Assembly: GCF_012222305.1 (NCBI RefSeq)
Contig: NZ_CP035730.1
Coordinates: forward strand, 620,001-684,000
DNA length: 64,000 bases
DNA from: Sulfolobus sp. S-194
Lineage (GTDB): Archaea; Thermoproteota; Thermoprotei_A; Sulfolobales; Sulfolobaceae
Direction of reading: 5' to 3'
The translations under genes were made by a program, and so were the position numbers. The notes below the pieces were generated by a model. It made no database searches. It was not told the DNA's origin and was given only the letters and a program-made list of their open reading frames with translations. Shown one piece after another: positions 1 through 64,000 of this stretch. Position 1 is the first letter of the stretch; the number at the start of each line of letters is the position of its first letter.

Positions 1-1
1 C

Positions 2-76
2 CATCATATGAAGCCTGTTGAGCGCTGGGCTTGTGGGAAATGTGGATATACTGAGTTTATAGGTAAAGGGAAATGA
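2..76 (+). CDS. rps27ae: 30S ribosomal protein S27ae, C-terminal fragment
   Basis: This is the last 24 codons of a gene that begins outside the window. The peptide ends with [15 protein letters not shown], the second half of the C4 zinc ribbon of archaeal S27ae, with the CxxC pair visible. The protein is part of the small ribosomal subunit. The stop codon overlaps the start of kae1 as ATGA, so the two are translationally coupled, and S27ae next to kae1 is a familiar archaeal arrangement. Confidence 0.85.
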
Positions 77-1083
77 ATGTTTTAGGGATTGAATCTACTG
101 CTCATACTTTTGGGGTAGGTATAGTTGCTGATGATGGTAATGAAATAAGAATATTATCAAATGAGAGAGATACTTTTATCCCTAAACAAGGTGGAATGAA
201 ACCTAGTGATTTGGGTAGACATCATTCTGAAGTTGCACCAGAAGTATTACAAAAAGCCTTAATAAAGGCCAATTTAAACATAAGAGATATTGATTATATA
301 GCGGTTTCTTTAGGTCCTGGTATAGGACCAGCATTAAGAGTAGGAGCTACAATTGCTAGAGCATTAGCTTTAAAATATAACATTAAACTTGTACCCGTAA
401 ATCACGGAATCGCTCATATTGAAATAGGAAGATTTACAACTAAATCTAAAGATCCTTTAATTTTGTATCTTTCTGGAGGGAATACTATAATAACAACTTA
501 TTTAGATGGTAAGTATAGAATTTTTGGCGAAACGTTAGATATAGCATTAGGGAACATGTTAGACACATTTGTTAGAGAAGTAGGACTAGCTCCTCCTTAT
601 GTTGTAAATGATGTTCATCAAATAGATATATGTGCAAATAATGGTGGGAATTTTATCGAATTACCCTATATAGTAAAGGGTCAAGACATGTCGTATAGTG
701 GTTTGCTAACTGCTGCTTTAAGAGCGACAAAAAATAACAGACTTGAAGACGTATGTTATAGTGTTAGGGAAATAGCATTTGACATGTTGTTAGAGGCTAC
801 GGAAAGGGCATTAGCATTGACTGGAAAGAAAGAAATTCTTGTTGTTGGAGGTGTAGCAGCTAGTGTAAGTTTAAAGACTAAGTTATATAATCTTGCAAAA
901 GATTGGAATGTTGAAGTAAAAATAGTTCCACGAGAATATTCTGGGGATAATGGGGCAATGATAGCTTTTACTGGTTTACTTGAGGCAAGACATGGGGTTA
1001 CAATTCCAATAGAAAAAAGTATTATTAGGCCTAGATGGAGAGTAGATCAAGTAGATGTGATATGGAGATTATCAGAGAATTAA
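73..1083 (+). CDS. kae1: tRNA N6-threonylcarbamoyladenosine synthase subunit Kae1
   Basis: Kae1 is the catalytic subunit of the archaeal KEOPS complex. It transfers the threonylcarbamoyl group from TC-AMP to A37 of ANN-decoding tRNAs in the cytoplasm. The 336-residue protein has the ASKHA fold. It begins [12 protein letters not shown], carries the iron-binding pair in VNHGIAHIE (His111 and His115), the nucleotide-binding LSGGNT near residue 134, and a GDNGAMIA segment near residue 295. Its length is normal for the family. It overlaps the S27ae stop by ATGA and overlaps bud32 downstream. In some euryarchaea Kae1 and Bud32 are fused; here they are separate genes of one operon. Confidence 0.95.
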
Positions 1084-1718
1084 AGAGAGGAGCTGAGTCC
1101 ATAATTTATGAAGGATATTTTGCGGGTATTCACGCTGTATTTAAGAAAAGAATAACTAAATCTTATAGAGATCAAACACTTGACTATAAAATTAATAGTG
1201 AAAGGACAAAATTGGAAGCTAGATTAATGTATTCAGCTCTAAAAAATGGTATCAATGTTCCAGCACTATTACTTGTTGATCCTTATGAATACTTAATTGT
1301 TATGGAATATATAGACGGACTTCCTGTGAAGGACATAGTTCCTAAGTATAAGGAAAATTTAATCCGAATCGGTGAAATGATAGGAGAAATTGCTGGAAAA
1401 CTACATAAATCTGGGATATCGCATGGTGATTTCACTACAAATAATCTTATATATACTACTGATAACGAGATATTTTTAATAGATTTTGGACTATCTAAGA
1501 GAAGCGATGATATTGAAGATTTCGCAACAGATGTACATGTTTTTTTAAGGAGTTTGGAGAGTGTTCACTATGAATTTAAAGATTTAATTTTCAAAGGTTT
1601 TGAAAAAGGTTATTCTAAGTTTATGGATTTTAAGAGTGTCATGAGTACAGTGAAACAAATAAGAATGAGGGGAAGATATGTTGAAGAGCGTAGAAGTAAA
1701 CGTAATAACGTCCAATGA
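1062..1718 (+). CDS. bud32: KEOPS-associated atypical kinase/ATPase Bud32
   Basis: Bud32 is a small RIO-like kinase (piD261 family) that binds Kae1 and acts as a P-loop-free ATPase in t6A synthesis. The protein shows ELKRGAES at its N-terminus, the HGDFTTNN catalytic loop with its Asp, and the IDFGLS metal-binding motif. An upstream in-frame ATG at 1035 would add nine residues. I chose the ATG at 1062 because the N-terminus [13 protein letters not shown] matches the family and shortens the overlap with kae1. The C-terminus is rich in Arg and Lys, as usual for Bud32. The rdgB-like gene overlaps its 3' end by 41 nt. Confidence 0.9.
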
Positions 1719-2247
1719 AAATAAATTTAAGGAATTATATTCCCTAGCCAAGAAATACAATATTAAATTAAAATGGATAAATTTACCTAAATTTGAAGTA
1801 CAATCTGATTCTTTAGAGGAGATTGTTAGGAGTTCTGCTGTTATAGCTTTCAATATGATAAGGTCTCCGCTAATCGTTGAAGATAGTGGTTTATTTATTG
1901 AAGCCTTGAATAATTTTCCAGGTCCTTATACTAATTACGTAAGGAAAACATTAGGGCTAAAAGGTATACTAAAACTTATGGAAGGTATACAAAATAGGAA
2001 AGCATATTTTATGACAGCTTTATGCTATGTTGATGAAGAAGTTATCAGAGTATTTACTGGCAAAGTAGTGGGGAAAATCTCAGAATCTATAAGAGGAGAT
2101 AAAGGTTTTGGTTTTGACCCAATATTTATACCAGATGGAGAAGAAAGAACTTTTGCTGAAATGAGTATCGAGGAGAAAAATAAGTATTCACATAGAGGTA
2201 AAGCCTTTGAAGAGTTTATAAAATTCTTTCTTACTTATATCTCTTAG
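1678..2247 (+). CDS. rdgB: non-canonical purine NTP pyrophosphatase (RdgB/HAM1 family)
   Basis: The enzyme hydrolyses dITP, ITP and XTP to monophosphates, keeping deaminated purines out of DNA and RNA. The N-terminus [11 protein letters not shown] is the substrate-binding motif. The protein also has [11 protein letters not shown] with the catalytic Asp region, [11 protein letters not shown] and [10 protein letters not shown], all in the family order. The length of 189 residues is normal. The gene begins inside bud32, preceded by a purine-rich GGGGAAG, and is the third gene of the S27ae-kae1-bud32 operon. It ends 17 nt inside the convergent aldo-keto reductase gene. Confidence 0.92.
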
Positions 2248-3208
2248 TTTCTTCAATGCTCTCCTTATTCAATTCACTAAAATTGTTTATAGAATACTCA
2301 TATAGATATTTATATTCTTCTTCTGTTAATTCTGGTAATTTTTCTACTTGAAGGAATTCATTAAGTTCATTAATAGATGATATATTAGGAAGAACTGAAG
2401 AAACTCTTTTATTATACAGTATAAATTTTAAAGCTAGTTGAGATAATTTCATTCCTTTATTTTTAGCAAAGGAAAGAAGAGGTTTAGAAAGTTCAACTGC
2501 TCTTCTAATCCAATTAATATCTTTCAAGCTTCTGTGTAGTTTAGGATCATCATATATTGGCCATTTATCTTCAATTAGTGCATCGGATGCGTGAGGTACT
2601 CTAACGAAATGACCAATATCATAATTTAAGAAATCTATTCCAGGCTTTAATTCGATTAAATTATATATATATTCCAAGCTTTCATATCCCATTTTTATAG
2701 CTTCTATGCCTTCCTCTCCCCATCCTAATGTTGGTCCTAATGCTACTCCAATTAATCTGACTTTTCCTTCTTTTTTCAAACCTTGTAAAAAATCTAAGAT
2801 TTGTTTATTTTTTATTATATGCATCTTAGGATTATGTATCATTAAGATATCGATATAATCTGTATTGAGTCTCTCTAAGCTTTTCTTAAATGCATAATCG
2901 AGATATTCTATTGAAAATCTCTGTTGAGCTCTGTTGTTTACTTTATTATAGAAGTCATAGCCTATTTTTGTTAAGATGGTTATTTTATCTCTTTTTGTGT
3001 TAAAGACTTTTGCTAATATTTTTTCGCCAAGTCCTTCACCATATACATCAGCGGTATCAAAGAAGTTTATTCCGTTTTCTAATGCTTTCTTTAATATCTC
3101 TTCAGCTTTGTTAATTTCTCCTCCCCACCAATCAGTAACAAGGCTCCAAACACCAATTCCTATCTCTGACACTTCAATATTAGTATGATCTATTTTTCTT
3201 AGATTCAT
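2231..3208 (-). CDS. aldo/keto reductase
   Basis: This is a cytoplasmic NAD(P)H-dependent oxidoreductase of the aldo-keto reductase superfamily. The family tetrad is visible: Asp and Tyr in [11 protein letters not shown], Lys in LTKIGYDF and His in MIHNPKMH. The TIM-barrel length of 325 residues fits. A GTG at 3220 would add four residues. I favour the ATG at 3208 because an AGGTG lies eight bases upstream. The substrate cannot be read from the sequence. The gene stands alone on the minus strand, convergent with the rdgB-like gene, and its 3' end overlaps that gene. Confidence 0.85.
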
Positions 3209-3265
3209 GTAATACCGCACCTAATGTTAAAATCATTTTTGATATTATAAAAAGCATAATGTACA

Positions 3266-3592
3266 ATGCTTGTAAAAGTGCCAGAAAGAGTATTTGATGA
3301 AGTACTCAGAAAATTGAAAATTCAGGTATACGAATATAATTCTAGAATAAAGGAATATGGGATTTATCTTAAGCCTTATCACATTGTATATAAGAACGGA
3401 AAGCAATATATCTATATAGGTAAATACTGGTATAAATTAGACAAAAAAGATGGAAAACTTAAATGGATTTATTTAGGTAAGAAAAAACCAGCTCAATATT
3501 TACCAGATCCTCCGGCAATACCAGATTATACGATTATAAAAGACATTGAAGGGTATATCATTGACGAGAAAGCATTAGATGAGATCAAATGA
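3266..3592 (+). CDS. hypothetical protein, 108 residues
   Basis: I do not recognise a characterised family. The protein is basic, rich in Tyr and Lys, and has no signal peptide or membrane segment. The middle (KQYIYIGKYWYKLDKKDG) looks like a small beta hairpin. A short Pro-rich stretch, LPDPPAIPDY, follows. The AT-rich stretch just upstream (TATTATAAAA near 3243) may be a promoter, and the start is probably leaderless or nearly so. The 3' end overlaps the convergent atpC gene by 18 nt. Codon use resembles the host genes, so it is probably a real conserved Sulfolobales gene. Confidence 0.6.
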   Translation: MLVKVPERVFDEVLRKLKIQVYEYNSRIKEYGIYLKPYHIVYKNGKQYIYIGKYWYKLDKKDGKLKWIYLGKKKPAQYLPDPPAIPDYTIIKDIEGYIIDEKALDEIK

Positions 3593-4540
3593 GAGCATTT
3601 TTTTAATTTTTTCGATTATCCCTAATTTTATACCATTCAAAATCATGGTTATATCCTCATAATCTAATTTTATAAGTTCTGATATAGCAAGAATTGTTGA
3701 TGGAGTGAACGGACTACCCATGAAAGCTTCTATAGAATATTTCCTTGAATTTACTCTAGCCAAGCGGTAAAGAGTCGCGAAGGCATCATATACATTTGTC
3801 AGAGTTAAATTTTTAGCATAAGAAGTTCTAGCCAAGATATCTAATATTTCTTTATCATTATTGGCAGACGCTAAGTCTTTTAATAATCCTTCGTCAATTT
3901 TACAACTAATATTTTCAACGAGATGAAGTTTATATGCCATCATAGAAGCATAATAATCTTCATAAGTGCAAATTATGTCTTGAGCTTTTGATTTCCAATC
4001 TCCTCTGAATTCACTAACTATTTTTGATAATTTATAAATGAAATAAAATTCCAACAAGGAGTTTATTTCAGAAGGAGTCTTTTTAGATGCTCTAGCCATT
4101 GCAAATTTTAATCCTTCATTGGTTATACCCTTTGAGAAGTTTAGAATATCATCTAAGTTTTGTGGATTAGAATCTGCAAGTTCTTTTATTAACAGAAAAT
4201 TATCAGATATTTTTGTTCCAGTTAATACTGAAGTTATTAAAGGTTCTAATTCACTTAGGCTAAATAGATATAAGTATAAATCTATGATATCCGCATTTGT
4301 TTTAACGTTACTTACGTATCCTCTAATTTTTAATAGGAAATTAATTGCGCGTTGTTTAAATTTTTTCTCTGCATCTTCTATAGTTAAAGGGATATCTTGA
4401 ATATAGCCTCTATCTTTAAGCACGCCGATTGCGTCTCTCCAATCAGTTGAAGTTAAAAGCTCATTTATTGTACCTCTAGTTATAACAAATGACTTATATA
4501 ACCTAGCTATTGCGGTAGAATATGCTAATGTACTACTCAT
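3575..4540 (-). CDS. atpC: A-type ATP synthase subunit C
   Basis: Subunit C (the AtpC/NtpC/V-ATPase d type) is the conical central-stalk protein that joins the membrane rotor to the catalytic head of the A1Ao ATP synthase. The all-helical 321-residue protein begins STLAYSTAIARLYKS. It has the repeated three-helix pattern and the SLSELEPLITSVL segment typical of the family. It is directly adjacent to the peripheral-stalk gene upstream, sharing only a stop-to-start junction, so the two are co-transcribed. The catalytic A and B subunit genes are not in this window. Confidence 0.85.
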   Translation of the reverse strand: MSSTLAYSTAIARLYKSFVITRGTINELLTSTDWRDAIGVLKDRGYIQDIPLTIEDAEKKFKQRAINFLLKIRGYVSNVKTNADIIDLYLYLFSLSELEPLITSVLTGTKISDNFLLIKELADSNPQNLDDILNFSKGITNEGLKFAMARASKKTPSEINSLLEFYFIYKLSKIVSEFRGDWKSKAQDIICTYEDYYASMMAYKLHLVENISCKIDEGLLKDLASANNDKEILDILARTSYAKNLTLTNVYDAFATLYRLARVNSRKYSIEAFMGSPFTPSTILAISELIKLDYEDITMILNGIKLGIIEKIKKMLSFDLI

Positions 4541-4870
4541 CTACTTAAATACCTCCTCGATTTTCTTTAGAACAAAATCTGTAGCTTTTTCCATGTTTTT
4601 CTGCCCTTTGTTCTTTATCTCAGTTATTTTTTTATCTCTTTCCTCAGAAAATTTCTTTGATAATTCATTAATTTTATCATTTGTATTTTTCTCTATTTCT
4701 TTAGAAATTTGATTAAAAACTTCTTCTGCTACTCCTTTAAATTCTGTAACTAATGATTCAGAAAAAATTATGAGTTTTTTTCCATCATCGGCTATATTTT
4801 TTTCGATATTTTTTAGCTCTTCTTCAAATCTTACTATTAGATTAGCGTATGTCGATAATTTTGAAGACAT
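4541..4870 (-). CDS. A-type ATP synthase peripheral stalk subunit (AhaH/subunit H-like)
   Basis: The 109-residue protein is almost entirely charged and helical, with long runs of Glu, Lys and heptad-spaced Ile and Leu. This indicates one continuous coiled coil, as in the H/G subunit of the peripheral stalk. The family assignment rests on this composition and on the tight coupling to atpC rather than on a diagnostic motif. It is the first gene of the stalk pair, and its stop codon lies next to the ATG of atpC. It could also be a subunit E-like stalk protein, although its length fits H better. Confidence 0.7.
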   Translation of the reverse strand: MSSKLSTYANLIVRFEEELKNIEKNIADDGKKLIIFSESLVTEFKGVAEEVFNQISKEIEKNTNDKINELSKKFSEERDKKITEIKNKGQKNMEKATDFVLKKIEEVFK

Positions 4871-4884
4871 GTTATTATAATACT

Positions 4885-5658
4885 CTAAACACTACTTTTT
4901 AATGATTTTCTTCCTCTAATGATATATCCGGTATGCATTACTCCAATATTTTTTGGCCTCACAGCATTCTCTTTAATTTGATATTCTCTTAGGATGAGTT
5001 CTTCAGCATGAATATCAATAAAACCGTTATTCTTCAAAGCTATGCCAGTTTTCTCTATTTGATTTACTGTAGGAACAAAAATAACTATTGAGCCAGATGG
5101 TTTTAAAGCTTCATATGCAAATTTAACTACATTCCATGGGTCTGGCATATCAAGAAATATTGCATCTATACTAGTTTCGTCAAATCCTTCTCTAACATCT
5201 TTTAACTTAAATACAACTCTGTTTAAAAGTCCTAAAAATTCAATGTTTTTCTTTGCTATTTCTTGCATGTCTTGCCTAATATCATAAGTTATAACTTTAC
5301 CATTATCTCCTAAATAATGAGCTAAAGATATGGTTAAAAACCCAGAACCTGTGCCAGCCTCAAGTACAGTATCTCCAGGCTTTATGCCAGAAGAATATAT
5401 CATATATGCAATATCTTTAGGATAAAGAACTTGAGAAGGTCTTCTTAATCCGTTATAAATATCAATTAGTGTGGGTTTTAATATATATGCTTTATTTCCA
5501 GTTGATAATGTAACCTCAACTCCATATTCTAAGCCTATTATGTCATCTAAGTTTAATGCTCCTTTATCGCTTCCAACTTTTTTTCCTTTTCTAACTTTTA
5601 CTAAATAAGTTCTTTTAGTATCTATCCAAAGAGTTATTAAATCCTCTTCTTTTATCAT
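4885..5658 (-). CDS. trmI: tRNA (adenine-N1)-methyltransferase TrmI
   Basis: TrmI methylates N1 of adenines 57/58 in the T loop of tRNA using S-adenosylmethionine. The N-terminal beta domain (residues 1-75) precedes a Rossmann-fold methyltransferase domain. That domain has the SAM-binding motif [16 protein letters not shown] near residue 100 and the catalytic-region motif [11 protein letters not shown] near 170. The length of 257 residues matches archaeal TrmI. The gene is on the minus strand upstream of the ATP synthase stalk genes, 14 bases from the subunit H gene, and could be read together with them. Confidence 0.92.
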
Positions 5659-5689
5659 CAGAATTAGAAAGAATAAGAGAAATTAAAAA

Positions 5690-5738
5690 TCAGTTCTGGT
5701 GTCTTATTTCATTATTCAAAAACACCAGCTTTCATCAT
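5690..5738 (-). ncRNA. candidate C/D box sRNA on the stop codon of the RHH gene
   Basis: On the minus strand a consensus box C (ATGATGA, 5738-5732) is followed by 12 nt, box D' TTGA, 3 nt, box C' ATGAAAT, 12 nt and a consensus box D (CTGA, 5693-5690), then a T run. This 12-4-3-7-12 spacing is the archaeal C/D methylation-guide design. An AAA/TTT terminal stem flanks the boxes. Guides are AAGCTGGTGTTT and AAGACACCAGAA. Box C contains the stop codon of the preceding gene. The two guides are complementary over seven bases, so a plain terminator hairpin is the alternative reading. Confidence 0.6.
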
Positions 5739-5884
5739 TTGTCGTTTACCCATAGCTCTTTCCTAATAAACTCATTTAGTGCTGCTCTTATAACTTCACT
5801 TCTTGATGTATATCTTCCTGTATTTATTAATTCATCTATTGCCTCTAAGAATTGTTCTGGTAATTTGACAGTTATTATTCTCAT
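5735..5884 (-). CDS. ribbon-helix-helix (CopG-type) DNA-binding protein, 49 residues
   Basis: The translation starts [18 protein letters not shown], continues [16 protein letters not shown] and ends KELWVNDK. An N-terminal beta strand with alternating residues, then the RSEVIRAAL helix pair, is the hallmark of RHH repressors that bind DNA as dimers. The length of 49 residues is typical for archaeal stand-alone RHH proteins. It lies downstream of the TrmB-like regulator on the same strand. Two stop codons in tandem end it, and they form part of the box C of a candidate sRNA. The target operon is unknown. Confidence 0.85.
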
Positions 5885-5927
5885 TATTGGTCAGTTATTT
5901 TGCTTCTATTATATAGTCTTATAAGCA

Positions 5928-6668
5928 TTATTCCTTACTTTTATCAGCCTTTTCCCATAAATACTCAAAATAAACTTTGCCTATTTCTACGAAATAAATA
6001 TGATTTGAGAACATACCTAATAACATATTTCCTTGAGTTTTTATTATTAAAAATATAGAGTTAGAAGTTATAATACCGCTTCCGAACATTGAGTCTAAAT
6101 ATTTTACGTTAAGAACATTGCTCTCTATATTAATATTTTTTGTTAATATAACTCTTACATCATATTTATATGAATTTGCTTCTAAAATTTTAATTAAATC
6201 ATCTGAAATTAGTTCTTTAAAAGATATAGCAACATAGTATTTACTTGAGTTCTCAGCTAATATTTGCTTTAAAGTCTGTGCAATATTATCTTGCTGCACT
6301 AATGCTATGTTATAGAATGATGTCTGAGAAGAAAGTAATACAGAAATAGGTAGGATTAGTTCTCTTTCTACTTTGTCTAACGCATCAGAAATATTCTTTT
6401 TAACATTCTCCCATACCTCTCTTATAGGATTAGCTACATAATATGATGGTCTCTTTCCTATTCTTCTAATCCATCCTCTTCCTTCAAGTTTTGTTAAAAT
6501 TGGATAAATTTTAGTATACGAAATATTTATTTTATCAGATAATTCTTTAGCAGTCATTTTTCCATTAAGTAATAATAAAAAATATAGTTTCAATTCATTT
6601 CTTGTTATTCCAAAGGCTCTTGCTATATTTCCAATTTTACTAACTATATCATCTATGTTTTGAGACAT
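5928..6668 (-). CDS. TrmB-family transcriptional regulator
   Basis: Residues 20-80 form a winged helix: TRNELKLYFLLLLNG, KELSDKINISYTKIYPILTKLEGRGWI and a wing RRIGKRPSYYVA. This matches the N-terminal TrmB domain. A coiled linker (residues 85-110) and a C-terminal effector-like domain of about 130 residues follow. The sugar-binding region of classical TrmB is not obvious, so the ligand is unknown. It is divergently arranged with S25e across 47 bp and is followed by the RHH gene, giving two regulators in a row. Confidence 0.75.
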   Translation of the reverse strand: MSQNIDDIVSKIGNIARAFGITRNELKLYFLLLLNGKMTAKELSDKINISYTKIYPILTKLEGRGWIRRIGKRPSYYVANPIREVWENVKKNISDALDKVERELILPISVLLSSQTSFYNIALVQQDNIAQTLKQILAENSSKYYVAISFKELISDDLIKILEANSYKYDVRVILTKNINIESNVLNVKYLDSMFGSGIITSNSIFLIIKTQGNMLLGMFSNHIYFVEIGKVYFEYLWEKADKSKE

Positions 6669-6715
6669 GTTAACATTTTTATTTTACTTATACATATTAA
6701 TAAACGGTGTGCTAA

Positions 6716-7045
6716 ATGGGTGGTGCTAGTAAGAAACCTATATCTACTGTAGAGAAAAGAATGAAAAAAATGGCTGAAGAACAGCAAAAGAAACAACAAA
6801 AGAGAGCAACAACAAAGACAGGGAAAGAATTGACTAGTAAGAATGTTGTGATAGACAATGAGACATTAAAGAAAGTCCAAGAAGAGCTTAAAAAAGAGAC
6901 CATAGTGACACCGTATACGTTGTCAACTAAGTTAAATGTCACTGTAAGTGTTGCAAAGAAGATTTTGGAAGAGCTTGAGAGGCAAGGAGTAGTAAAAATA
7001 GGTACTAAAGATAGAAGAACAGCTGTTTATATAGCTGCTTCATAA
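6716..7045 (+). CDS. rps25e: 30S ribosomal protein S25e
   Basis: S25e is a small-subunit ribosomal protein shared by archaea and eukaryotes. A basic, flexible N-terminus (MGGASKKPISTVEKRMKK) is followed by a winged-helix domain, with VTPYTLSTKLNVTVSVAKKILEELERQGVV as the recognition part. The C-terminus ends DRRTAVYIAA. The length of 109 residues is normal. It stands alone on the plus strand with an AT-rich promoter region shared with the divergent TrmB-like gene. Confidence 0.93.
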   Translation: MGGASKKPISTVEKRMKKMAEEQQKKQQKRATTKTGKELTSKNVVIDNETLKKVQEELKKETIVTPYTLSTKLNVTVSVAKKILEELERQGVVKIGTKDRRTAVYIAAS

Positions 7046-7050
7046 AATTA

Positions 7051-7935
7051 TTATTCTTCATCTTCTTTTTGCTCTTCTAATTTTCTTCCTACATTAGTTT
7101 TAATCTTTTTTATACTTTTACAGAACCCTTGTAATACAGAATCTATGTTGTTTATACTACCTATTCTTTCTCTTCCAGCTTCTTGGGTTAACACTGTAGA
7201 TTCAACATAAACAACTGTATCTTCTTCTTCAGCTTGTTTATAAATTAAGGAGTTAACGCTTGTGACAAAAGTAGGAGATGATCCTATTATTTCTCCGTTT
7301 TCGTCTTCTATTGTTTCTCCTACAATAATATAAGGAAGACCATTTTCTATAGTTCTTGCTATTGCCATATATTTAATTATATCATAGCCATTCCTAGGAT
7401 AAGCTTTTACTGTACCCACTATTGCTGCAACATTATTAAGTGATAATAACCTATTAATTTCTGGGGAAAATATATCATCCTCAGATATTATTCCATATCT
7501 TTTATCTAATGACATATATACGGGTTCTTTGCCAGCTGAAATCCCTAATCTCACATCTCTTTCTGAAACAATAATTTTTCTATATTTTCCTAATATTTCT
7601 CCTTGAGGCGATATTATAAGTGTTGTGAGGAATATTTTAGGACCTGCTTGTTCAAGAATTGGACCCGCAATTAGATGAATTTCTCCTTCCATTGATAGGT
7701 TTATTAGTGTATCAGTGACACTACCAGGTATTTTTTCAGCTAAATTTTTTATTATACTTTTAGATTTCTTATCATTTTCATATATTTCAAAGATATTGCC
7801 TGCAGGGAATAATGAAGGTAAGATAACTAATTTTGCTCCCTTATCTTTTGCCGCCTTTATTAATTTTTTGGCTTTTTCTATATTATATTTTTTACTCATT
7901 TCTTTCAATCTAAGATGAAGTAAGCCAATTAGCAT
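7051..7935 (-). CDS. nitrilase-superfamily protein lacking catalytic residues
   Basis: The 294-residue protein has the carbon-nitrogen hydrolase fold, with [23 protein letters not shown] and [14 protein letters not shown] in the right order. In active members these read with a catalytic Glu (PELF), Lys (YRK) and Cys (GVxICYD). Here the Lys is kept, but the Glu position is Ser and the Cys position is Glu. The protein is therefore unlikely to be a hydrolase and may have a binding or structural role. It ends five bases from the convergent S25e gene and follows the reverse gyrase gene by four bases, which suggests co-transcription. Confidence 0.75.
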
Positions 7936-7939
7936 AATA

Positions 7940-10900
7940 TCACCTAATACTCTTTATTTCGTAATAAATATCCTTTAATATTTGTATATAATCTTGTTTA
8001 CCTTGTTCTACCATATCCATCAACTGCAAGAGATTTCTTGTTCTTTCCTCAGATACAAAACTACTAAACTTTTGATTTAAATACTTATTTACTTCTTTAC
8101 CTAACTGTGTTGGGATAAGCTTCTTAGTTTTTTTACTTTCAATAACGTATCCTCTTTTTAAAATTGTACTAATTATTGTAGCATATGTACTAGGTCTTCC
8201 AATCTCTTTTCTCTTCATTTCGGCTACTAATTCAGCCTGAGTATACAAGTTTACTGTGCTTTTAACGAATGAACCACTTAGTTGGATTGTAAAAAGTAGT
8301 TCTGTATTTGTTGAGCCAGTTGTTTCTTGGAGTTTCTTTATAATACTATTTTTAATAATTCGTGTAGTAGGGAGATATAGAAATTTAGAATAGTCAAGCT
8401 GAATAGGAAGTTTTATATCTGTAATGAATTCAGAATAATTCTGTAAAGTTTTTAATTCAGAATTACAGTTACTATCCTCACATATTTTATATTCAATTCT
8501 CTCTTTAATAACTTTTAGGGGAGCTAATTGGCTTGTAATAAATCTTCTAAATATTAGGTCATATATAAGGAAATGTACTCTCGTGATTTTTTTAGCCAAT
8601 TCTATTTCTCCTTCATCGATAAGAAGTCGTAATTGGTCTACATCTAGAGGTTTGGTAGGTCTTATAGCTTCATGTGCACCTCCTTCTCCCCAGCTTCTCG
8701 GCTTAAATATTTTGGCGTAATTTTCTCCAGCTATTTGTTTTAGATATCCTTCAGCTATTGATATACCTGTATTAGAAATTCTAGTGCTATCTGTTCTATG
8801 ATAGGTTATAAGTCCCAACTCAAAAAGATCTTGAGCAATTTTCATTGTTTCAGATGCCGAGATTCCATAAAATTGATTAGCATCATAAAGTAAAGTATCT
8901 GTAGTATAAGGCGGCAGTGGATTTATTTCTTCTTCTAATACTTTTGTATTAATAATTTTTACGTATATATTGGCATTTTTCCTTATTTTTTCATTTTGTT
9001 TGAGTACATAGAATTTAAGTTCGTCTATGCCTTTAATATTACCATAATATATTTTTGTTTTATTTGCGTTATACTCTTCATATCTATTTACTATCCAATT
9101 AAGTACTGGTGATTGGACTCTTCCAGCACTTAAATTCTTATTTTCCTCACTTTTACAATTATAGCTCTTGCAATATTCTTTCCAGAAATCTTCTTGCAAT
9201 TTAGTTGAAAGTTTAAACCCAATCCACCTATCTTCTATTCTCCTAACTATTTGAGATTTAACTAAATTGACGTTAAATGGTCTTGGATTATTAATTGCTT
9301 GGAGGATAGCCTTTCTAGTAACTTCATGAAATTCGGCTCTTTTTATGTTAGAATTAAATGGTTTTAAAGCCAGGTATATATCCCAAGCAATTTTCTCTCC
9401 TTCAGTATCTGGATCCGTACCTATTAGTATTTCATCTGCCTCTAAGGCTAATTTCCTTAATGCATCTATAGTAGCTGTTTTATCTAATACGATTTGTGTG
9501 GTATGACATTTAGGGCACTGATTTCCTTGTTCAAAATCAGTAAATTGATGCCCATTTATACATTTCTTAATAGTATTATAATATGGTATAAAGTTAAAAT
9601 GAGAATTCTGTTGCTGAACTTCAACACCGTAAATTCCTATGTTCTGAGTTGTTAAATCGTAAACATGCCCTCCAGTGGCAGTAACAATTAATATTTTGTC
9701 TTCTAAAACGGTTTCGAAAGCTCTAATGTTTTCGAGCTGCCTAATACTGGGTTTTGCAAAGAAGTTTGATATAGTCTTTGCTTTGTTTGGTGATTCTACA
9801 ATAAACAAAACTGTTTTGACTTTCTGTAATGTAGGCTCAATTTCCCCTTCTTTTTTTACCTTTAATATTCTTTCCCTCTCTTCATTAATTTTATTTATTA
9901 TTTCTGTTAAATCACTAGAGCCTATCTTATTATTTTTAATTTGTAACTCTTGCCATGTAATTTCATCTAGAATCAATGAAAGTTTTCTGTTTAGTATATT
10001 GAATAAATTAATATCATCTATTAAGAGAACAGATAGCCCAGTGGTTAGTTCTCCGCCATATATTCTCGAAGTTCTTCCGCTTGCTTGTACATATGTAAGA
10101 TAATCAGGCATGAGAATATAGCCGTTTGATATTACAAGATCTCCCAGTTCAGCTATCTTTTTAAGAATATCCTTATCTTCCAAGAATTTATTTACAATCT
10201 CATAGGCTTTAAGTAAAGTTTCATCCTCAAGCTTACCCTCTCTAGCTTGGGTTGTTAGCATTGAAATTGCTGCTGGACTTAACTTTCTTAGTTTTCCTCT
10301 TACTCTACCAGCTAATCTTACAATACCTTGATCCTTAGTGATTAGGGCTATCATACTTAAAATTCTAGATAATGCAACTAGATTCATTACTTCGCCTATC
10401 TTGAACTTAAATTTTGGAATTCCAACGAAAATAGCATACTTAACTCTCCAAGGTATATCTATACCTCTTACTAGGATTCCATAATGAGTTGCAGATCCTA
10501 TTAGAGCATATATGTTACCATTGGCGAAATCTTCAATTTTATTAGTATTAGAAGAGGTTATTGTAACAACATTAAAATTATCACTTAATTTTGCTTCTAG
10601 GAATTTTGCATATTCTTGACCTTTATCAACTGGTACAAAGATAAGTCCTCCTTCGCCTAGCTTATTTAGAAGTTCTTTTAATAGATCTACTACATCATTA
10701 TCATTATTGGGTAGATACGTATATGTGTCGATTATTTTTCTTAGGTAAATCACAGAACTACCTGGTCTAAAGCCCATTAATGCAGAAAGTACTGGATTAC
10801 CACGAGTTAATGTTGCTGACGAAAATACAATAGTTTTTCCTTTAAGTTTATTTCCTCTTATTTCCTGGATTTTTGTATACACCGATTCGTCTTCTCTTGA

Positions 10901-11641
10901 TTTTCTTAGAAGCTCTTTTACTGATAGGATATCATCTTTTGAAAATCCAGCTAGGTTAAGTATTGTTTCTGCACTTTTACTAGATTTTAATGCCGTATCA
11001 ACGTCGTCTACAAACATGAAATTATATTTTATGTTTTTTAGTTCATTTATTTTATCTATAAAAAATCTATTTGTTGCAATAAAGATATTAAAATCTCCTT
11101 CATTTAGTGCTTTGTATAACTCTTGTTTTTGAGATTCATTAATACCAGAATGATAATATAAGAGTTTTGTTTCTATGTTAGTTTTATTAGCATACACAGA
11201 TATTCTATCTACTGCTTGCTTAACTAAGCTCCTTGTAGGAAATATAAGAATAGATCTAGAATTCTTTGAGGAAAAGTATAACGAGGTAATAATACCAAAC
11301 GTGGTCTTACCCAAACCTGGAGGAGCAATTATAGCAAAACTTTCCTTCCTTAAAACTCTTATAATCCAACTCTTTTGAGGCCCAAATGGTGGAAAGCCTA
11401 TTATTTTTTTAAATAATTCAACGAAAATATCATATTCTCTTAGAACCTCTTTTATGTATGATAGTTTATTTAGTCTATTTAGCTTACTCAGTTCATTAAC
11501 TAATTCCCTAATGTTATTAAATTCACGATCTTCTTCAAGGCACTCGTTACATACAGATGCTTTATAGAGTCTTTCAGCTGAGATTACTCTGCCGCAATTA
11601 GGACATGAAGATAGGTAATTCGATGAAGGGATAGTATTCAA
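7940..11641 (-). CDS. topR1: reverse gyrase, TopR1-like
   Basis: Reverse gyrase introduces positive supercoils into DNA and is the hallmark of hyperthermophiles. The 1233-residue protein starts with a C4 zinc finger (Cys13, 16, 31, 34). A helicase-like module follows, with Walker [10 protein letters not shown] near residue 106 and a DDVD Walker B. The type IA topoisomerase half has Toprim [13 protein letters not shown], a second CxxC finger and the active-site tyrosine in LITYHRTDS. The start is TTG with AGGGA upstream. I call TopR1 because the neighbour is the VAT ATPase, as I recall for other Sulfolobales. The TopR2 paralogue would lie elsewhere. Confidence 0.93.
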
Positions 11642-11704
11642 GATTCCCTATCACTAATTTATGTAACAGTTAGACTTATTTAAAAGATTGCATAGTTCAA
11701 AATA

Positions 11705-13948
11705 ATGAGCCAAGAGGTCAGTCTAAGAGTAAGTGAAGCTAGACAAAGAGACGTAGGAAAAAAGATCGCAAGATTATCAGATTACACCATGAGAAAACTT
11801 GGGATTGAAACTGGAGATTATATTGAAATAATAGGTCCAAATGGTTCTGCCTTGGCTCAAGCTATGCCTTCTTATGATATTTCTGATGATGAAATAAAAA
11901 TTGACGGATATATTAGGAAATCTATCGGAGTTGGGATTGGTGATGATGTAAAAGTAAAGAAAGCCAATGTAACTCCAGCAACTAAGATAACTCTTGCCCC
12001 TACACAACCAATAAGATTTGATAGAAGCTTCGTAGAATATGTAAAAGACCAACTGATGAATAAACCATTGGCAAAGGGAGAAACAATACCAGTCCCAATT
12101 TACACTGGTACATTAGATTTTATAGTAATAAATACTCAACCTTCAAATTATGTATATGTTACAGAGTCTACAAACCTTGAGATAAGAGAGGAACCGGCTA
12201 AAGAAAGTGAATTGGGCGGATACCCCAAAGTAACATGGGAAGATATAGGTGATTTAGAAGAGGCTAAACAAAAAATCAGGGAAATAGTTGAATGGCCTTT
12301 AAGGCATCCTGAATTATTCCAAAGATTAGGGATTGAACCACCCAAAGGAATTTTACTTTATGGGCCTCCTGGAAATGGTAAAACTTTACTTGCTAGGGCA
12401 TTAGCTAATGAGGTCGGAGCTAGTTTTTACACAATTAACGGCCCGGAAATAATGAGTAAATTCTATGGGGAAAGTGAGCAAAGATTAAGAGAAATATTTG
12501 AGGAAGCAGAAAAGAATTCTCCAGCAATAATATTCATTGATGAAATTGATGCAATAGCACCAAAGAGAGAAGAAGTTACTGGAGAAGTAGAGAAAAGAGT
12601 AGTAGCGCAATTGTTAACTCTAATGGATGGAATTAAAGGAAGAGGAAAAGTAATAGTTATAGGAGCAACTAATAGACCAGATGCAGTAGATCCTGCATTA
12701 AGAAGACCTGGCAGATTTGATAGGGAAATAGAAATTAGACCACCCGATGCTAAGGCTAGAAAAGAGATTCTACAAGTACATACCAGAAACATGCCTCTAG
12801 CTGAGGATGTAGATTTAGATAAACTTGCAGAAATTACATACGGATACACTGGAGCTGATTTAGCAGCATTAGCAAAAGAAGCCGCTATGAATGCGTTAAG
12901 AAGGTTTATAGCTGAGAAGAAGATAAATCTTGAACAAGAAAGAATTCCTGCTGAAATTTTAAAGGAACTAAAAGTCACTATGCAAGATTTCTTAGAGGCT
13001 ATGAAATCTATACAGCCAACTCTACTTAGAGAAGTTTATGTTGAAGTTCCAAAGGTTCATTGGAACGATATAGGAGGTCTTGAGGAGGTTAAACAACAGC
13101 TTAGGGAAGCGGTTGAATGGCCTTTAAGATTCTCAGAATTATTTAATAAAAGCGGAATAACTCCACCTAAGGGTATTTTGTTGTTTGGTCCTCCTGGTAC
13201 TGGTAAGACTATGCTTGCTAAGGCTGTTGCTACTGAGAGTGGTGCTAATTTTATTGCTGTCCGTGGTCCTGAGATTTTGTCAAAGTGGGTTGGTGAGAGT
13301 GAGAAGGCTATTAGAGAAATATTTAGGAAGGCTAGACAAGCAGCACCAACAGTAATATTCTTTGATGAAATAGATGCAATAGCACCAATGAGAGGACTAA
13401 CAACAGACAGTGGAGTAACAGAAAGAATAGTAAACCAACTACTAGCAGAAATGGACGGAATTGTACCACTAAATAAGGTTGTTGTTATTGCTGCTACTAA
13501 TAGGCCCGATATTCTTGATCCTGCTTTGTTGAGGCCCGGTAGGTTTGATAGGTTGATTTATGTTCCTCCGCCAGATAAGAGGGCTAGGGCTGAGATTTTG
13601 AAGGTTCATACTAGGAATGTACCATTAGCTGAAGATATTACATTAGATGAGCTCGCGGAAAAAACAGAAGGATATACGGGAGCTGATATAGAAGCCTTAG
13701 CTAGGGAGGCCACAATTAATGCTATGAGAAAGATATTTAATGATTGTGATAAGAAGGCGAAAGAGCAATGTCAGAGTAATGTTGATTGTTATAATAGTAA
13801 AATGAGAGATTGTATGAATAATGCAAAAGTTGTTGTGACAAAAGAAGATTTTAATAAAGCTTTAGAGGTAGTTAAACCAAGTTTAACAGCAGCTGATATA
13901 CAAAGATATGAAAGACTAGCAAAAGAATTAAAGAGGTCAGTATTATGA
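11705..13948 (+). CDS. vat: CDC48/VAT-type AAA+ ATPase
   Basis: This is a hexameric unfoldase that feeds substrates to the archaeal proteasome. The order is an N domain (residues 1-185), the first AAA+ domain with Walker A GPPGNGKT near 219 and Walker [10 protein letters not shown], and the second with GPPGTGKT near 495 and VIFFDEIDA. Arg-finger regions RRPGRFDR occur in both. A Cys-rich insertion with a [15 protein letters not shown] core lies near the C-terminus. Synonymous codon choice in the second ATPase domain switches abruptly between T/G-ending and A-ending blocks (see findings). The gene overlaps apgM by ATGA and is divergent from reverse gyrase. Confidence 0.93.
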
Positions 13949-15186
13949 AACAGTATAAAATATTGTTTTTTATAGCAGATGGTTTAGGAGATAGGCCAGT
14001 AAGTAAACTTCAAGGTAAAACACCATTAGAATATGTAAATAAATCTAACATAAGAGAGCTTTTAAAGAATTCACTTATAGGTCTTATGGATCCCATCTCT
14101 CCAGGTGTTGTTCCTGGGAGTGATACTTCACATCTATCAATATTTGGCCTAGATCCACATAAATATTATAGAGGTAGAGGAGTTTTCGAAGCTATAGGTG
14201 CTGGTGCTAGGTTAAAAGCAAGTGATGTAGCATTTAGAGGAAACTTTGCTACTGTAAATAATGAATTTATAGTGGTTGATAGAAGAGCAGGAAGGAAAAT
14301 AGAGGAAGCAGATGATTTAGTAAAAGAACTTAATGAGAAAATAGGAGAGATAGATGGTGTTAAGGTAAGGTTTTATCATGGGACTGAACATAGAGTCGCT
14401 ATAGTTTTGAGTGGTAAAGGACTTACTGATAAGGTTAGTGATACAGATCCTCATGAGATAAATAAAAAAGTTTTGGAGAGTAAACCTCTGGATAATTCAC
14501 CAGAAAGTCAATTTACTGCTAATATCGTAAATAAATTAACACGTAAAATTTATGAAGTCTTAAATTCATCAGAAATAAATAAAATAAGGATAAGTAAAGG
14601 AGAGTTACCAGCGAATATAATATTACTTAGAGGCGCTGCTGAATTTGTTGATCTTCCTCAATTTGAAAGCTATACAAAGCTGAAAGCGGCTGCTGTGTCA
14701 GCGACTGCGCTGATTAAAGGAATTTGTGAGCAGATTGGAATGAAAGTTGTTACTCCTCCAGGAGCTACGGGAGGTTTAGATACTAATTACTTAGGAAAAG
14801 CTGATGCTGCTGTAGAATTATTAAAGGAATATGATTTTGTATTTTTGCATTTAAAAGCTACAGATGCAGCCTCACATGACGGTAATGTAGATGGAAAAGT
14901 ATATGCTATCAATAAAATGGATGAGATGATTGGAAGAATATTAGATAAATTCGGAAGCGAGTTAGTTATTGCTATTAGTGGAGACCATACAACGCCAGTA
15001 GAAGTTAAGGAGCATACAGGTGATCCGGTTCCATTCTTATTATATGTTCCTTATAGTATAATTAATGACGTAGTAAATGACTTTAATGAAAGGGAAGCAA
15101 GACGAGGTTCTTTAAGGATAAGAGGTCTTGATGTTATAAACTTGCTACTAAATTATTCTAACAGAGCAGAAAAGTATGGTGCATGA
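13945..15186 (+). CDS. apgM: 2,3-bisphosphoglycerate-independent phosphoglycerate mutase
   Basis: This archaeal iPGM interconverts 3- and 2-phosphoglycerate in the central glycolytic/gluconeogenic trunk and uses divalent metals. The alkaline-phosphatase-like fold shows metal ligands in FFIADGLGD and in AISGDHTTP, and the nucleophilic Ser in [24 protein letters not shown] also belongs to the metal-site loops. The length of 413 residues is normal. Translation is coupled to the VAT gene by ATGA. Its stop codon lies inside box C of a candidate sRNA. Confidence 0.93.
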
Positions 15187-15232
15187 AGAGGCTCGAAAGG
15201 TCTGATTGAATGATGACCCCGCGCAGGTCGGA
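15183..15232 (+). ncRNA. candidate C/D box sRNA on the apgM stop codon
   Basis: Box C ATGAAGA (15183-15189) contains the apgM stop codon. A 12-nt guide, box D' CTGA (15202-15205), a 4-nt spacer, box C' ATGATGA (15210-15216), a second 12-nt guide and box D CGGA (15229-15232) follow, then TTTT. The inner boxes match consensus. The terminal boxes each differ at the base that forms the U-U pair of the K-turn, so they may vary together. Guides are GGCTCGAAAGGT and CCCCGCGCAGGT; their rRNA or tRNA targets cannot be found without those sequences. Confidence 0.62.
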
Positions 15233-15234
15233 TT

Positions 15235-15765
15235 TTAACATTTTTTTACATAAAAATTTTCTAGGATTTGTTTAACTCTTATTTTTACAAAATGATTATT
15301 TATTATAACTACTGCACCAGCATTAGGCTGTCCGTAAACAATAATATCGTTATTTCTACCAAAGATAACTACTGGTATTACTAGTAAGTCTTCTTCTCCA
15401 TCAACTAAGATTGTTGCCCTATCGTTTTTATCTAATATGTTTTTGATAATTTTTATTACAGAAAATCTAATAGTTGACTTTTCATTTTTTACTTTAATAA
15501 CGTTTTCATTAATAGTTTTAACTTTTATTTGTCTTTTCGTTTTTCCATCTATTATTGATAAAAATGGAATTATATTACGATCGTATAATATCGATGTGAC
15601 TACATCACCTACTGTTATTAATCTATTATTTTTCTTCTCAAGTATAAAATTTATAAAGATATCATTATTTGTAAATAAAAAACCATAAGGTCTTGTTAAT
15701 TCCTTTTTTATAGAGTCAGGCATTTCAAAACAGTAATCTATTTCACTATTATTGCGTATCTCCAA
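15235..15765 (-). CDS. GTP-dependent dephospho-CoA kinase
   Basis: Archaea complete coenzyme A with this DUF359-family kinase, which phosphorylates dephospho-CoA using GTP. The 176-residue protein has the family blocks RPYGFLFTN, ITVGDVVTS, LSIIDGKTKR, VDGEEDLLVIP and VYGQPNAGAVVI. The Asp residues of the DGK and GEED segments belong to the proposed active site. It is coupled to spt4, overlapping its 3' end by 28 nt, and is convergent with apgM and its sRNA. No gene symbol is well established. Confidence 0.9.
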   Translation of the reverse strand: MEIRNNSEIDYCFEMPDSIKKELTRPYGFLFTNNDIFINFILEKKNNRLITVGDVVTSILYDRNIIPFLSIIDGKTKRQIKVKTINENVIKVKNEKSTIRFSVIKIIKNILDKNDRATILVDGEEDLLVIPVVIFGRNNDIIVYGQPNAGAVVIINNHFVKIRVKQILENFYVKKC

Positions 15766-15941
15766 GGTACAGTAGCCCCAAATAATTTTGCTGTTTCTGA
15801 CTCAGGATCCAAAATGATTACAATTCCACTCCACTCATCGCTGAAACTAATTGATCCACAAACTGGACACTTAGGTGTATCTTGTGGTACTAACGCTCTG
15901 CAATTCTTACAAGCTTTAAATTCTTTATTTTTTCCAGGCAT
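15738..15941 (-). CDS. spt4: transcription elongation factor Spt4
   Basis: Spt4 (formerly RpoE'') pairs with Spt5 to clamp RNA polymerase during elongation. The 67-residue protein has the C4 zinc ribbon CKNCRALVPQ and CPVCGSISF, then GIVIILDPESE and a C-terminal strand ending YAIIVK, as in the family. It starts at the last base of rpo7 and overlaps the dephospho-CoA kinase gene downstream, so the three genes form one transcription unit. Confidence 0.95.
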   Translation of the reverse strand: MPGKNKEFKACKNCRALVPQDTPKCPVCGSISFSDEWSGIVIILDPESETAKLFGATVPWRYAIIVK

Positions 15942-16492
15942 TATTTACTCGCCTTTGTTAACTCTTGTGATATCCACTCAATTTTTCCCAAATACGGTTG
16001 TTTCATTGTTAAAGCTATTCTAGGCATTCTTCCACCACTTGTAGATACGCTAATAATCCTTGCTCTAACTCTATCTCCTTTTTGTATTATTTTTTTGCTC
16101 CTTTCTCCTATAAGAATTCCCCTATTTTGATCAAATTTAAGATTGTCATCAGTGATTTGGGAAATGTGTGCTAGTCCATCAACTGGTCCTATATTTACAT
16201 AAACTCCATAATTATCTACCTGGTTAACTTCACCTTCTACAACTTCTTGAATTATTGGAACAAAAGCTAACATTTCAAAACTAACTTCATGATATGTTGC
16301 ACCATCTCCGAATATAATATATCCTTCCTCACTTACTTTAGCGTCTAGTACAGCGAGGACTAAACCAAGGTCTTTAATCATTTTTTCTTGGTATTCTTGT
16401 CTTAAAATTTGTAGTGCTATTTCATCTAATGGTTGCCCAAAATACTCAGGAGGAATGCGTATTATACCCTTTGCTTTAATTAGTTTAAACAT
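15941..16492 (-). CDS. rpo7: DNA-directed RNA polymerase subunit Rpo7 (RpoE')
   Basis: Rpo7 with Rpo4 forms the stalk of archaeal RNA polymerase, which binds the nascent transcript and aids promoter opening. The N-terminal tip domain ([19 protein letters not shown]) is followed by an S1-type OB domain, [27 protein letters not shown], near residues 85-160. The length of 183 residues is normal. It precedes spt4 directly and follows the PIN nuclease gene by 11 bases. Confidence 0.95.
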
Positions 16493-16503
16493 AAAATATC
16501 AGA

Positions 16504-16935
16504 CTAGATAATGATGTCTACCTTTATATTTTTACTCTTCTGTCTTAGATAAATAACTCTTACCCCTTTAAGCTTAGCTTTATGTCTAAGTCTAGTATCA
16601 TTTGTAAATAAAAACAAATCGTAGTCTTTACATATTTGTATAAGTGCATCATCAACTCTCATATTTTCATAACCTTCTATATTTCTCCAATAATTTCTAT
16701 AAGTATTAAGGTACTGTAAGGCTAAATTAGCTTTCTTATTCATAATAATACTTTTAGAATTAAGGAATTTATTTAACTCTTTTATAACTATATTTGGTAT
16801 ATAGAAAATCGGTCTATAATCTAGAAATTGAATTATTTTATCAAAAGGATCGAAACCATGATATATATAAAGGAGTATATTGGTATCAACTAATACTCCT
16901 AAATTTTTATTATTCCCCAACCTACTAGTCTCCAT
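16504..16935 (-). CDS. PIN-domain nuclease, FCF1/UTP23-like
   Basis: PIN domains are metal-dependent ribonucleases. The acidic residues expected for the site are visible in [10 protein letters not shown] (Asp near 17), [11 protein letters not shown] and [13 protein letters not shown]. The order and the close of the domain resemble FCF1/UTP24-type PIN proteins, which act on pre-rRNA in eukaryotes. That role here is inference from the family and from the position between aIF2-gamma and rpo7. The first ATG overlaps the aIF2-gamma gene by 37 nt; a slightly later start is possible. No partner antitoxin is visible, which argues against a VapC toxin. Confidence 0.75.
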
Positions 16936-18161
16936 CTTCCACTAACTTGTCTACTTATAACAACTCTTAAATCTTTATCCCATACTACTAAGGGCCTTTT
17001 TAATTCTACTTCTAATTCATCATTCTTAATGTTCTTTGCTACACCTAAGGTAGTTGCTGAACCTAATGTTAGCATTAATACCTCGCCTTTCTTAATATTC
17101 TCAACCTTAACTAGTTCTTTTGCTCCAACAACTCTTTCTAGTAATTGATAGTTTTCAATTTTTAAATTCCATAAAACGGAAACATTTTTGTTACTCGATT
17201 TAACTACTACACTACCAACTAAACTATCAGCCTTAACATAGGAAGGATCTAATTCGGTTCCTAAGGCTACTAAACCACCTGGTTTAGCCTCTTTTACTTC
17301 TAAATCAGAAAAGCGAATAGAAGTAATTGTTGTATAAAGCGGCTCATACTCTATTTTGCCACCAGATTTTTCATGTCTTAAGCCTGGTAAGATTTTTATC
17401 TCGTCTCCTATTTCTAATTTTCCTTGAATAATACTACCTCCAATAACCCCTCCTTTTAGTTCATTATAAGGAGTTCCAGGCTTATTTACATCAAAACTTC
17501 TAATAACTAACATGATTGGATCCTTACTAAGATCTCTCTGAGGAGTTGGGATATACTTTTGAATTCCTTCTATTAGCGCGTCGATATTAATTTTATGCAA
17601 AGCACTTACTGGAATTATTGGGGCGTCTTCAGCCCACGTACCCCTTAGAAATTCTTTTATTTGCTTATATTGTTTTAACGCTTCTTCTTTACTTACTACG
17701 TCTACTTTATTCTGTACTATAATTAAATTTTTTATATTAACAATGCCTAAAGCAACAAAATGCTCTCTCGTTTGTGGTTGAGGAAAAGGTTCATTTGCCG
17801 CTACAACAAGTAACGCACCATCCATAAATGCAGCTCCAGATAACATTGTAGCCATTAAAATTTCGTGTCCTGGTGCATCAATAAAAGATACTTTCCTAAG
17901 AAATTGTGGCTTTTCATCACTTCCACACTGGTTACAAGAGTATTCTGTAACGTATGCTTCTGGTTTGCTACAGTTAGGGCATATACCTATGCTAGCTTCG
18001 GCATATCCAAGCTTTATTGTCATACCTCTTTTTAATTCTTCGGAATGTTTTGATGTCCAAATTCCCGTTATTGCTTGAACTAGTGTAGTCTTACCATGAT
18101 CTACATGACCAACTACACCTATATTAACTTCTGGTTGAACTTGTGGCCAAGACAAAAGCAT
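16899..18161 (-). CDS. eif2g: translation initiation factor aIF2 subunit gamma
   Basis: The gamma subunit is the GTPase core of aIF2, which brings initiator Met-tRNA to the ribosome. G motifs are [10 protein letters not shown] near residue 19, the switch-region [19 protein letters not shown] and VQNKVDVV. A zinc knuckle, [19 protein letters not shown], interrupts the G domain as in Sulfolobus aIF2-gamma. A GTG at 18167 would add two residues, but the ATG at 18161 has AGGTGAT placed as Shine-Dalgarno, overlapping the S6e stop. The two genes are coupled. Confidence 0.96.
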
Positions 18162-18163
18162 AA

Positions 18164-18805
18164 TCACCTAATAATTATAGTGTTAATCTGAACTATATCT
18201 TGTGTAATCATATTTCCTCTAACAGTTTTTTTCCTTCTCATTCCGTCTTCTTCAGGATAGAAACCTGGTGGTCCACTTAATAGTATCTTTCTTTTAGCTC
18301 CACCAGGGACATCATATCTCATTGGGAAACCAGAATTATCAGATCCACCTGTTATCTTTACTTTTAGAGGTATTCCAGACACATTCAGTTCTATTAAATC
18401 TCCAATTTTTGCTCCAATAATATTGCTTAATTTTGATTGGTCTATAGATAGTTGAAAGGATTTAGTTCTATAAGCTTCTGCTTCAAACTCATTTGCTCCA
18501 TATTTTTCTGCTATACTGGCTGCGATCCAAACTTCGTCAGGCGGAACATTATTGTCAATTTCTATTTTAAAATGTGTTTTTACTTTTACTTTTTTGTCTC
18601 CTTCTTGTTTTATTGTTTGTAATGTTAATAAATTATCTAGTCCTAATTCCTCTTTTAACTTCTGATTTATCTTCGCAATGGGCAAAGCTTTTCCTTCTTT
18701 TTCTCCCTGGATTGGTTGAATTTGATCAGATACTTTCACTTTTACTTTCTTTATTTTTGGTTCTTTTGTTTGTGGATCAGATATAACAATTTTAAAGTCT
18801 GGCAA
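18164..18805 (-). CDS. rps6e: 30S ribosomal protein S6e with an internal insertion
   Basis: The S6e fold is recognisable at both ends: [16 protein letters not shown] at the start, and from about residue 115 [36 protein letters not shown] and [12 protein letters not shown]. About 90 residues (20-112) rich in Lys and Glu lie between the first and second strands. Archaeal S6e outside this group is about 125 residues, so this is a lineage-specific insertion; as I recall, Sulfolobus S6e has a similar length. It is the first gene of the S6e-aIF2g-PIN-rpo7-spt4 unit. Confidence 0.92.
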
Positions 18806-18870
18806 GTTAATATCCCTTGGTAAGGTAAATTAGAATACAAGTATTTAAAATCGAAGTACATAAAATACGT

Positions 18871-19233
18871 ATGTATGGAGTGTTATTGGTCCTACACGGT
18901 AGTAAAATTAAAGAATGGCAAGATGTTGCAGTTCAATACGCTAATCTTTTGAGAAAATATTTTGATTTAGTTGAATATGGTTTTATAGAATTTAATCAAC
19001 CTAGCATAACAGAAGCAGCAAAAAAGCTAGTTAGTAATGGTGTAGATACTATTATTGTAGTTCCTTTATTATTTGCAGCTGGAGCTCACTTTAAAAGAGA
19101 TATACCAAAGCAATTAGAAGAAATAAGAGGAGTAAAAATTATAATTGCAGAACCTATAGGTGTTGATGAAAGAGTTGCAGAAATTTTAAAAGAAAGAGTT
19201 GTAGAAGCTTTAAGAAGCGGCACCAGAAGCTAA
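18871..19233 (+). CDS. cbiX: short CbiX-type sirohydrochlorin cobalt/ferro-chelatase
   Basis: CbiXS is a 120-residue homodimeric class II chelatase that inserts cobalt (or iron, as in SirB) into sirohydrochlorin. Metal ligands fit the His in LVLHGSK at the N-terminus and the His in [15 protein letters not shown]. The length equals the archaeal half-size form. The cobyrinate a,c-diamide synthase gene cobB lies 3.2 kb downstream on the same strand, which supports the cobalamin role. The 3' end overlaps the convergent S15 gene. Confidence 0.88.
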
Positions 19234-19671
19234 TAGCTCTGCTTTCTCGGGCTCATATTTCCATTCTTTGGGCAATTTACCTAAACTCTTATAATAATCT
19301 GCAAGTCTTCTAATTTTAGATTCTATTTCTTCTAATCCTTTTTTAGCCCTTTTATCCTTAGGATGTTCAAATAAGTGTCTCCTTACGTTTGCTGCTTTTC
19401 GGATTAAATTAAACAAGTCTTCAGGTATTTTTGGAGCAAGCCCTTTTTCTTCTAGGATTTTAGTGAGTTTTTTTCCAGTAATTTGTTTTACTAGAGGAAT
19501 ACCGTACTGATCTCTTAAAATTATACCTATCATACTAGGTGAATAACCTTTTTTAGCGAGTTCCTCCACTAGTAATTCTACTTCTTCTCTAGTAAACCTA
19601 ACCCACTTAGGTGCTCCACTTCTAACCGGTCTTGTAGAATGTGACTTACCATTAGGACGTTTCTTATTCAC
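19210..19671 (-). CDS. rps15: 30S ribosomal protein S15
   Basis: This is the archaeal-type S15 (S13 of eukaryotes). It has a 60-residue N-terminal extension beginning [15 protein letters not shown], then the conserved [21 protein letters not shown] block and the S15 core [27 protein letters not shown]. It binds the three-way junction in the central domain of 16S rRNA. The gene follows the metE pair by six bases on the minus strand and is probably co-transcribed with it. Confidence 0.94.
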
Positions 19672-19677
19672 TCTAAT

Positions 19678-20694
19678 TCACCTATTTACTAAAGGCTTTA
19701 GTGAAGTACTATTATAACCTTTATTTTTAAGTTCTTCTCTTATAATTTTCGTCCCCTTGACCATGTTGAATAGTTTTTGGAATGCAATTTTTCTCGGCAA
19801 AAGCTTTAATCCACAATCTGGGTTTACCCAGATCATTTCTGGCTTAAAGTAGTCTAGTAACATTTTTAAATCATTGGCAACTTCCTCTGGTGTTTCTATT
19901 CTTCTATTATGAACATCTATAACTCCTACTCCAATTTCTTTATCCCATTTTTTAAACAGTTTTACTGGCTCATAATTATAATTCTTTAATGCCAAATTAA
20001 TTTGATCAACATTTAATTTATCTAAGTAAGGCTCTAAATAACTATATTCACCATAGCATACATGCATTACAACTTTAACGTTAATTCCCTTTATAGACTC
20101 ATTTACAGCTTCTATAGCCCATTCAACTTCATTTTTGTGAGTATGTATAGCAGGTTCATCTACTTGAATAATTTTTGCACCAGCATCTACTAACTTTTTC
20201 ATTTCAGTATTAATTACCTTAGCTAAGTCAAATGCTAAATCTCTTTTATTCTTATAGTATTCATTATATGACCATTCAGCTATTGTGTAAGGCCCAGTAA
20301 TAGTAATCTTTAGATTTTCAGTATAGGATACAGATTTAGCGAACAAGAATTCATCAACTAGCATAGGCTTTATATACTCAATCTTATTTACTACGGATGG
20401 TTTTCTATAATAATTGGTCCCCCAGACTCTAACTGGTCCATAGAATTTAAATCCAGCTAATCTTTCTGCGAAAAATTCTACCATTTCATCTCTTCTCATT
20501 TCTCCGTCAGTGGGTACGTCAACTCCGGCTATCTCGTGATCATGTAATACTGTAACTACTGCGTCATCAAAAGCTTCTTGTAGATCTTCATCAGAAATTT
20601 TTCCAGCTTTATGTAATCGTATTGCTTCTCTTAGCCATTTAGGTCTAGGATAACTACCTATAACTGTTGTTGGGAGAATTGGTAATTCATCCAT
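19678..20694 (-). CDS. metE: methionine synthase, MetE C-terminal catalytic domain
   Basis: Archaeal MetE corresponds to the catalytic C-terminal barrel of the bacterial cobalamin-independent enzyme and methylates homocysteine. The zinc ligands are visible as His and Cys in [12 protein letters not shown] and the late Cys in [12 protein letters not shown]. The N-terminus [13 protein letters not shown] and [11 protein letters not shown] are family blocks. The length of 338 residues is typical. It overlaps its partner by eight nt. Confidence 0.9.
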
Positions 20695-21655
20695 TTAAGA
20701 TCATCTCCTTTGCTTTTTGTAATAATTTAAATTTTTTCTGAACTATTATTTCTGGTATAAAATCATTAAATGAAGAGTTACCTAAGATTAACCTTTCTAT
20801 TCCTTTTTCGGATGCAGTAGAAACTATTCTTTTAATTGTAACAATTTTTTCCATTTTTGTTGTCCTTGAATCTAGGATTCCAAAATATACTTGCTTTCCT
20901 TTTAGGAATTGATAAAGCCTACCAAGCCTATTTTTATTGCTTTCAGTCACGTCAAATCCGTAAACACTTACTGGCAATTTCATATAATTTTCCAATCTAT
21001 CAAAATTTATATCAAAATAAGTTAATAGATGTGTTTCTGCTTTTATATTTTCTAGCATTATATAGTAAATTTCTAGAAGAGTATTTAATAAGTCCTTCTT
21101 TATTCCTTTTTGGAAGATCGATGGTTCATGAATTTCTACTACATCGCTTTTTATATTCTTCAATAGTGAGTTTACTATTAGAGCATAATCCTTCATTAAT
21201 TCTTCTTCGTTTTTATAGTAATGATTTTCAGAAAGTTTAAGAAAAGTTAATGGTCCTAGAATTACGGCTTTAAGTTTAAAATTATAACTTCTCGCAAGCT
21301 CTTTAGCTTTTTCAAAATATTTAATGTATGTATTATCCTCCTTGTATTTCAGTTTTTCATTTATTACGATTTGTCTATAGTAAAAGTTATTGTCAAAAAA
21401 TCTTGTTAAACTTCCTTTTTTAACATTGGTAAGGAAAGAATATGTTAAGTCTGCAATATCATCCCACTCTATCATACTGTCTGTAGTAAAATCGACATTA
21501 AAGGATTTCATCATATCAAAAAAATTATTCATAAAATCGAATATTTGATCTAGATATTTCTCCTCAGATATTTTTCCATTATTTTTCTTTGAAATTATCT
21601 TAGCTATTCTCACTGGTTTAGGATAGCTCCCGATTAGTGCTGTTTCTAATCTCAT
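20687..21655 (-). CDS. MetE-like protein, partner of methionine synthase
   Basis: The protein belongs to the same COG0620 barrel family (start [18 protein letters not shown]), but the zinc-binding HxC and late Cys motifs are absent. It therefore resembles the N-terminal, non-catalytic half of bacterial MetE, which holds the folate polyglutamate. In Sulfolobales the two halves are separate neighbouring genes. It is coupled by overlap to metE downstream and abuts the PCNA3 gene upstream, sharing one base. Confidence 0.82.
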
Positions 21656-22392
21656 CAGGATAATTTGGGGGCAAGCAAATAAGTAACTTTCCCCCCTCCC
21701 TCCATATTAAACTCCAACTGTATAGGTTTTTGTTCCGCAAACGCTACCTTAACGTAATCTGATAACTTCGTAAGGGATATAATATCATTTAGATATTCAA
21801 CGTCATATGCGGAAGAAGATTCCTTATTAAATTCTATTTCAGCAAGGCTTCCAGTATCCTTTGAGAATTCTACTTCTACTTTATTTTCTCCTTCACCTTT
21901 AACTATAATCTTTTCCTCGTTACCTGAAATTAAAAGCGTATCTGCTACTTCTGCTATTTCACCTATCGCATTCTTAAAACCACTGGCATTAATTGTAGCT
22001 TTAATATCAAATTCTAAATTTACTTCAGGTACTTCTGGTGGTAATACTTCTATGTTATTTACGTTAAATACTCTATTTAATGCACCACTTAAAGTAAGCT
22101 TTACAACTTCTGGGGACTCTGCATCTATAATTATCTCCTCTTTTCTTTTAGCTGCCTTTAAAAGTTTGCTCATATATTGTGTATTAAATCCAAACTTGAA
22201 TTCTTCTGGTACATCATATTCTTTAAACATTTCTTTAGGAAGTTCAATTTTTATTAAAGAAATATGAGCCTTATCTATAGCTACAAGTTGTATTCCTTCA
22301 GGTTTTATGTCAAATAGAGCCTCATCGACTAATTTAAGCAAAGCTTGAATAATAGCCTTCAGATCCCTTACGTCATCGTAAACTATATGCAT
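21655..22392 (-). CDS. pcn3: DNA polymerase sliding clamp, PCNA3-like
   Basis: This is one subunit of the heterotrimeric Sulfolobales clamp. The N-terminus [18 protein letters not shown], the ring motif [16 protein letters not shown]-like strand, and the C-terminus [14 protein letters not shown] match S. solfataricus PCNA3 as I remember it. The length of 245 residues is normal. It begins a minus-strand set with the methionine synthase pair and is divergent from cobB across 47 bp. PCNA1 lies at 28.4-29.1 kb; PCNA2 is not in this window. Confidence 0.92.
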
Positions 22393-22439
22393 TTATTATC
22401 CCATATTTATTTAATCTAATCAGTTTCTTATTTTTTCTT

Positions 22440-23750
22440 ATGAGGTTTCCTCGTATAATCATTTCTTCAGATAGAAGTAACTCAGGTAAAACAATAATAT
22501 CCTCTGCCCTAATGAGAGTTTTATCTAGGAAAATGAAAGTAAGGGGCTTTAAGGCAGGACCAGATTTTATCGATCCAAAATATCACACACTGGCTACTGG
22601 AGTTTCTTCGATTAATTTGGACTTATGGTTAATGGGAATTGATGGAGTAAAGAAGAGTTTATTAAGATATGGAAAAGGCTACGATATAGGAATAATTGAG
22701 GGAGTAATGGGCTTATATGATGGAATTGATGTGAATTATAGCACTTATGAACTTTCTGAAGTTACTAAGACCCCAATAATTCTAGTAGTAAACTGTAATA
22801 ATGTTAGTAGTACTATAGGAGCTATAGTAAAAGGATTAAAAGATTATAGGAACGCAAGAATTAGCGGAGTAATTTTCAATCAAATAGGGTCTGAAACACA
22901 TTATAATTACTGTAAGAATTCTGTAAAAGAAATTCAAGTTTTAGGTTATATAAAATATGATAGAAATTTCTCTATTCCTTCACGACATTTAGGGCTTTTT
23001 ACAACTGAGGATTTCAAAGAGGCTGAAAATATTTTGCAATCAGTATCTAAAGCTATAGAAGAGGCTGTTGATATAGATAAAATTATTGAAATCGCAAACT
23101 CAGCAGAAGAATTACAAGAAGTAGATGAGATTACACATGATAAGGGGTTAAATAATAAAGATATTGCTGCTATAGCTTATGATTCAGCGTTTAGTTTTTA
23201 TTACTCAGAAAACATAGATTTATTAAGGAATAAATATCAAGTAGAATTTTTTAGTCCTTTGCTAAATGAGAAAATCGATAATCCGGCTTTAATTTATATA
23301 GGTGGCGGATACCCAGAATTGCATTTAAACGATCTTGAGAAATCTAATACTACTATAAGATGGATTAAAGAAGAGGCGGAAAAAGGCACAAAAATTTTGG
23401 CGGAATGCGGAGGTTTAATGTACTTATCAAAGGAAATTATAGCTGAAAAAAGCTACAAAATGGCTGATTTATTTGATATTAGTATTAAGGCTAAAGACAA
23501 ACTCACAATTGGTTATACGGAGTTAGATGTGATATCAGATAATATATTAGGGAAGAAGGGTGAAGTACTTAGGGGTCACGAATTTCATGTATCTAGAGCT
23601 ATAAGCGTAGGTAACGATATAAAATTTTCTATGAAAAATAGAATAGGAAGGGGTATATGGGAAAATAAAGATGGAGTTACCGTTTATAATACATTAGCTT
23701 CTTACTCTCATTTTCATTTTTCAAGCACTAGAGGATTGTTGTCTTTTTAA
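22440..23750 (+). CDS. cobB: cobyrinate a,c-diamide synthase (CobB/CbiA)
   Basis: The enzyme amidates the a and c side chains of cobyrinate with glutamine and ATP in cobalamin synthesis. It has an N-terminal P-loop synthetase domain ([30 protein letters not shown]) and a C-terminal class I glutamine amidotransferase domain. The nucleophilic Cys is in [13 protein letters not shown] near residue 320, and [11 protein letters not shown] lies before it. The length of 436 residues is normal. The gene end overlaps the convergent membrane protein gene by 30 nt. Confidence 0.93.
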
Positions 23751-24488
23751 TTCAAGTTTCTTTACTCTATCTAGTACTTCTAATAACCTATCTATTTCTG
23801 TAGTATATAGTCTAATTCTGAATGGCAATTTAGATGTTTGTGAATGAATTTCTATATATCTTTTTTCTCTATTCTCTTTTATCTCTGCATTAATTAGATG
23901 CCTTGAGTGTAAAAATACTCCACTTTTATCTGTCGATAATATACCTTTTTCTGTAATTTTATAACTTTGTGGTGCCATCACTTCCATAGTTTGGAATTTT
24001 ACTAATCTTCTATACACAAACATATTGAACAGGAATAATGCTTCAAAATAAATAATGTATACTAACAGTCTTTCATATCCAGATATACTTCCAACTATTT
24101 TAAGTAAAACTTCATCATAAAATACAAATATTGCAATAATGTATATTATCATATATAAGAATGATTTAAAACTAGCCATAGCAAACTCTTGCATTTTTTT
24201 CATATATTCTTCATCTTTCTGGACAAGTTCTCCTGCTTTTTTCTCTTCGAAGAGAGTTCGTGAATTCGATATGTCAGCTAAATATTTTCTTTCACTAAGT
24301 AAAGGATTACTTCTCATTGTCATAACGCTAGTAATTCCAAGAATTACTATGATATAAAGAATATAAACAGGTAAGAAATACTGAGGATATAATGATAATA
24401 CAAAAGACATTAAAATCATTAGAACTTGTGAGATTAGTATCATTTTCCAATTATAAGGATTAGGATATCCTTGGGGATAGGTAGACAT
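23721..24488 (-). CDS. membrane protein of DUF2208 type
   Basis: The start at 24488 ([15 protein letters not shown]) gives 255 residues. Two close hydrophobic segments lie at about 15-55 and two more at about 110-160, joined by a charged loop ([22 protein letters not shown]). A cytoplasmic beta-rich tail contains [18 protein letters not shown]. This layout fits the archaeal DUF2208 family, to the best of my recollection. The function is unknown. Its ATG overlaps the divergent ATG of the next gene inside CATG, so the two probably share a control region. Confidence 0.65.
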
Positions 24489-25050
24489 GCCCAATATTAA
24501 TATCTTTAAAACCCTAATAAATATGTGTTTGATTTTATTAGTTGTAATATCTTTAGTATCATTTTCTCTTACATCAATCAATCGATATACATACGTGTTA
24601 CCATCTACTGGAAATGAACTAAATATCTACGTACTACAAACATATCAGAAGACTCCACTAGAAATTAATATAAGTTTTAATTTGAATTATTCTTCTTATA
24701 TCTATATCTATATACATAATAATTCGTTTTTAAATATATCATTTAAGAATAGTTCTATCATCTTTTTTAAACCTATAATTATATATAACTCTTCGAAAGA
24801 AACAACTTTAATTGGAATTAATTATCTATATGCAAGTAATATGACTATTCTTATATGTTCCTCTCAAGGTCAATATATAAAAATTATTGGAAATGTAAGT
24901 TATGTAAATGATACTTATACTAATATTAACAATTTTATAACTGCTACTAAGTCTTTCTCTATATATAACTTGACTTATATTACATTTATATTAATACTAT
25001 TAATTTCTATAATAATATTTATTACATTGAAAAGATATAAAGGTTATTAG
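24487..25050 (+). CDS. predicted surface glycoprotein with two membrane anchors
   Basis: No known family is recognised. A hydrophobic segment at residues 13-30 (MCLILLVVISLVSFSL) looks like a signal anchor. The middle 120 residues are rich in Asn, Ser, Tyr and Ile with many N-X-S/T sequons (for example NISF, NSSK, NMTI, NVSY, NDTY). A second hydrophobic helix (YITFILILLISIIIFITL) precedes a short basic tail KRYKGY. This is the design of an extracellular, heavily N-glycosylated protein. A start at 24523 is possible. The starts of this gene and the divergent gene share two bases. Confidence 0.6.
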   Translation: MPNINIFKTLINMCLILLVVISLVSFSLTSINRYTYVLPSTGNELNIYVLQTYQKTPLEINISFNLNYSSYIYIYIHNNSFLNISFKNSSIIFFKPIIIYNSSKETTLIGINYLYASNMTILICSSQGQYIKIIGNVSYVNDTYTNINNFITATKSFSIYNLTYITFILILLISIIIFITLKRYKGY

Positions 25051-25088
25051 TACATACGCTTTTATATTTTTGATTAAAATTCTATTCG

Positions 25089-25745
25089 ATGATTCAAAAG
25101 TCTGAGATTAGGAAAAACCTTGAAGACGGATTACCGATACTGATCTACGACTTTGATGGTAGAGAAGAAGAAGTTGATATGATGTTTTATGCTGGGAAGA
25201 TATCATGGAAAAGCATAAACTTATTGAGGAAAGACGCTGGCGGATTAATATGTTACGTAACGTCTAAAGAATATGGCCAAAAATTGGGATTAGATTTTAT
25301 GACTAATATAATTAGAGAAAAATATCCTTATCTAGCTAAAAAACCGTCATATGGCGATGAACCAGCCTTTTCTATTTGGTTAAACCATATAGCTACAAAG
25401 ACAGGAATAAATGATGTTGACAGAGCAAAGACAATATCTGAACTTCATAGTGTTATTTCTTTACTTAATGAGGATGAAAAATTAGCTAAGGAAAAGCTTG
25501 AAACTGAATTCTACTCACCGGGTCATGTGCCTGTATTGCTATCTAGGGGAATAAGATATAGAAGAGGACATACGGAATTAAGTATATCTTTACTCGAGTA
25601 TGTAAATTTAGAAAAGAGCGCTGTAATAGCTGAAATGTTGGACGATGGATTAAGTCTTAGTAAAGAGAAAGCATTAAGATATGCAAGGCATAATGGATTT
25701 TTATTTATAGAAGGAAAAGAAATATTAAAGGAGGTTATAATATGA
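25089..25745 (+). CDS. ribB: 3,4-dihydroxy-2-butanone 4-phosphate synthase
   Basis: RibB makes the four-carbon unit of the riboflavin xylene ring from ribulose 5-phosphate. The 218-residue protein has DGREEEVDMMFYAGK with the metal-binding acidic cluster, GGLICYVTSKE, and the substrate-loop end FYSPGHVPVLLSRGIRYRRGHTE. A TATA-like CTTTTATATTT lies about 24 bases upstream of the ATG, so the operon probably starts leaderless here. It is followed by a strong GGAGGT for ribC. Confidence 0.93.
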   Translation: MIQKSEIRKNLEDGLPILIYDFDGREEEVDMMFYAGKISWKSINLLRKDAGGLICYVTSKEYGQKLGLDFMTNIIREKYPYLAKKPSYGDEPAFSIWLNHIATKTGINDVDRAKTISELHSVISLLNEDEKLAKEKLETEFYSPGHVPVLLSRGIRYRRGHTELSISLLEYVNLEKSAVIAEMLDDGLSLSKEKALRYARHNGFLFIEGKEILKEVII

Positions 25746-26206
25746 GAAAATACGGAATAGCGGATACTACATTTTCAAGAGTAGATATGGGAAGTATAGC
25801 AATAAAAGTTATAAAAGCAGAAGACCCCGATTCAGAGATAACTAGATATACTGTCCCTGGTATAAAAGATATGCCAGTTGCTGCAAAGAGACTTTTGGAT
25901 GAAGGATGTGATGGTGTAATAACTCTTGGTTGGGTAGGGAAATCAATGTTAGATAAATATAGTTATCTTGCAACGAGCATTGGTTTAATAATCACACAAG
26001 TGCTAACTTCTAAACATATAATTGATGTTACTGTTCATGAAGATGAAGTAGATAATGAAGAAAAACTAAAAGACTTAGCAATAGATAGAGTAACTAAGCA
26101 TGCAAAAAATTTGGTTAAGCTAGTAAGAGATGGAAGAAATGCATTAACTCCTTATGCTGGGAAAGGATTAAGACAGGGATATGAAAATGCCGGACCAATC
26201 GATTAA
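25742..26206 (+). CDS. ribC: riboflavin synthase, archaeal type
   Basis: The archaeal RibC enzyme is unrelated to the bacterial alpha subunit and is similar to lumazine synthase. It dismutates two 6,7-dimethyl-8-ribityllumazines to riboflavin. Recognisable blocks are [13 protein letters not shown] at the start, [16 protein letters not shown] and [14 protein letters not shown]. The length of 154 residues is right. The ATG overlaps the ribB stop and has GGAGGT six bases upstream, the best Shine-Dalgarno in the region. It overlaps ribH by 26 nt. Confidence 0.92.
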
Positions 26207-26654
26207 CTTAGCTATAGTAGTGTCTGAGTTTAATTACGATATAACGTATCTGATGTTACAAAGAGCAATAGCTCATGCTAAATTTCTTGGTGCAAATGTA
26301 AAAGTTATATTTAAAGTTCCAGGTAGTTATGATATGGCAATAGCTGTGAAAGAGTTACTAAAAAGAGATGATATAGATGCTGTTATTACTTTAGGTGCAG
26401 TAATAAAAGGCGAAACAAAACATGACGAAATAGTAGCTACTCAAACTGCAAGAAAAATATTAGATTTATCAGTAGAATATGGTAAGCCTGTGACTTTGGG
26501 TATTATAGGTCATGGAGTTACGCATGAGCAAGCGGTGGAAAGAATAGAGGAATATTCCACAAGAGCTGTTGAGGCCGCAATCAAATTGGCTAGGAGGTTA
26601 ATGGAACTAAGAAAAATACAAACATTAAATGAAGAAATGGTGGTAATTGAATGA
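26181..26654 (+). CDS. ribH: 6,7-dimethyl-8-ribityllumazine synthase
   Basis: RibH condenses the ribitylamino-uracil with dihydroxybutanone phosphate and usually forms 60-mer or pentameric shells. The motifs are [46 protein letters not shown] with the catalytic His, and [13 protein letters not shown]. The length of 157 residues is normal. The start lies inside the ribC gene, and the stop overlaps the next ATG. Confidence 0.94.
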
Positions 26655-27328
26655 AAATTATGCAAATAAATTTGGTAGACTATAAAGAATGGACTGAGAG
26701 CCTAGGGTATGATAGAGAGTGGAAAATTCAAAATTTTCAGCATGGTTTTTTATCTAGACTTAATGAAATAGCAGCAGAAATAAATTCATTTATAATAACA
26801 TACAGATATGATAACTATATAATGTTACTTGATGGTGTATTAATTGGAAAAAATGATTATATTTTAACTAAAATAAAAGAACTTTCACCAGTTCCAATAG
26901 ATATATGTTTTGGATATGGTAAAACTTTACTAGATGCAGAAAGAAATTGTTCTATTGACATGAATAGCATCTTATTAGCCAAAGATGAAAAACTGCTTGT
27001 AGCTCATTTTGACCTAGATGGATTTTCTAGAAAAAAATTATTGCTAGATGCTTATCTAGAAGTTTATAAAATATATAATAAGTTATTCAACTATGCTATG
27101 GAACTTGGTGGTTTAGCTTATTATTTTGGTGGTGATAATATAGGAATCTTCTTAGGGGTTGAGAATATTAACAAAATAATAGAATTAGCTAATTCTTTCC
27201 CAAATATGAAAGTAGGTATAGGAATAGGTAATAATCCAAGAGAGGCTCTTAAGAATGCCGCAGAAGCATTACATACTATAAGAATATATAGAGATAGGAA
27301 GATCGAAATTGTCGACTCTAAAAATTAA
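26651..27328 (+). CDS. gch3: GTP cyclohydrolase III
   Basis: This archaeal enzyme opens GTP to FAPy, the first committed step of archaeal riboflavin (and F420) synthesis. The 225-residue protein has two GGDEF-like halves. The second ends [18 protein letters not shown], with the metal-binding acidic residues in [11 protein letters not shown] and FGGDN. Translation is coupled to ribH by ATGA and to the amidohydrolase by a 20-nt overlap. Its presence next to ribB-ribC-ribH confirms that the operon is dedicated to flavin synthesis. Confidence 0.92.
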
Positions 27329-28418
27329 TTTAGGTGCTATTTTATCTGGAGAGGAACTAGAATATAAAGAAAGAGTAAACATTGAAATAGATGATAATAA
27401 CAGAATTTTACATATCGGTAATGGTTATGATTCTTCTGCTAAAAATTTTAAAGAATTTATACTTGTTCCACCTCTTATAAATTTTCATACACACAGTGGA
27501 GATTTTACTTTCCCAGAAATAGGAATTGATAAAACTATTAAAGAATTAGTAGGAGATCCTCATAGTGAGAAATATAAATATTTCAAGTTATATAAAGATA
27601 AGGTCAATGAAGGAATTAGAGAATTTATTAGAAAATCTATTAATTTTGGAATAATAGGAATATTGGATTTCAGAGAAGAAGGAGTAGAAGGTGTGTTAAA
27701 AGCTAAAAAATCTATAGATTTAATCGACATTCATTATTTCTCTCTTGGTAGATTGGATAAATTTGATGAGAAGGAACTAGAAGCGTTAGCAAAAGTTGCA
27801 GAAGGATATGGACTTCCTAGTCCTAGTTATCATTCTAGAAAAGAATTAAATGTTATCAAAAATCACTTTGCTACAAAGATTAGAGCTATTCATTTTGCTG
27901 AGACAAAAAAGCAGTATTTAAGAGATAGCCTAGAAGAAATAATTGTAAGTTATTCTCCAAATCTTATAATTCATGGAACTCATTTTAGTATAAATGAATT
28001 TTATCTCTTGAAAAATGAGAAAATCCCTCTAGTTGTTTGTCCTAGAAGTAATTTATGGTTCGGTATAGGTATGCCTAATATTTCTGCAGCCTATGATGTT
28101 GGTGTTACTGTTTTTTATGGAAGCGATAATGGAAGCTGGATTTCGCCAAATTTGTGGAAAGACTTAGAATTAGCTCTTCTTATTACTAGAATACAGAAAC
28201 CAGGATCTAACTATGCAAGAGATATTTTATCTTCAGCTACTGTTAATGCATATAATTATCTTAGACTTGATTTTACAATAAAAGAAGGTAATAAAATATA
28301 TCCAGTTTTAATAAGAGGAGATGAGATTTTTAGAGCAAACGATAAGTTTGTTGCAATAATTAAAAGAGCTTCAGATAATGGGATTTATAGTCTTGGTGCT
28401 ATCCAGAATATAAGTTGA
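27309..28418 (+). CDS. amidohydrolase-superfamily deaminase-like protein in the riboflavin operon
   Basis: A 369-residue metal-dependent amidohydrolase with the mononuclear deaminase signature: HxH in INFHTHSGDF, His-x-x-Glu in IHFAETK, a further His in IIHGTHFSI, and the late Asp in VFYGSDNGSW. These resemble guanine/cytosine/SAH-type deaminases rather than dinuclear hydrolases. It starts with TTG inside the GTP cyclohydrolase III gene and is the last gene of the operon. Archaeal riboflavin synthesis needs a pyrimidine deaminase, so this is a candidate for that step by context; the substrate is inferred. It overlaps the convergent PCNA1 gene by 34 nt. Confidence 0.75.
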   Translation: MSTLKINLGAILSGEELEYKERVNIEIDDNNRILHIGNGYDSSAKNFKEFILVPPLINFHTHSGDFTFPEIGIDKTIKELVGDPHSEKYKYFKLYKDKVNEGIREFIRKSINFGIIGILDFREEGVEGVLKAKKSIDLIDIHYFSLGRLDKFDEKELEALAKVAEGYGLPSPSYHSRKELNVIKNHFATKIRAIHFAETKKQYLRDSLEEIIVSYSPNLIIHGTHFSINEFYLLKNEKIPLVVCPRSNLWFGIGMPNISAAYDVGVTVFYGSDNGSWISPNLWKDLELALLITRIQKPGSNYARDILSSATVNAYNYLRLDFTIKEGNKIYPVLIRGDEIFRANDKFVAIIKRASDNGIYSLGAIQNIS

Positions 28419-29131
28419 CCACCGGAATCTGTAGGTACCTCAATTTTCATAGGTATGTTATTTCCAAATCCTAGAGTTACATTTTGAGATATGGAAGTTA
28501 CTTTAAATACATCTTTTAGAACTTCTATGCTATATACTGCCTTTGAAGGAGATTCTATGTTTAATGATTTAAGGGGCTTATCTTGCCTTAATAAGGACTT
28601 ATATCTTCTGCCAGCCTCCTCTGTGAAGAGAGTAACAGTGTTTTCATCTGCAGATATTTCAACTTCCTCACCTACTAAACTTAAATCTCTAGCAATATCT
28701 TTTAGTACATCTCCATCAGTTGTAAATGTTACACTTAGGTTTACCTTAGGTTCTGTTAATTGATCTACTGAAGTTTTTTCTCCTTTTATATAGATATTGC
28801 TTCTAGTTCCTGTTTTCTCATCTCTAACAGTAACTTTTAGGCCAGCATCAGTCTCTTCTAAAGTAACTGTTGCACTTTTAGTTTTAGCCTTTCCAAGAAT
28901 TTTCTTCAAATCATTTATATTAATTTTAATTCCAAGCGGTTTGTCAATTGTATAATCTTCTAGGTATTCTTTTGGAATTTTAAATATAACCATGACTACT
29001 TTATCATCTGTCAAATATCTTGAAAAAATACTGTCTTCAGTAAAGTTTAAAATTATTTCATCCGTAACCTTAAGTAGACCAGATAACAAGGAGTAAAAAT
29101 CTTTCGCACTTGAATATGTCGCTTTAATCAT
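28385..29131 (-). CDS. pcn1: DNA polymerase sliding clamp, PCNA1-like
   Basis: This subunit of the heterotrimeric clamp starts MIKATYSSAKDFYSLLSGL and ends GGQLIFWIAPRL, with IILNFTEDSIFSRYLTDDK early on. All match S. solfataricus PCNA1 as recalled. In that species PCNA1 carries the partner site for FEN1. The length of 248 residues is normal. The ATG overlaps the stop of rpo13 (ATGA), so clamp and polymerase subunit are made from one message. Confidence 0.93.
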   Translation of the reverse strand: MIKATYSSAKDFYSLLSGLLKVTDEIILNFTEDSIFSRYLTDDKVVMVIFKIPKEYLEDYTIDKPLGIKININDLKKILGKAKTKSATVTLEETDAGLKVTVRDEKTGTRSNIYIKGEKTSVDQLTEPKVNLSVTFTTDGDVLKDIARDLSLVGEEVEISADENTVTLFTEEAGRRYKSLLRQDKPLKSLNIESPSKAVYSIEVLKDVFKVTSISQNVTLGFGNNIPMKIEVPTDSGGQLIFWIAPRL

Positions 29132-29469
29132 TCTTCCTCATTTGTTTTTTGTTCTTTTACTTTTTTAGTCTTTTTTGCTACTTTCTTCCTTTTCTTCTTA
29201 TCAGAGGAAGAATAATGGGAGGCTAATTCTTTAAACATTTTCTTTGCTTCTTCAATGCTTATTTTCCCATTAAGTAAATTATCCCATATTTCAGTATTTT
29301 TCATTAATAGTTCTATGTCAGCTACACTTAGTGCTGGCAGTTCTTCTTCTTCGCTTTCGGCTTCCACTTTCTCCTCGTGCTCTTCTTTTTGTGTTAATTC
29401 TTCTTCGCTTTCGGCTTCAGTGGATTCCTCTTCTTCATTCTCTTTCTCATTCTCTTCCTCATCAAACAT
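29128..29469 (-). CDS. rpo13: RNA polymerase subunit Rpo13
   Basis: Rpo13 is found in Sulfolobales and relatives; it sits in the polymerase cleft near the downstream DNA. The protein has the three expected parts. An acidic N-terminus (residues 1-45, nearly all Glu) is followed by the conserved helix-turn-helix core LSVADIELLMKNTEIWDNLL and GKISIEEAKKMF, then a Lys-rich tail KKRKKVAKKTKKVKEQK. The acidic part is encoded by two copies of a block of about 20 bp (from 29343 and 29399), so it has grown by duplication. A GGGGGA lies upstream of the start. Confidence 0.9.
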   Translation of the reverse strand: MFDEEENEKENEEEESTEAESEEELTQKEEHEEKVEAESEEEELPALSVADIELLMKNTEIWDNLLNGKISIEEAKKMFKELASHYSSSDKKKRKKVAKKTKKVKEQKTNEEE

Positions 29470-29480
29470 TATAATCCCCC

Positions 29481-31142
29481 TTATGTCAAGTTTAGTAGAT
29501 ATATTTCACCCCTTAATAAATCTCTAGTCACGCAATACCCCCTCGGTAATTTTTGTAATGTTTCATAAATTGTAGCGTATAACTGAGCATCAGAACCTCC
29601 AAACAATTTACTCGCATAGTCTAGTTCTTTGGGTTCAACTAAATTGAATATAAAAAAGTAACTTGTATTAGCAAGTAGTTCCTTGATGTATTCACTCGTT
29701 TGAGAAATTATTATAAATCCAAATCCAAATTTTCTTCCTTCTGCAAATAATCGTTCCAATATTTGTTTACCAGATTCTTTAGATAAGATAAAAGGAGCTT
29801 CATCTATAATAATTATTTTCTTTAAATTTGATATACCAGAAATATACATCGTATTTTGAATAGATTTTAATAATGTTTCTATTAAAATGTATTTTATCTC
29901 ATTAGTAGGTATTTTAGAAAAATCTATAATTAGATTATTTTCTAAAATCTCTGAAATATTCACATTTGAATTATTGAAAATTGATGATGTTAGAAACTGA
30001 ATATAGGGTTCTATTGATTGATATTTTATTATATCTTGACTTGTAGTAGCTAGTTTTTTCTTTTTTTCCAAAAGAATTAAAATATCCCTGAAAGTTGGTG
30101 GCGATAAATTCCATGTACTACTATCATTTTCATCTATTCCTTTTTCTGCATAAGCTTCAATAATTAAGTTTGTTAGTTCAATAGTTTGTAAATTACCTAG
30201 ATTAAAAAGACTTTTTACCATCAATGAAATTTCTAAAGCCCTTTCTTTGGGACTTCTGCCAAATAAACTTAACGGATTTATTGTTACTTTAGAAGCATCA
30301 ATTTTCTTTGCTCTTTGGACTTCATATTCGCCATGTAAATCGAAAACTAAGTAAGATACGTTTAATGAATTCACAATCCTTTTTGCTAAAGTCGATTTTC
30401 CTACTCCACTAGTACCTATAATTATCACATTATAATTTTTACTAGAATTAAAATCTAGGTAATATATTCCATCAGTTCTGATCCACTTATACGTAGAATT
30501 CGAGGTATAAAATGCGTTATCTAATGAACTCCCCTTACCTATTTTTCCAATTATTTTTCCAATTAGGACTCCTTTGTTAGGCGGTTTATACGTTTTAGGA
30601 AAAATTAAGTAAGGTAATGTGATCCAATTAAATGTTATTAAGGGTAATTCATAATAAAATCCATAAAGTGAGATTGCTAGAGAGTCTAATAGACTTCCTA
30701 CTAAGAAGATAGGATTAAAGAATAATACCCAGTAGAGCACTAGTGATAGGCTAATGCCTATTATAAATTTTAAAAGTGAGAAACTAAATTTCACTTTTTT
30801 AAGTTCATCAATTAGGAAATCATAAAAATTTCGTTTTACGAAAGAGTAAATAAAGAATGCAACTAATGTAACTATTAGATAATATTCAGAATAATAGCTA
30901 ATTAGTAATAACATCTCATAAAAATTTAATCTATTAATTATACTATAAATGGAGAAAAACGATGGTAATGATATAATAGATAATAATACCGAATTAAATA
31001 AGATAAATGCCATTATACCATTAATAATAACTACTAATGCAGTTATAGATATAGAATATAATGAATTCTGTGTTATATCGATAAAATAAAGAATTATAGT
31101 CTCTAAAATGAGGACTGAAAGGAATATAATGTAAGACCTCAC
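29481..31142 (-). CDS. membrane-anchored HerA/VirB4-type ATPase, CedB candidate
   Basis: The first 180 residues hold several hydrophobic segments (for example YIIFLSVLILETIILYFI and LLLISYYSEYYLIVTLVAFF). A cytoplasmic HerA/VirB4-class ATPase domain follows, with Walker A GTSGVGKSTLAKR near residue 245 and Walker B IIIDEAPFIL near 430. A C-terminal FAEGRKFGFGFIIISQT block is also typical. This layout fits CedB, the ATPase of the Sulfolobales DNA-import system, but another membrane HerA paralogue cannot be excluded. It is the first gene of the unit with rpo13 and pcn1, 11 bases apart, and is divergent from the helicase. Confidence 0.65.
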   Translation of the reverse strand: MRSYIIFLSVLILETIILYFIDITQNSLYSISITALVVIINGIMAFILFNSVLLSIISLPSFFSIYSIINRLNFYEMLLLISYYSEYYLIVTLVAFFIYSFVKRNFYDFLIDELKKVKFSFSLLKFIIGISLSLVLYWVLFFNPIFLVGSLLDSLAISLYGFYYELPLITFNWITLPYLIFPKTYKPPNKGVLIGKIIGKIGKGSSLDNAFYTSNSTYKWIRTDGIYYLDFNSSKNYNVIIIGTSGVGKSTLAKRIVNSLNVSYLVFDLHGEYEVQRAKKIDASKVTINPLSLFGRSPKERALEISLMVKSLFNLGNLQTIELTNLIIEAYAEKGIDENDSSTWNLSPPTFRDILILLEKKKKLATTSQDIIKYQSIEPYIQFLTSSIFNNSNVNISEILENNLIIDFSKIPTNEIKYILIETLLKSIQNTMYISGISNLKKIIIIDEAPFILSKESGKQILERLFAEGRKFGFGFIIISQTSEYIKELLANTSYFFIFNLVEPKELDYASKLFGGSDAQLYATIYETLQKLPRGYCVTRDLLRGEIYLLNLT

Positions 31143-31178
31143 TTATATTAAACCCAAAATCTTAGTATTATTAGCTAA

Positions 31179-33914
31179 ATGATAAGTGTTTCTCACGATT
31201 TTGTAAATAAACTTAAGGAATTAGGATATACAAGTCTTACTCCAATACAAAAAGTAGCCATCCCTATAATTCTAAAGGGTAAAAATACTTTAGTTATAGC
31301 ACCTACAGGCTATGGAAAAACCGAGGCAGCTGTCTTTCCGGTATTTTACAAGATTTATACCGAAAATTCAGTTCCTATATCAGCATTATATATTACTCCA
31401 TTAAGAGCGTTAAACAGAGATATTGAGTTAAGATTAAAGAAGATAGGAGAAAAATTAGGTATTAAGGTTAAAGTAAGACATGGTGATTCGACCGAAAGTG
31501 AACGTAGAAGAATACTTCTTGATCCTCCACAACTTCTTTTAACAACTCCTGAAACTTTACTATATCTAGTAATAAATGAAAAATATCGAAAATTATTTGA
31601 AAAATTAAAATGGATTATAATTGACGAACTTCAAGAGATGTTAGATGAAAAAAGAGGATACGAATTATTAATTGTTTTAGAACGTTTAAAAAGAATAAGT
31701 AAGAATAGAATACAGTTTATAGGCTTGTCTGCAACTATTGGAAATATAGAAATAGCAAAAAAGTATTTAGGAGAAGAAGTAGAAGTGGCAAAAATTGATA
31801 CCAGAAAAGATATTGATATTTCATTAATAATTCCAGAATTAAAAAAGGAATATGTTGATTTATCCGTTAAGTTAGGATTAAATCCTGAGATAATAGCAAG
31901 ATTCAAAAAGATAGAAGAAATCGTTAAAAACGAGAAGCCTGTTTTAATTTTTACAAATGTTAGAGAAACAACAGAATTCCTAGCTAATGAACTTTCTAAA
32001 ATAACACAGCTTAAAATTTTGACTCATCATGGCTCATTATCTCGAGAAGTAAGAGTTGAAGCCGAAAAAGACTTTAGAGAAGGCAAAATTGATGCTTTAG
32101 TGGCTACGTCTAGTTTAGAGTTAGGAATAGACATAGGTAAAATTAATGTTGTAATACAATACATGTCTCCAAGACAAGTAATACGGCTCGTTCAGAGGAT
32201 TGGGAGAAGCGGACACTCTGTGAATAAATTATCTAAAGGCTATATAATGCCGTCAAATGATATATATGATATATTAGAATGTAAAGCCATTGTAGATAAA
32301 TTGAAGGAAGGATATCTTGAAAGACCACTAATAGAATATAAGCCTTATGATGTAATTGCTCATGAAATAGCCGGTATGGTCTTGGAAGGATATAGTAATC
32401 CTAGAGAGATATTTGATATAATAAGAGGTGTTTTCCTATTTAGTGATCTGACAGAAGAAGAATTTGCTGAAATACTTAATATCTTGGAATCTGCTAAAAT
32501 TATAAAAAGAGATAAAGATAAAATATCTCCTTCTTTCAGGCTTTGGAAGTATTATTATGAAACTAACATGATACCTGACTCGCTAAGAGACTACCTGGTT
32601 ATAGATCATATAACTAATTCTAAGATAGGTACTCTAGATGAAGAATTTATTTCCGCATTAGATGAAAATACAGTATTTGTTTTAGGTGGGAAACTTTGGA
32701 AAGTAGTTACTATTGAGGACGGAAAAATATATGTCGAACAAGCCCAATTAAAAAGCGGTATTTTACCTAGCTGGTTTGGAGAATCGATCCCAGTAGAAAA
32801 GGAGGTTGCATTAAAAGTATACGAGTACATAAACAGGGTAGCGAAAGGTGAAGAAATAGATTTACCTAGAGATGTGCTTGGTAAATTAAAGGATATTATA
32901 GATAATCAATTGAAAAGAGGATATCCTTTACCATCAGATAAAGAGATTTTAGTTGAAATAAATCATGACCTAATTGTAATTCATTCAGCTTTTGGAACCA
33001 GAGGAAATAATACATTAGGTGCAATTATTTCTGCTTTGCTTTCTCAAATAAAAGGAATAAAAGCTAATTATAGGTCTGATTCATATCACATAGCTATAGC
33101 AACTGTAATACCAGTATATAAAGATGATATTATAAAAATTATAAATATGATAAATTCATCACAAGAAAAAGATTTGGAGGAGTTATTAAAAATAGCAATA
33201 AAAGAAAGTCCTCAATTTAAATGGAAATTACTAATTGAAGCAGAAAGATTTGGAGTTATAGATAAGGGTAAAGATATTGATATTTCTTCTACATTATTAA
33301 GACCATTTATAGATACTATAGTTGGAGAAGAGGCAACTAAGGAGCTTATTGTTAAGAACTATGATTTAAGTATCTTATCAAACGAACTAAGAAAAGTGAG
33401 CTGGAAAATATTAGAAGTACCAAGTTTCTCACCTCTAGCCAAAGAGTTTTTAGATAAGCTTTTAGTTTTTCGTTCTAGTGAGGATAAACCGATCATGCTA
33501 GAGGTTTATAAAAGAAAATTATTATCAAAAGAGGTAAAACTTATCTGTATGGTTTGCGGATGGAATAGCAATTTTAATGTAAATCAGGTCCCTCCTAGAT
33601 GTCCAAAGTGTGGTTCTGTATTTTTGACAGTTGTTGATTTACGAGATGATGAAAGTATTCAAATAGTTAAAAAAGCAATAAAAGGAGAAAAAATGAGCAA
33701 AAAAGAACTAAAAAAACTAGAGGAATTGAAGAGAATTTCATCATTTTATTCTTACTATAATAAATATGTAGCAATCGGGCTTTCGGCCCCTGGAGTAGGT
33801 GTTACTAATATTAGTAAAGCGTTAGAAAAATTGAGAGAAGGAGAAGATAAGTATTATGAAGCGCTTTTAGATCTAGAGAGAAGGTTTATAAGGACTCGAA
33901 AATACTGGCACTAA
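31179..33914 (+). CDS. Lhr-family superfamily 2 helicase (aLhr2-like)
   Basis: A 911-residue ATP-dependent helicase. Motifs are the Q motif LTPIQKVAIP, Walker A APTGYGKTE near residue 45, motif II as DELQ (usually DEIH or DEVH), GLSATIGN, and motif VI QRIGRSGHS near 340. The winged-helix and Lhr-core regions follow. A C-terminal C4 zinc finger (CMVCGW and CPKCGS) lies near residue 790. Archaeal aLhr2 proteins act in nucleic acid unwinding or annealing and in RNA processing. The promoter region of 36 bp is shared with the divergent ATPase gene. Confidence 0.88.
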   Translation: MISVSHDFVNKLKELGYTSLTPIQKVAIPIILKGKNTLVIAPTGYGKTEAAVFPVFYKIYTENSVPISALYITPLRALNRDIELRLKKIGEKLGIKVKVRHGDSTESERRRILLDPPQLLLTTPETLLYLVINEKYRKLFEKLKWIIIDELQEMLDEKRGYELLIVLERLKRISKNRIQFIGLSATIGNIEIAKKYLGEEVEVAKIDTRKDIDISLIIPELKKEYVDLSVKLGLNPEIIARFKKIEEIVKNEKPVLIFTNVRETTEFLANELSKITQLKILTHHGSLSREVRVEAEKDFREGKIDALVATSSLELGIDIGKINVVIQYMSPRQVIRLVQRIGRSGHSVNKLSKGYIMPSNDIYDILECKAIVDKLKEGYLERPLIEYKPYDVIAHEIAGMVLEGYSNPREIFDIIRGVFLFSDLTEEEFAEILNILESAKIIKRDKDKISPSFRLWKYYYETNMIPDSLRDYLVIDHITNSKIGTLDEEFISALDENTVFVLGGKLWKVVTIEDGKIYVEQAQLKSGILPSWFGESIPVEKEVALKVYEYINRVAKGEEIDLPRDVLGKLKDIIDNQLKRGYPLPSDKEILVEINHDLIVIHSAFGTRGNNTLGAIISALLSQIKGIKANYRSDSYHIAIATVIPVYKDDIIKIINMINSSQEKDLEELLKIAIKESPQFKWKLLIEAERFGVIDKGKDIDISSTLLRPFIDTIVGEEATKELIVKNYDLSILSNELRKVSWKILEVPSFSPLAKEFLDKLLVFRSSEDKPIMLEVYKRKLLSKEVKLICMVCGWNSNFNVNQVPPRCPKCGSVFLTVVDLRDDESIQIVKKAIKGEKMSKKELKKLEELKRISSFYSYYNKYVAIGLSAPGVGVTNISKALEKLREGEDKYYEALLDLERRFIRTRKYWH

Positions 33915-33956
33915 GTTTAAATTTTTATGAATACGTTTTTTCATTAGGTAGTAGGT

Positions 33957-34247
33957 ATGCCTGCAATAGAAATAGGAAGAATATGCGTAAAAACAAGAGG
34001 AAGAGAAGCAGGTAAAAAATGTGTTATTGTAGACATAATAGATGAGAATTTTGTTCTAGTAACTGGTCCTAAAGATGTTAACAAAGCAAAAAGAAGAAGA
34101 GTAAATATACTTCATTTAGAACCTACAGATAAAAAGATAGACATAAATAAGGGAGCAAGTGATGATGAAGTTAAGAAAAAGTTAGAAGAAGCAGGACTTA
34201 TAGAATTTATGAAACAAGATGTTAAGCCAAAAATTCCTGTGATTTAG
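33957..34247 (+). CDS. rpl14e: 50S ribosomal protein L14e
   Basis: The 96-residue KOW-type protein starts [21 protein letters not shown] and has [23 protein letters not shown], the L14e family pattern. In many archaea L14e and cbf5 sit at the end of the ribosomal cluster after cmk; here the pair is about 13 kb away. TTTAAATTTTTAT at about 33917 is a good TATA box. The cbf5 start lies one base after its stop. Confidence 0.92.
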
Positions 34248-34248
34248 T

Positions 34249-35293
34249 ATGCAAATATATGGTTTTATTTATAAAATAGATTCTTTTTGTAATTATAGTA
34301 ATAGTTGGATTATTTTACAAGATTCCTATACTGATGAAAAATATGGTTACTTTGCTGATAAAAGACCAATAGAAGTTCTAATAAAAAATTCAATTATTAA
34401 TGTTGATAAACCACCTGGACCTACGAGCCATGAAGTAGCTTTTTGGATAAAACAAATGTTTAAGGTTTCAAAGGCAGGTCATGGAGGGACCCTAGAGCTT
34501 TGAGGGTTAAACCCTCAGGCGGGGTGACCCTAAAGTAACTGGAGTATTGCCAATTGGGTTAGAGAACGCAACAAAACTAATGTCATATATTAGTTCTTCT
34601 GGGAAAGAATATGTATGTTTAGTGCAAGTACATTGTGATTTTAACATAGGCGAACTTAAGCAAATAATTTCAAAATTTATAGGTACGATATATCAGAAAC
34701 CACCCGTAAGATCCTCAGTAAAGAGAAGAACAAGAAAAAAGAAAATTTACGATATAGAGATCCTTGATATAGATAATAGATTTGTTTTACTTAGGATATC
34801 CTCTGATCCTGGCACATATATGAGAAAATTATGTCATGATTTTGGAGTAATATTGGGTTGCGGCGCGCATATGAGGGAATTAAGAAGAATTAGATCTGGG
34901 ATATTTACAGAGAAAAATTTAGTCACATTACAAGAGATTTCGGAAGCTCTTTATATGTGGAAAAACTGTAAAGATGAGAGTGATTTAAGAAAAATATTAT
35001 TACCTATGGAATATGCTACTTGTGGTATGCCTAAAATACTAATTGATGACAATGCAGTAGATGCTATATCTTATGGTGCAATGCTTACAGCACCTGGAAT
35101 AGTTGCTTATCAAAGTTTTAGGGTAAAGGATACTGTAGCTATATTGACACTAAAAGGAGAGCTAGTAGCTATAGGTGAAGCTGATGTGGATTCTCAAAAA
35201 TTAGTAGATATGAAAAAAGGAGTCGTAGTTAAACCTAAAAGAGTTCTTATGCCCCGTGATATATACCCCAGATCGTGGAAGAAACATGGATGA
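34249..35293 (+). CDS. cbf5: rRNA/tRNA pseudouridine synthase Cbf5, gene interrupted by an intron
   Basis: Cbf5 is the catalytic subunit of H/ACA ribonucleoproteins. Exon 1 (34249-34495) ends in GHGGTL and exon 2 (34527-35293) resumes DPKVTGVLPIG. Joined, they give the catalytic motif GHGGTLDPKVTGVLP and a 337-residue protein of normal length with a TruB domain and a C-terminal PUA domain. Read straight through, the intron gives an in-frame TGA, so this is not a pseudogene. The catalytic Asp codon is split by the intron. The family is known to carry this intron in crenarchaea. Confidence 0.93.
34496..34526 (+). other. archaeal bulge-helix-bulge intron in cbf5 mRNA, 31 nt
   Basis: The intron folds as GCTTTGAGGG / CCCTCAGGC with loop TTAAA (one unpaired T). 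The central helix pairs exon CCCT (34490-34493) with intron GGGG (34521-34524). The 5' bulge is AGA (34494-34496), the 3' bulge is TGA (34525-34527), and the outer helix is AGGG with CCCT in exon 2. Cutting after the second base of each bulge restores the reading frame. The tRNA splicing endonuclease and RtcB should process it. A one-base shift (34495-34525) gives the same mRNA. Confidence 0.88.
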
Positions 35294-35840
35294 ATTTGTT
35301 GTTAATGATGTAGTAAATGGTATACCCTTATCATTGATAAGTAGTTATGGTGTTTTTTCTAAGAAGAACTTAGACCTTGGCACAAGAATACTACTAGAAA
35401 ATATAGTCCTTCCAGAGGAAGGAGTTGTAGCTGATATTGGTTGTGGTTACGGACCAATAGGGATTTATATCGCCTTGAAGAATCCTAATCTCAAAGTTTA
35501 TATGATAGATATTGATAAAAAGGCTGTTTATTTAGCTGAAAAAAATGTTAAGAGATATAAATTAGAAAATAGAGTAATAGTGATAAGAAATAATATATTA
35601 GAAAATCTTGATATACAATTAAAAGGAGCATACTCAAATCCTCCTCTTAAATCCGGTAAAGAATTCATTGAAAAGCTAGCTCAACAAAGTTATGAGAGAC
35701 TTTTACATAATGGTATTTTAGAGGTAGTTGTGTACAAAGGAGAAAAGAATGTGCTAGATATATTTGGAAAGTATTTTAATGAAGTTAAAATAGTAAAAAG
35801 AGCAAAGGGTTACTCAATTATTTTAGCGGTTAAAAATTAA
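35286..35840 (+). CDS. RsmC-like class I SAM-dependent methyltransferase
   Basis: The 184-residue protein has the SAM motif VVADIGCGYGPIGIYIA, an acidic MIDIDKKAVYLAEKN, and the catalytic motif NPPL in AYSNPPLKSGKEF. This NPPx motif marks N-methylation of guanine or adenine in RNA, as in RsmC (m2G1207 of 16S rRNA). The exact RNA target is inferred. A GTG at 35256 would add ten residues; I prefer the ATG at 35286, which has GGAAG upstream and overlaps only the last codons of cbf5. Confidence 0.82.
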   Translation: MDEFVVNDVVNGIPLSLISSYGVFSKKNLDLGTRILLENIVLPEEGVVADIGCGYGPIGIYIALKNPNLKVYMIDIDKKAVYLAEKNVKRYKLENRVIVIRNNILENLDIQLKGAYSNPPLKSGKEFIEKLAQQSYERLLHNGILEVVVYKGEKNVLDIFGKYFNEVKIVKRAKGYSIILAVKN

Positions 35841-35865
35841 TAGTATTAAATCATATAGTTAAATT

Positions 35866-35960
35866 GCCGGGGTGCCCGAGTGGTCCAAGGGGCTGGCCTT
35901 GAGAGCTTCAGGTTAGCCAGTGGGGATTTCCCCGCGCGGGTTCAAATCCCGCCCCCGGCG
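35866..35960 (+). tRNA. tRNA-Ser(UGA) with an 11-nt intron
   Basis: The acceptor arms GCCGGGG and CCCCGGC pair fully, the discriminator base is G as in archaeal Ser tRNA, and there is a long variable arm (GTGGGGATTTCCCCGC). After removal of the intron (35904-35914, AGCTTCAGGTT) at position 37/38, the anticodon arm is CTGGC, loop CTTGAGA, GCCAG with anticodon TGA at 35900-35902. Exon TTGA pairs with intron TCAG as the central helix of a bulge-helix-bulge. The T arm is GCGGG TTCAAAT CCCGC. No CCA is encoded. Confidence 0.9.
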
Positions 35961-36083
35961 TTGGTCATATATTATTTAAAGATAACCTGTTAATAGTTAG
36001 TTATTGTATTAACTAGTAGTGAATTTTATTTGTAATTCCTTAATTCATAAAATCATGCTTCTATTTTTCGTTTACTTGTTTCG

Positions 36084-37289
36084 TTATGTTGGAGTTTGTT
36101 GAGTGCTTGTTAAGCTTGCAACCATTAGATAATCTCTTAATTCTCTTGTTATCAAGAAGTTCTTTCTGACATGTTCTTTTCCATTTTTTCCAAGTTTCTC
36201 TCTCATATTTGTATTTCTTAATAAATATAATGTATAATGAGCCGCTTCTTCTGGAGTATTTACTAGGTAGCCAGTCACATTATTGATTACTTGTAAGGGT
36301 ATACCACCTGTATTACCTCCGATTACTGGTTTTTCTTTCCATAGGGCTTCACTTACCGTCAAACCAAAGCCTTCCTTTATTGATTTTTGCATAACAATGG
36401 TAGCTCCTCTCTGAAAGGCATTAATTTCTAGATCACTATTTGGAGGTAACATTAAAAGTTTAATATCCTTATCGCTACCAGCTGCCTGAACGGTTTCATT
36501 ATATACTATTTCACCTTCTGGGTCATCGTAGGCTGGACTCCCTACATAGACCAGTTGAACGTCAGTATGTCTCTTCACTAGCTTGTAAGTTTTTATCACA
36601 CCTAGAGGATCTTTTGCTCTATCGAATCTTGAGACTTGAGTTATTATTGGTCTATCTGGATTTACATCAAATTTGTAAAGTATCCTTCTTACTGTTATTT
36701 CGGGTATTGGTCTATTTTTAGTACTTAGTGGATCTATAGAGGGTGGAACTATATATTGTGGTTTTATTAGATCGTCCCTCCCAAATACTGGCGAAGAAAT
36801 TATTATACTATCATATTGTTGAACATATTGTTTCAAAAAATTCCAGACGGGTTCATAAGGGTTAGAAATATCGATATGGCATCTCCATATCCATTTTCCC
36901 TTTTTCCTGAATTTTATTAGTCCTGCAGGCTGAGGATCATGGATAAATATTATATCATAATCTAAATCTAATTCATTTCCATTGATTTCTTGCCACTTAT
37001 TATAAATCTCAAATGCTCCTTTAGGAAGTTCGCCAAAACCATTTTGTAATGAATTATGAAAGGACTTTGTAACAGTGAAGAAATCTTTATCTCCTCTAAT
37101 GACTTTCCAATCAGTTTCAATACCTAATTCTCTCATTAAAGGAACAAGTTTGCTTAGTATTTCAGCTACTCCTCCTCCGCTAGGCGTAGAATTAACATGA
37201 AGAACTGATACCCCTTTTAGTTTTTCAGCTATCTTTACAATGCTATCTAATTCATCTTCACCAATTATTTCAGCGTATTTCTCTATCAT
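36084..37289 (-). CDS. treT: trehalose glycosyltransferring synthase TreT
   Basis: TreT makes trehalose in one step from an NDP-glucose and glucose. The GT-B, GT4-family protein starts with the nucleotide-binding LHVNSTPSGGGVAEILSKL and has ITQVSRFDRAKDP and the EGFGLTVSEALWKEKPVIGGNTGG donor-site motif with the E-x7-E pair. The length of 401 residues fits archaeal TreT. It overlaps its upstream partner by four bases (ATGA). Confidence 0.88.
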   Translation of the reverse strand: MIEKYAEIIGEDELDSIVKIAEKLKGVSVLHVNSTPSGGGVAEILSKLVPLMRELGIETDWKVIRGDKDFFTVTKSFHNSLQNGFGELPKGAFEIYNKWQEINGNELDLDYDIIFIHDPQPAGLIKFRKKGKWIWRCHIDISNPYEPVWNFLKQYVQQYDSIIISSPVFGRDDLIKPQYIVPPSIDPLSTKNRPIPEITVRRILYKFDVNPDRPIITQVSRFDRAKDPLGVIKTYKLVKRHTDVQLVYVGSPAYDDPEGEIVYNETVQAAGSDKDIKLLMLPPNSDLEINAFQRGATIVMQKSIKEGFGLTVSEALWKEKPVIGGNTGGIPLQVINNVTGYLVNTPEEAAHYTLYLLRNTNMREKLGKNGKEHVRKNFLITRELRDYLMVASLTSTQQTPT

Positions 37290-37948
37290 GAGAAGATCAC
37301 TTCTTCAATCTTTCTTACTAAATCTTCTCTTAATTTTTCTTCATCAGTATAAGTTTGTGGATCAATAGAAGATAAGGAATCTGCCAACTCTTTTAACCCA
37401 TAATTCTCCTCTATCCAGATTGAGAAATCATTTTTAGTAGTATACCCCATTACTCTTTTAAATATAAAGTGATATGCTATTGATCTCATAGAAATAGTAG
37501 CAATAATATCGATTAACTCACCTAAATTTCTGGCAACTTTTCCAGTTTTAAATATAACGGGATTACAAGAAACAAAATAAAATGGTCTAGATGCCCTTCC
37601 GCTTACCTTATTTTCTGTTAATATTTTAAGTAGATCTTCTCTTACATCTTCTACTGTCCTAGGTTCTTTTCCCTCAATATCAGATATTATCTGGGCTAGT
37701 CTCGAATCATGCATTTCATCTCTAATCCATACTGCAAAATCGTTATGCATATCTTCTGGGATTACATGACTTGAAAATAGTGGATGGAAGATATGATAGA
37801 ATATTGAAAGCCCGTCTACTCTTTTAATCCCAGAAATCAAATCATCCACAGTATACGCCTTTATTCCAGCATATCTAGGTGGATAGTAAGCTGCCTCAAA
37901 TTCAAAAGGCTTTTGTGCAGGTTTATCTAATAACTCTTTGCTAATCAT
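37286..37948 (-). CDS. DUF5752-type protein in the trehalose operon
   Basis: I recognise this only as the unknown partner gene often found before treT (DUF5752, from memory). The 220-residue soluble protein contains an internal duplication. FAVWIRDEMHDSRLAQ with VEDVREDLLKIL in the first half matches FSIWIEENYGLKELAD with EEKLREDLVRKI in the second. It may regulate or assist TreT, but nothing in the sequence proves this. TTTTAAAT near 37977 lies about 26 bases before a start a few bases upstream of the ATG, so the message is nearly leaderless. Confidence 0.68.
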   Translation of the reverse strand: MISKELLDKPAQKPFEFEAAYYPPRYAGIKAYTVDDLISGIKRVDGLSIFYHIFHPLFSSHVIPEDMHNDFAVWIRDEMHDSRLAQIISDIEGKEPRTVEDVREDLLKILTENKVSGRASRPFYFVSCNPVIFKTGKVARNLGELIDIIATISMRSIAYHFIFKRVMGYTTKNDFSIWIEENYGLKELADSLSSIDPQTYTDEEKLREDLVRKIEEVIFS

Positions 37949-37997
37949 AGAAGTATTGTTATATACAAAACATTTAAAACTATTATCTTAAATAAAC

Positions 37998-38046
37998 TCA
38001 GTTTTTCCAGCGTAAATCATCGATCTTTCGACCCTCTTATCATCAT
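37998..38046 (-). ncRNA. candidate C/D box sRNA upstream of tRNA-Gly
   Basis: On the minus strand a consensus box C (ATGATGA, 38046-38040) and a consensus box D (CTGA, 38001-37998) enclose 38 nt. With 12-nt guides this leaves D' AAGA, a 3-nt spacer and C' ATGATTT, the same 12-4-3-7-12 layout as the candidate at 5690-5738. TTTT before and GTTT after could close a short stem only weakly. Guides are TAAGAGGGTCGA and ACGCTGGAAAAA. The inner boxes are degenerate, which is common in archaeal sRNAs. Confidence 0.55.
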
Positions 38047-38082
38047 CAAAAATTTTTATTCTCAATAGCAGATATATATGTT

Positions 38083-38158
38083 GCGGCCGTAGTCTAGGCT
38101 GGATTAGGACGCCGGCCTCCCAAGCCGGTGATCCCGGGTTCAAATCCCGGCGGCCGCA
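38083..38158 (+). tRNA. tRNA-Gly(CCC), integration target
   Basis: The cloverleaf is complete: acceptor GCGGCCG/CGGCCGC, anticodon arm CCGGC-CTCCCAA-GCCGG with anticodon CCC, and T arm CCGGG-TTCAAAT-CCCGG; the discriminator is A. No intron and no encoded CCA. The 3' 44 bases are repeated at 44408-44451, which marks the insertion of the plasmid. The tRNA remains intact and functional at the left end. An AT-rich TTTTTATTC stands about 25 bases upstream as promoter. Confidence 0.95.
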
Positions 38159-38348
38159 TTAGGGGGATTCGTCCCCCTAATACCCCCTCTTTTTCTTTCA
38201 GATAAGTTTCCACAACGTCAGCTAAAGGACCAACATAAGTTTCCTTTACCTCACCGTTTATCGTTTCCAATTTATAGACATAATACCGCCCTTTTCTTTC
38301 ACGTAAAATATAATCGCCAAATTTATATCTACGTTGCTTATCCGTCAT
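38094..38348 (-). CDS. int(N): SSV-type integrase, N-terminal half
   Basis: The first 78 residues belong to the integrase: [20 protein letters not shown] to the tRNA-derived [15 protein letters not shown]. Integration separated it from the catalytic part at 43631-44452, and a stop codon within the tRNA gene ends the present frame at 84 residues. In the excised circle the two halves join in frame to a 336-residue protein, close to the length of SSV1 integrase as I recall. In the integrated state this fragment should be inactive. Its promoter region is described separately. Confidence 0.88.
38115..38158 (+). repeat. attL, 44-bp repeat within tRNA-Gly
   Basis: The left copy runs from the anticodon stem to the 3' end of the tRNA. 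It matches the right copy at 43 of 44 positions, differing at 38130 (G here, A at 44423). Confidence 0.93.
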
Positions 38349-38365
38349 TTCGCCTCAAGTATTAT

Positions 38366-38399
38366 GGTTGCCAATTCGCGTTTATAAGCTTTGGCAACC
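38366..38399 (-). promoter_or_regulatory. integrase promoter with an inverted repeat around the TATA box
   Basis: A TATA-like CTTATAAA (minus strand, 38381-38388) lies about 36 bases before the int(N) ATG, with GAGGCGAA in the leader. It sits inside a perfect 9-bp inverted repeat, GGTTGCCAA (38366-38374) and TTGGCAACC (38391-38399). An operator that overlaps the TATA box would let a repressor block integrase transcription. The RHH or AbrB-type proteins of the element are possible binders. Confidence 0.6.
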
Positions 38400-38408
38400 C
38401 GTAAAATT

Positions 38409-38446
38409 TTGCCGTCAAAAAGCGTTGAATTGAAAGAAGACGGCAA
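38409..38446. repeat. second inverted repeat near the integrase promoter
   Basis: Arms TTGCCGTC (38409-38416) and GACGGCAA (38439-38446) enclose 22 bases. It lies between the end of the 105-residue plasmid gene and the integrase promoter. It may be an extra operator or a hairpin ending the upstream message. The rest of the 155-bp gap shows nothing else. Confidence 0.45.
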
Positions 38447-38503
38447 AGATTCCTTAGCGACGCAAAAAATTGAATTTCGAAACCCACTGCAAAGTAGAAA
38501 AAT

Positions 38504-38821
38504 TCAAAGCGACTTAAGGAATTCTTCGCTAACTAAAAACTCACGCCCGTTACGTCGTATCAGATAATAAACGCCCGGCAAATATTTCCTACCATACGTA
38601 AAATACCCGTCGCCTTTTGTGACGCTAACGCCGTTCGTTTTCAGTTCGCCTTTCGTTGTAAGCCAAACCCAACCCACGATTTCATAGTCATCATCGCTCT
38701 TAATCACGCGGATTATTGGCGGGTCTACAGTACGGTCTATGTAACATTTCGCCTTTCTAAGACAATATTGTTGGTCGGGGTCATTAGGGTCGTATCGCTT
38801 TCCGTCATTTAGCGTTAACAT
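38504..38821 (-). CDS. plasmid protein of unknown function, 105 residues
   Basis: The ATG at 38821 (MLTLNDGKRYDPNDPDQQY) lies inside the 3' end of the helicase gene, which suggests coupled translation. A TTG at 38836 would extend it by five residues. The protein appears beta-rich and soluble (YEIVGWVWLTTKGELKT, YFTYGRKYLPGVYYLIRRNGREF). I do not recognise a family. Position directly after the helicase suggests a replication accessory role, but this is only inference. Confidence 0.6.
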   Translation of the reverse strand: MLTLNDGKRYDPNDPDQQYCLRKAKCYIDRTVDPPIIRVIKSDDDYEIVGWVWLTTKGELKTNGVSVTKGDGYFTYGRKYLPGVYYLIRRNGREFLVSEEFLKSL

Positions 38822-40856
38822 ACTCAACGCCGTCAATTACGTTGAATGTGACCAGGTCTTTCGCCTTTAACTTATCGATAATATCGTCGCCGAACCAACC
38901 CGTTAAGTCAGTAGTAAGCGTCCAACCATGTTCTTTCAAGTATTTATACGCCTCAGCAACGCTATCAGTTTCGCCGTCGCCTCTTGACATTCCGTTTCCG
39001 TCATTCCCTGACACGGCATTTCCCGTATCGACTCTTCCGTCAGCGTCAGAGCGAAATTTGCTATCAATCGCCCCTATCAGTTCGCCCTTATCGTCACGAA
39101 CTGTAACTACGCCCCCAACATTGTTGACCAACGCCTTAATTTGTCTACCTAACGGTGTTAGATACCATATGTAAGTCCTGTTGTCAGCCTTTTCACCCTC
39201 GACCAGACCCTTACGTTCTAAGTTCTTCAGCACGTTAATCGCGTACTGCTTAGACACCTTCAGCTTATCCGCGACCTCAGAAGACTTTAGCCCGCTATCG
39301 TCCGGTAACGCCTCTATGAACTCTACGTCACGTTCTGACAGACCTAAGCCGTTATATAGTAGGTCTAACTGGAAGTTTTCCGAAACGAAATACCAATCAT
39401 CTAATGTTGCCTCGGTCCTTCCACGCATTATCGCGGTCACGATTATTAAGTTACGGGCGACTTCCACAGTACGGTTTAACGGCTCTCTAGTGTACTCCTT
39501 TAGTTTCCTCATGAAGTTAATTACCGCATTCGTTACGTCTTCCGGTATCTTAGCGTATGCCGGTCTAGTTAATAACCACACTTTGAATACCATGGCGTCA
39601 ACTTGATCAACGTCGTTCTTACCCCTATTCATTATAGCCTTCCATATCTTATCCTCTACGCTCTGGTCAGTCCTCACGTAAACTTTCAACATACGGTTAA
39701 AGATTTGCTCTTTGTCAACGTCAATAGTATCTACAACGGACGTAGTTATTACCGCGGGCTGACCCTCAATACACCTAGTACGGCTAACTAAATGCTCTTC
39801 ACCGTCTTCACCAACCGCTTTTTCCGTCACCGTAGTACAGACTTTCTCTTCCGTCATTAGTTCGCGTAAATAGTTCATGTTTTGGCGGTCTATTTGTTCG
39901 ATAAACAAGACGCGACCGTCGAACGTATCAATAGGCAAATAACCTAAAGCGTTCTGTGTAACCCTAGTTGAAGGTATAGCGATATCATCAGCGAACTTTA
40001 GCACGCTCTTAACCGTTGATGATTTACCCGTACCACTACCGCCAACTACCATAACGTGAATACGGCTCATTCCCATAACCCTTTCCATTCTCGTCGAGAC
40101 TAACGATAAGAACGTCAATAACTTCAGCCTATCGTACCCTACTATCTCTTTCGTACGCGACATTATCCAGGCTATGGGGTCTTTCTCGATTTCCGCCAAA
40201 CGGTCAGCGTACTTTTCGCGGACATAATCGGTCAGCGGTACCTCTTCCGGCGTTACGTACTCTTCTCTCAGTTCACTAATCTTAGCCATGATGTCCTTAC
40301 TTGACGGGCTATAATGTGTCGCTTTCGCTATCTCTTTAACCGCATCGCGACAGTCGTCAACGCATTCCTTCACTATACTCTTATATTTTAATATGAATTT
40401 GATTTGGCGGACGCGGGTTACCTTATCGCCCTCAATATACTCCTTAAATTGACCGGTATCGTAAACGTCAATAGTAACTTTACGCCCGTCCTCACTCTCA
40501 ACTACGTCGCGGTCTATGAGCCTAGCGGAAATTCTATTTTTCTCAGTTTCATGCGACTGAGATTTATTGGAATTGTCAACAGAAACCCCGGGGGATTCCC
40601 CGGTTTCCCCGGTTTCCCCGGGTCTATCCGGGGATTCCGGGGATTCACCCCCAATTTTTGTTGACGATTTCACTTTTTCGCGTTTGTCCGCAATTTTTTC
40701 AACACGTTCTTTTTTCTCATCTTCGGCGGAATTTTTTGAATTTTCGTTAGGGGCGTTCTGGCGACGTTTTTGATAGCGTTCCCACGCGTCTCTGATTAGT
40801 TTCTCTACTACTTCTTCCGGCAAATCCTTCAGCTTAGTTTTACCGTCAATCTTCAT
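38805..40856 (-). CDS. MCM-like AAA+ replicative helicase of the plasmid
   Basis: The 683-residue protein has a charged N-terminus with a Pro/Gly/Glu/Ser-rich linker (about residues 70-95). The ATPase domain has Walker A VGGSGTGKSS near 271, a Walker B-like LFIEQID near 313, a sensor region near VITTSVVDT, and an Arg-finger region QIFNRMLKVYVRTD like MCM LLSRFDLIF. A winged helix (LKSSEVADKLKVSKQYAINVLKNL) lies near 520-570. In MCM the Walker B is IDEFD; here Asp is Glu and the catalytic Glu is Gln. It is the probable replication protein of the element. No primase domain is visible, unlike pRN1 RepA. Confidence 0.75.
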   Translation of the reverse strand: MKIDGKTKLKDLPEEVVEKLIRDAWERYQKRRQNAPNENSKNSAEDEKKERVEKIADKREKVKSSTKIGGESPESPDRPGETGETGESPGVSVDNSNKSQSHETEKNRISARLIDRDVVESEDGRKVTIDVYDTGQFKEYIEGDKVTRVRQIKFILKYKSIVKECVDDCRDAVKEIAKATHYSPSSKDIMAKISELREEYVTPEEVPLTDYVREKYADRLAEIEKDPIAWIMSRTKEIVGYDRLKLLTFLSLVSTRMERVMGMSRIHVMVVGGSGTGKSSTVKSVLKFADDIAIPSTRVTQNALGYLPIDTFDGRVLFIEQIDRQNMNYLRELMTEEKVCTTVTEKAVGEDGEEHLVSRTRCIEGQPAVITTSVVDTIDVDKEQIFNRMLKVYVRTDQSVEDKIWKAIMNRGKNDVDQVDAMVFKVWLLTRPAYAKIPEDVTNAVINFMRKLKEYTREPLNRTVEVARNLIIVTAIMRGRTEATLDDWYFVSENFQLDLLYNGLGLSERDVEFIEALPDDSGLKSSEVADKLKVSKQYAINVLKNLERKGLVEGEKADNRTYIWYLTPLGRQIKALVNNVGGVVTVRDDKGELIGAIDSKFRSDADGRVDTGNAVSGNDGNGMSRGDGETDSVAEAYKYLKEHGWTLTTDLTGWFGDDIIDKLKAKDLVTFNVIDGVEYVNAK
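40585..40653. repeat. G+C-rich repeat tract inside the helicase gene
   Basis: About 70 bp made of short alternating units such as GGGGATTCC and CCGGTTTCC with CCCCGGGG palindromes. It encodes the GESPESPDRPGETGETGESP linker, so it may only be a low-complexity linker. Its composition is extreme for this genome, and iterons inside replication genes are known in plasmids, so a binding role is possible. Confidence 0.5.
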
Positions 40857-41241
40857 TACCGTTCACCTCTTCATTCATGAAGTCTTCAATATCGTCCGGG
40901 TTTTCGATTATCGCGTACATGTCAAGATAGTATAGTACCTTCCCGTCCTTCTCTTTCTTCTCACAGACTACGCCGATAATTTCGCCGTTATCTAACGCTT
41001 TCATAAAGTCCTTATCCTTCTCAACCACGCCCGGTAGTAGTAACGTCCCCCTACCCTCAGTATACTTTTTGCCGTTGAAGTCTTTGAACACGCCCGCGTA
41101 GATTTTGATAGGTACCGCTATGAACCCGCTCTTAGTCTTGTGCCAATCGTCTACCGCTTTGAATACTACCCTCTCGGACGCGATACGTAAAAAAATTCCG
41201 TTATCTTTAATATTTAGGTTTTTGTAATTGAACTTGGACAT
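40846..41241 (-). CDS. plasmid protein of unknown function, 131 residues
   Basis: This gene overlaps the helicase start by 11 nt and is upstream of it, so the two are coupled. The predicted protein is beta-rich, with IFLRIASERVVFKAVDD, FIAVPIKIYAGVFKDF and GTLLLPGVVEKDKDF. A compact beta-barrel such as an OB fold is imaginable, and an ssDNA-binding helper of the helicase would be plausible, but no motif supports this firmly. The C-terminus is acidic (DDIEDFMNEEVNGNED), as in many single-strand binding proteins. Confidence 0.6.
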   Translation of the reverse strand: MSKFNYKNLNIKDNGIFLRIASERVVFKAVDDWHKTKSGFIAVPIKIYAGVFKDFNGKKYTEGRGTLLLPGVVEKDKDFMKALDNGEIIGVVCEKKEKDGKVLYYLDMYAIIENPDDIEDFMNEEVNGNED

Positions 41242-41298
41242 AGCTATCCACCTACTTTTTTCCGATTACGTGACGAAACGAGAAAAAATCGGATTAAC

Positions 41299-41457
41299 TT
41301 ATGAAGACACCTCTACGCCTAATTCTTTTGCAAATTTCTTTAACGCAATCTTTACTACATCAGACTCTGAGATGTCGTACCTTTTTGCGATTTCCTTCAA
41401 TAGTCTCTTATCTTCTTCCCTTAAGCGGATATGGGCGAACGGTTTGTTTGACGCCAT
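41299..41457 (-). CDS. ribbon-helix-helix DNA-binding protein of the plasmid
   Basis: With the ATG at 41457 the protein is 52 residues, MASNKPFAHIRLREEDKRLL, then YDISESDVVKIALKKFAKEL. The strand AHIRL and the SESDVVKIALKKF helices fit the RHH fold, similar to CopG-like copy-number regulators of Sulfolobus plasmids. TTTATAAA at 41488-41497 predicts a transcript start near 41467, so the ATG at 41457 is preferred over those at 41478 and 41511. It stands just upstream of the replication genes, the usual place for a copy-control repressor. Confidence 0.72.
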   Translation of the reverse strand: MASNKPFAHIRLREEDKRLLKEIAKRYDISESDVVKIALKKFAKELGVEVSS

Positions 41458-41507
41458 GTTAGTCACGGGAATAAGCATAGTGTGAAACTTTATAAAGGGC
41501 CCCCGTT

Positions 41508-41762
41508 TCAAAATTTTCCAGAATCGGCTTTCAACAACACGCTTAATTTCTTCTTGTAATTCTTTTTAAGAATTTCCAAGATATCCTCTAAGTACTCGTC
41601 AATTATATCTTCTAGGTCTTGTTCGTCGAATTCGACCTCATCTACCGTGTATTCGTGATCAGCCTCATAATCGTCACAATAAACTACAGTTTCGCCAAAT
41701 TCTTTTTCCGCATAACACAGCTCTTCTATAGACCTACGACTTACGAAAACCGGTACTATCAT
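41508..41762 (-). CDS. acidic plasmid protein of unknown function, 84 residues
   Basis: The protein is strongly acidic in the middle (DEVEFDEQDLEDIIDEYLEDILEIL) with a basic end KKNYKKKLSVLLKADSGKF. No family is recognised and there is no membrane segment. It follows the 69-residue gene without a gap, so both are in one operon read from the promoter near 42310. Confidence 0.55.
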   Translation of the reverse strand: MIVPVFVSRRSIEELCYAEKEFGETVVYCDDYEADHEYTVDEVEFDEQDLEDIIDEYLEDILEILKKNYKKKLSVLLKADSGKF

Positions 41763-41972
41763 TTAGTTCACCTCAACGACTTCTAACTTATCGCTCTGTA
41801 GTCTCATCTTCACGCTGAACATTAACCTATCTTTCTCATAAACCTTAACGAGTACCGTGCTATCGTTAATTATGAAGTAGTCGTAGTAGTCGTAAGCCCT
41901 CATGTGGTCATTTAGCGTGTTTTCTATCAGCTCTTCTACGTTATCCCAATCGGTATGAAGTAGGCTCTTCAT
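41763..41972 (-). CDS. plasmid protein of unknown function, 69 residues
   Basis: This small soluble protein starts MKSLLHTDWDNVEELIENTL and has a two-strand region YDYFIINDSTVLVKVYEKD. No motif is recognised. Its ATG overlaps the stop of the upstream gene by four bases, and its stop touches the next gene, which supports coupled expression. Confidence 0.55.
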   Translation of the reverse strand: MKSLLHTDWDNVEELIENTLNDHMRAYDYYDYFIINDSTVLVKVYEKDRLMFSVKMRLQSDKLEVVEVN

Positions 41973-42277
41973 AACTCTCTCACCTGGGATACCCCTAAGA
42001 CCCCACTCCTATTCTCGTAAATCCTATCTACGATTTCCTTCATTTCGGGGTAGTTCTCGTTCAGAAAGCTCATGAACTTCTCAGCCTCAACGTCGTTTTG
42101 CGGTCTCAGTAATACAAACGCCTTAGCTAAGTACTCTACGTCGACTTCCGCATCTGGAATATCCGCTTTAACCCTCTCGTAGAACGTCTTCACGGCTTTG
42201 ACGGCTGAAGGAGTTAGGTAAAAAACAGACTCGTTTACCTTAACCCAATTATCCCCGAATTGGATTTGCGTGGACAT
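41969..42277 (-). CDS. plasmid protein of unknown function, 102 residues
   Basis: I chose the ATG at 42277 (MSTQIQFGDNWVKVNESVF). It lies about 35 bases from a TATA-like GTTTAAATATG near 42313, whereas longer starts up to 42334 would begin upstream of this promoter. The protein is mainly helical after residue 20. No family is recognised. It is the first gene of a minus-strand operon and is divergent from the AbrB-like gene, so the 90-bp gap carries promoters for both directions. Confidence 0.58.
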   Translation of the reverse strand: MSTQIQFGDNWVKVNESVFYLTPSAVKAVKTFYERVKADIPDAEVDVEYLAKAFVLLRPQNDVEAEKFMSFLNENYPEMKEIVDRIYENRSGVLGVSQVREL

Positions 42278-42337
42278 ATTCGCACGCCCAATTAAACAAT
42301 AGTTTACCCGCATATTTAAACTTTTCGCCCGCAATTT

Positions 42338-42350
42338 TTATATACTGGTT
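42338..42350 (+). promoter_or_regulatory. TATA box of the AbrB-like gene
   Basis: TTTTTATATACT lies about 24 bases before the ATG at 42368, so transcription should begin at or next to the start codon, giving a leaderless message. Confidence 0.6.
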
Positions 42351-42367
42351 CGTAAGAATATTAGTAC

Positions 42368-42544
42368 ATGAAACCGAGAGTTCATAAGGGCGGTAAGCCT
42401 GGACAAGAAACCTACTACCTCAACATACCGCGTGAAATCGTTACATCACTCGATATAAAACCAGATGATGAGTTTGAGCTTAAAGTTGAAACCAAAGACG
42501 GTGAAATAACCCTATGCTATAAAAGGGTTAAGAAAGCCACATGA
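42368..42544 (+). CDS. AbrB/SpoVT-type DNA-binding protein of the plasmid
   Basis: The 58-residue protein starts MKPRVHKGGKPGQETYYLNI and continues PREIVTSLDIKPDDEFELKV and EITLCYKRVKKAT. The pattern strand-IPREIVxxLxIKPxDEFEL-strand is the swapped-hairpin AbrB/MazE fold that binds DNA as a dimer. It is the only clear plus-strand gene of the element. It is probably a regulator of the divergent operon or an antitoxin-like protein; no toxin gene is recognised next to it. Confidence 0.78.
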   Translation: MKPRVHKGGKPGQETYYLNIPREIVTSLDIKPDDEFELKVETKDGEITLCYKRVKKAT

Positions 42545-42591
42545 TTTTTTCTCGTAAATCTATTAACATGGGACGATAACGCGACGATAAT

Positions 42592-42693
42592 AACTCCTTA
42601 AATCTATTGACAAATGTTAAGAGATCTCTAAATGCGGGGCGATAATAGTGAAGAGTGAGAACTCCTTAAATCTCTTGAGAAAAATTAAGAGAA
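42592..42693. repeat. iteron-like direct repeats, candidate plasmid origin
   Basis: Two copies of about 34 bp start with AACTCCTTAAATCT at 42592 and 42660, share TTGA and TTAAGAGA further on, and are 68 bp apart. A shorter relative (TAAATCTATT) lies at 42555. CGATAA motifs recur at 42574, 42584 and 42640. The 160-bp gap between two genes on opposite strands has no ORF. Repeats like these are used as replication-protein or repressor sites in plasmids. Confidence 0.55.
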
Positions 42694-42705
42694 TAGAGAA
42701 AAGCT

Positions 42706-43308
42706 CTACTCCTCACTGCAAATTATCCTCTTCCCCTCAACACGAAAGCCCTTTCTTCCGCATTCTTCCAAATACTTTAATTGCTCACACGCTTCCTCAT
42801 CACCCTCATCGCACTGCTCTTGTAGACTATCTTCAGCCTCTGCAAATATTGCAATTTGCTTAAGCTCTTGCCGTGCTTTGTAAGCCTTCTTTGGGTTCCT
42901 AACTTCCGGCGGTACACAAATAGTGTAAGCCATGTCTATGAAGCGGTTCAGCTTCTTCCTCTGAGCCTCTAACTCCTTAATGCGTTTATGAATCTCGAAA
43001 TACTCGTTCACGAGTTGAGCTAATTCGGGGAAGTTACGCTCTAAGTTATAGTCCTTACCCCTTTCCAGTGAGCGGAATATTGGGTAGCGGTAATTCTTCA
43101 CTCTCTTTCTCGTAATGTAACCCTCACCGTACTCCTTCTTCAACTCGTCTTGAGCCTTACTAATCACCATCTTCAGATAATCACGCCGTGCTTTTGCCTT
43201 CTCTAACTCCTCAATCACTTTGAGTAAGCCCGCGAAAGCCTCTAACGATTTGTCACAGATGGGGTTATGATAATTGCCTTTATCATCAACTGGCGTTACG
43301 CTCACCAT
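42706..43308 (-). CDS. plasmid coiled-coil protein of unknown function
   Basis: With the ATG at 43308 the protein is 200 residues. It has two long charged helices (LLKVIEELEKAKARRDYLKM and YFEIHKRIKELEAQRKKLNR) predicted as coiled coil. A Cys- and Glu-rich tail (CDEGDEEACEQLKYLEECGRK) has four or five Cys that could bind metal. A start at 43329 adds seven residues. No family is recognised. It is separated from the downstream operon by the repeat region, so it has its own promoter. Confidence 0.6.
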   Translation of the reverse strand: MVSVTPVDDKGNYHNPICDKSLEAFAGLLKVIEELEKAKARRDYLKMVISKAQDELKKEYGEGYITRKRVKNYRYPIFRSLERGKDYNLERNFPELAQLVNEYFEIHKRIKELEAQRKKLNRFIDMAYTICVPPEVRNPKKAYKARQELKQIAIFAEAEDSLQEQCDEGDEEACEQLKYLEECGRKGFRVEGKRIICSEE

Positions 43309-43376
43309 TACAAATATTTCCAAATTCAAGTTAATAAATTAGCACTATTATTGAGAGAAATCACCCGTATCAACTA

Positions 43377-43399
43377 CCTAAAAGCACGTGCTTTTTAGG
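43377..43399. repeat. 16-bp palindrome in a plasmid intergenic region
   Basis: AAAAGCACGTGCTTTT (43380-43395) is a perfect palindrome, and CCT/AGG extend it with one extra T. It stands 4 bp before the large hairpin. It could be an operator for a dimeric regulator. Confidence 0.5.
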
Positions 43400-43402
43400 C
43401 GG

Positions 43403-43445
43403 GATAGTAGTGGGGGTGTGGGGGTGTCCCCCACTAAGCACTATC
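43403..43445. repeat. G-rich hairpin, candidate replication or termination site
   Basis: GATAGT plus AGTGGGGG (43403-43416) pair with CCCCCACT (43428-43435) and ACTATC (43440-43445), with an AAGC bulge and a TGTGGGGGTGT loop. The 14-bp stem is unusually stable for this AT-rich genome. Single-strand origins and rolling-circle nick sites of plasmids form such structures; a terminator is the other option. Confidence 0.5.
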
Positions 43446-43472
43446 TCAAAAACGTTAGGTACTTGATACTTT

Positions 43473-43607
43473 TCACGGCTCTTCCTCACTCTTACCGCGT
43501 ACCTTAACTGCAATATACACTATTAAGGCGATAAAGATGGGCCAAAAATTATGGCTGAATAGGGAAATTAGGAAGACCAACAGTAGTAGGAGTAAGCCCC
43601 ACCTCAT
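43473..43607 (-). CDS. small plasmid membrane protein, 44 residues
   Basis: The peptide MRWGLLLLLLVFLISLFSHN continues FWPIFIALIVYIAVKVRGKS and ends EEEP. Two short hydrophobic helices are separated by SHNFWP, with a charged tail. GGTGA lies four bases before the ATG, a clear Shine-Dalgarno. It is 23 bases behind the integrase stop, on the same strand, and so is made with the integrase when the circle is intact. No function is known. Confidence 0.6.
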   Translation of the reverse strand: MRWGLLLLLLVFLISLFSHNFWPIFIALIVYIAVKVRGKSEEEP

Positions 43608-43630
43608 TCTTTCACCATTTTGGGTAAAGT

Positions 43631-44452
43631 TTATTCCATTTTGGATAAGAATTCCGCGTACTTCTTGTATTCTTCTTTTGCAATTGCAAACATTGAAACG
43701 TAATGCTGAGTTAAGACACGTGAAGGCTTTCTTCCCTGAATGAAATCAATGATGTCAAAATTTATGCCTAGTTCCGCCATCTTAGACGCGACGAATTTGC
43801 GGAAGTACTTAATCGCTATCGCTTCCTCATTACGCCTCTCAAAATCCGCTATTGCCCCCCTGGTGATCTCAACGCGTCTTAACGGCGTTAAATGAAAGAC
43901 GTAGAATACGCCCTTATACCCGCGTTGCCATGACAGTGGATAATAACAAACCGAACCGTCGCATATATCACGTTCCGGTTCTTTCAGAACTTTCAGAATC
44001 TCAGATAATCTTGCACCTGATTCTAACGCTAGGCGATATACTAAATACACATTCTCGCTATAGTCTTTCGCTAAATTCAGCGTATGTTTTATTTCTTCTA
44101 AAGTTGGTATATACAAATCCGCGTTAGTCTTCTTTATCTTTACGACTTTTAGAACTTTATCCGCAAAATCTTCTGAAATTATATCGCGTGACGCTAAGAA
44201 TTTCGCAAATAATCTATACGCTTTTTGAGAATTCCTAGTTTCGCGGTACGACTTTTGTAACGCGGAAACGTATTCCTTTGCCGTTTTTTCACTAATCTTC
44301 CTTTCGCCCGTTAGCCAATCGTAAAACGCCTTTAAGTTGCCGGGCGTCGCGTACTGTCGTAAATTGGCAACCAACGCTATTTTACGTCGTTGGAAATCGC
44401 TTTTTCCGCCTCCCAAGCCGGTAATCCCGGGTTCAAATCCCGGCGGCCGCAA
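43631..44452 (-). CDS. int(C): SSV-type tyrosine integrase, C-terminal catalytic half
   Basis: After the tRNA-derived [15 protein letters not shown], the 258 residues of the core-binding and catalytic domains follow. Catalytic residues are Arg in [12 protein letters not shown], the HxxxR region in [11 protein letters not shown], and the nucleophilic Tyr in [10 protein letters not shown] preceded by [13 protein letters not shown]. The catalytic core looks intact. In the integrated state there is no native start or promoter (the frame opens with TTG in attR), so the gene is disrupted and excision depends on the N half being rejoined or on another integrase. Confidence 0.88.
44408..44451 (+). 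repeat. attR, 44-bp repeat of the tRNA-Gly 3' end
   Basis: The right copy lacks the 5' part of the tRNA and so is not a gene. It differs from attL only at 44423. It marks the right end of the integrated element. Confidence 0.93.
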
Positions 44453-44558
44453 TTTTTACGATTCTCTTTTTTAAGACTCTTCAAACGATGTAACGCAAAA
44501 AGTTAGATTTGAAACAAAATGTTTAAACTCTGTTTGTTTAAATTTATATGAATTTGTA

Positions 44559-44626
44559 GGGACCTCTGGAGACCCTATCTCATCGAACCCAATTAGGGTC
44601 TCTCAATAGAGTGTCGCCCGGTCCCC
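44559..44626 (+). ncRNA. possible structured RNA between attR and tRNA-Phe
   Basis: A 9-bp perfect stem GAGACCCTA/TAGGGTCTC (44569-44577 and 44594-44602) with a 16-nt loop is enclosed by GGGACC/GGTCCC (44559-44564 and 44620-44625). GTTTAAAT about 24 bases upstream could be its TATA box. The piece is G+C-rich between AT-rich flanks, as RNA genes are in this genome. It has no clear ACA end or C/D boxes, so no class can be given. The rest of the 225-bp gap shows nothing. Confidence 0.35.
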
Positions 44627-44677
44627 ATATAAAAAATAACCATTAAACCTTTAAATTCATGTATCATATATTATTAT

Positions 44678-44751
44678 GCCGCCGTAGCTCAGCCCGGGAG
44701 AGCGCCCGGCTGAAGACCGGGTTGTCCGGGGTTCAAGTCCCCGCGGCGGCA
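44678..44751 (+). tRNA. tRNA-Phe(GAA)
   Basis: Acceptor GCCGCCG pairs with CGGCGGC, discriminator A. The anticodon arm is CCCGG-CTGAAGA-CCGGG with GAA, and the T arm is CCGGG-GTTCAAG-TCCCCG type, complete. There is no intron and no encoded CCA. CCTTTAAATT 24 bases before the gene is its TATA box. Before the plasmid inserted, it lay about 230 bp after tRNA-Gly. Confidence 0.95.
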
Positions 44752-44774
44752 CTTATTACATAAGGTGTCTCCTG

Positions 44775-45308
44775 TTGTATAAAGTACTTATCGTAAAAAT
44801 AACCAGTATTGATAGAAGTATAATTAATGAAATAACTAATCATCTTTCACAACTAGGATTTCATGTAGATGTGTTGAATCAAATAGAACATATAAATATA
44901 TCTTATTTTGATTGGCAAAGATCGCAATACGATGCTGAAAAAATACTAGAGTATTTATCTTCTAAGTTTGATAAATTTCCATATGATGCAATTATAGCTA
45001 TAGGAGATATAGATGCTTATGCGAGAGGTTTGAATTTTGTTTTTGGTCTTTCTACTAGGAAATTTGGTACTGTTTTTCTTGTAAGGTTAAAAAATGATTT
45101 TTACAAGAAAAAATGTAATTTCGAACTATTTATAGAGAGAGTTAAAAAAGAAGTAACGCATGAATTAGGCCATACGTTAGGTCTAGGTCACTGTTCAAAT
45201 CCCACATGTGTAATGAGGTTTAGTAATTCCATTACAGAAGTAGATAATAAATCAGCATTTTTCTGTGAAGAATGTAGATTAAAATTAAATATCAATTACA
45301 AAAGTTAA
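44775..45308 (+). CDS. amzA: archaemetzincin-type zinc metalloprotease
   Basis: The 177-residue protein carries HELGHTLGLGHC, the metzincin HExxHxxGxxH zinc site, followed by Cys pairs in HCSNPTCVM and FCEECRL that bind the second zinc of archaemetzincins. The Met-turn equivalent is CVMRFSNS. The substrate is unknown; AmzA is described as an aminopeptidase-like enzyme with slow activity. The start is TTG, with AAGGTG a few bases upstream. It overlaps the convergent archease gene by 24 nt. Confidence 0.9.
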   Translation: MYKVLIVKITSIDRSIINEITNHLSQLGFHVDVLNQIEHINISYFDWQRSQYDAEKILEYLSSKFDKFPYDAIIAIGDIDAYARGLNFVFGLSTRKFGTVFLVRLKNDFYKKKCNFELFIERVKKEVTHELGHTLGLGHCSNPTCVMRFSNSITEVDNKSAFFCEECRLKLNINYKS

Positions 45309-45704
45309 AATATAATAATCTCCTTTATTTTCTATTTTCATCTCATGATATGTCATAGCTTTAACTACAGTTCTCCTTTCATGTTTGTTTGGGTCGAATT
45401 TTTCACCCCAGGCTTTTCCTTCAAGAGTTAAGTTTTTTTCATCGATATTCACATGGAACTTACTAAATAACATGATTTCAGAATCGTAGTACACTAATAA
45501 GCTCTCAATCCATCTATATAATAAATTCTCTAAATCATATCCGTCTATTTTAACTTCTCTCATTTCTCTTGGTTCAACTTTACTTGTGTCAGTCATAACT
45601 TCAAAAACAGCTACTGCCGCATTTTCAAATGCCTCATTTAAATTTCTTCCATAAGCTCGTATACCTATATCAGCAGTATGTTCAAAGAACTCAAATTTTT
45701 GCAT
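45285..45704 (-). CDS. archease
   Basis: Archease activates the RtcB RNA ligase, speeding its guanylylation in tRNA splicing. The 139-residue protein begins MQKFEFFEHTADIGIRAYG, with the metal-binding Asp in HTADIGI, and has VKAMTYHEMKI near the C-terminus, both signature blocks. The spliced tRNA-Ser and cbf5 introns in this same window are substrates of the pathway it serves. It starts 45 bases before the small plus-strand gene, with TATAAAGG between them. Confidence 0.92.
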   Translation of the reverse strand: MQKFEFFEHTADIGIRAYGRNLNEAFENAAVAVFEVMTDTSKVEPREMREVKIDGYDLENLLYRWIESLLVYYDSEIMLFSKFHVNIDEKNLTLEGKAWGEKFDPNKHERRTVVKAMTYHEMKIENKGDYYILTFVIDI

Positions 45705-45748
45705 AAAAATATAAAGGCTAGTAGGAATTTATTTTTAATTGATGTGTA

Positions 45749-45844
45749 ATGGGTGGAAGACAAAGAACAACTCTATTTATGACAAAAGAAGTAAAAAAAG
45801 AAGCTAAAAAAGGAGTTACTACACAACAAACTTCTCAAAAATAA
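45749..45844 (+). CDS. small basic protein, 31 residues, hypothetical
   Basis: MGGRQRTTLFMTKEVKKEAK then KGVTTQQTSQK is read from an ATG at 45749. The N-terminus recalls the basic tail of S25e (MGGASKKP), but there is no further homology that I can see. TATAAAGG near 45713 lies about 26 bases before a possible transcript start near 45739. The last 26 bases overlap the convergent cedA2-like gene. It may be a real small gene or chance. Confidence 0.4.
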   Translation: MGGRQRTTLFMTKEVKKEAKKGVTTQQTSQK

Positions 45845-45974
45845 ATCTTATTCCAAGTAGTATTGCTAAAGATAAGATAATCCCTGTAATTAGATATTCT
45901 ATATTTTTTGTATAGTAGTATACTATTGCTGAGTTAATTACTATGAGGAATGATACTACTTCATAGCTTTTCAT
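45819..45974 (-). CDS. cedA2: CedA2-like small membrane protein, 51 residues
   Basis: MKSYEVVSFLIVINSAIVYY then TKNIEYLITGIILSLAILLG and IRFIFEKFVV form two membrane helices with a short turn, the layout of CedA2. The identification rests on this and on its place five bases after the cedA-like gene, since in Sulfolobus cedA is flanked by two small two-helix proteins. Its role in the Ced channel is not known. The stop overlaps the small plus-strand gene. Confidence 0.65.
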   Translation of the reverse strand: MKSYEVVSFLIVINSAIVYYYTKNIEYLITGIILSLAILLGIRFIFEKFVV

Positions 45975-45979
45975 CTTTA

Positions 45980-46738
45980 TCACACTATATCAATTAAAAA
46001 TGGTACTCTACTTCCATAACCACCTATTGTATTTCCTAAACCAATGCTTAATCCGCTCAATAATATGATATAACTTGTGGGTGCGAGCAAATTGGCTATA
46101 AAAATCTCGGGGATTTCATATTGCAATACTATTGAGATATTAGGGGACGATGATAGGTGAATATTAAGAATATTTAGGTCCAATTGTGTAAGGAAAATAG
46201 GTAAATAGGGTAATCCTATATAAAATACTATTGAAGATGCTATAAATGAAGCACCTATAGCTCTACCTATCCTAAATGGTATTGCCATTAATAATATTCC
46301 CATGGCTATAAATAATCCAGAATATTGATATATCATTTGAGAGATTATAGTGAGAAATTCAATAAATGATGTAGCCATAGATAAGAGGAAAGTAAATAGC
46401 ATAAAAGGTGCAAAAGTACCAGAAACATATTGCATAGCATTAATAATTGCCTCTATAATCTCATATTGGATAATATCATAATTCTCCACTGCGTATAACC
46501 ACTGAAAATAAGAACTCCAAGATGCACCTAGTAGAGTTAATAATTGTTGCATAAGGCTTAAAACAACTGTATAAATTGTAATCCACACTACAATATAAAT
46601 AGAGTCTGTTATCATTCTTGGACCCCATTTCTTTACACCGTATACTGGTATAGGTAAGGCATAAAACAATGCTCCTAATGAGTAAGTGAGTGATGCTAGG
46701 ATTTGAGCATAAAATAGGAAGTCAAATATATTCCACAT
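45980..46738 (-). CDS. cedA: CedA-like polytopic membrane protein of the DNA-import system
   Basis: The 252-residue protein has about six or seven hydrophobic helices (for example DSIYIVVWITIYTVVLSLMQQ, FMLFTFLLSMATSFIEFLTI and AMGILLMAIPFRIGRAIGAS), no catalytic motif, and a C-terminus VPFLIDIV. This is the size and shape of CedA, the membrane channel component of the crenarchaeal exchange-of-DNA system, which resembles VirB6. It lies between two small two-helix proteins in the order cedA1-cedA-cedA2, behind cmk, an order I also recall from S. acidocaldarius. Confidence 0.78.
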   Translation of the reverse strand: MWNIFDFLFYAQILASLTYSLGALFYALPIPVYGVKKWGPRMITDSIYIVVWITIYTVVLSLMQQLLTLLGASWSSYFQWLYAVENYDIIQYEIIEAIINAMQYVSGTFAPFMLFTFLLSMATSFIEFLTIISQMIYQYSGLFIAMGILLMAIPFRIGRAIGASFIASSIVFYIGLPYLPIFLTQLDLNILNIHLSSSPNISIVLQYEIPEIFIANLLAPTSYIILLSGLSIGLGNTIGGYGSRVPFLIDIV

Positions 46739-46741
46739 TTT

Positions 46742-46975
46742 TTACACCTGTGATGCTATATAAGATATGAAATAGAATATAGTACTGCCTATAGCTAGAA
46801 AGAAAGCTGCAATTATTGCATCTTCTATGAGGTCTTGCCCCCCTCTTTTAATCCTGAAAATTGGAATTGGTGATCCTCGTAAAGCCCATCCTACTGCCCA
46901 AGCTAATACAAATATGCTCCATGCAACTTCAGTTATAGTACTATTTAGATTCTCAATGAAACTTAAGAGCGTCAT
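46742..46975 (-). CDS. cedA1: CedA1-like pilin/membrane subunit
   Basis: The 77-residue protein has a short N-terminal stretch, a first hydrophobic helix (AWSIFVLAWAVGWALRG), a basic loop (IFRIKRGGQDLIED), and a second hydrophobic helix (AIIAAFFLAIGSTIFYFISY). This is the VirB2-like conjugative pilin pattern reported for CedA1. It starts at a leaderless promoter, ends three bases before cedA, and follows cmk. The assignment is by layout and context rather than by a diagnostic motif. Confidence 0.72.
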   Translation of the reverse strand: MTLLSFIENLNSTITEVAWSIFVLAWAVGWALRGSPIPIFRIKRGGQDLIEDAIIAAFFLAIGSTIFYFISYIASQV

Positions 46976-46995
46976 TTTTGTTCAATTGTATTCCT

Positions 46996-47005
46996 CTTTT
47001 AATAA
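46996..47005 (-). promoter_or_regulatory. TATA box of the cedA1-cedA-cedA2 operon
   Basis: TTATTAAAAG (minus strand, centred near 47001) lies 26 bases before the cedA1 ATG, so the transcript would start on the start codon. A short inverted repeat (CTCTT near 46995, AAGAG near 47007) surrounds it. Confidence 0.5.
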
Positions 47006-47016
47006 CAAGAGAGGGA

Positions 47017-47559
47017 TTAATGAATATTTTTTGCTAATATAAAATTGAGATATGCTTCTATTATTTTACTGATTTCCTCTGGCTGTAAATTATCTGTATT
47101 TATAACTAAATCAAAAACAGATAAATCAGATAAATCAATACCATAATAAACCAAAAATCTTCTAGAATGACTTTCTTCTCTTTCAATAACTTGCTCTATT
47201 GCTTTAGTAAAAGGAATATTATCGCGTTTTGCAATTCGACTAGCTCTAGTTTCTAAGCTAGCATTTAAATACACTGTAATATCAGCTATATCTTTTAATA
47301 ACCAACCTCCTATGTGAGATTCAATAATAATATTCTTTTCAGTAGATGCTATTCTAAAAATTTCTCTATCAATTTTCTTATCTATTTCGAAATTTTCTTC
47401 GGCTTTTTTATTAAGTTCTAATAAACTTAATCCTTCTTTTTCAGCCAATTCTCTAAATATATGCCCTGCAGAAATATATTTTAAGGATAAGTTCTTGGAC
47501 AAGATTTTAGCTACTGTAGACTTTCCGCTACCTGGAGGTCCACTTATAACAATAATCAT
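47017..47559 (-). CDS. cmk: cytidylate kinase
   Basis: The archaeal Cmk phosphorylates CMP and dCMP. The P-loop is [16 protein letters not shown], the CMP-binding region [13 protein letters not shown], and the lid contains [23 protein letters not shown] with its Arg residues. The length of 180 residues is normal. The ATG overlaps the L34e stop (ATGA). In many archaea cbf5 and L14e come next; here the cedA1 gene follows. Confidence 0.92.
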
Positions 47560-47819
47560 GAACTTCCTCTCAAAGTTTGCTTGATTAAAGTCTCAAGACA
47601 TTTATGACAAATGTGACCCCCATATATTCTTTCTGGTCTTTTTTTAGTTTTAGAATACTTATATAATGAATTTGTCTTTACACCTTGAAGAGGTTTTTTA
47701 CATATAGCACAAACTGCCCTATTATTTTTTCTTCTTTCATAGTGTATCTTTGACTCTCCAGAGGGCAATTTTGTATGAATTTTTCTATAAGATGTAGAAC
47801 GATAATGAGGATTAGGCAT
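47556..47819 (-). CDS. rpl34e: 50S ribosomal protein L34e
   Basis: The 87-residue protein starts [21 protein letters not shown] and has the zinc pairs CAICKKPL and CHKCLETL. The family block [14 protein letters not shown] is present. It overlaps cmk by four bases and follows the DUF106 gene by 23 bases on the minus strand. Confidence 0.94.
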
Positions 47820-47842
47820 ATATAAAAATTTGAGTGAAGGTT

Positions 47843-48277
47843 TTAAATAGTCTTCGGTCTTCTTAACGATAGTGGAGTAAATAATAAAAATGACAATATA
47901 TAGATAAATAAATTACTTATTATATATTTTCCATTATATGTTATGGTTAATGGGATACTGTAAGGAAAATAAACAGGTACATTTATAAAATCTAAAATAA
48001 TGAATAGTCCTACCATGTAGACAAAAATAAGAGTTAATGATTGAATAAACATATAATTTCTTAGTTTCCCTGTGTAATAATCAACCTCCTTTGATATCTT
48101 TTTTAAGGTTTTATCTCTTCTTTTAGGAGAAGAAATTTTAATTACTCTATCCTCATATTCTTTTATCTTCTCTATTGTAATATTCATCTTATTTAACAAA
48201 TAGAATTTATACTCTAGATACATAAGAAAATTAAGTAAGAAAGAAATACCAATTATGTAAAAAATACCTAAATTCAT
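47843..48277 (-). CDS. DUF106/EMC3-like membrane protein
   Basis: Archaeal DUF106 proteins belong to the Oxa1/YidC/EMC3 superfamily of membrane insertases. A first hydrophobic helix (residues 3-20), a cytoplasmic Lys-rich coiled loop ([28 protein letters not shown]), and two further helices ([20 protein letters not shown] and [16 protein letters not shown]) are visible. The position between adk and L34e, next to SecY, is the standard one and supports a role in membrane protein biogenesis. Confidence 0.85.
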
Positions 48278-48283
48278 GAAAAT

Positions 48284-50261
<1,978 letters not shown>

Positions 50262-50277
50262 ATTACTCTAAAAAAGC

Positions 50278-50712
50278 CTATTCACTTGTGGTTAATATAA
50301 TTTGTCCTCCTAATTCCTTAACTTTTTCAATTGCTTTTTTACTAGCCTTATCTACCTTAATTACTAATGGTATCTTTAGGCCGGTTGAACCTATAAGTTT
50401 ATCATATCCATATTCAGTTAAATCAACTATTTTCTTTCCATTCTCATCCTTTATTTTTATTTCACCTCTTTCAATAAGTTCCTGAAGCTTTCTCATTGTA
50501 ATAGCATTATACACTCTAGTTGTGGGATTAACAAATCCATGCTTTCCATACCATCCTTCTCCATATTTTACTAACCACGACCATTTCTCCTTATGCATTC
50601 CAATTTGTCTGCTTCCTTGGGCACCTTTATCTCTATGTTGTCCTTTTGTTCCCCAGCCATGAGTTCTATATCCTCTATATTTTCTGCTTTTCTTTTCTTT
50701 TCTTACAGTCAT
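50278..50712 (-). CDS. rpl15: 50S ribosomal protein L15
   Basis: The 144-residue protein starts TVRKEKKSRKYRGYRTHGWG and has GTKGQHRDKGAQGSRQIGMHKEKW, the archaeal L15 (L27a) signature, and KIPLVIKVDKASKKAIEKV. It binds 23S rRNA near the central protuberance. It starts directly behind the L30 stop. Confidence 0.96.
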   Translation of the reverse strand: MTVRKEKKSRKYRGYRTHGWGTKGQHRDKGAQGSRQIGMHKEKWSWLVKYGEGWYGKHGFVNPTTRVYNAITMRKLQELIERGEIKIKDENGKKIVDLTEYGYDKLIGSTGLKIPLVIKVDKASKKAIEKVKELGGQIILTTSE

Positions 50713-51189
50713 TTATACCATCCTCTTAATCAGTTCATTAATTTTTTCTCCTCTATAACCAAATTCACCTTTAACACCAAAAGGTCTATTTATTTTTCCT
50801 TTAAAACCACCACTTGGTGGATGAAGCCGTATAGGTAATTTGAAATAATCTTCAAGTTTATGCAATTTTATTTCACCATTCATAATCTTCTTTACAAATA
50901 AATTGTAACTTTCTATCTTAAGTTGAGTTTTAAGTATATCATCTGTTATTTTAAGATTACCTATTTTAGTATGCAATCTAGTTAGAAGTAATCTAAGCCC
51001 TTCTTCGTTTAGTTCTCCCCATGTTATGTAAGGTTCAGCTATTTTTAACATTCCTCTAATGGATGGCGAATCCTCATATACCATTGCATTAAATCTTCTT
51101 TGTAACCTTAGCATTTTCAATGTATCTTGGATATACCAGGGAGTGCCTGCATATCCTCTTATTCTAATAATTCCCAAAAGTTTAGTCAT
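50713..51189 (-). CDS. rpl30: 50S ribosomal protein L30
   Basis: The archaeal/eukaryotic L7-like form of L30 is 158 residues. It starts LLGIIRIRGYAGTPWYIQDTL and ends FGVKGEFGYRGEKINELI, with RLHPPSGGFKGKINRPFG near the end. The start lies one base after the S5 gene and the end touches L15, so the operon is tight. Confidence 0.95.
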   Translation of the reverse strand: MTKLLGIIRIRGYAGTPWYIQDTLKMLRLQRRFNAMVYEDSPSIRGMLKIAEPYITWGELNEEGLRLLLTRLHTKIGNLKITDDILKTQLKIESYNLFVKKIMNGEIKLHKLEDYFKLPIRLHPPSGGFKGKINRPFGVKGEFGYRGEKINELIKRMV

Positions 51190-51190
51190 A

Positions 51191-51834
<644 letters not shown>

Positions 51835-51838
<4 letters not shown>

Positions 51839-52425
51839 GCTCCACCTGATTTAATTTTATTTAATATTTCTTCAAAGTGCGAAGGAAGATCTTTAGGATG
51901 TAATCCCCTTTCTAAGTATTTAGAAAATAATCTCTTGAATAATTCGGGGTTTTCAGCTTCTAATTTCTGGGCATAAGATGCTATGTGGACTCCCTTTATT
52001 CTATCCTCTTTTATACCCAGATCTCCAACTGGGATGCTGAGACCAGCGTCAATAGCTCCTTTAATAACTGTAAATATCCTACTACCTTTTACAGGTACAA
52101 AAAGTCCAATGTCAGCCACACCTTCTTTTATCCCGGCCTTTAGAGCCCTAACACCTAATAAGTATCCAGTTAAATAAGCAGCAGGTGTGTTGTTCAGATC
52201 CCCTTTCCAGCCAAATTTCTTAGCAAGCTCCATAGAATGCACTGCCGCCACAATAACATCTCCTTTCGGATTAAACTTAGCAATTTGCGCTATTACGTAT
52301 TTGTTCGTTAATCTTACCACTAGTCTTGTGGCGTTATTTATAATATATGTATATCTTTTATAGTAGTTAGTTTTTCCTTCTCTTCTTCTTCTATACTTTA
52401 CTCTATAATTAGGACCATGAGCCAT
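51835..52425 (-). CDS. rpl18: 50S ribosomal protein L18
   Basis: L18 (eukaryotic L5) binds 5S rRNA. The protein starts MAHGPNYRVKYRRRREGKTN and has RLVVRLTNKYVIAQI, AYLTGYLLGVRALKAGI and SIPVGDLGIKEDRIKGVHIA. The length of 196 residues is normal for archaea. It follows L19e by three bases and overlaps S5. Confidence 0.95.
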
Positions 52426-52428
52426 ACT

Positions 52429-52884
52429 TTACTCCACCTTCACGCCTAATTGTTTAAGATAATTTTTCACATCAGAAAGATTCCTAAAAGAGTTTCCTTT
52501 AGCTTTTCTATATGCTAATCTATATGTTTTCTTATCTATAATATCATTATCTCTGAGCCATTTTAAGTATGTTCTTATTTTTCTAATCTTTAGGACCCAT
52601 TGCTCTTTCTTACCTCTTCTTGCACCAGCGGGTCCTTTTCTACTGCCACTTTTCCTTTTTTCTCCCCTTTTTCTCCTTTTTTCTTTTTTCTCTTTTAGCC
52701 TTCCACTACTAATACCTTTCTTTTTCTCTACAATAATTTTTCCTTCTTTTATTAATTTTCTAATCTCACCTCTAGTTATGGCTGACGCTATATCATCTAA
52801 GTAGTTTGTATTAAATTTCACATTATTTTCTCCCACATTAGTAAGCTCTGCTGCAAGTCTTCTTTGAAGAGCAAACTCTGGCAT
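52429..52884 (-). CDS. rpl19e: 50S ribosomal protein L19e
   Basis: The very basic 151-residue protein starts EFALQRRLAAELTNVGENNV and has SRKGPAGARRGKKEQWV and IDKKTYRLAYRKAKGNSFRNLSDV, typical of archaeal/eukaryotic L19e. It contacts 23S rRNA and, in eukaryotes, an intersubunit bridge. It lies between L32e and L18. Confidence 0.95.
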   Translation of the reverse strand: MPEFALQRRLAAELTNVGENNVKFNTNYLDDIASAITRGEIRKLIKEGKIIVEKKKGISSGRLKEKKEKRRKRGEKRKSGSRKGPAGARRGKKEQWVLKIRKIRTYLKWLRDNDIIDKKTYRLAYRKAKGNSFRNLSDVKNYLKQLGVKVE

Positions 52885-52891
52885 CTAACTC

Positions 52892-53270
52892 TCACCCATT
52901 GGCTATTTTTAATCCCATTTTTTTAGCCTCTTCAACTAATTCTAATTTCTTTTTTAAACCTATCGTCGATGACAAAATTAGTATTACTTTATCTTTCATT
53001 TGTGATGCTTTTTCTAGGTCTTTCTTATTATTAACATAGAATGGAATTAAACCAGAGGGATGCAGACCTCTAATTTCCCTTGGTGATCTGAAGCCTATTT
53101 TTACTTTTGGTTGATATCCTTTTAGCTCTAATCTTACTGGATTATCTATACCTTTAGGCTTTCTCCATGTTTCTTGTCTACCTATTCTATAAAACTTATC
53201 CCAATCATATCTTAGAAACTCAATTTTCTTCTCTCTAATTTTTTTTATTTTTTCTTGGATTTTCCTAATA

Positions 53271-53293
<23 letters not shown>
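52892..53293 (-). CDS. rpl32e: 50S ribosomal protein L32e
   Basis: The 133-residue protein has [36 protein letters not shown] and [17 protein letters not shown], the L32e signature, and ends [10 protein letters not shown]. The first ATG overlaps the L6 end by 23 nt. It is a large-subunit protein specific to archaea and eukaryotes. Confidence 0.95.
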
Positions 53294-53831
<538 letters not shown>

Positions 53832-53840
53832 GTTTTCACC

Positions 53841-54242
53841 TCAATAAACATAACCTAAAGCTACTCCACCAATTCTTTCTCTAATAGCATCTTTATGAGT
53901 CATGACACCTTTATTTGTGGAAATTATTAGAACACCAATTTCCTTTGATGGTAAGTATCTTCTTACATAGTCTGGCAAAGTTAGTAAATCCTTGTATTTA
54001 AGAGGATATCGTGGTGTTATCGGTCCACATTTGTTTATTCTGCCCAAGAGTTGTACAACTATTTTTCCAGATCTACCATCATCTATAAACTCAAATTCTC
54101 CTATATATCCCTCTTTTTGCATTGCTCTTAGCACATTAATAATGAGCTTTGAAGCAGGCATAATTATAGCTTGCTTATTTCTTCTTATCTCATTATTGTA
54201 GATTGTTGTTAATGCATTTGCTAAAGGATTAAGATTAACCAT
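53841..54242 (-). CDS. rps8: 30S ribosomal protein S8
   Basis: S8 binds helix 21 of 16S rRNA. The 133-residue archaeal form starts [20 protein letters not shown] and ends [20 protein letters not shown], which is characteristic, and [23 protein letters not shown] lies in the middle. It follows S14 by six bases. Confidence 0.95.
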
Positions 54243-54248
54243 ACCTAT

Positions 54249-54413
54249 TCACCTCGTTTTCTTAAATCCCATTTCATAAGCTACTTCTCTAAAACATTGT
54301 CTACATAAGTATAATCCATATTTTTGAATAACAGAATCTCTACTACCACATCTTCTACAGACTTGTACCCCTCTTCCATATTTTCTCTCTGCTGGAGACT
54401 TATATTTACCCAT
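54249..54413 (-). CDS. rps14: 30S ribosomal protein S14, zinc-binding form
   Basis: This short gene of 54 residues reads [54 protein letters not shown]. The two CxxC pairs (Cys19, Cys22, Cys37, Cys40) bind zinc, and the length matches archaeal S14. It lies between L5 and S8, where S14 is expected. Confidence 0.96.
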
Positions 54414-54418
54414 TTCTC

Positions 54419-54952
54419 TCACCCTTCTACAATAGTTACATTAAAGTTTTGCTTAAGGAATTCCATTGCTTCTTCTTTACTAACTGTTCTATGTCTTTTT
54501 GGAATATGAGCTTTTTTTCTCCTTCTTCTTGCTACTCTAAATCCTGGTCTTACTAAAGTTATAGCCACATCCATTCCAAATATTCCTATCTCTGGATCAT
54601 ATCTAGTACCTGGTATAAGCACATGTTCAGCTATTCCGAAACTTATGTTGCCATAATCATCAAAACTGGATGCTTTTATTCTATGACCTACAGCAGCTAA
54701 TACTTTATTAAGAAATTCTTCAGCTTTTTTACCCCTTAATGTTACCTTAACTCCTATAGGCGCTCCTTTTCTAACTCCAAATTCTCTAATTGTTCTCTTT
54801 GCAATAGTATAAACTGGTTTTACACCTGTAAGCTCTTGAAGAAGTTGATATGCTTTTTGTAATCTTTCTCCAGCTTCTCCTACGCCGATATTGACTGTAA
54901 CTTTCTCTAATCGTATTTTTCTCATAGGATTAACTGTTTGAGCTACCGCCAT
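54419..54952 (-). CDS. rpl5: 50S ribosomal protein L5
   Basis: L5 (eukaryotic L11) binds 5S rRNA. The 177-residue protein has [22 protein letters not shown] and [58 protein letters not shown], in the normal order. It starts at the last base of S4e. Confidence 0.96.
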
Positions 54953-55683
54953 TATCTCACCCCTACATTAGGATCAATCTCGTTATCACCTATAACCATA
55001 ACATTTTGTAAATTGGTTTGTACAGACTCTCCATTTTTTTGTTCAATAGTAACAATACTATATTTCCTTTTCTTATATTTAGCATATTGGATACTTTTTA
55101 TTACTCCATGTAATCCTACGTTTCTACCACCGATAATTATAGCGTACTTTCCTTCACTTAGCTCATAACTTTTAATTATGTTTTGTGAAGGAATTTCAAT
55201 TTTTAGTGTTGTTAAAGTAAGATAGTTCATTTCCGGTACTTTCTCTTTTGGAATTAGAATATTTCTCCCATCTTCCAAATTCAATTGTATATTCCCATTT
55301 TTATTGGTTGTTTTGTTTATTATTCTAACAAATTTATATTTTGCATCTTCTCTGCTAATTTTTACTGGCATTAAGTATTTTACGTTATCTGGAACAATCC
55401 TAAAGTATAAATCAGAAGAAGGAATTGAAATAACATCCATCAATCCTACGGGAAACTTATAATCTTTCCTAACTCTTCCATCAACCATAATCTCTCCTTC
55501 AACAACTAACCTCTTCGCTTCTCTTGTTGATTCTGCAACATTCAAGTAATGCTTCAATAATAAGGCTAAGGGAATGCTTTCTGATAGTTTGTGAGGACCT
55601 GGGTTAGCTCTTACTGTCCACTTATATTGTTTTTTACTTATCATTAAAAACCAAGGAGCTTCAAATCTTGTTATGTGGGCCAA
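54952..55683 (-). CDS. rps4e: 30S ribosomal protein S4e
   Basis: The 243-residue protein starts [20 protein letters not shown] and has an S4 RNA-binding domain near residues 40-90 ([21 protein letters not shown]). A central S4e domain and a C-terminal KOW motif ([19 protein letters not shown]) follow. This is the archaeal/eukaryotic type. It follows L24 by one base. Confidence 0.95.
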
Positions 55684-55684
55684 T

Positions 55685-56098
55685 TCATTTCGCCTCCGTA
55701 GTTTGTTCTTTCTTCTTTAAATATTCTTCTCTTGCTTTTCTTTTCCTTTCTATGATTTCTTTCCTTTTTGCGTCAGACAGATCTAATTTAGTAATTATTA
55801 CTTTTGAAGCATGAACCCATCTATAAACTGGAGTTCCATCAGCTTTTTTTCTTGTTAATCCTTCAATGGCTATTCTTCCAGTTTTTCTTTTAACTTCTAC
55901 GACTTTTCCTTCAAAATTTAGTACATCTTTGTCTCCTCTCATAACTTTAACAGTGTCTCCTTTTCTGATTGCTAATCTCTTTATACCATACTGTTGTTGT
56001 AATTCCTTAGATAATTTTGCCGTCAACAATTTATGCCTTTGATGTTTGGGTAAATTATAGAGTAGTAATCTTTGTTTTGATGGTTTATGAGAGACCAA
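55685..56098 (-). CDS. rpl24: 50S ribosomal protein L24
   Basis: L24 (eukaryotic L26) is an assembly initiator protein. The KOW motif [24 protein letters not shown] follows a basic start [20 protein letters not shown]. The length of 137 residues is normal. The gene starts directly after L14. Confidence 0.95.
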
Positions 56099-56515
56099 TT
56101 AAATCACCATTGTCGCAATACTTGCAACTTTGGGCCATCTTTCTGCAGCTTCTTTAGCGATCGGTCCTCTTATTTCTGTACCTTTTGGTGTTCCATCTGG
56201 ATTTATTATAACTACTGCATTATCCTCAAAAGAAATCCACGTACCATCGGGTCTTCTATATGGCATTCTTTGTCTCACGATTACTGCTCTAAACTTCTGT
56301 TTTCTAACCTCTGGCGTTCCTTTTCTTACTGAAACCATCACTAAATCAGCTATATTTGCAAAAGGTATTCTCCTTAATACTCCTTTGTAGCCATAAATAC
56401 CTATAATCACAGCTTCTTTAGCGCCACTATTATCTGCAACAGTTACTGTAGTATAATGTTGTAATCCGGGTGTAAGTCCTTTTCTACTACCTAACACCTG
56501 GAGTTTTTCGGGCAT
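56099..56515 (-). CDS. rpl14: 50S ribosomal protein L14
   Basis: L14 is at the interface of the two subunits. The 138-residue protein has the conserved [21 protein letters not shown] and ends [11 protein letters not shown] place the start at the ATG 56515, with GAGGTG six bases upstream; a GTG at 56524 would overlap the S17 stop and add three residues. It lies between S17 and L24. Confidence 0.95.
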
Positions 56516-56520
56516 TTTAT

Positions 56521-56862
56521 TCACCTCTTACCTATAACTACAAATGAAACTGATTTCGCAATAGGTCTACATTCAGCAATTATAACGTTATCTCCTTCTT
56601 TAATATCTAAACATGGAGGTATGTGAACATGTATTCTACTTCTCCTCCTTTCATATCTCTTATACTTTGTATCATAAAATAAATAATCCCTTTCCACTAC
56701 ACCGGTTTTTTCAGCTCTATGTCTTATTAGCCTTCCCTCTAGTATTATCCCTCTCACTCTTAGGGTTCCATGAAATGGACAATTTACGTCATCACAAGTT
56801 TTAGAGGGCGGATTCACTCCTTCAATACCTATATTTTTTAGTAAAGCACCTTTTTTACCCAT
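56521..56862 (-). CDS. rps17: 30S ribosomal protein S17
   Basis: This is the archaeal form, with an N-terminal extension [20 protein letters not shown] and the OB-fold core starting at [20 protein letters not shown], ending [18 protein letters not shown]. The start at 56862 ([10 protein letters not shown]) overlaps the stop of the RNase P gene as TAATG and has AAGGTGGT upstream. A GTG at 56871 is an unlikely alternative. The length is 113 residues. Confidence 0.94.
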
Positions 56863-57095
56863 TATGACCACCTTTTTTCTATCCTACCAACAAGTTTGTA
56901 ACCGGGGAAAATGACTTTCCTATTTTCAGAGTATATCTCAAAAATCCCATTACTTTTTAATACACGAATTATTTTATTTTGTGTTTGTATTAAAAAAGTT
57001 TTTTTAGTTTCAAATAAAATAATCCCTTCTCTACCTATTAAAGAAGGATCAGAATGACCCAGAATTTTAACTTTACTACCTATTAAATCAATCAT
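56862..57095 (-). CDS. rnp1: RNase P protein subunit Rpp29
   Basis: Rpp29 (Pop4) assists the RNase P RNA in cutting tRNA leaders. The 77-residue Sm-like protein has LIGSKVKILGHSDPSLIGREGIIL and TKKTFLIQTQNKIIRVLKSNGIF and ends KLVGRIEKRWS, all typical. It is embedded between L29 and S17, where archaeal genomes often place it. It overlaps L29 by four bases. Confidence 0.9.
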   Translation of the reverse strand: MIDLIGSKVKILGHSDPSLIGREGIILFETKKTFLIQTQNKIIRVLKSNGIFEIYSENRKVIFPGYKLVGRIEKRWS

Positions 57096-57358
57096 TTTTT
57101 CCTCTCCTTCCCTCTTTTTTCTATTTCTTTATTTATAATTGAAAGTAGGGTTAATATTCTAGCTATATCTTTTCTTAAATTTCTAATGGAAGCAGTATTC
57201 TTTAGAGTTCCCATTCTGGCTTCTACTTTTCTTTTTAATAATTCTTGTTGTAAATCATTTAGCTTTCCTTGTAATTCTTTTTTCTTCTCTAATAACTGTT
57301 CTACAGTTTGGTTACTAATCTCTTTTACATCATAACCTAATATTTCCTTACTCTTCAT
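57092..57358 (-). CDS. rpl29: 50S ribosomal protein L29
   Basis: L29 is a short two-helix protein at the peptide exit. The 88-residue protein has [29 protein letters not shown] and the signature [20 protein letters not shown]. It overlaps S3 by four bases upstream and Rpp29 by four bases downstream. Confidence 0.94.
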
Positions 57359-58032
57359 TTTTGTTCACCACTTTTCTGAGACTCTTCAATGAAACTTACG
57401 TTAGTTACAGTCACCATATTCTCGCCGGGTCCTTTAGGTTGCTCTCTTAGTTCAATCTTATCGACACTTTTCATTGGTTTTGTGATTAATATTTCAACCC
57501 CATATACACCGGGTTTTAACATAGCTATTGCAATAGCTCTATCTACAATCTTATCTAGGAAAGCACCACTCTTATAGACAACTCCTTCTTTAAGTTTTTC
57601 GTATTTAGCTCTTTCAGAAGTAAGCTTGCCACTTATTATTATTTCTGCGCCTAGTGCTCCAGCATTCATAATTCTTCTCATTGATATAAAAGCTGCTCTT
57701 CTAAAATGGTATCCCTTTTCTAAGGCTATTGCTAACCTAAATGCCATTACTCTAGCATTAAGCTCTGGATTTTCCACGCTAGTAACAGTTATTTGAGGAT
57801 TATCTAGACCGAAATACCTCTCTAACATTTGAGCTAATTGTTTAATTGTTTTACCACCTTTTCCTATTATGAGTGCTGGCCTTCCAGCATAAATGATAAC
57901 TCTTGTGCCTATTGGTGTTTTAACTATTTCTACACCAGCATATTCAGCATTGTAAAATTGTTTAGCTAAATATTCATCTACCATTACTTTTGTCATAGAT
58001 CTTTGAAGAAAATATTTCTTTACTAAAACCAC
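57355..58032 (-). CDS. rps3: 30S ribosomal protein S3
   Basis: S3 lies at the mRNA entry. The 225-residue protein has a KH domain ([26 protein letters not shown]) and a C-terminal S3 domain ([28 protein letters not shown]). It follows L22 by three bases and overlaps L29. Confidence 0.95.
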
Positions 58033-58035
58033 ATT

Positions 58036-58506
58036 TTACACCTCTCCTAAGATAACTTCTATATGAGAAGTATATCTGTATTTACGTGTAGATCTTCCAA
58101 AAGCCCTTGGCATGTATCTCTTTAATACTATCCCCTTATGTGCCGCAATATGAACTATTTTCACATTCTCTAAATCTAATCCTTTAGAATTTGCGTTATT
58201 TTCAGCATTTTCTAGAACTTTAAGAACATATCTTATTGCTTTCTTGGGGTATCTACCACTTTTTACTTTCCATTTAGGAGAAATATTAGACCTGTGTGAA
58301 GCTCCGTGTGAGTGTTTCCAAAACGGCAATGCTTCTTTTTCCTCTAATACATTATTTAAAAATTGCTTTGCATCATTAAGCTTCATTCCCCTTATGGCTT
58401 TACATACATTATAAAGGTCTCTTATTGAAGCTGGAACATTTTTTATAACAGCTTTTGCTAACTTGTTTTCATCAATATCTAATTTAGGGTATATCCAACC
58501 GGCCAT
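58036..58506 (-). CDS. rpl22: 50S ribosomal protein L22
   Basis: L22 lines the exit tunnel. The 156-residue archaeal form has [46 protein letters not shown], and the tunnel-loop end [26 protein letters not shown]. It follows S19 by three bases. Confidence 0.95.
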
Positions 58507-58509
58507 TTT

Positions 58510-58932
58510 TCATCCCTTCATAGCTAGGAATAAGCTTGATCTTGTAGCCTTAAGTCCAGGCTCTCCATGTTCTACTTTCTTTGTGGTTATTGAGAATTCG
58601 CCTAGATAATGCCCTATCATTTCTGGAACTACTTGGAATTCTACGAATTCTTTTCCATTATAGACAGCAAATTTTAAACCAACCATTTCTGGTAAAATTA
58701 TCATATTCCTCACATGAGTCTTTATAGTTTTATTATACTTTCCTTCTCTCACATACTTTCGGATCTTTTCTAGTAACCTTCTTTGCTTATCTGAAAACCC
58801 TTTCTTTAATGATCTCCTTTGCCTAGAAGGTAATAATTTAATAAATTCGTCCATAGGCATGTTTAATAATTCGTCTAATGATTTTCCTCTATATCTAAAC
58901 TTTTTCCATTCAGGTGGGATTTCTAATGACAT
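58510..58932 (-). CDS. rps19: 30S ribosomal protein S19
   Basis: S19 forms part of the subunit head. The 140-residue archaeal protein has [19 protein letters not shown] at the N-terminus and [26 protein letters not shown] and [16 protein letters not shown], the conserved core. A 37-bp AT-rich gap separates it from L2. Confidence 0.95.
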
Positions 58933-58969
58933 CGTATCACCTTAACAATATATATACAAATTTAAAAAT

Positions 58970-59686
58970 TCATGCACCTTCTTTTCTACCCGTTCTCCTT
59001 GCTGCAATATGACCAACTTTTCTGCCTGGAGGAGCATTTCTTGACACTGTCGACGGTCTACTTACGCTCTGATGCAAGCCACCACCATGTGGATGTGAAA
59101 CAGCGTTCATTGCTACTCCTCTTACATGTGGCCATTTCTTAGCTTTTACTTTGTACTTCCAGTAATTGTTACCAGCTTTTAATAACGGTTTTTCAGTTAC
59201 TCCTCCTCCAGCCACAACTCCAACTATAGCCCTTGCATTACTACTAACTTGAGCTATTTTCTCTGATGATAATTTCACTAGCACCTTATCACCTGTCTTT
59301 CCAACAACTACTCCATATGTTCCAGCAGATCTAGCAAATTTTCCTCCATCACCTCTAGTTTTTTCAATATTAGATATTATAGTTCCTTCTGGTACATTTC
59401 CTACTTCTACTATATTACCATTACTTATTGCAGCATTTTTACCAATCTGAATCTTTTGCCCTACCACTAGTCCCTGGACAGAAGGAACATAAAACTTTGT
59501 TCCATCATCTAATTTAATCAATGCCAATGGAGCGTTTGTCCCAGGATTATGTACAATATCAATTACTTTTCCTATATGTTCTCCTTCTATATTTGGTATT
59601 TTAGCCTTACTTACTCTTCTCCAGCTAGGGCTTCTAAAATTAATTCCTCCTCTTCCTGCCCTCTGTTGCAATAATTTCTTACCCAT
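58970..59686 (-). CDS. rpl2: 50S ribosomal protein L2
   Basis: L2 supports the peptidyl transferase centre. The 238-residue protein starts [21 protein letters not shown] and has the C-terminal active-site region [32 protein letters not shown] lies directly before the ATG at 59686, which I prefer to the upstream start at 59710. It follows L23 by ten bases. Confidence 0.95.
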
Positions 59687-59696
59687 AATTTTCACC

Positions 59697-59945
59697 TCAT
59701 AATATTCCAAGTCTATGGGCTATATCACTTGCATTAAATTCTTTTTTAAGCTTTACATATGCCTTTTTTTCTCCTCTAATCGTTATTAAAGTATTTACTT
59801 TATCTACTTTCACATTAAACATTTTCTCTATTTCTCTTTTTATATCAGCTTTTGTTGCTTCTTTATTTACAATAATTGTCAGCGTATTTTGACTTTCAAT
59901 GAGTTTTATTGCTTTTTCTGTAGTAAGAAACTCTTTTATTATCAT
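59697..59945 (-). CDS. rpl23: 50S ribosomal protein L23
   Basis: L23 is at the tunnel exit and contacts the signal recognition particle. The 82-residue protein starts [20 protein letters not shown] and has [28 protein letters not shown], the family pattern. It overlaps the end of L4 by four bases. Confidence 0.94.
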
Positions 59946-60742
59946 AATGTTAACCTCCCATTAAATCTTTTACGTAATACGTCAATAGAAGATTTAGTAT
60001 AAATTGTTAATCTACCTGGATGTCCTCCTGGAGCAAGATGTATTACACTTAAATCATTTGCTACTGCTACATCAACTCCAGGGATATTACTTGCGGCCTT
60101 GACGAGTACAGGATTATTTTCATGAATTACAAATAACGGCCCTTTAGGTTCTTTATATTTTCTTCCTCTCATCTTACCTTTGCCAGATCTAATTCTAATT
60201 CTATCTTTAACTCTCTCTATATCTTCATAGACTTTCAAAGATTCTAACACCTCAGTTATTTCCTTGCTTTTAGTTAGTTTCACAATATCGTCAACTACAA
60301 TTATGGGAAGAGTATCAATTGAAAATACATGGCCTCTGTTTTTTACAAAGTTCATATTAGCAGTAGCACTTAGTGCACTTATAATTGCTAGTTTCTTTTC
60401 TTTCTTATTTACTTCTTCTTCTAATTTCTTTTCAACCGTTGGTGGAAAAGCTAATCTTCCTCCAACAGTATTTGGCGCTAGTGCAGCTTCACCAGTTGTC
60501 TTTACTCTCGGGACTCTAGCTAAACCTAGATTAATACCAAAACTTAGAGCTGAAGTTCTTTTACCAGCCATAGGATCTCTTCCTTTTGGTTGTAAAGCCC
60601 TTGTAAATTCTGCAATGAATACTCTTCTAATTAAATCTTTTCTAACGGGATAACTGAAGAAAATAGGTAATTCTATTTCTTCTACTTTATTTCCTTTTAG
60701 ATCAAAAACTTGAGCTTTTTTAGTTTGAAGCTCTAAATACAT
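59942..60742 (-). CDS. rpl4: 50S ribosomal protein L4
   Basis: L4 lines the exit tunnel. The protein is 266 residues with the start at 60742 ([20 protein letters not shown]), which has AGGGTG seven bases upstream; a GTG at 60751 would overlap L3. Characteristic blocks are [43 protein letters not shown] and [15 protein letters not shown]. It follows L3 closely. Confidence 0.95.
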
Positions 60743-60747
60743 ATATT

Positions 60748-61779
60748 TCACCCTTGTTGACTATATAAATTAACATATGTTATCTTAGGTGCGGTTTGTG
60801 GTATCCAATTAGGTCTTATTGGGTATCTGAGGAATAATGGCCTTTTCTTTGCTCCAATTATTGAACCTTCTATAATTAGGAATGTATTTCTAACAATGCC
60901 GTAATTCACAAATCCCCCTTTAGGATTAATTTCGTTTGGATCATCAGAAATTTTTATAATCCTCTTATTATATTCAGTTCTCCTATGGAATCCCATTTGA
61001 CCTGGTTGTGGAACATAGCTTGGTGTGGAAAATGAAGGACCTCTAGTACCTATTTTCCTACTTCCTTTTCTATGCTTATGCCACCTAGGTAATTCTACCA
61101 CACTATATCTTTTTATTACGCCTTGAAATCCTTTTCCTTTAGTAACACCAATAATGTCAATTAATTGGCCTTCCTTAAACACATCTTTAACACTTAAAGG
61201 TTTGCCAAGAATATTTAAGACATAGTTTAGTTGTGCTTTTATGTCTCCTCCTCCTACTTGTACTTCGATTATTTCTGGTTTCTTTTTACCTAATGAAGGA
61301 ACCAGCTTAGGCTGCGTTGCAACAAGTACTCTTAAATATAGTATATCATTTAACTTATTATTTATTTCTTCCAATTTTCCTTTCATTCTTTCTTTATCTA
61401 TTTTTAGCCTAGTTACTTTTCTTTGTTGAATTAATTTTAAAAGATCTTCACTGAGATCTGCCCAATATTCTGTTAATGTTGTCGGTTCACCCTTAGGCCC
61501 CATTACATAAGCTCTAATAGCTAATGGAATTACAGGAGGTGTTTCTACAATACTAACTGGGACATAAATTTCTTTTCCATAATTAGGAGAAGTAGGCTTA
61601 TCATCAATCATAAAAATGTGAGTCATGCCCACCTTGTAACCTACAAAACCTAACAATTTTGGTTCATTAGACTGTATAGTAGGCCAGCTTCTAGGCGTAG
61701 GCAAAATTTCGCTAGCTCTTTTTCTTGGTCGTACACCTGCGGAACCTCTTCTTGGCGAAGCAAGCTTACGATGACCCAT
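60748..61779 (-). CDS. rpl3: 50S ribosomal protein L3
   Basis: L3 is an early assembly protein near the peptidyl transferase centre. The 343-residue archaeal protein starts [21 protein letters not shown] and has [20 protein letters not shown]-type [20 protein letters not shown] and [39 protein letters not shown]. It is the first gene of the ribosomal cluster, with its promoter directly upstream. Confidence 0.95.
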
Positions 61780-61797
61780 TAATTTTCCCTCGTTCTC

Positions 61798-61826
61798 TCA
61801 TTTTTAAAAATCTCCGTATAAAAATG
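61798..61826 (-). promoter_or_regulatory. promoter region of the ribosomal protein cluster
   Basis: Two TATA-like elements are present on the minus strand: ATTTTTAAAAA near 61806, 26 bases before the L3 ATG (leaderless), and TTTTATACG near 61820, which would give a leader of about 15 bases with GAGGG as Shine-Dalgarno. Either could drive the more than 20 genes that follow. Confidence 0.55.
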
Positions 61827-61829
61827 TAT

Positions 61830-62573
61830 CTATCCTAAGATGAAATTAAGTATCGAAAGAGATGAAATTAAAGCTTCTTCGGCTCTGATATCTTTTACTC
61901 CTTGATTTGGCAAAAAATTGTAAACATACCTATTGTCATTAAATTGCTTTAATAACCCACCTGATGGGGGACCTACAATTAATGTTATTCCTTTTTTCTC
62001 GTATATATCTTTTATTTCACTTGAATATTTTACTGGATCTTTTCCAGATCTACTTGCGATTAGAAGATTTTCGAATTTTCCAATAATATCACTCTTATTT
62101 AGAAAATAAAACTTGAACCCATTATAGTAAGGGTAAAAATTATACTCTTTAATTCTTATAGGGCTAGAGTTTACTACCAAAATAACGTTAGATTTTGTAT
62201 TAATCTTACTTTCTAACCCAAAAAAACCATTAGAGCCTATTCTATATTCTCCTTCTATAGCTTCTTTTTCCACTATGTGAGCTGGGATATTTATAGGGTT
62301 AAGTAGACCTACTTTACTAAGCGTTTTTTTTATTTTTATTTCTTTCTTTAAATATGGTGGTTTAAGAGCATAATTACTTATATCAATAATAGCTCTTTTT
62401 ACATATTTGTTTCTTAAGTCATCTATCCAAAAAAGCTTTGAAACTCTAAAAATAGTTAAGGTTCTAATTATAAAGGACATTTTTAACGTAATTTCAGTTA
62501 AGCTTTTATCTGTTGAAAAAATTGATGTAAAAAGAATTACGTTTAACTCTTTCCTTCTTGGATAAGGAAACAT
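61830..62573 (-). CDS. SPOUT-family RNA methyltransferase (DUF171 type)
   Basis: The 247-residue protein belongs to the COG2106/PF02598 family, which has a deep trefoil knot that binds S-adenosylmethionine. The knot is seen in VGPPSGGLLKQF near residue 205 and in LPNQGVKDIRAEEALISSLSILN at the C-terminus. PAHIVEKEAIEGEYRIGSNG is an inserted small beta domain. The RNA target is unknown, although the position directly upstream of L3 suggests rRNA. ATG at 62573 is used; a TTG three bases upstream adds one residue. It overlaps the ileS stop by one base. Confidence 0.8.
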   Translation of the reverse strand: MFPYPRRKELNVILFTSIFSTDKSLTEITLKMSFIIRTLTIFRVSKLFWIDDLRNKYVKRAIIDISNYALKPPYLKKEIKIKKTLSKVGLLNPINIPAHIVEKEAIEGEYRIGSNGFFGLESKINTKSNVILVVNSSPIRIKEYNFYPYYNGFKFYFLNKSDIIGKFENLLIASRSGKDPVKYSSEIKDIYEKKGITLIVGPPSGGLLKQFNDNRYVYNFLPNQGVKDIRAEEALISSLSILNFILG

Positions 62574-64000
62574 CAAGATTTACTTACACCAATAATATAT
62601 TCTTCGTCCTCTATTTCCCATGGTAATATTAGTTCTCCTTTTGCTTCTCCTATAATAACTTCTTTGGCCCTAGTCTCTGATTTGATGTAATTAGTCCATT
62701 TCTTTAACATTTCTGTTCTTTCCTCTGGTGCTTTTATATACAACAGAATATAATCATTAATTTGTACATTAAGTTGTTTTCTCATAAACTGGATTCTTCT
62801 TATAATATCTCTAATTATTCCTTCTTCTTCCTCTTCTTTACTTATTTCTTTCTTTAGAACTACTACTCCCTTATCAAACCTAGCAGATACGTAACCTTCT
62901 TCAGTTTCTTCTAATATATTAACATGATTAACCTTTATTTGAAGTGGTTCTCCTTCTATTACAACTTCATGATTACCTTTAGCTATAATATCCGAAGCTA
63001 CTTTTTCTGAGTTATTTTCTATATATTCTATTATTTTGTTAGTAAGCCTCTTGAAATCGGGTCCAATCGTGCCTCTGTTCGGTGTGGCCTTAATTTTGCT
63101 GAACCTTCTATAGCCTTCTATTCCTCCAATTTCTACGTCTTTAGTATTTAATAAGAACTTTATTACTTCTTTTACATTATTGGCCATCTCAACGTCTATA
63201 TCCGAAACTAGAAATACGTATGCATTCTTTATTGGCCATCTTAATTTAATTCCCGCCTTAGCTCTAGCATTTAATCCAGCTTCTGCGATCTCTTTGCTTA
63301 GTTCAAATTCTTTTTCAATTTTATCATTTATGAATTCTTCTTTTACTTCTGGTAAGCTTTCCATGCTAATAGAATCCTTCTTATCTACTACAAAATCTTG
63401 GTATATCCGTTCAGTAGTAAACGGAATTACTGGGGATAAAAGTATTAGCGATCCTTTAAGAACCTCGTAAAGTACATAATACATTGCTATTTTATCTGGG
63501 TCATTGCTTTCATTCCAAGCCCTTTTTCTGACTAATCTTAGATAGAATCTGCTTATATCATCTATGATGAAACTTGTCATTTTATTTGCTAACTCATGGA
63601 CTTTGAAATCGTTCATACTTTCTTTCACTTCTTTTACAATTCTATTATATCTAGATAATAACCATAAATCTTCTGGTCGCAAATATTGTTTTAAATTGTC
63701 TAGATTATACATTCTTGGATCGAAGTTGTCCAAGTTCATATATGTTGATGCGAAAACATACACATTCCATACAATGTTTAAATCTCTTTTTGTCTGATCA
63801 AGTGCTTTCCAGGAGAACTTTGCATCTTCCCATGTAGTATTCCTAAGTAACCATAATCTCAAAACATCTCTACCATATTTTTCGCTTTCAGTTACTTGAG
63901 ATGGCTCTACGTAATTTCCAAGACTCTTATGCATTTCTCTACCTTGTTCGTCTAGCATAAATCCATGGACTAGAACTGCATTATATGGTGCTCTATCTAA
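62573..64000 (-). CDS. ileS: isoleucyl-tRNA synthetase, C-terminal part (incomplete at the window end)
   Basis: The frame stays open to base 64000, so the N-terminal catalytic domain is outside. The visible part starts with [14 protein letters not shown] and the KMSKS-equivalent MHKSLGN, which marks a class I synthetase of the Ile/Val/Leu group; [10 protein letters not shown] with VEPSQV fits archaeal IleS best. An anticodon-binding helical domain ([31 protein letters not shown]) and a C-terminal IleS extension ([21 protein letters not shown]) follow. It precedes the SPOUT gene with a one-base overlap. Confidence 0.9.

Follow-up and report, generated by a model that had tools for sequence, protein, structure and literature searches.

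A predicted membrane ATPase family linked to the ced genes and separate from CedB and CedD is a candidate third motor of the Ced DNA-import system

The window analysed here, a stretch of 64,000 nucleotides from the chromosome of Sulfolobus sp. S-194, carries the three membrane-protein genes of a Ced DNA-import system and, at some distance, the gene of a putative membrane motor that, as judged from its sequence, belongs to a new ATPase family, linked to the ced genes and separate from both CedB and CedD. As an overall explanation of the region, a Ced trio accompanied by this ATPase as a third, separate motor has in our estimate about an even chance of being correct.

The three ced genes all lie on the minus strand and are nearly contiguous, as the earlier note had read them. 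The first, cedA1 (46742..46975), encodes a two-helix, VirB2-like pilin of 77 aa and is followed after 3 bp by cedA (45980..46738), which encodes a VirB6-like, multi-pass channel protein of 252 aa. The third, cedA2 (45819..45974), starts 5 bp past cedA and encodes a two-helix membrane protein of 51 aa from its ATG, or 54 aa if an upstream GTG is used. The cedA1-cedA-cedA2 layout proposed in that note was confirmed with the NCBIfam equivalog models, against which CedA1 scored 129 bits (NF041797, cut-off 100), CedA 340 bits (NF041796, cut-off 330) and CedA2 105 bits (NF041798, cut-off 80). Moreover, the solved CedA1 pilin of Aeropyrum (8dfu) matched residues 3-74 of the window CedA1 with E=7e-21, and the N-terminus of the window CedA resembles CedA1. 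Pfam by itself picked up none of the three. As all three exceed curated family cut-offs, the trio is not a chance assembly, and these matches identify it almost certainly as cedA1, cedA and cedA2 of an ordinary Ced system of the kind already known. The leaderless promoter claimed for cedA1 also held up: the region ahead of the gene (46976..47016, minus strand) is consistent with one, having the TATA-like TTATTAAAAG ~21-30 bp before the ATG and an upstream box that extends into the end of a kinase gene. CedA proteins of Sulfolobaceae (~252-267 aa), that of the window (45980-46738) included, are without a ~200-aa region between the last helices that the CedA proteins of other families, at 450-490 aa, possess (L159:6040-7497, L174:13434-14879).

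The ATPase gene (29481..31142, minus strand; GTG start) encodes a protein of 553 aa whose motor is of the HerA/VirB4 type, as the earlier note had recognized, with matches to DUF87 (5.5e-10) and AAA_10 (5.5e-9). Several membrane helices are predicted in its N-terminal part (5-7 across the family), the P-loop begins at residue 243, and in a 35-member alignment of the family the Walker A residues, D268, H270, E272, E448 and R470-K471 are invariant. No NCBIfam equivalog covers the family, and a scan of named genomes with the ATPase returned only distant bacterial relatives. A single-sequence AlphaFold prediction reached a mean pLDDT of 42.5 and is unusable as a structure. A plasmid origin was considered and rejected, the best plasmid matches being partial and just ~25-34% identical.

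Directly downstream of the ATPase gene lies rpo13 (29128..29469, minus strand), encoding the RNA polymerase subunit Rpo13 (PF12136, 1.7e-18), which overlaps by 4 bp the PCNA gene (28385..29131, minus strand), identified by reading of the sequence and from the published account of rpo13-pcna (PMC2675907). On the other side, a gene for an aLhr1-type SF2 helicase (31179..33914, plus strand), named by position from SSO0394/Saci_0814, is divergent from the ATPase gene. The two starts are 36 bp apart (window 31142-31179), and therefore the promoters of the ATPase and aLhr1 overlap the opposite gene. As aLhr1 corresponds to SSO0394/Saci_0814/SiRe_1605 (PMC10003305) and Rpo13 to SSO0396/Saci_0816/ST0398 (PMC2675907), the ATPase should be, by position, SSO0395/Saci_0815/ST0397; a literature search for SSO0395, Saci_0815 and SiRe_1604 found no publication naming it. 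An integrated element of ~6.3 kb (window 38131-44451), with a 28-bp direct repeat at 38131-38158 and 44424-44451, occupies tRNA-Gly(CCC) and encodes an SSV-like integrase (phrog_5127, 3e-101) and an ATPase of its own (phrog_24043). Its insertion accounts for the wide gap between the window ATPase and the ced genes, 15 kb compared to 9.7-10.1 kb in close relatives, where the shorter distance suggests that the element is absent.

The ATPase family was detected in all 22 Sulfolobaceae genomes searched and, as likely true members, in 77 of the 147 genomes of the order, a count that omits three weak matches, at least two of them CedD. Its linkage to the ced genes is conserved: in families f4, f8 and f10, as well as in two families of a second order, PCNA-Rpo13-ATPase, the divergent aLhr1-type helicase and CedA1-CedA-CedB form one block, sometimes interrupted by extra genes, and homologues of the window aLhr1 stay beside the ATPase and CedA1 in relatives. 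The ATPase, Rpo13, CedA1, CedA and CedB genes are all co-directional in genome G029; in G094, an 82-bp interval separates the divergent ATPase and CedA1 genes. Within Sulfolobaceae, CedB is gone from the block, and 7 of the 22 genomes have the ced genes at 5-16 kb from the ATPase. Across the 30 genomes of known size, the distance between the ATPase and CedA1 was below 20 kb in 17, with ~2% expected for each and shared ancestry uncorrected. Presence of the two genes is also associated, the ATPase being found in 73/122 CedA1-positive and 4/25 CedA1-negative genomes (Fisher p=5e-5, from a hand tally uncorrected for relatedness). Eight near-closed genomes, in few contigs, lack CedA1 and the ATPase together and keep aLhr1 (G008, G009, G012, G019, G030, G041, G043 and G067); aLhr-type helicases are retained in the CedA1-negative genomes tested.

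An early and lasting association with ced genes in related archaea makes the ATPase a possible missing component of Ced. In the mechanism that we propose, the CedA1 pilin, the CedA channel and CedA2 would make up the Ced membrane complex of this Sulfolobaceae archaeon, which by homology would bring in chromosomal DNA of neighbouring cells as material for repair; the two established motors, CedB and CedD, are encoded at other chromosomal loci. To these the window ATPase would add a third motor, so far undescribed and of the HerA/FtsK superfamily, anchored in the membrane by its multi-helix N-terminal domain with the RecA-like motor toward the cytoplasm, and it would most likely act with Ced to pump DNA at the membrane, for instance as an accessory or export-side motor; topology, translocation and contact with Ced are all features that we infer. 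That the ATPase works with Ced, and is thus a candidate for its third motor, is a tentative proposal from sequence data to which we give somewhat less than an even chance. The more specific reading, in which it provides Ced with a missing third motor, such as an export or coupling ATPase, and belonged ancestrally with CedA1, CedA, CedB and aLhr1 to one transfer-and-repair locus, appears rather unlikely.

Several observations speak against a role with Ced. Families f3, f6 and f7 keep CedA1 without the ATPase (with one exception in f6), CedA1 was not found in four fragmented genomes that have the ATPase, and the ATPase lies far from the ced genes in about two thirds of Sulfolobaceae. Moreover, the A(N)TTTC damage motif (taken from PMC5817253), scored at positions -36 to -54 of Sulfolobaceae promoters, was present ahead of cedB in 12/22, cedD in 7/22 and cedA1 in 5/17, and ahead of the ATPase in 0/22. 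For the window genome this last argument is weaker, because in its genus the exact motif is absent from cedA1 promoters and mostly from those of cedB and cedD too. Sulfolobaceae promoters of cedA1, cedB and cedD have in common a CTC-rich box preceded by A(N)TTTC or ATTC, and the window genus carries ATTC...CTCTC variants in place of the exact hexamer. In family f3, aLhr1 stands directly ahead of CedA1-CedA (L249:3429-8111, L250:3482-9370), and at the L250 locus no ATPase gene stands in its usual place between Rpo13 and aLhr1, with aLhr1-CedA1-CedA retained.

The linkage itself may reflect hitch-hiking in an old block of PCNA, Rpo13 and aLhr1, and the strongest alternative, with a probability likewise somewhat below one half, is that the ATPase serves replication or repair as a chromosomal translocase, partner of these three proteins, its proximity to ced being inherited gene order only. 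Such a translocase would fit the near-contiguity of the ATPase, rpo13 and pcna on one strand, the motif-less promoter of the ATPase, the persistence of the aLhr1-ATPase pair at f2 and f6 loci with no ced genes nearby, and the sensitivity to UV and 4-NQO that follows deletion of aLhr1 (PMC10003305). However, a general replication factor would be expected to outlast the loss of Ced, and the eight near-closed genomes without CedA1 lack the ATPase despite keeping aLhr1. Because the evidence points both ways, with joint absence on one side and f3, f6, f7 and the motif-less promoters on the other, we present the role of the ATPase with Ced as a hypothesis.

A search of PDB profiles placed DptH (7es4, 1.5e-40) nearest to the ATPase among solved motors, ahead of HerA (6e-33) and VirB4 (4ag5, 6e-19), and returned no match to VirD4/TrwB; the Pfam family TrwB_AAD_bind matched weakly (0.0017), under its cut-off. 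DndH models matched at 3e-27, and in motor-domain trees the ATPase family groups with DptH. A defence motor related to DptH/DndH is nevertheless highly improbable, as no Sulfolobaceae genome searched lacks the ATPase, which occupies a conserved housekeeping locus, and the likeness is confined to the motor: the C-terminal end of the DptH/DndH profile alone matches, over ATPase residues ~231-488, and no full-length match including the N-terminal part of DptH was found.

The suggestion that the ATPase may be CedB was not borne out. It scored 40 bits against the CedB model (NF041017, cut-off 700), and a separate CedB of 604 aa (C1:433209-434978) scores 831 bits on the same chromosome, ~216 kb from the window ATPase. 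Likewise, a separate CedD (L011, near 562 kb) scores 618 bits (NF053655, cut-off 600), a model absent among the 25 families listed for the ATPase, and the NurA/HerA-type HerA of the genome is encoded at ~2.41 Mb (866 bits, cut-off 800). CedE, described as specific to Saccharolobus (PMC11868833), has no separate copy in the genome beyond CedA itself. In the phylogeny against CedB and other HerA paralogues that the note had called for, based on quick motor-domain trees with some long branches, CedB (support 97-99), CedD (95-96) and the ATPase family (96 for 45 of 47 rows) formed three separate groups, with the ATPase outside that of CedB; in one of the trees, two divergent rows assigned to the ATPase family fell outside its group. 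CedD is ruled out as the identity of the ATPase by its separate copy and tree group. A CedB identity, which a common HerA/VirB4 superfamily and the weak model match might suggest, can be practically dismissed given the second, full-scoring CedB, the separate tree group, several N-terminal helices compared to two in CedB, and the coexistence of both at one locus in other families; sequence comparison thus makes it almost certain that the window ATPase is a different protein. Of the uptake machine envisaged by the earlier note, the Ced trio stands and the motor as CedB does not; a wider link of the motor with Ced may hold, given the conserved ATPase-aLhr1-CedA1-CedA-CedB arrangement in other families of the order and in one further order.

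These results caution that a motor encoded near ced genes is not necessarily CedB. For archaeal chromosome exchange, a 2025 study ascribes the export of DNA by the donor cell to unknown ATPases (PMC11868833), and the window ATPase offers a candidate; as a conserved, ced-linked membrane motor in the genetically tractable Sulfolobales, it can be tested directly.

Compared to the published Ced system (CedA1, CedA, CedA2, CedB and CedD, with CedE in Saccharolobus), the window holds a trio that passes the family cut-offs, CedB and CedD lie elsewhere in the genome, and the ATPase would be an extra motor missing from the published descriptions of Ced consulted. HerA and CedD share its superfamily and DUF87 motor, yet form separate groups in the trees. 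The closest motor by both profile search and tree is that of DptH/DndH, although DptH bears a large unrelated N-terminal part where the window ATPase bears a multi-helix membrane domain. Finally, VirB4/TraC and VirD4 of type IV secretion are membrane-associated DNA-transfer motors, as we propose for the window ATPase, whose likeness to a VirD4-type coupling protein is one of architecture only.
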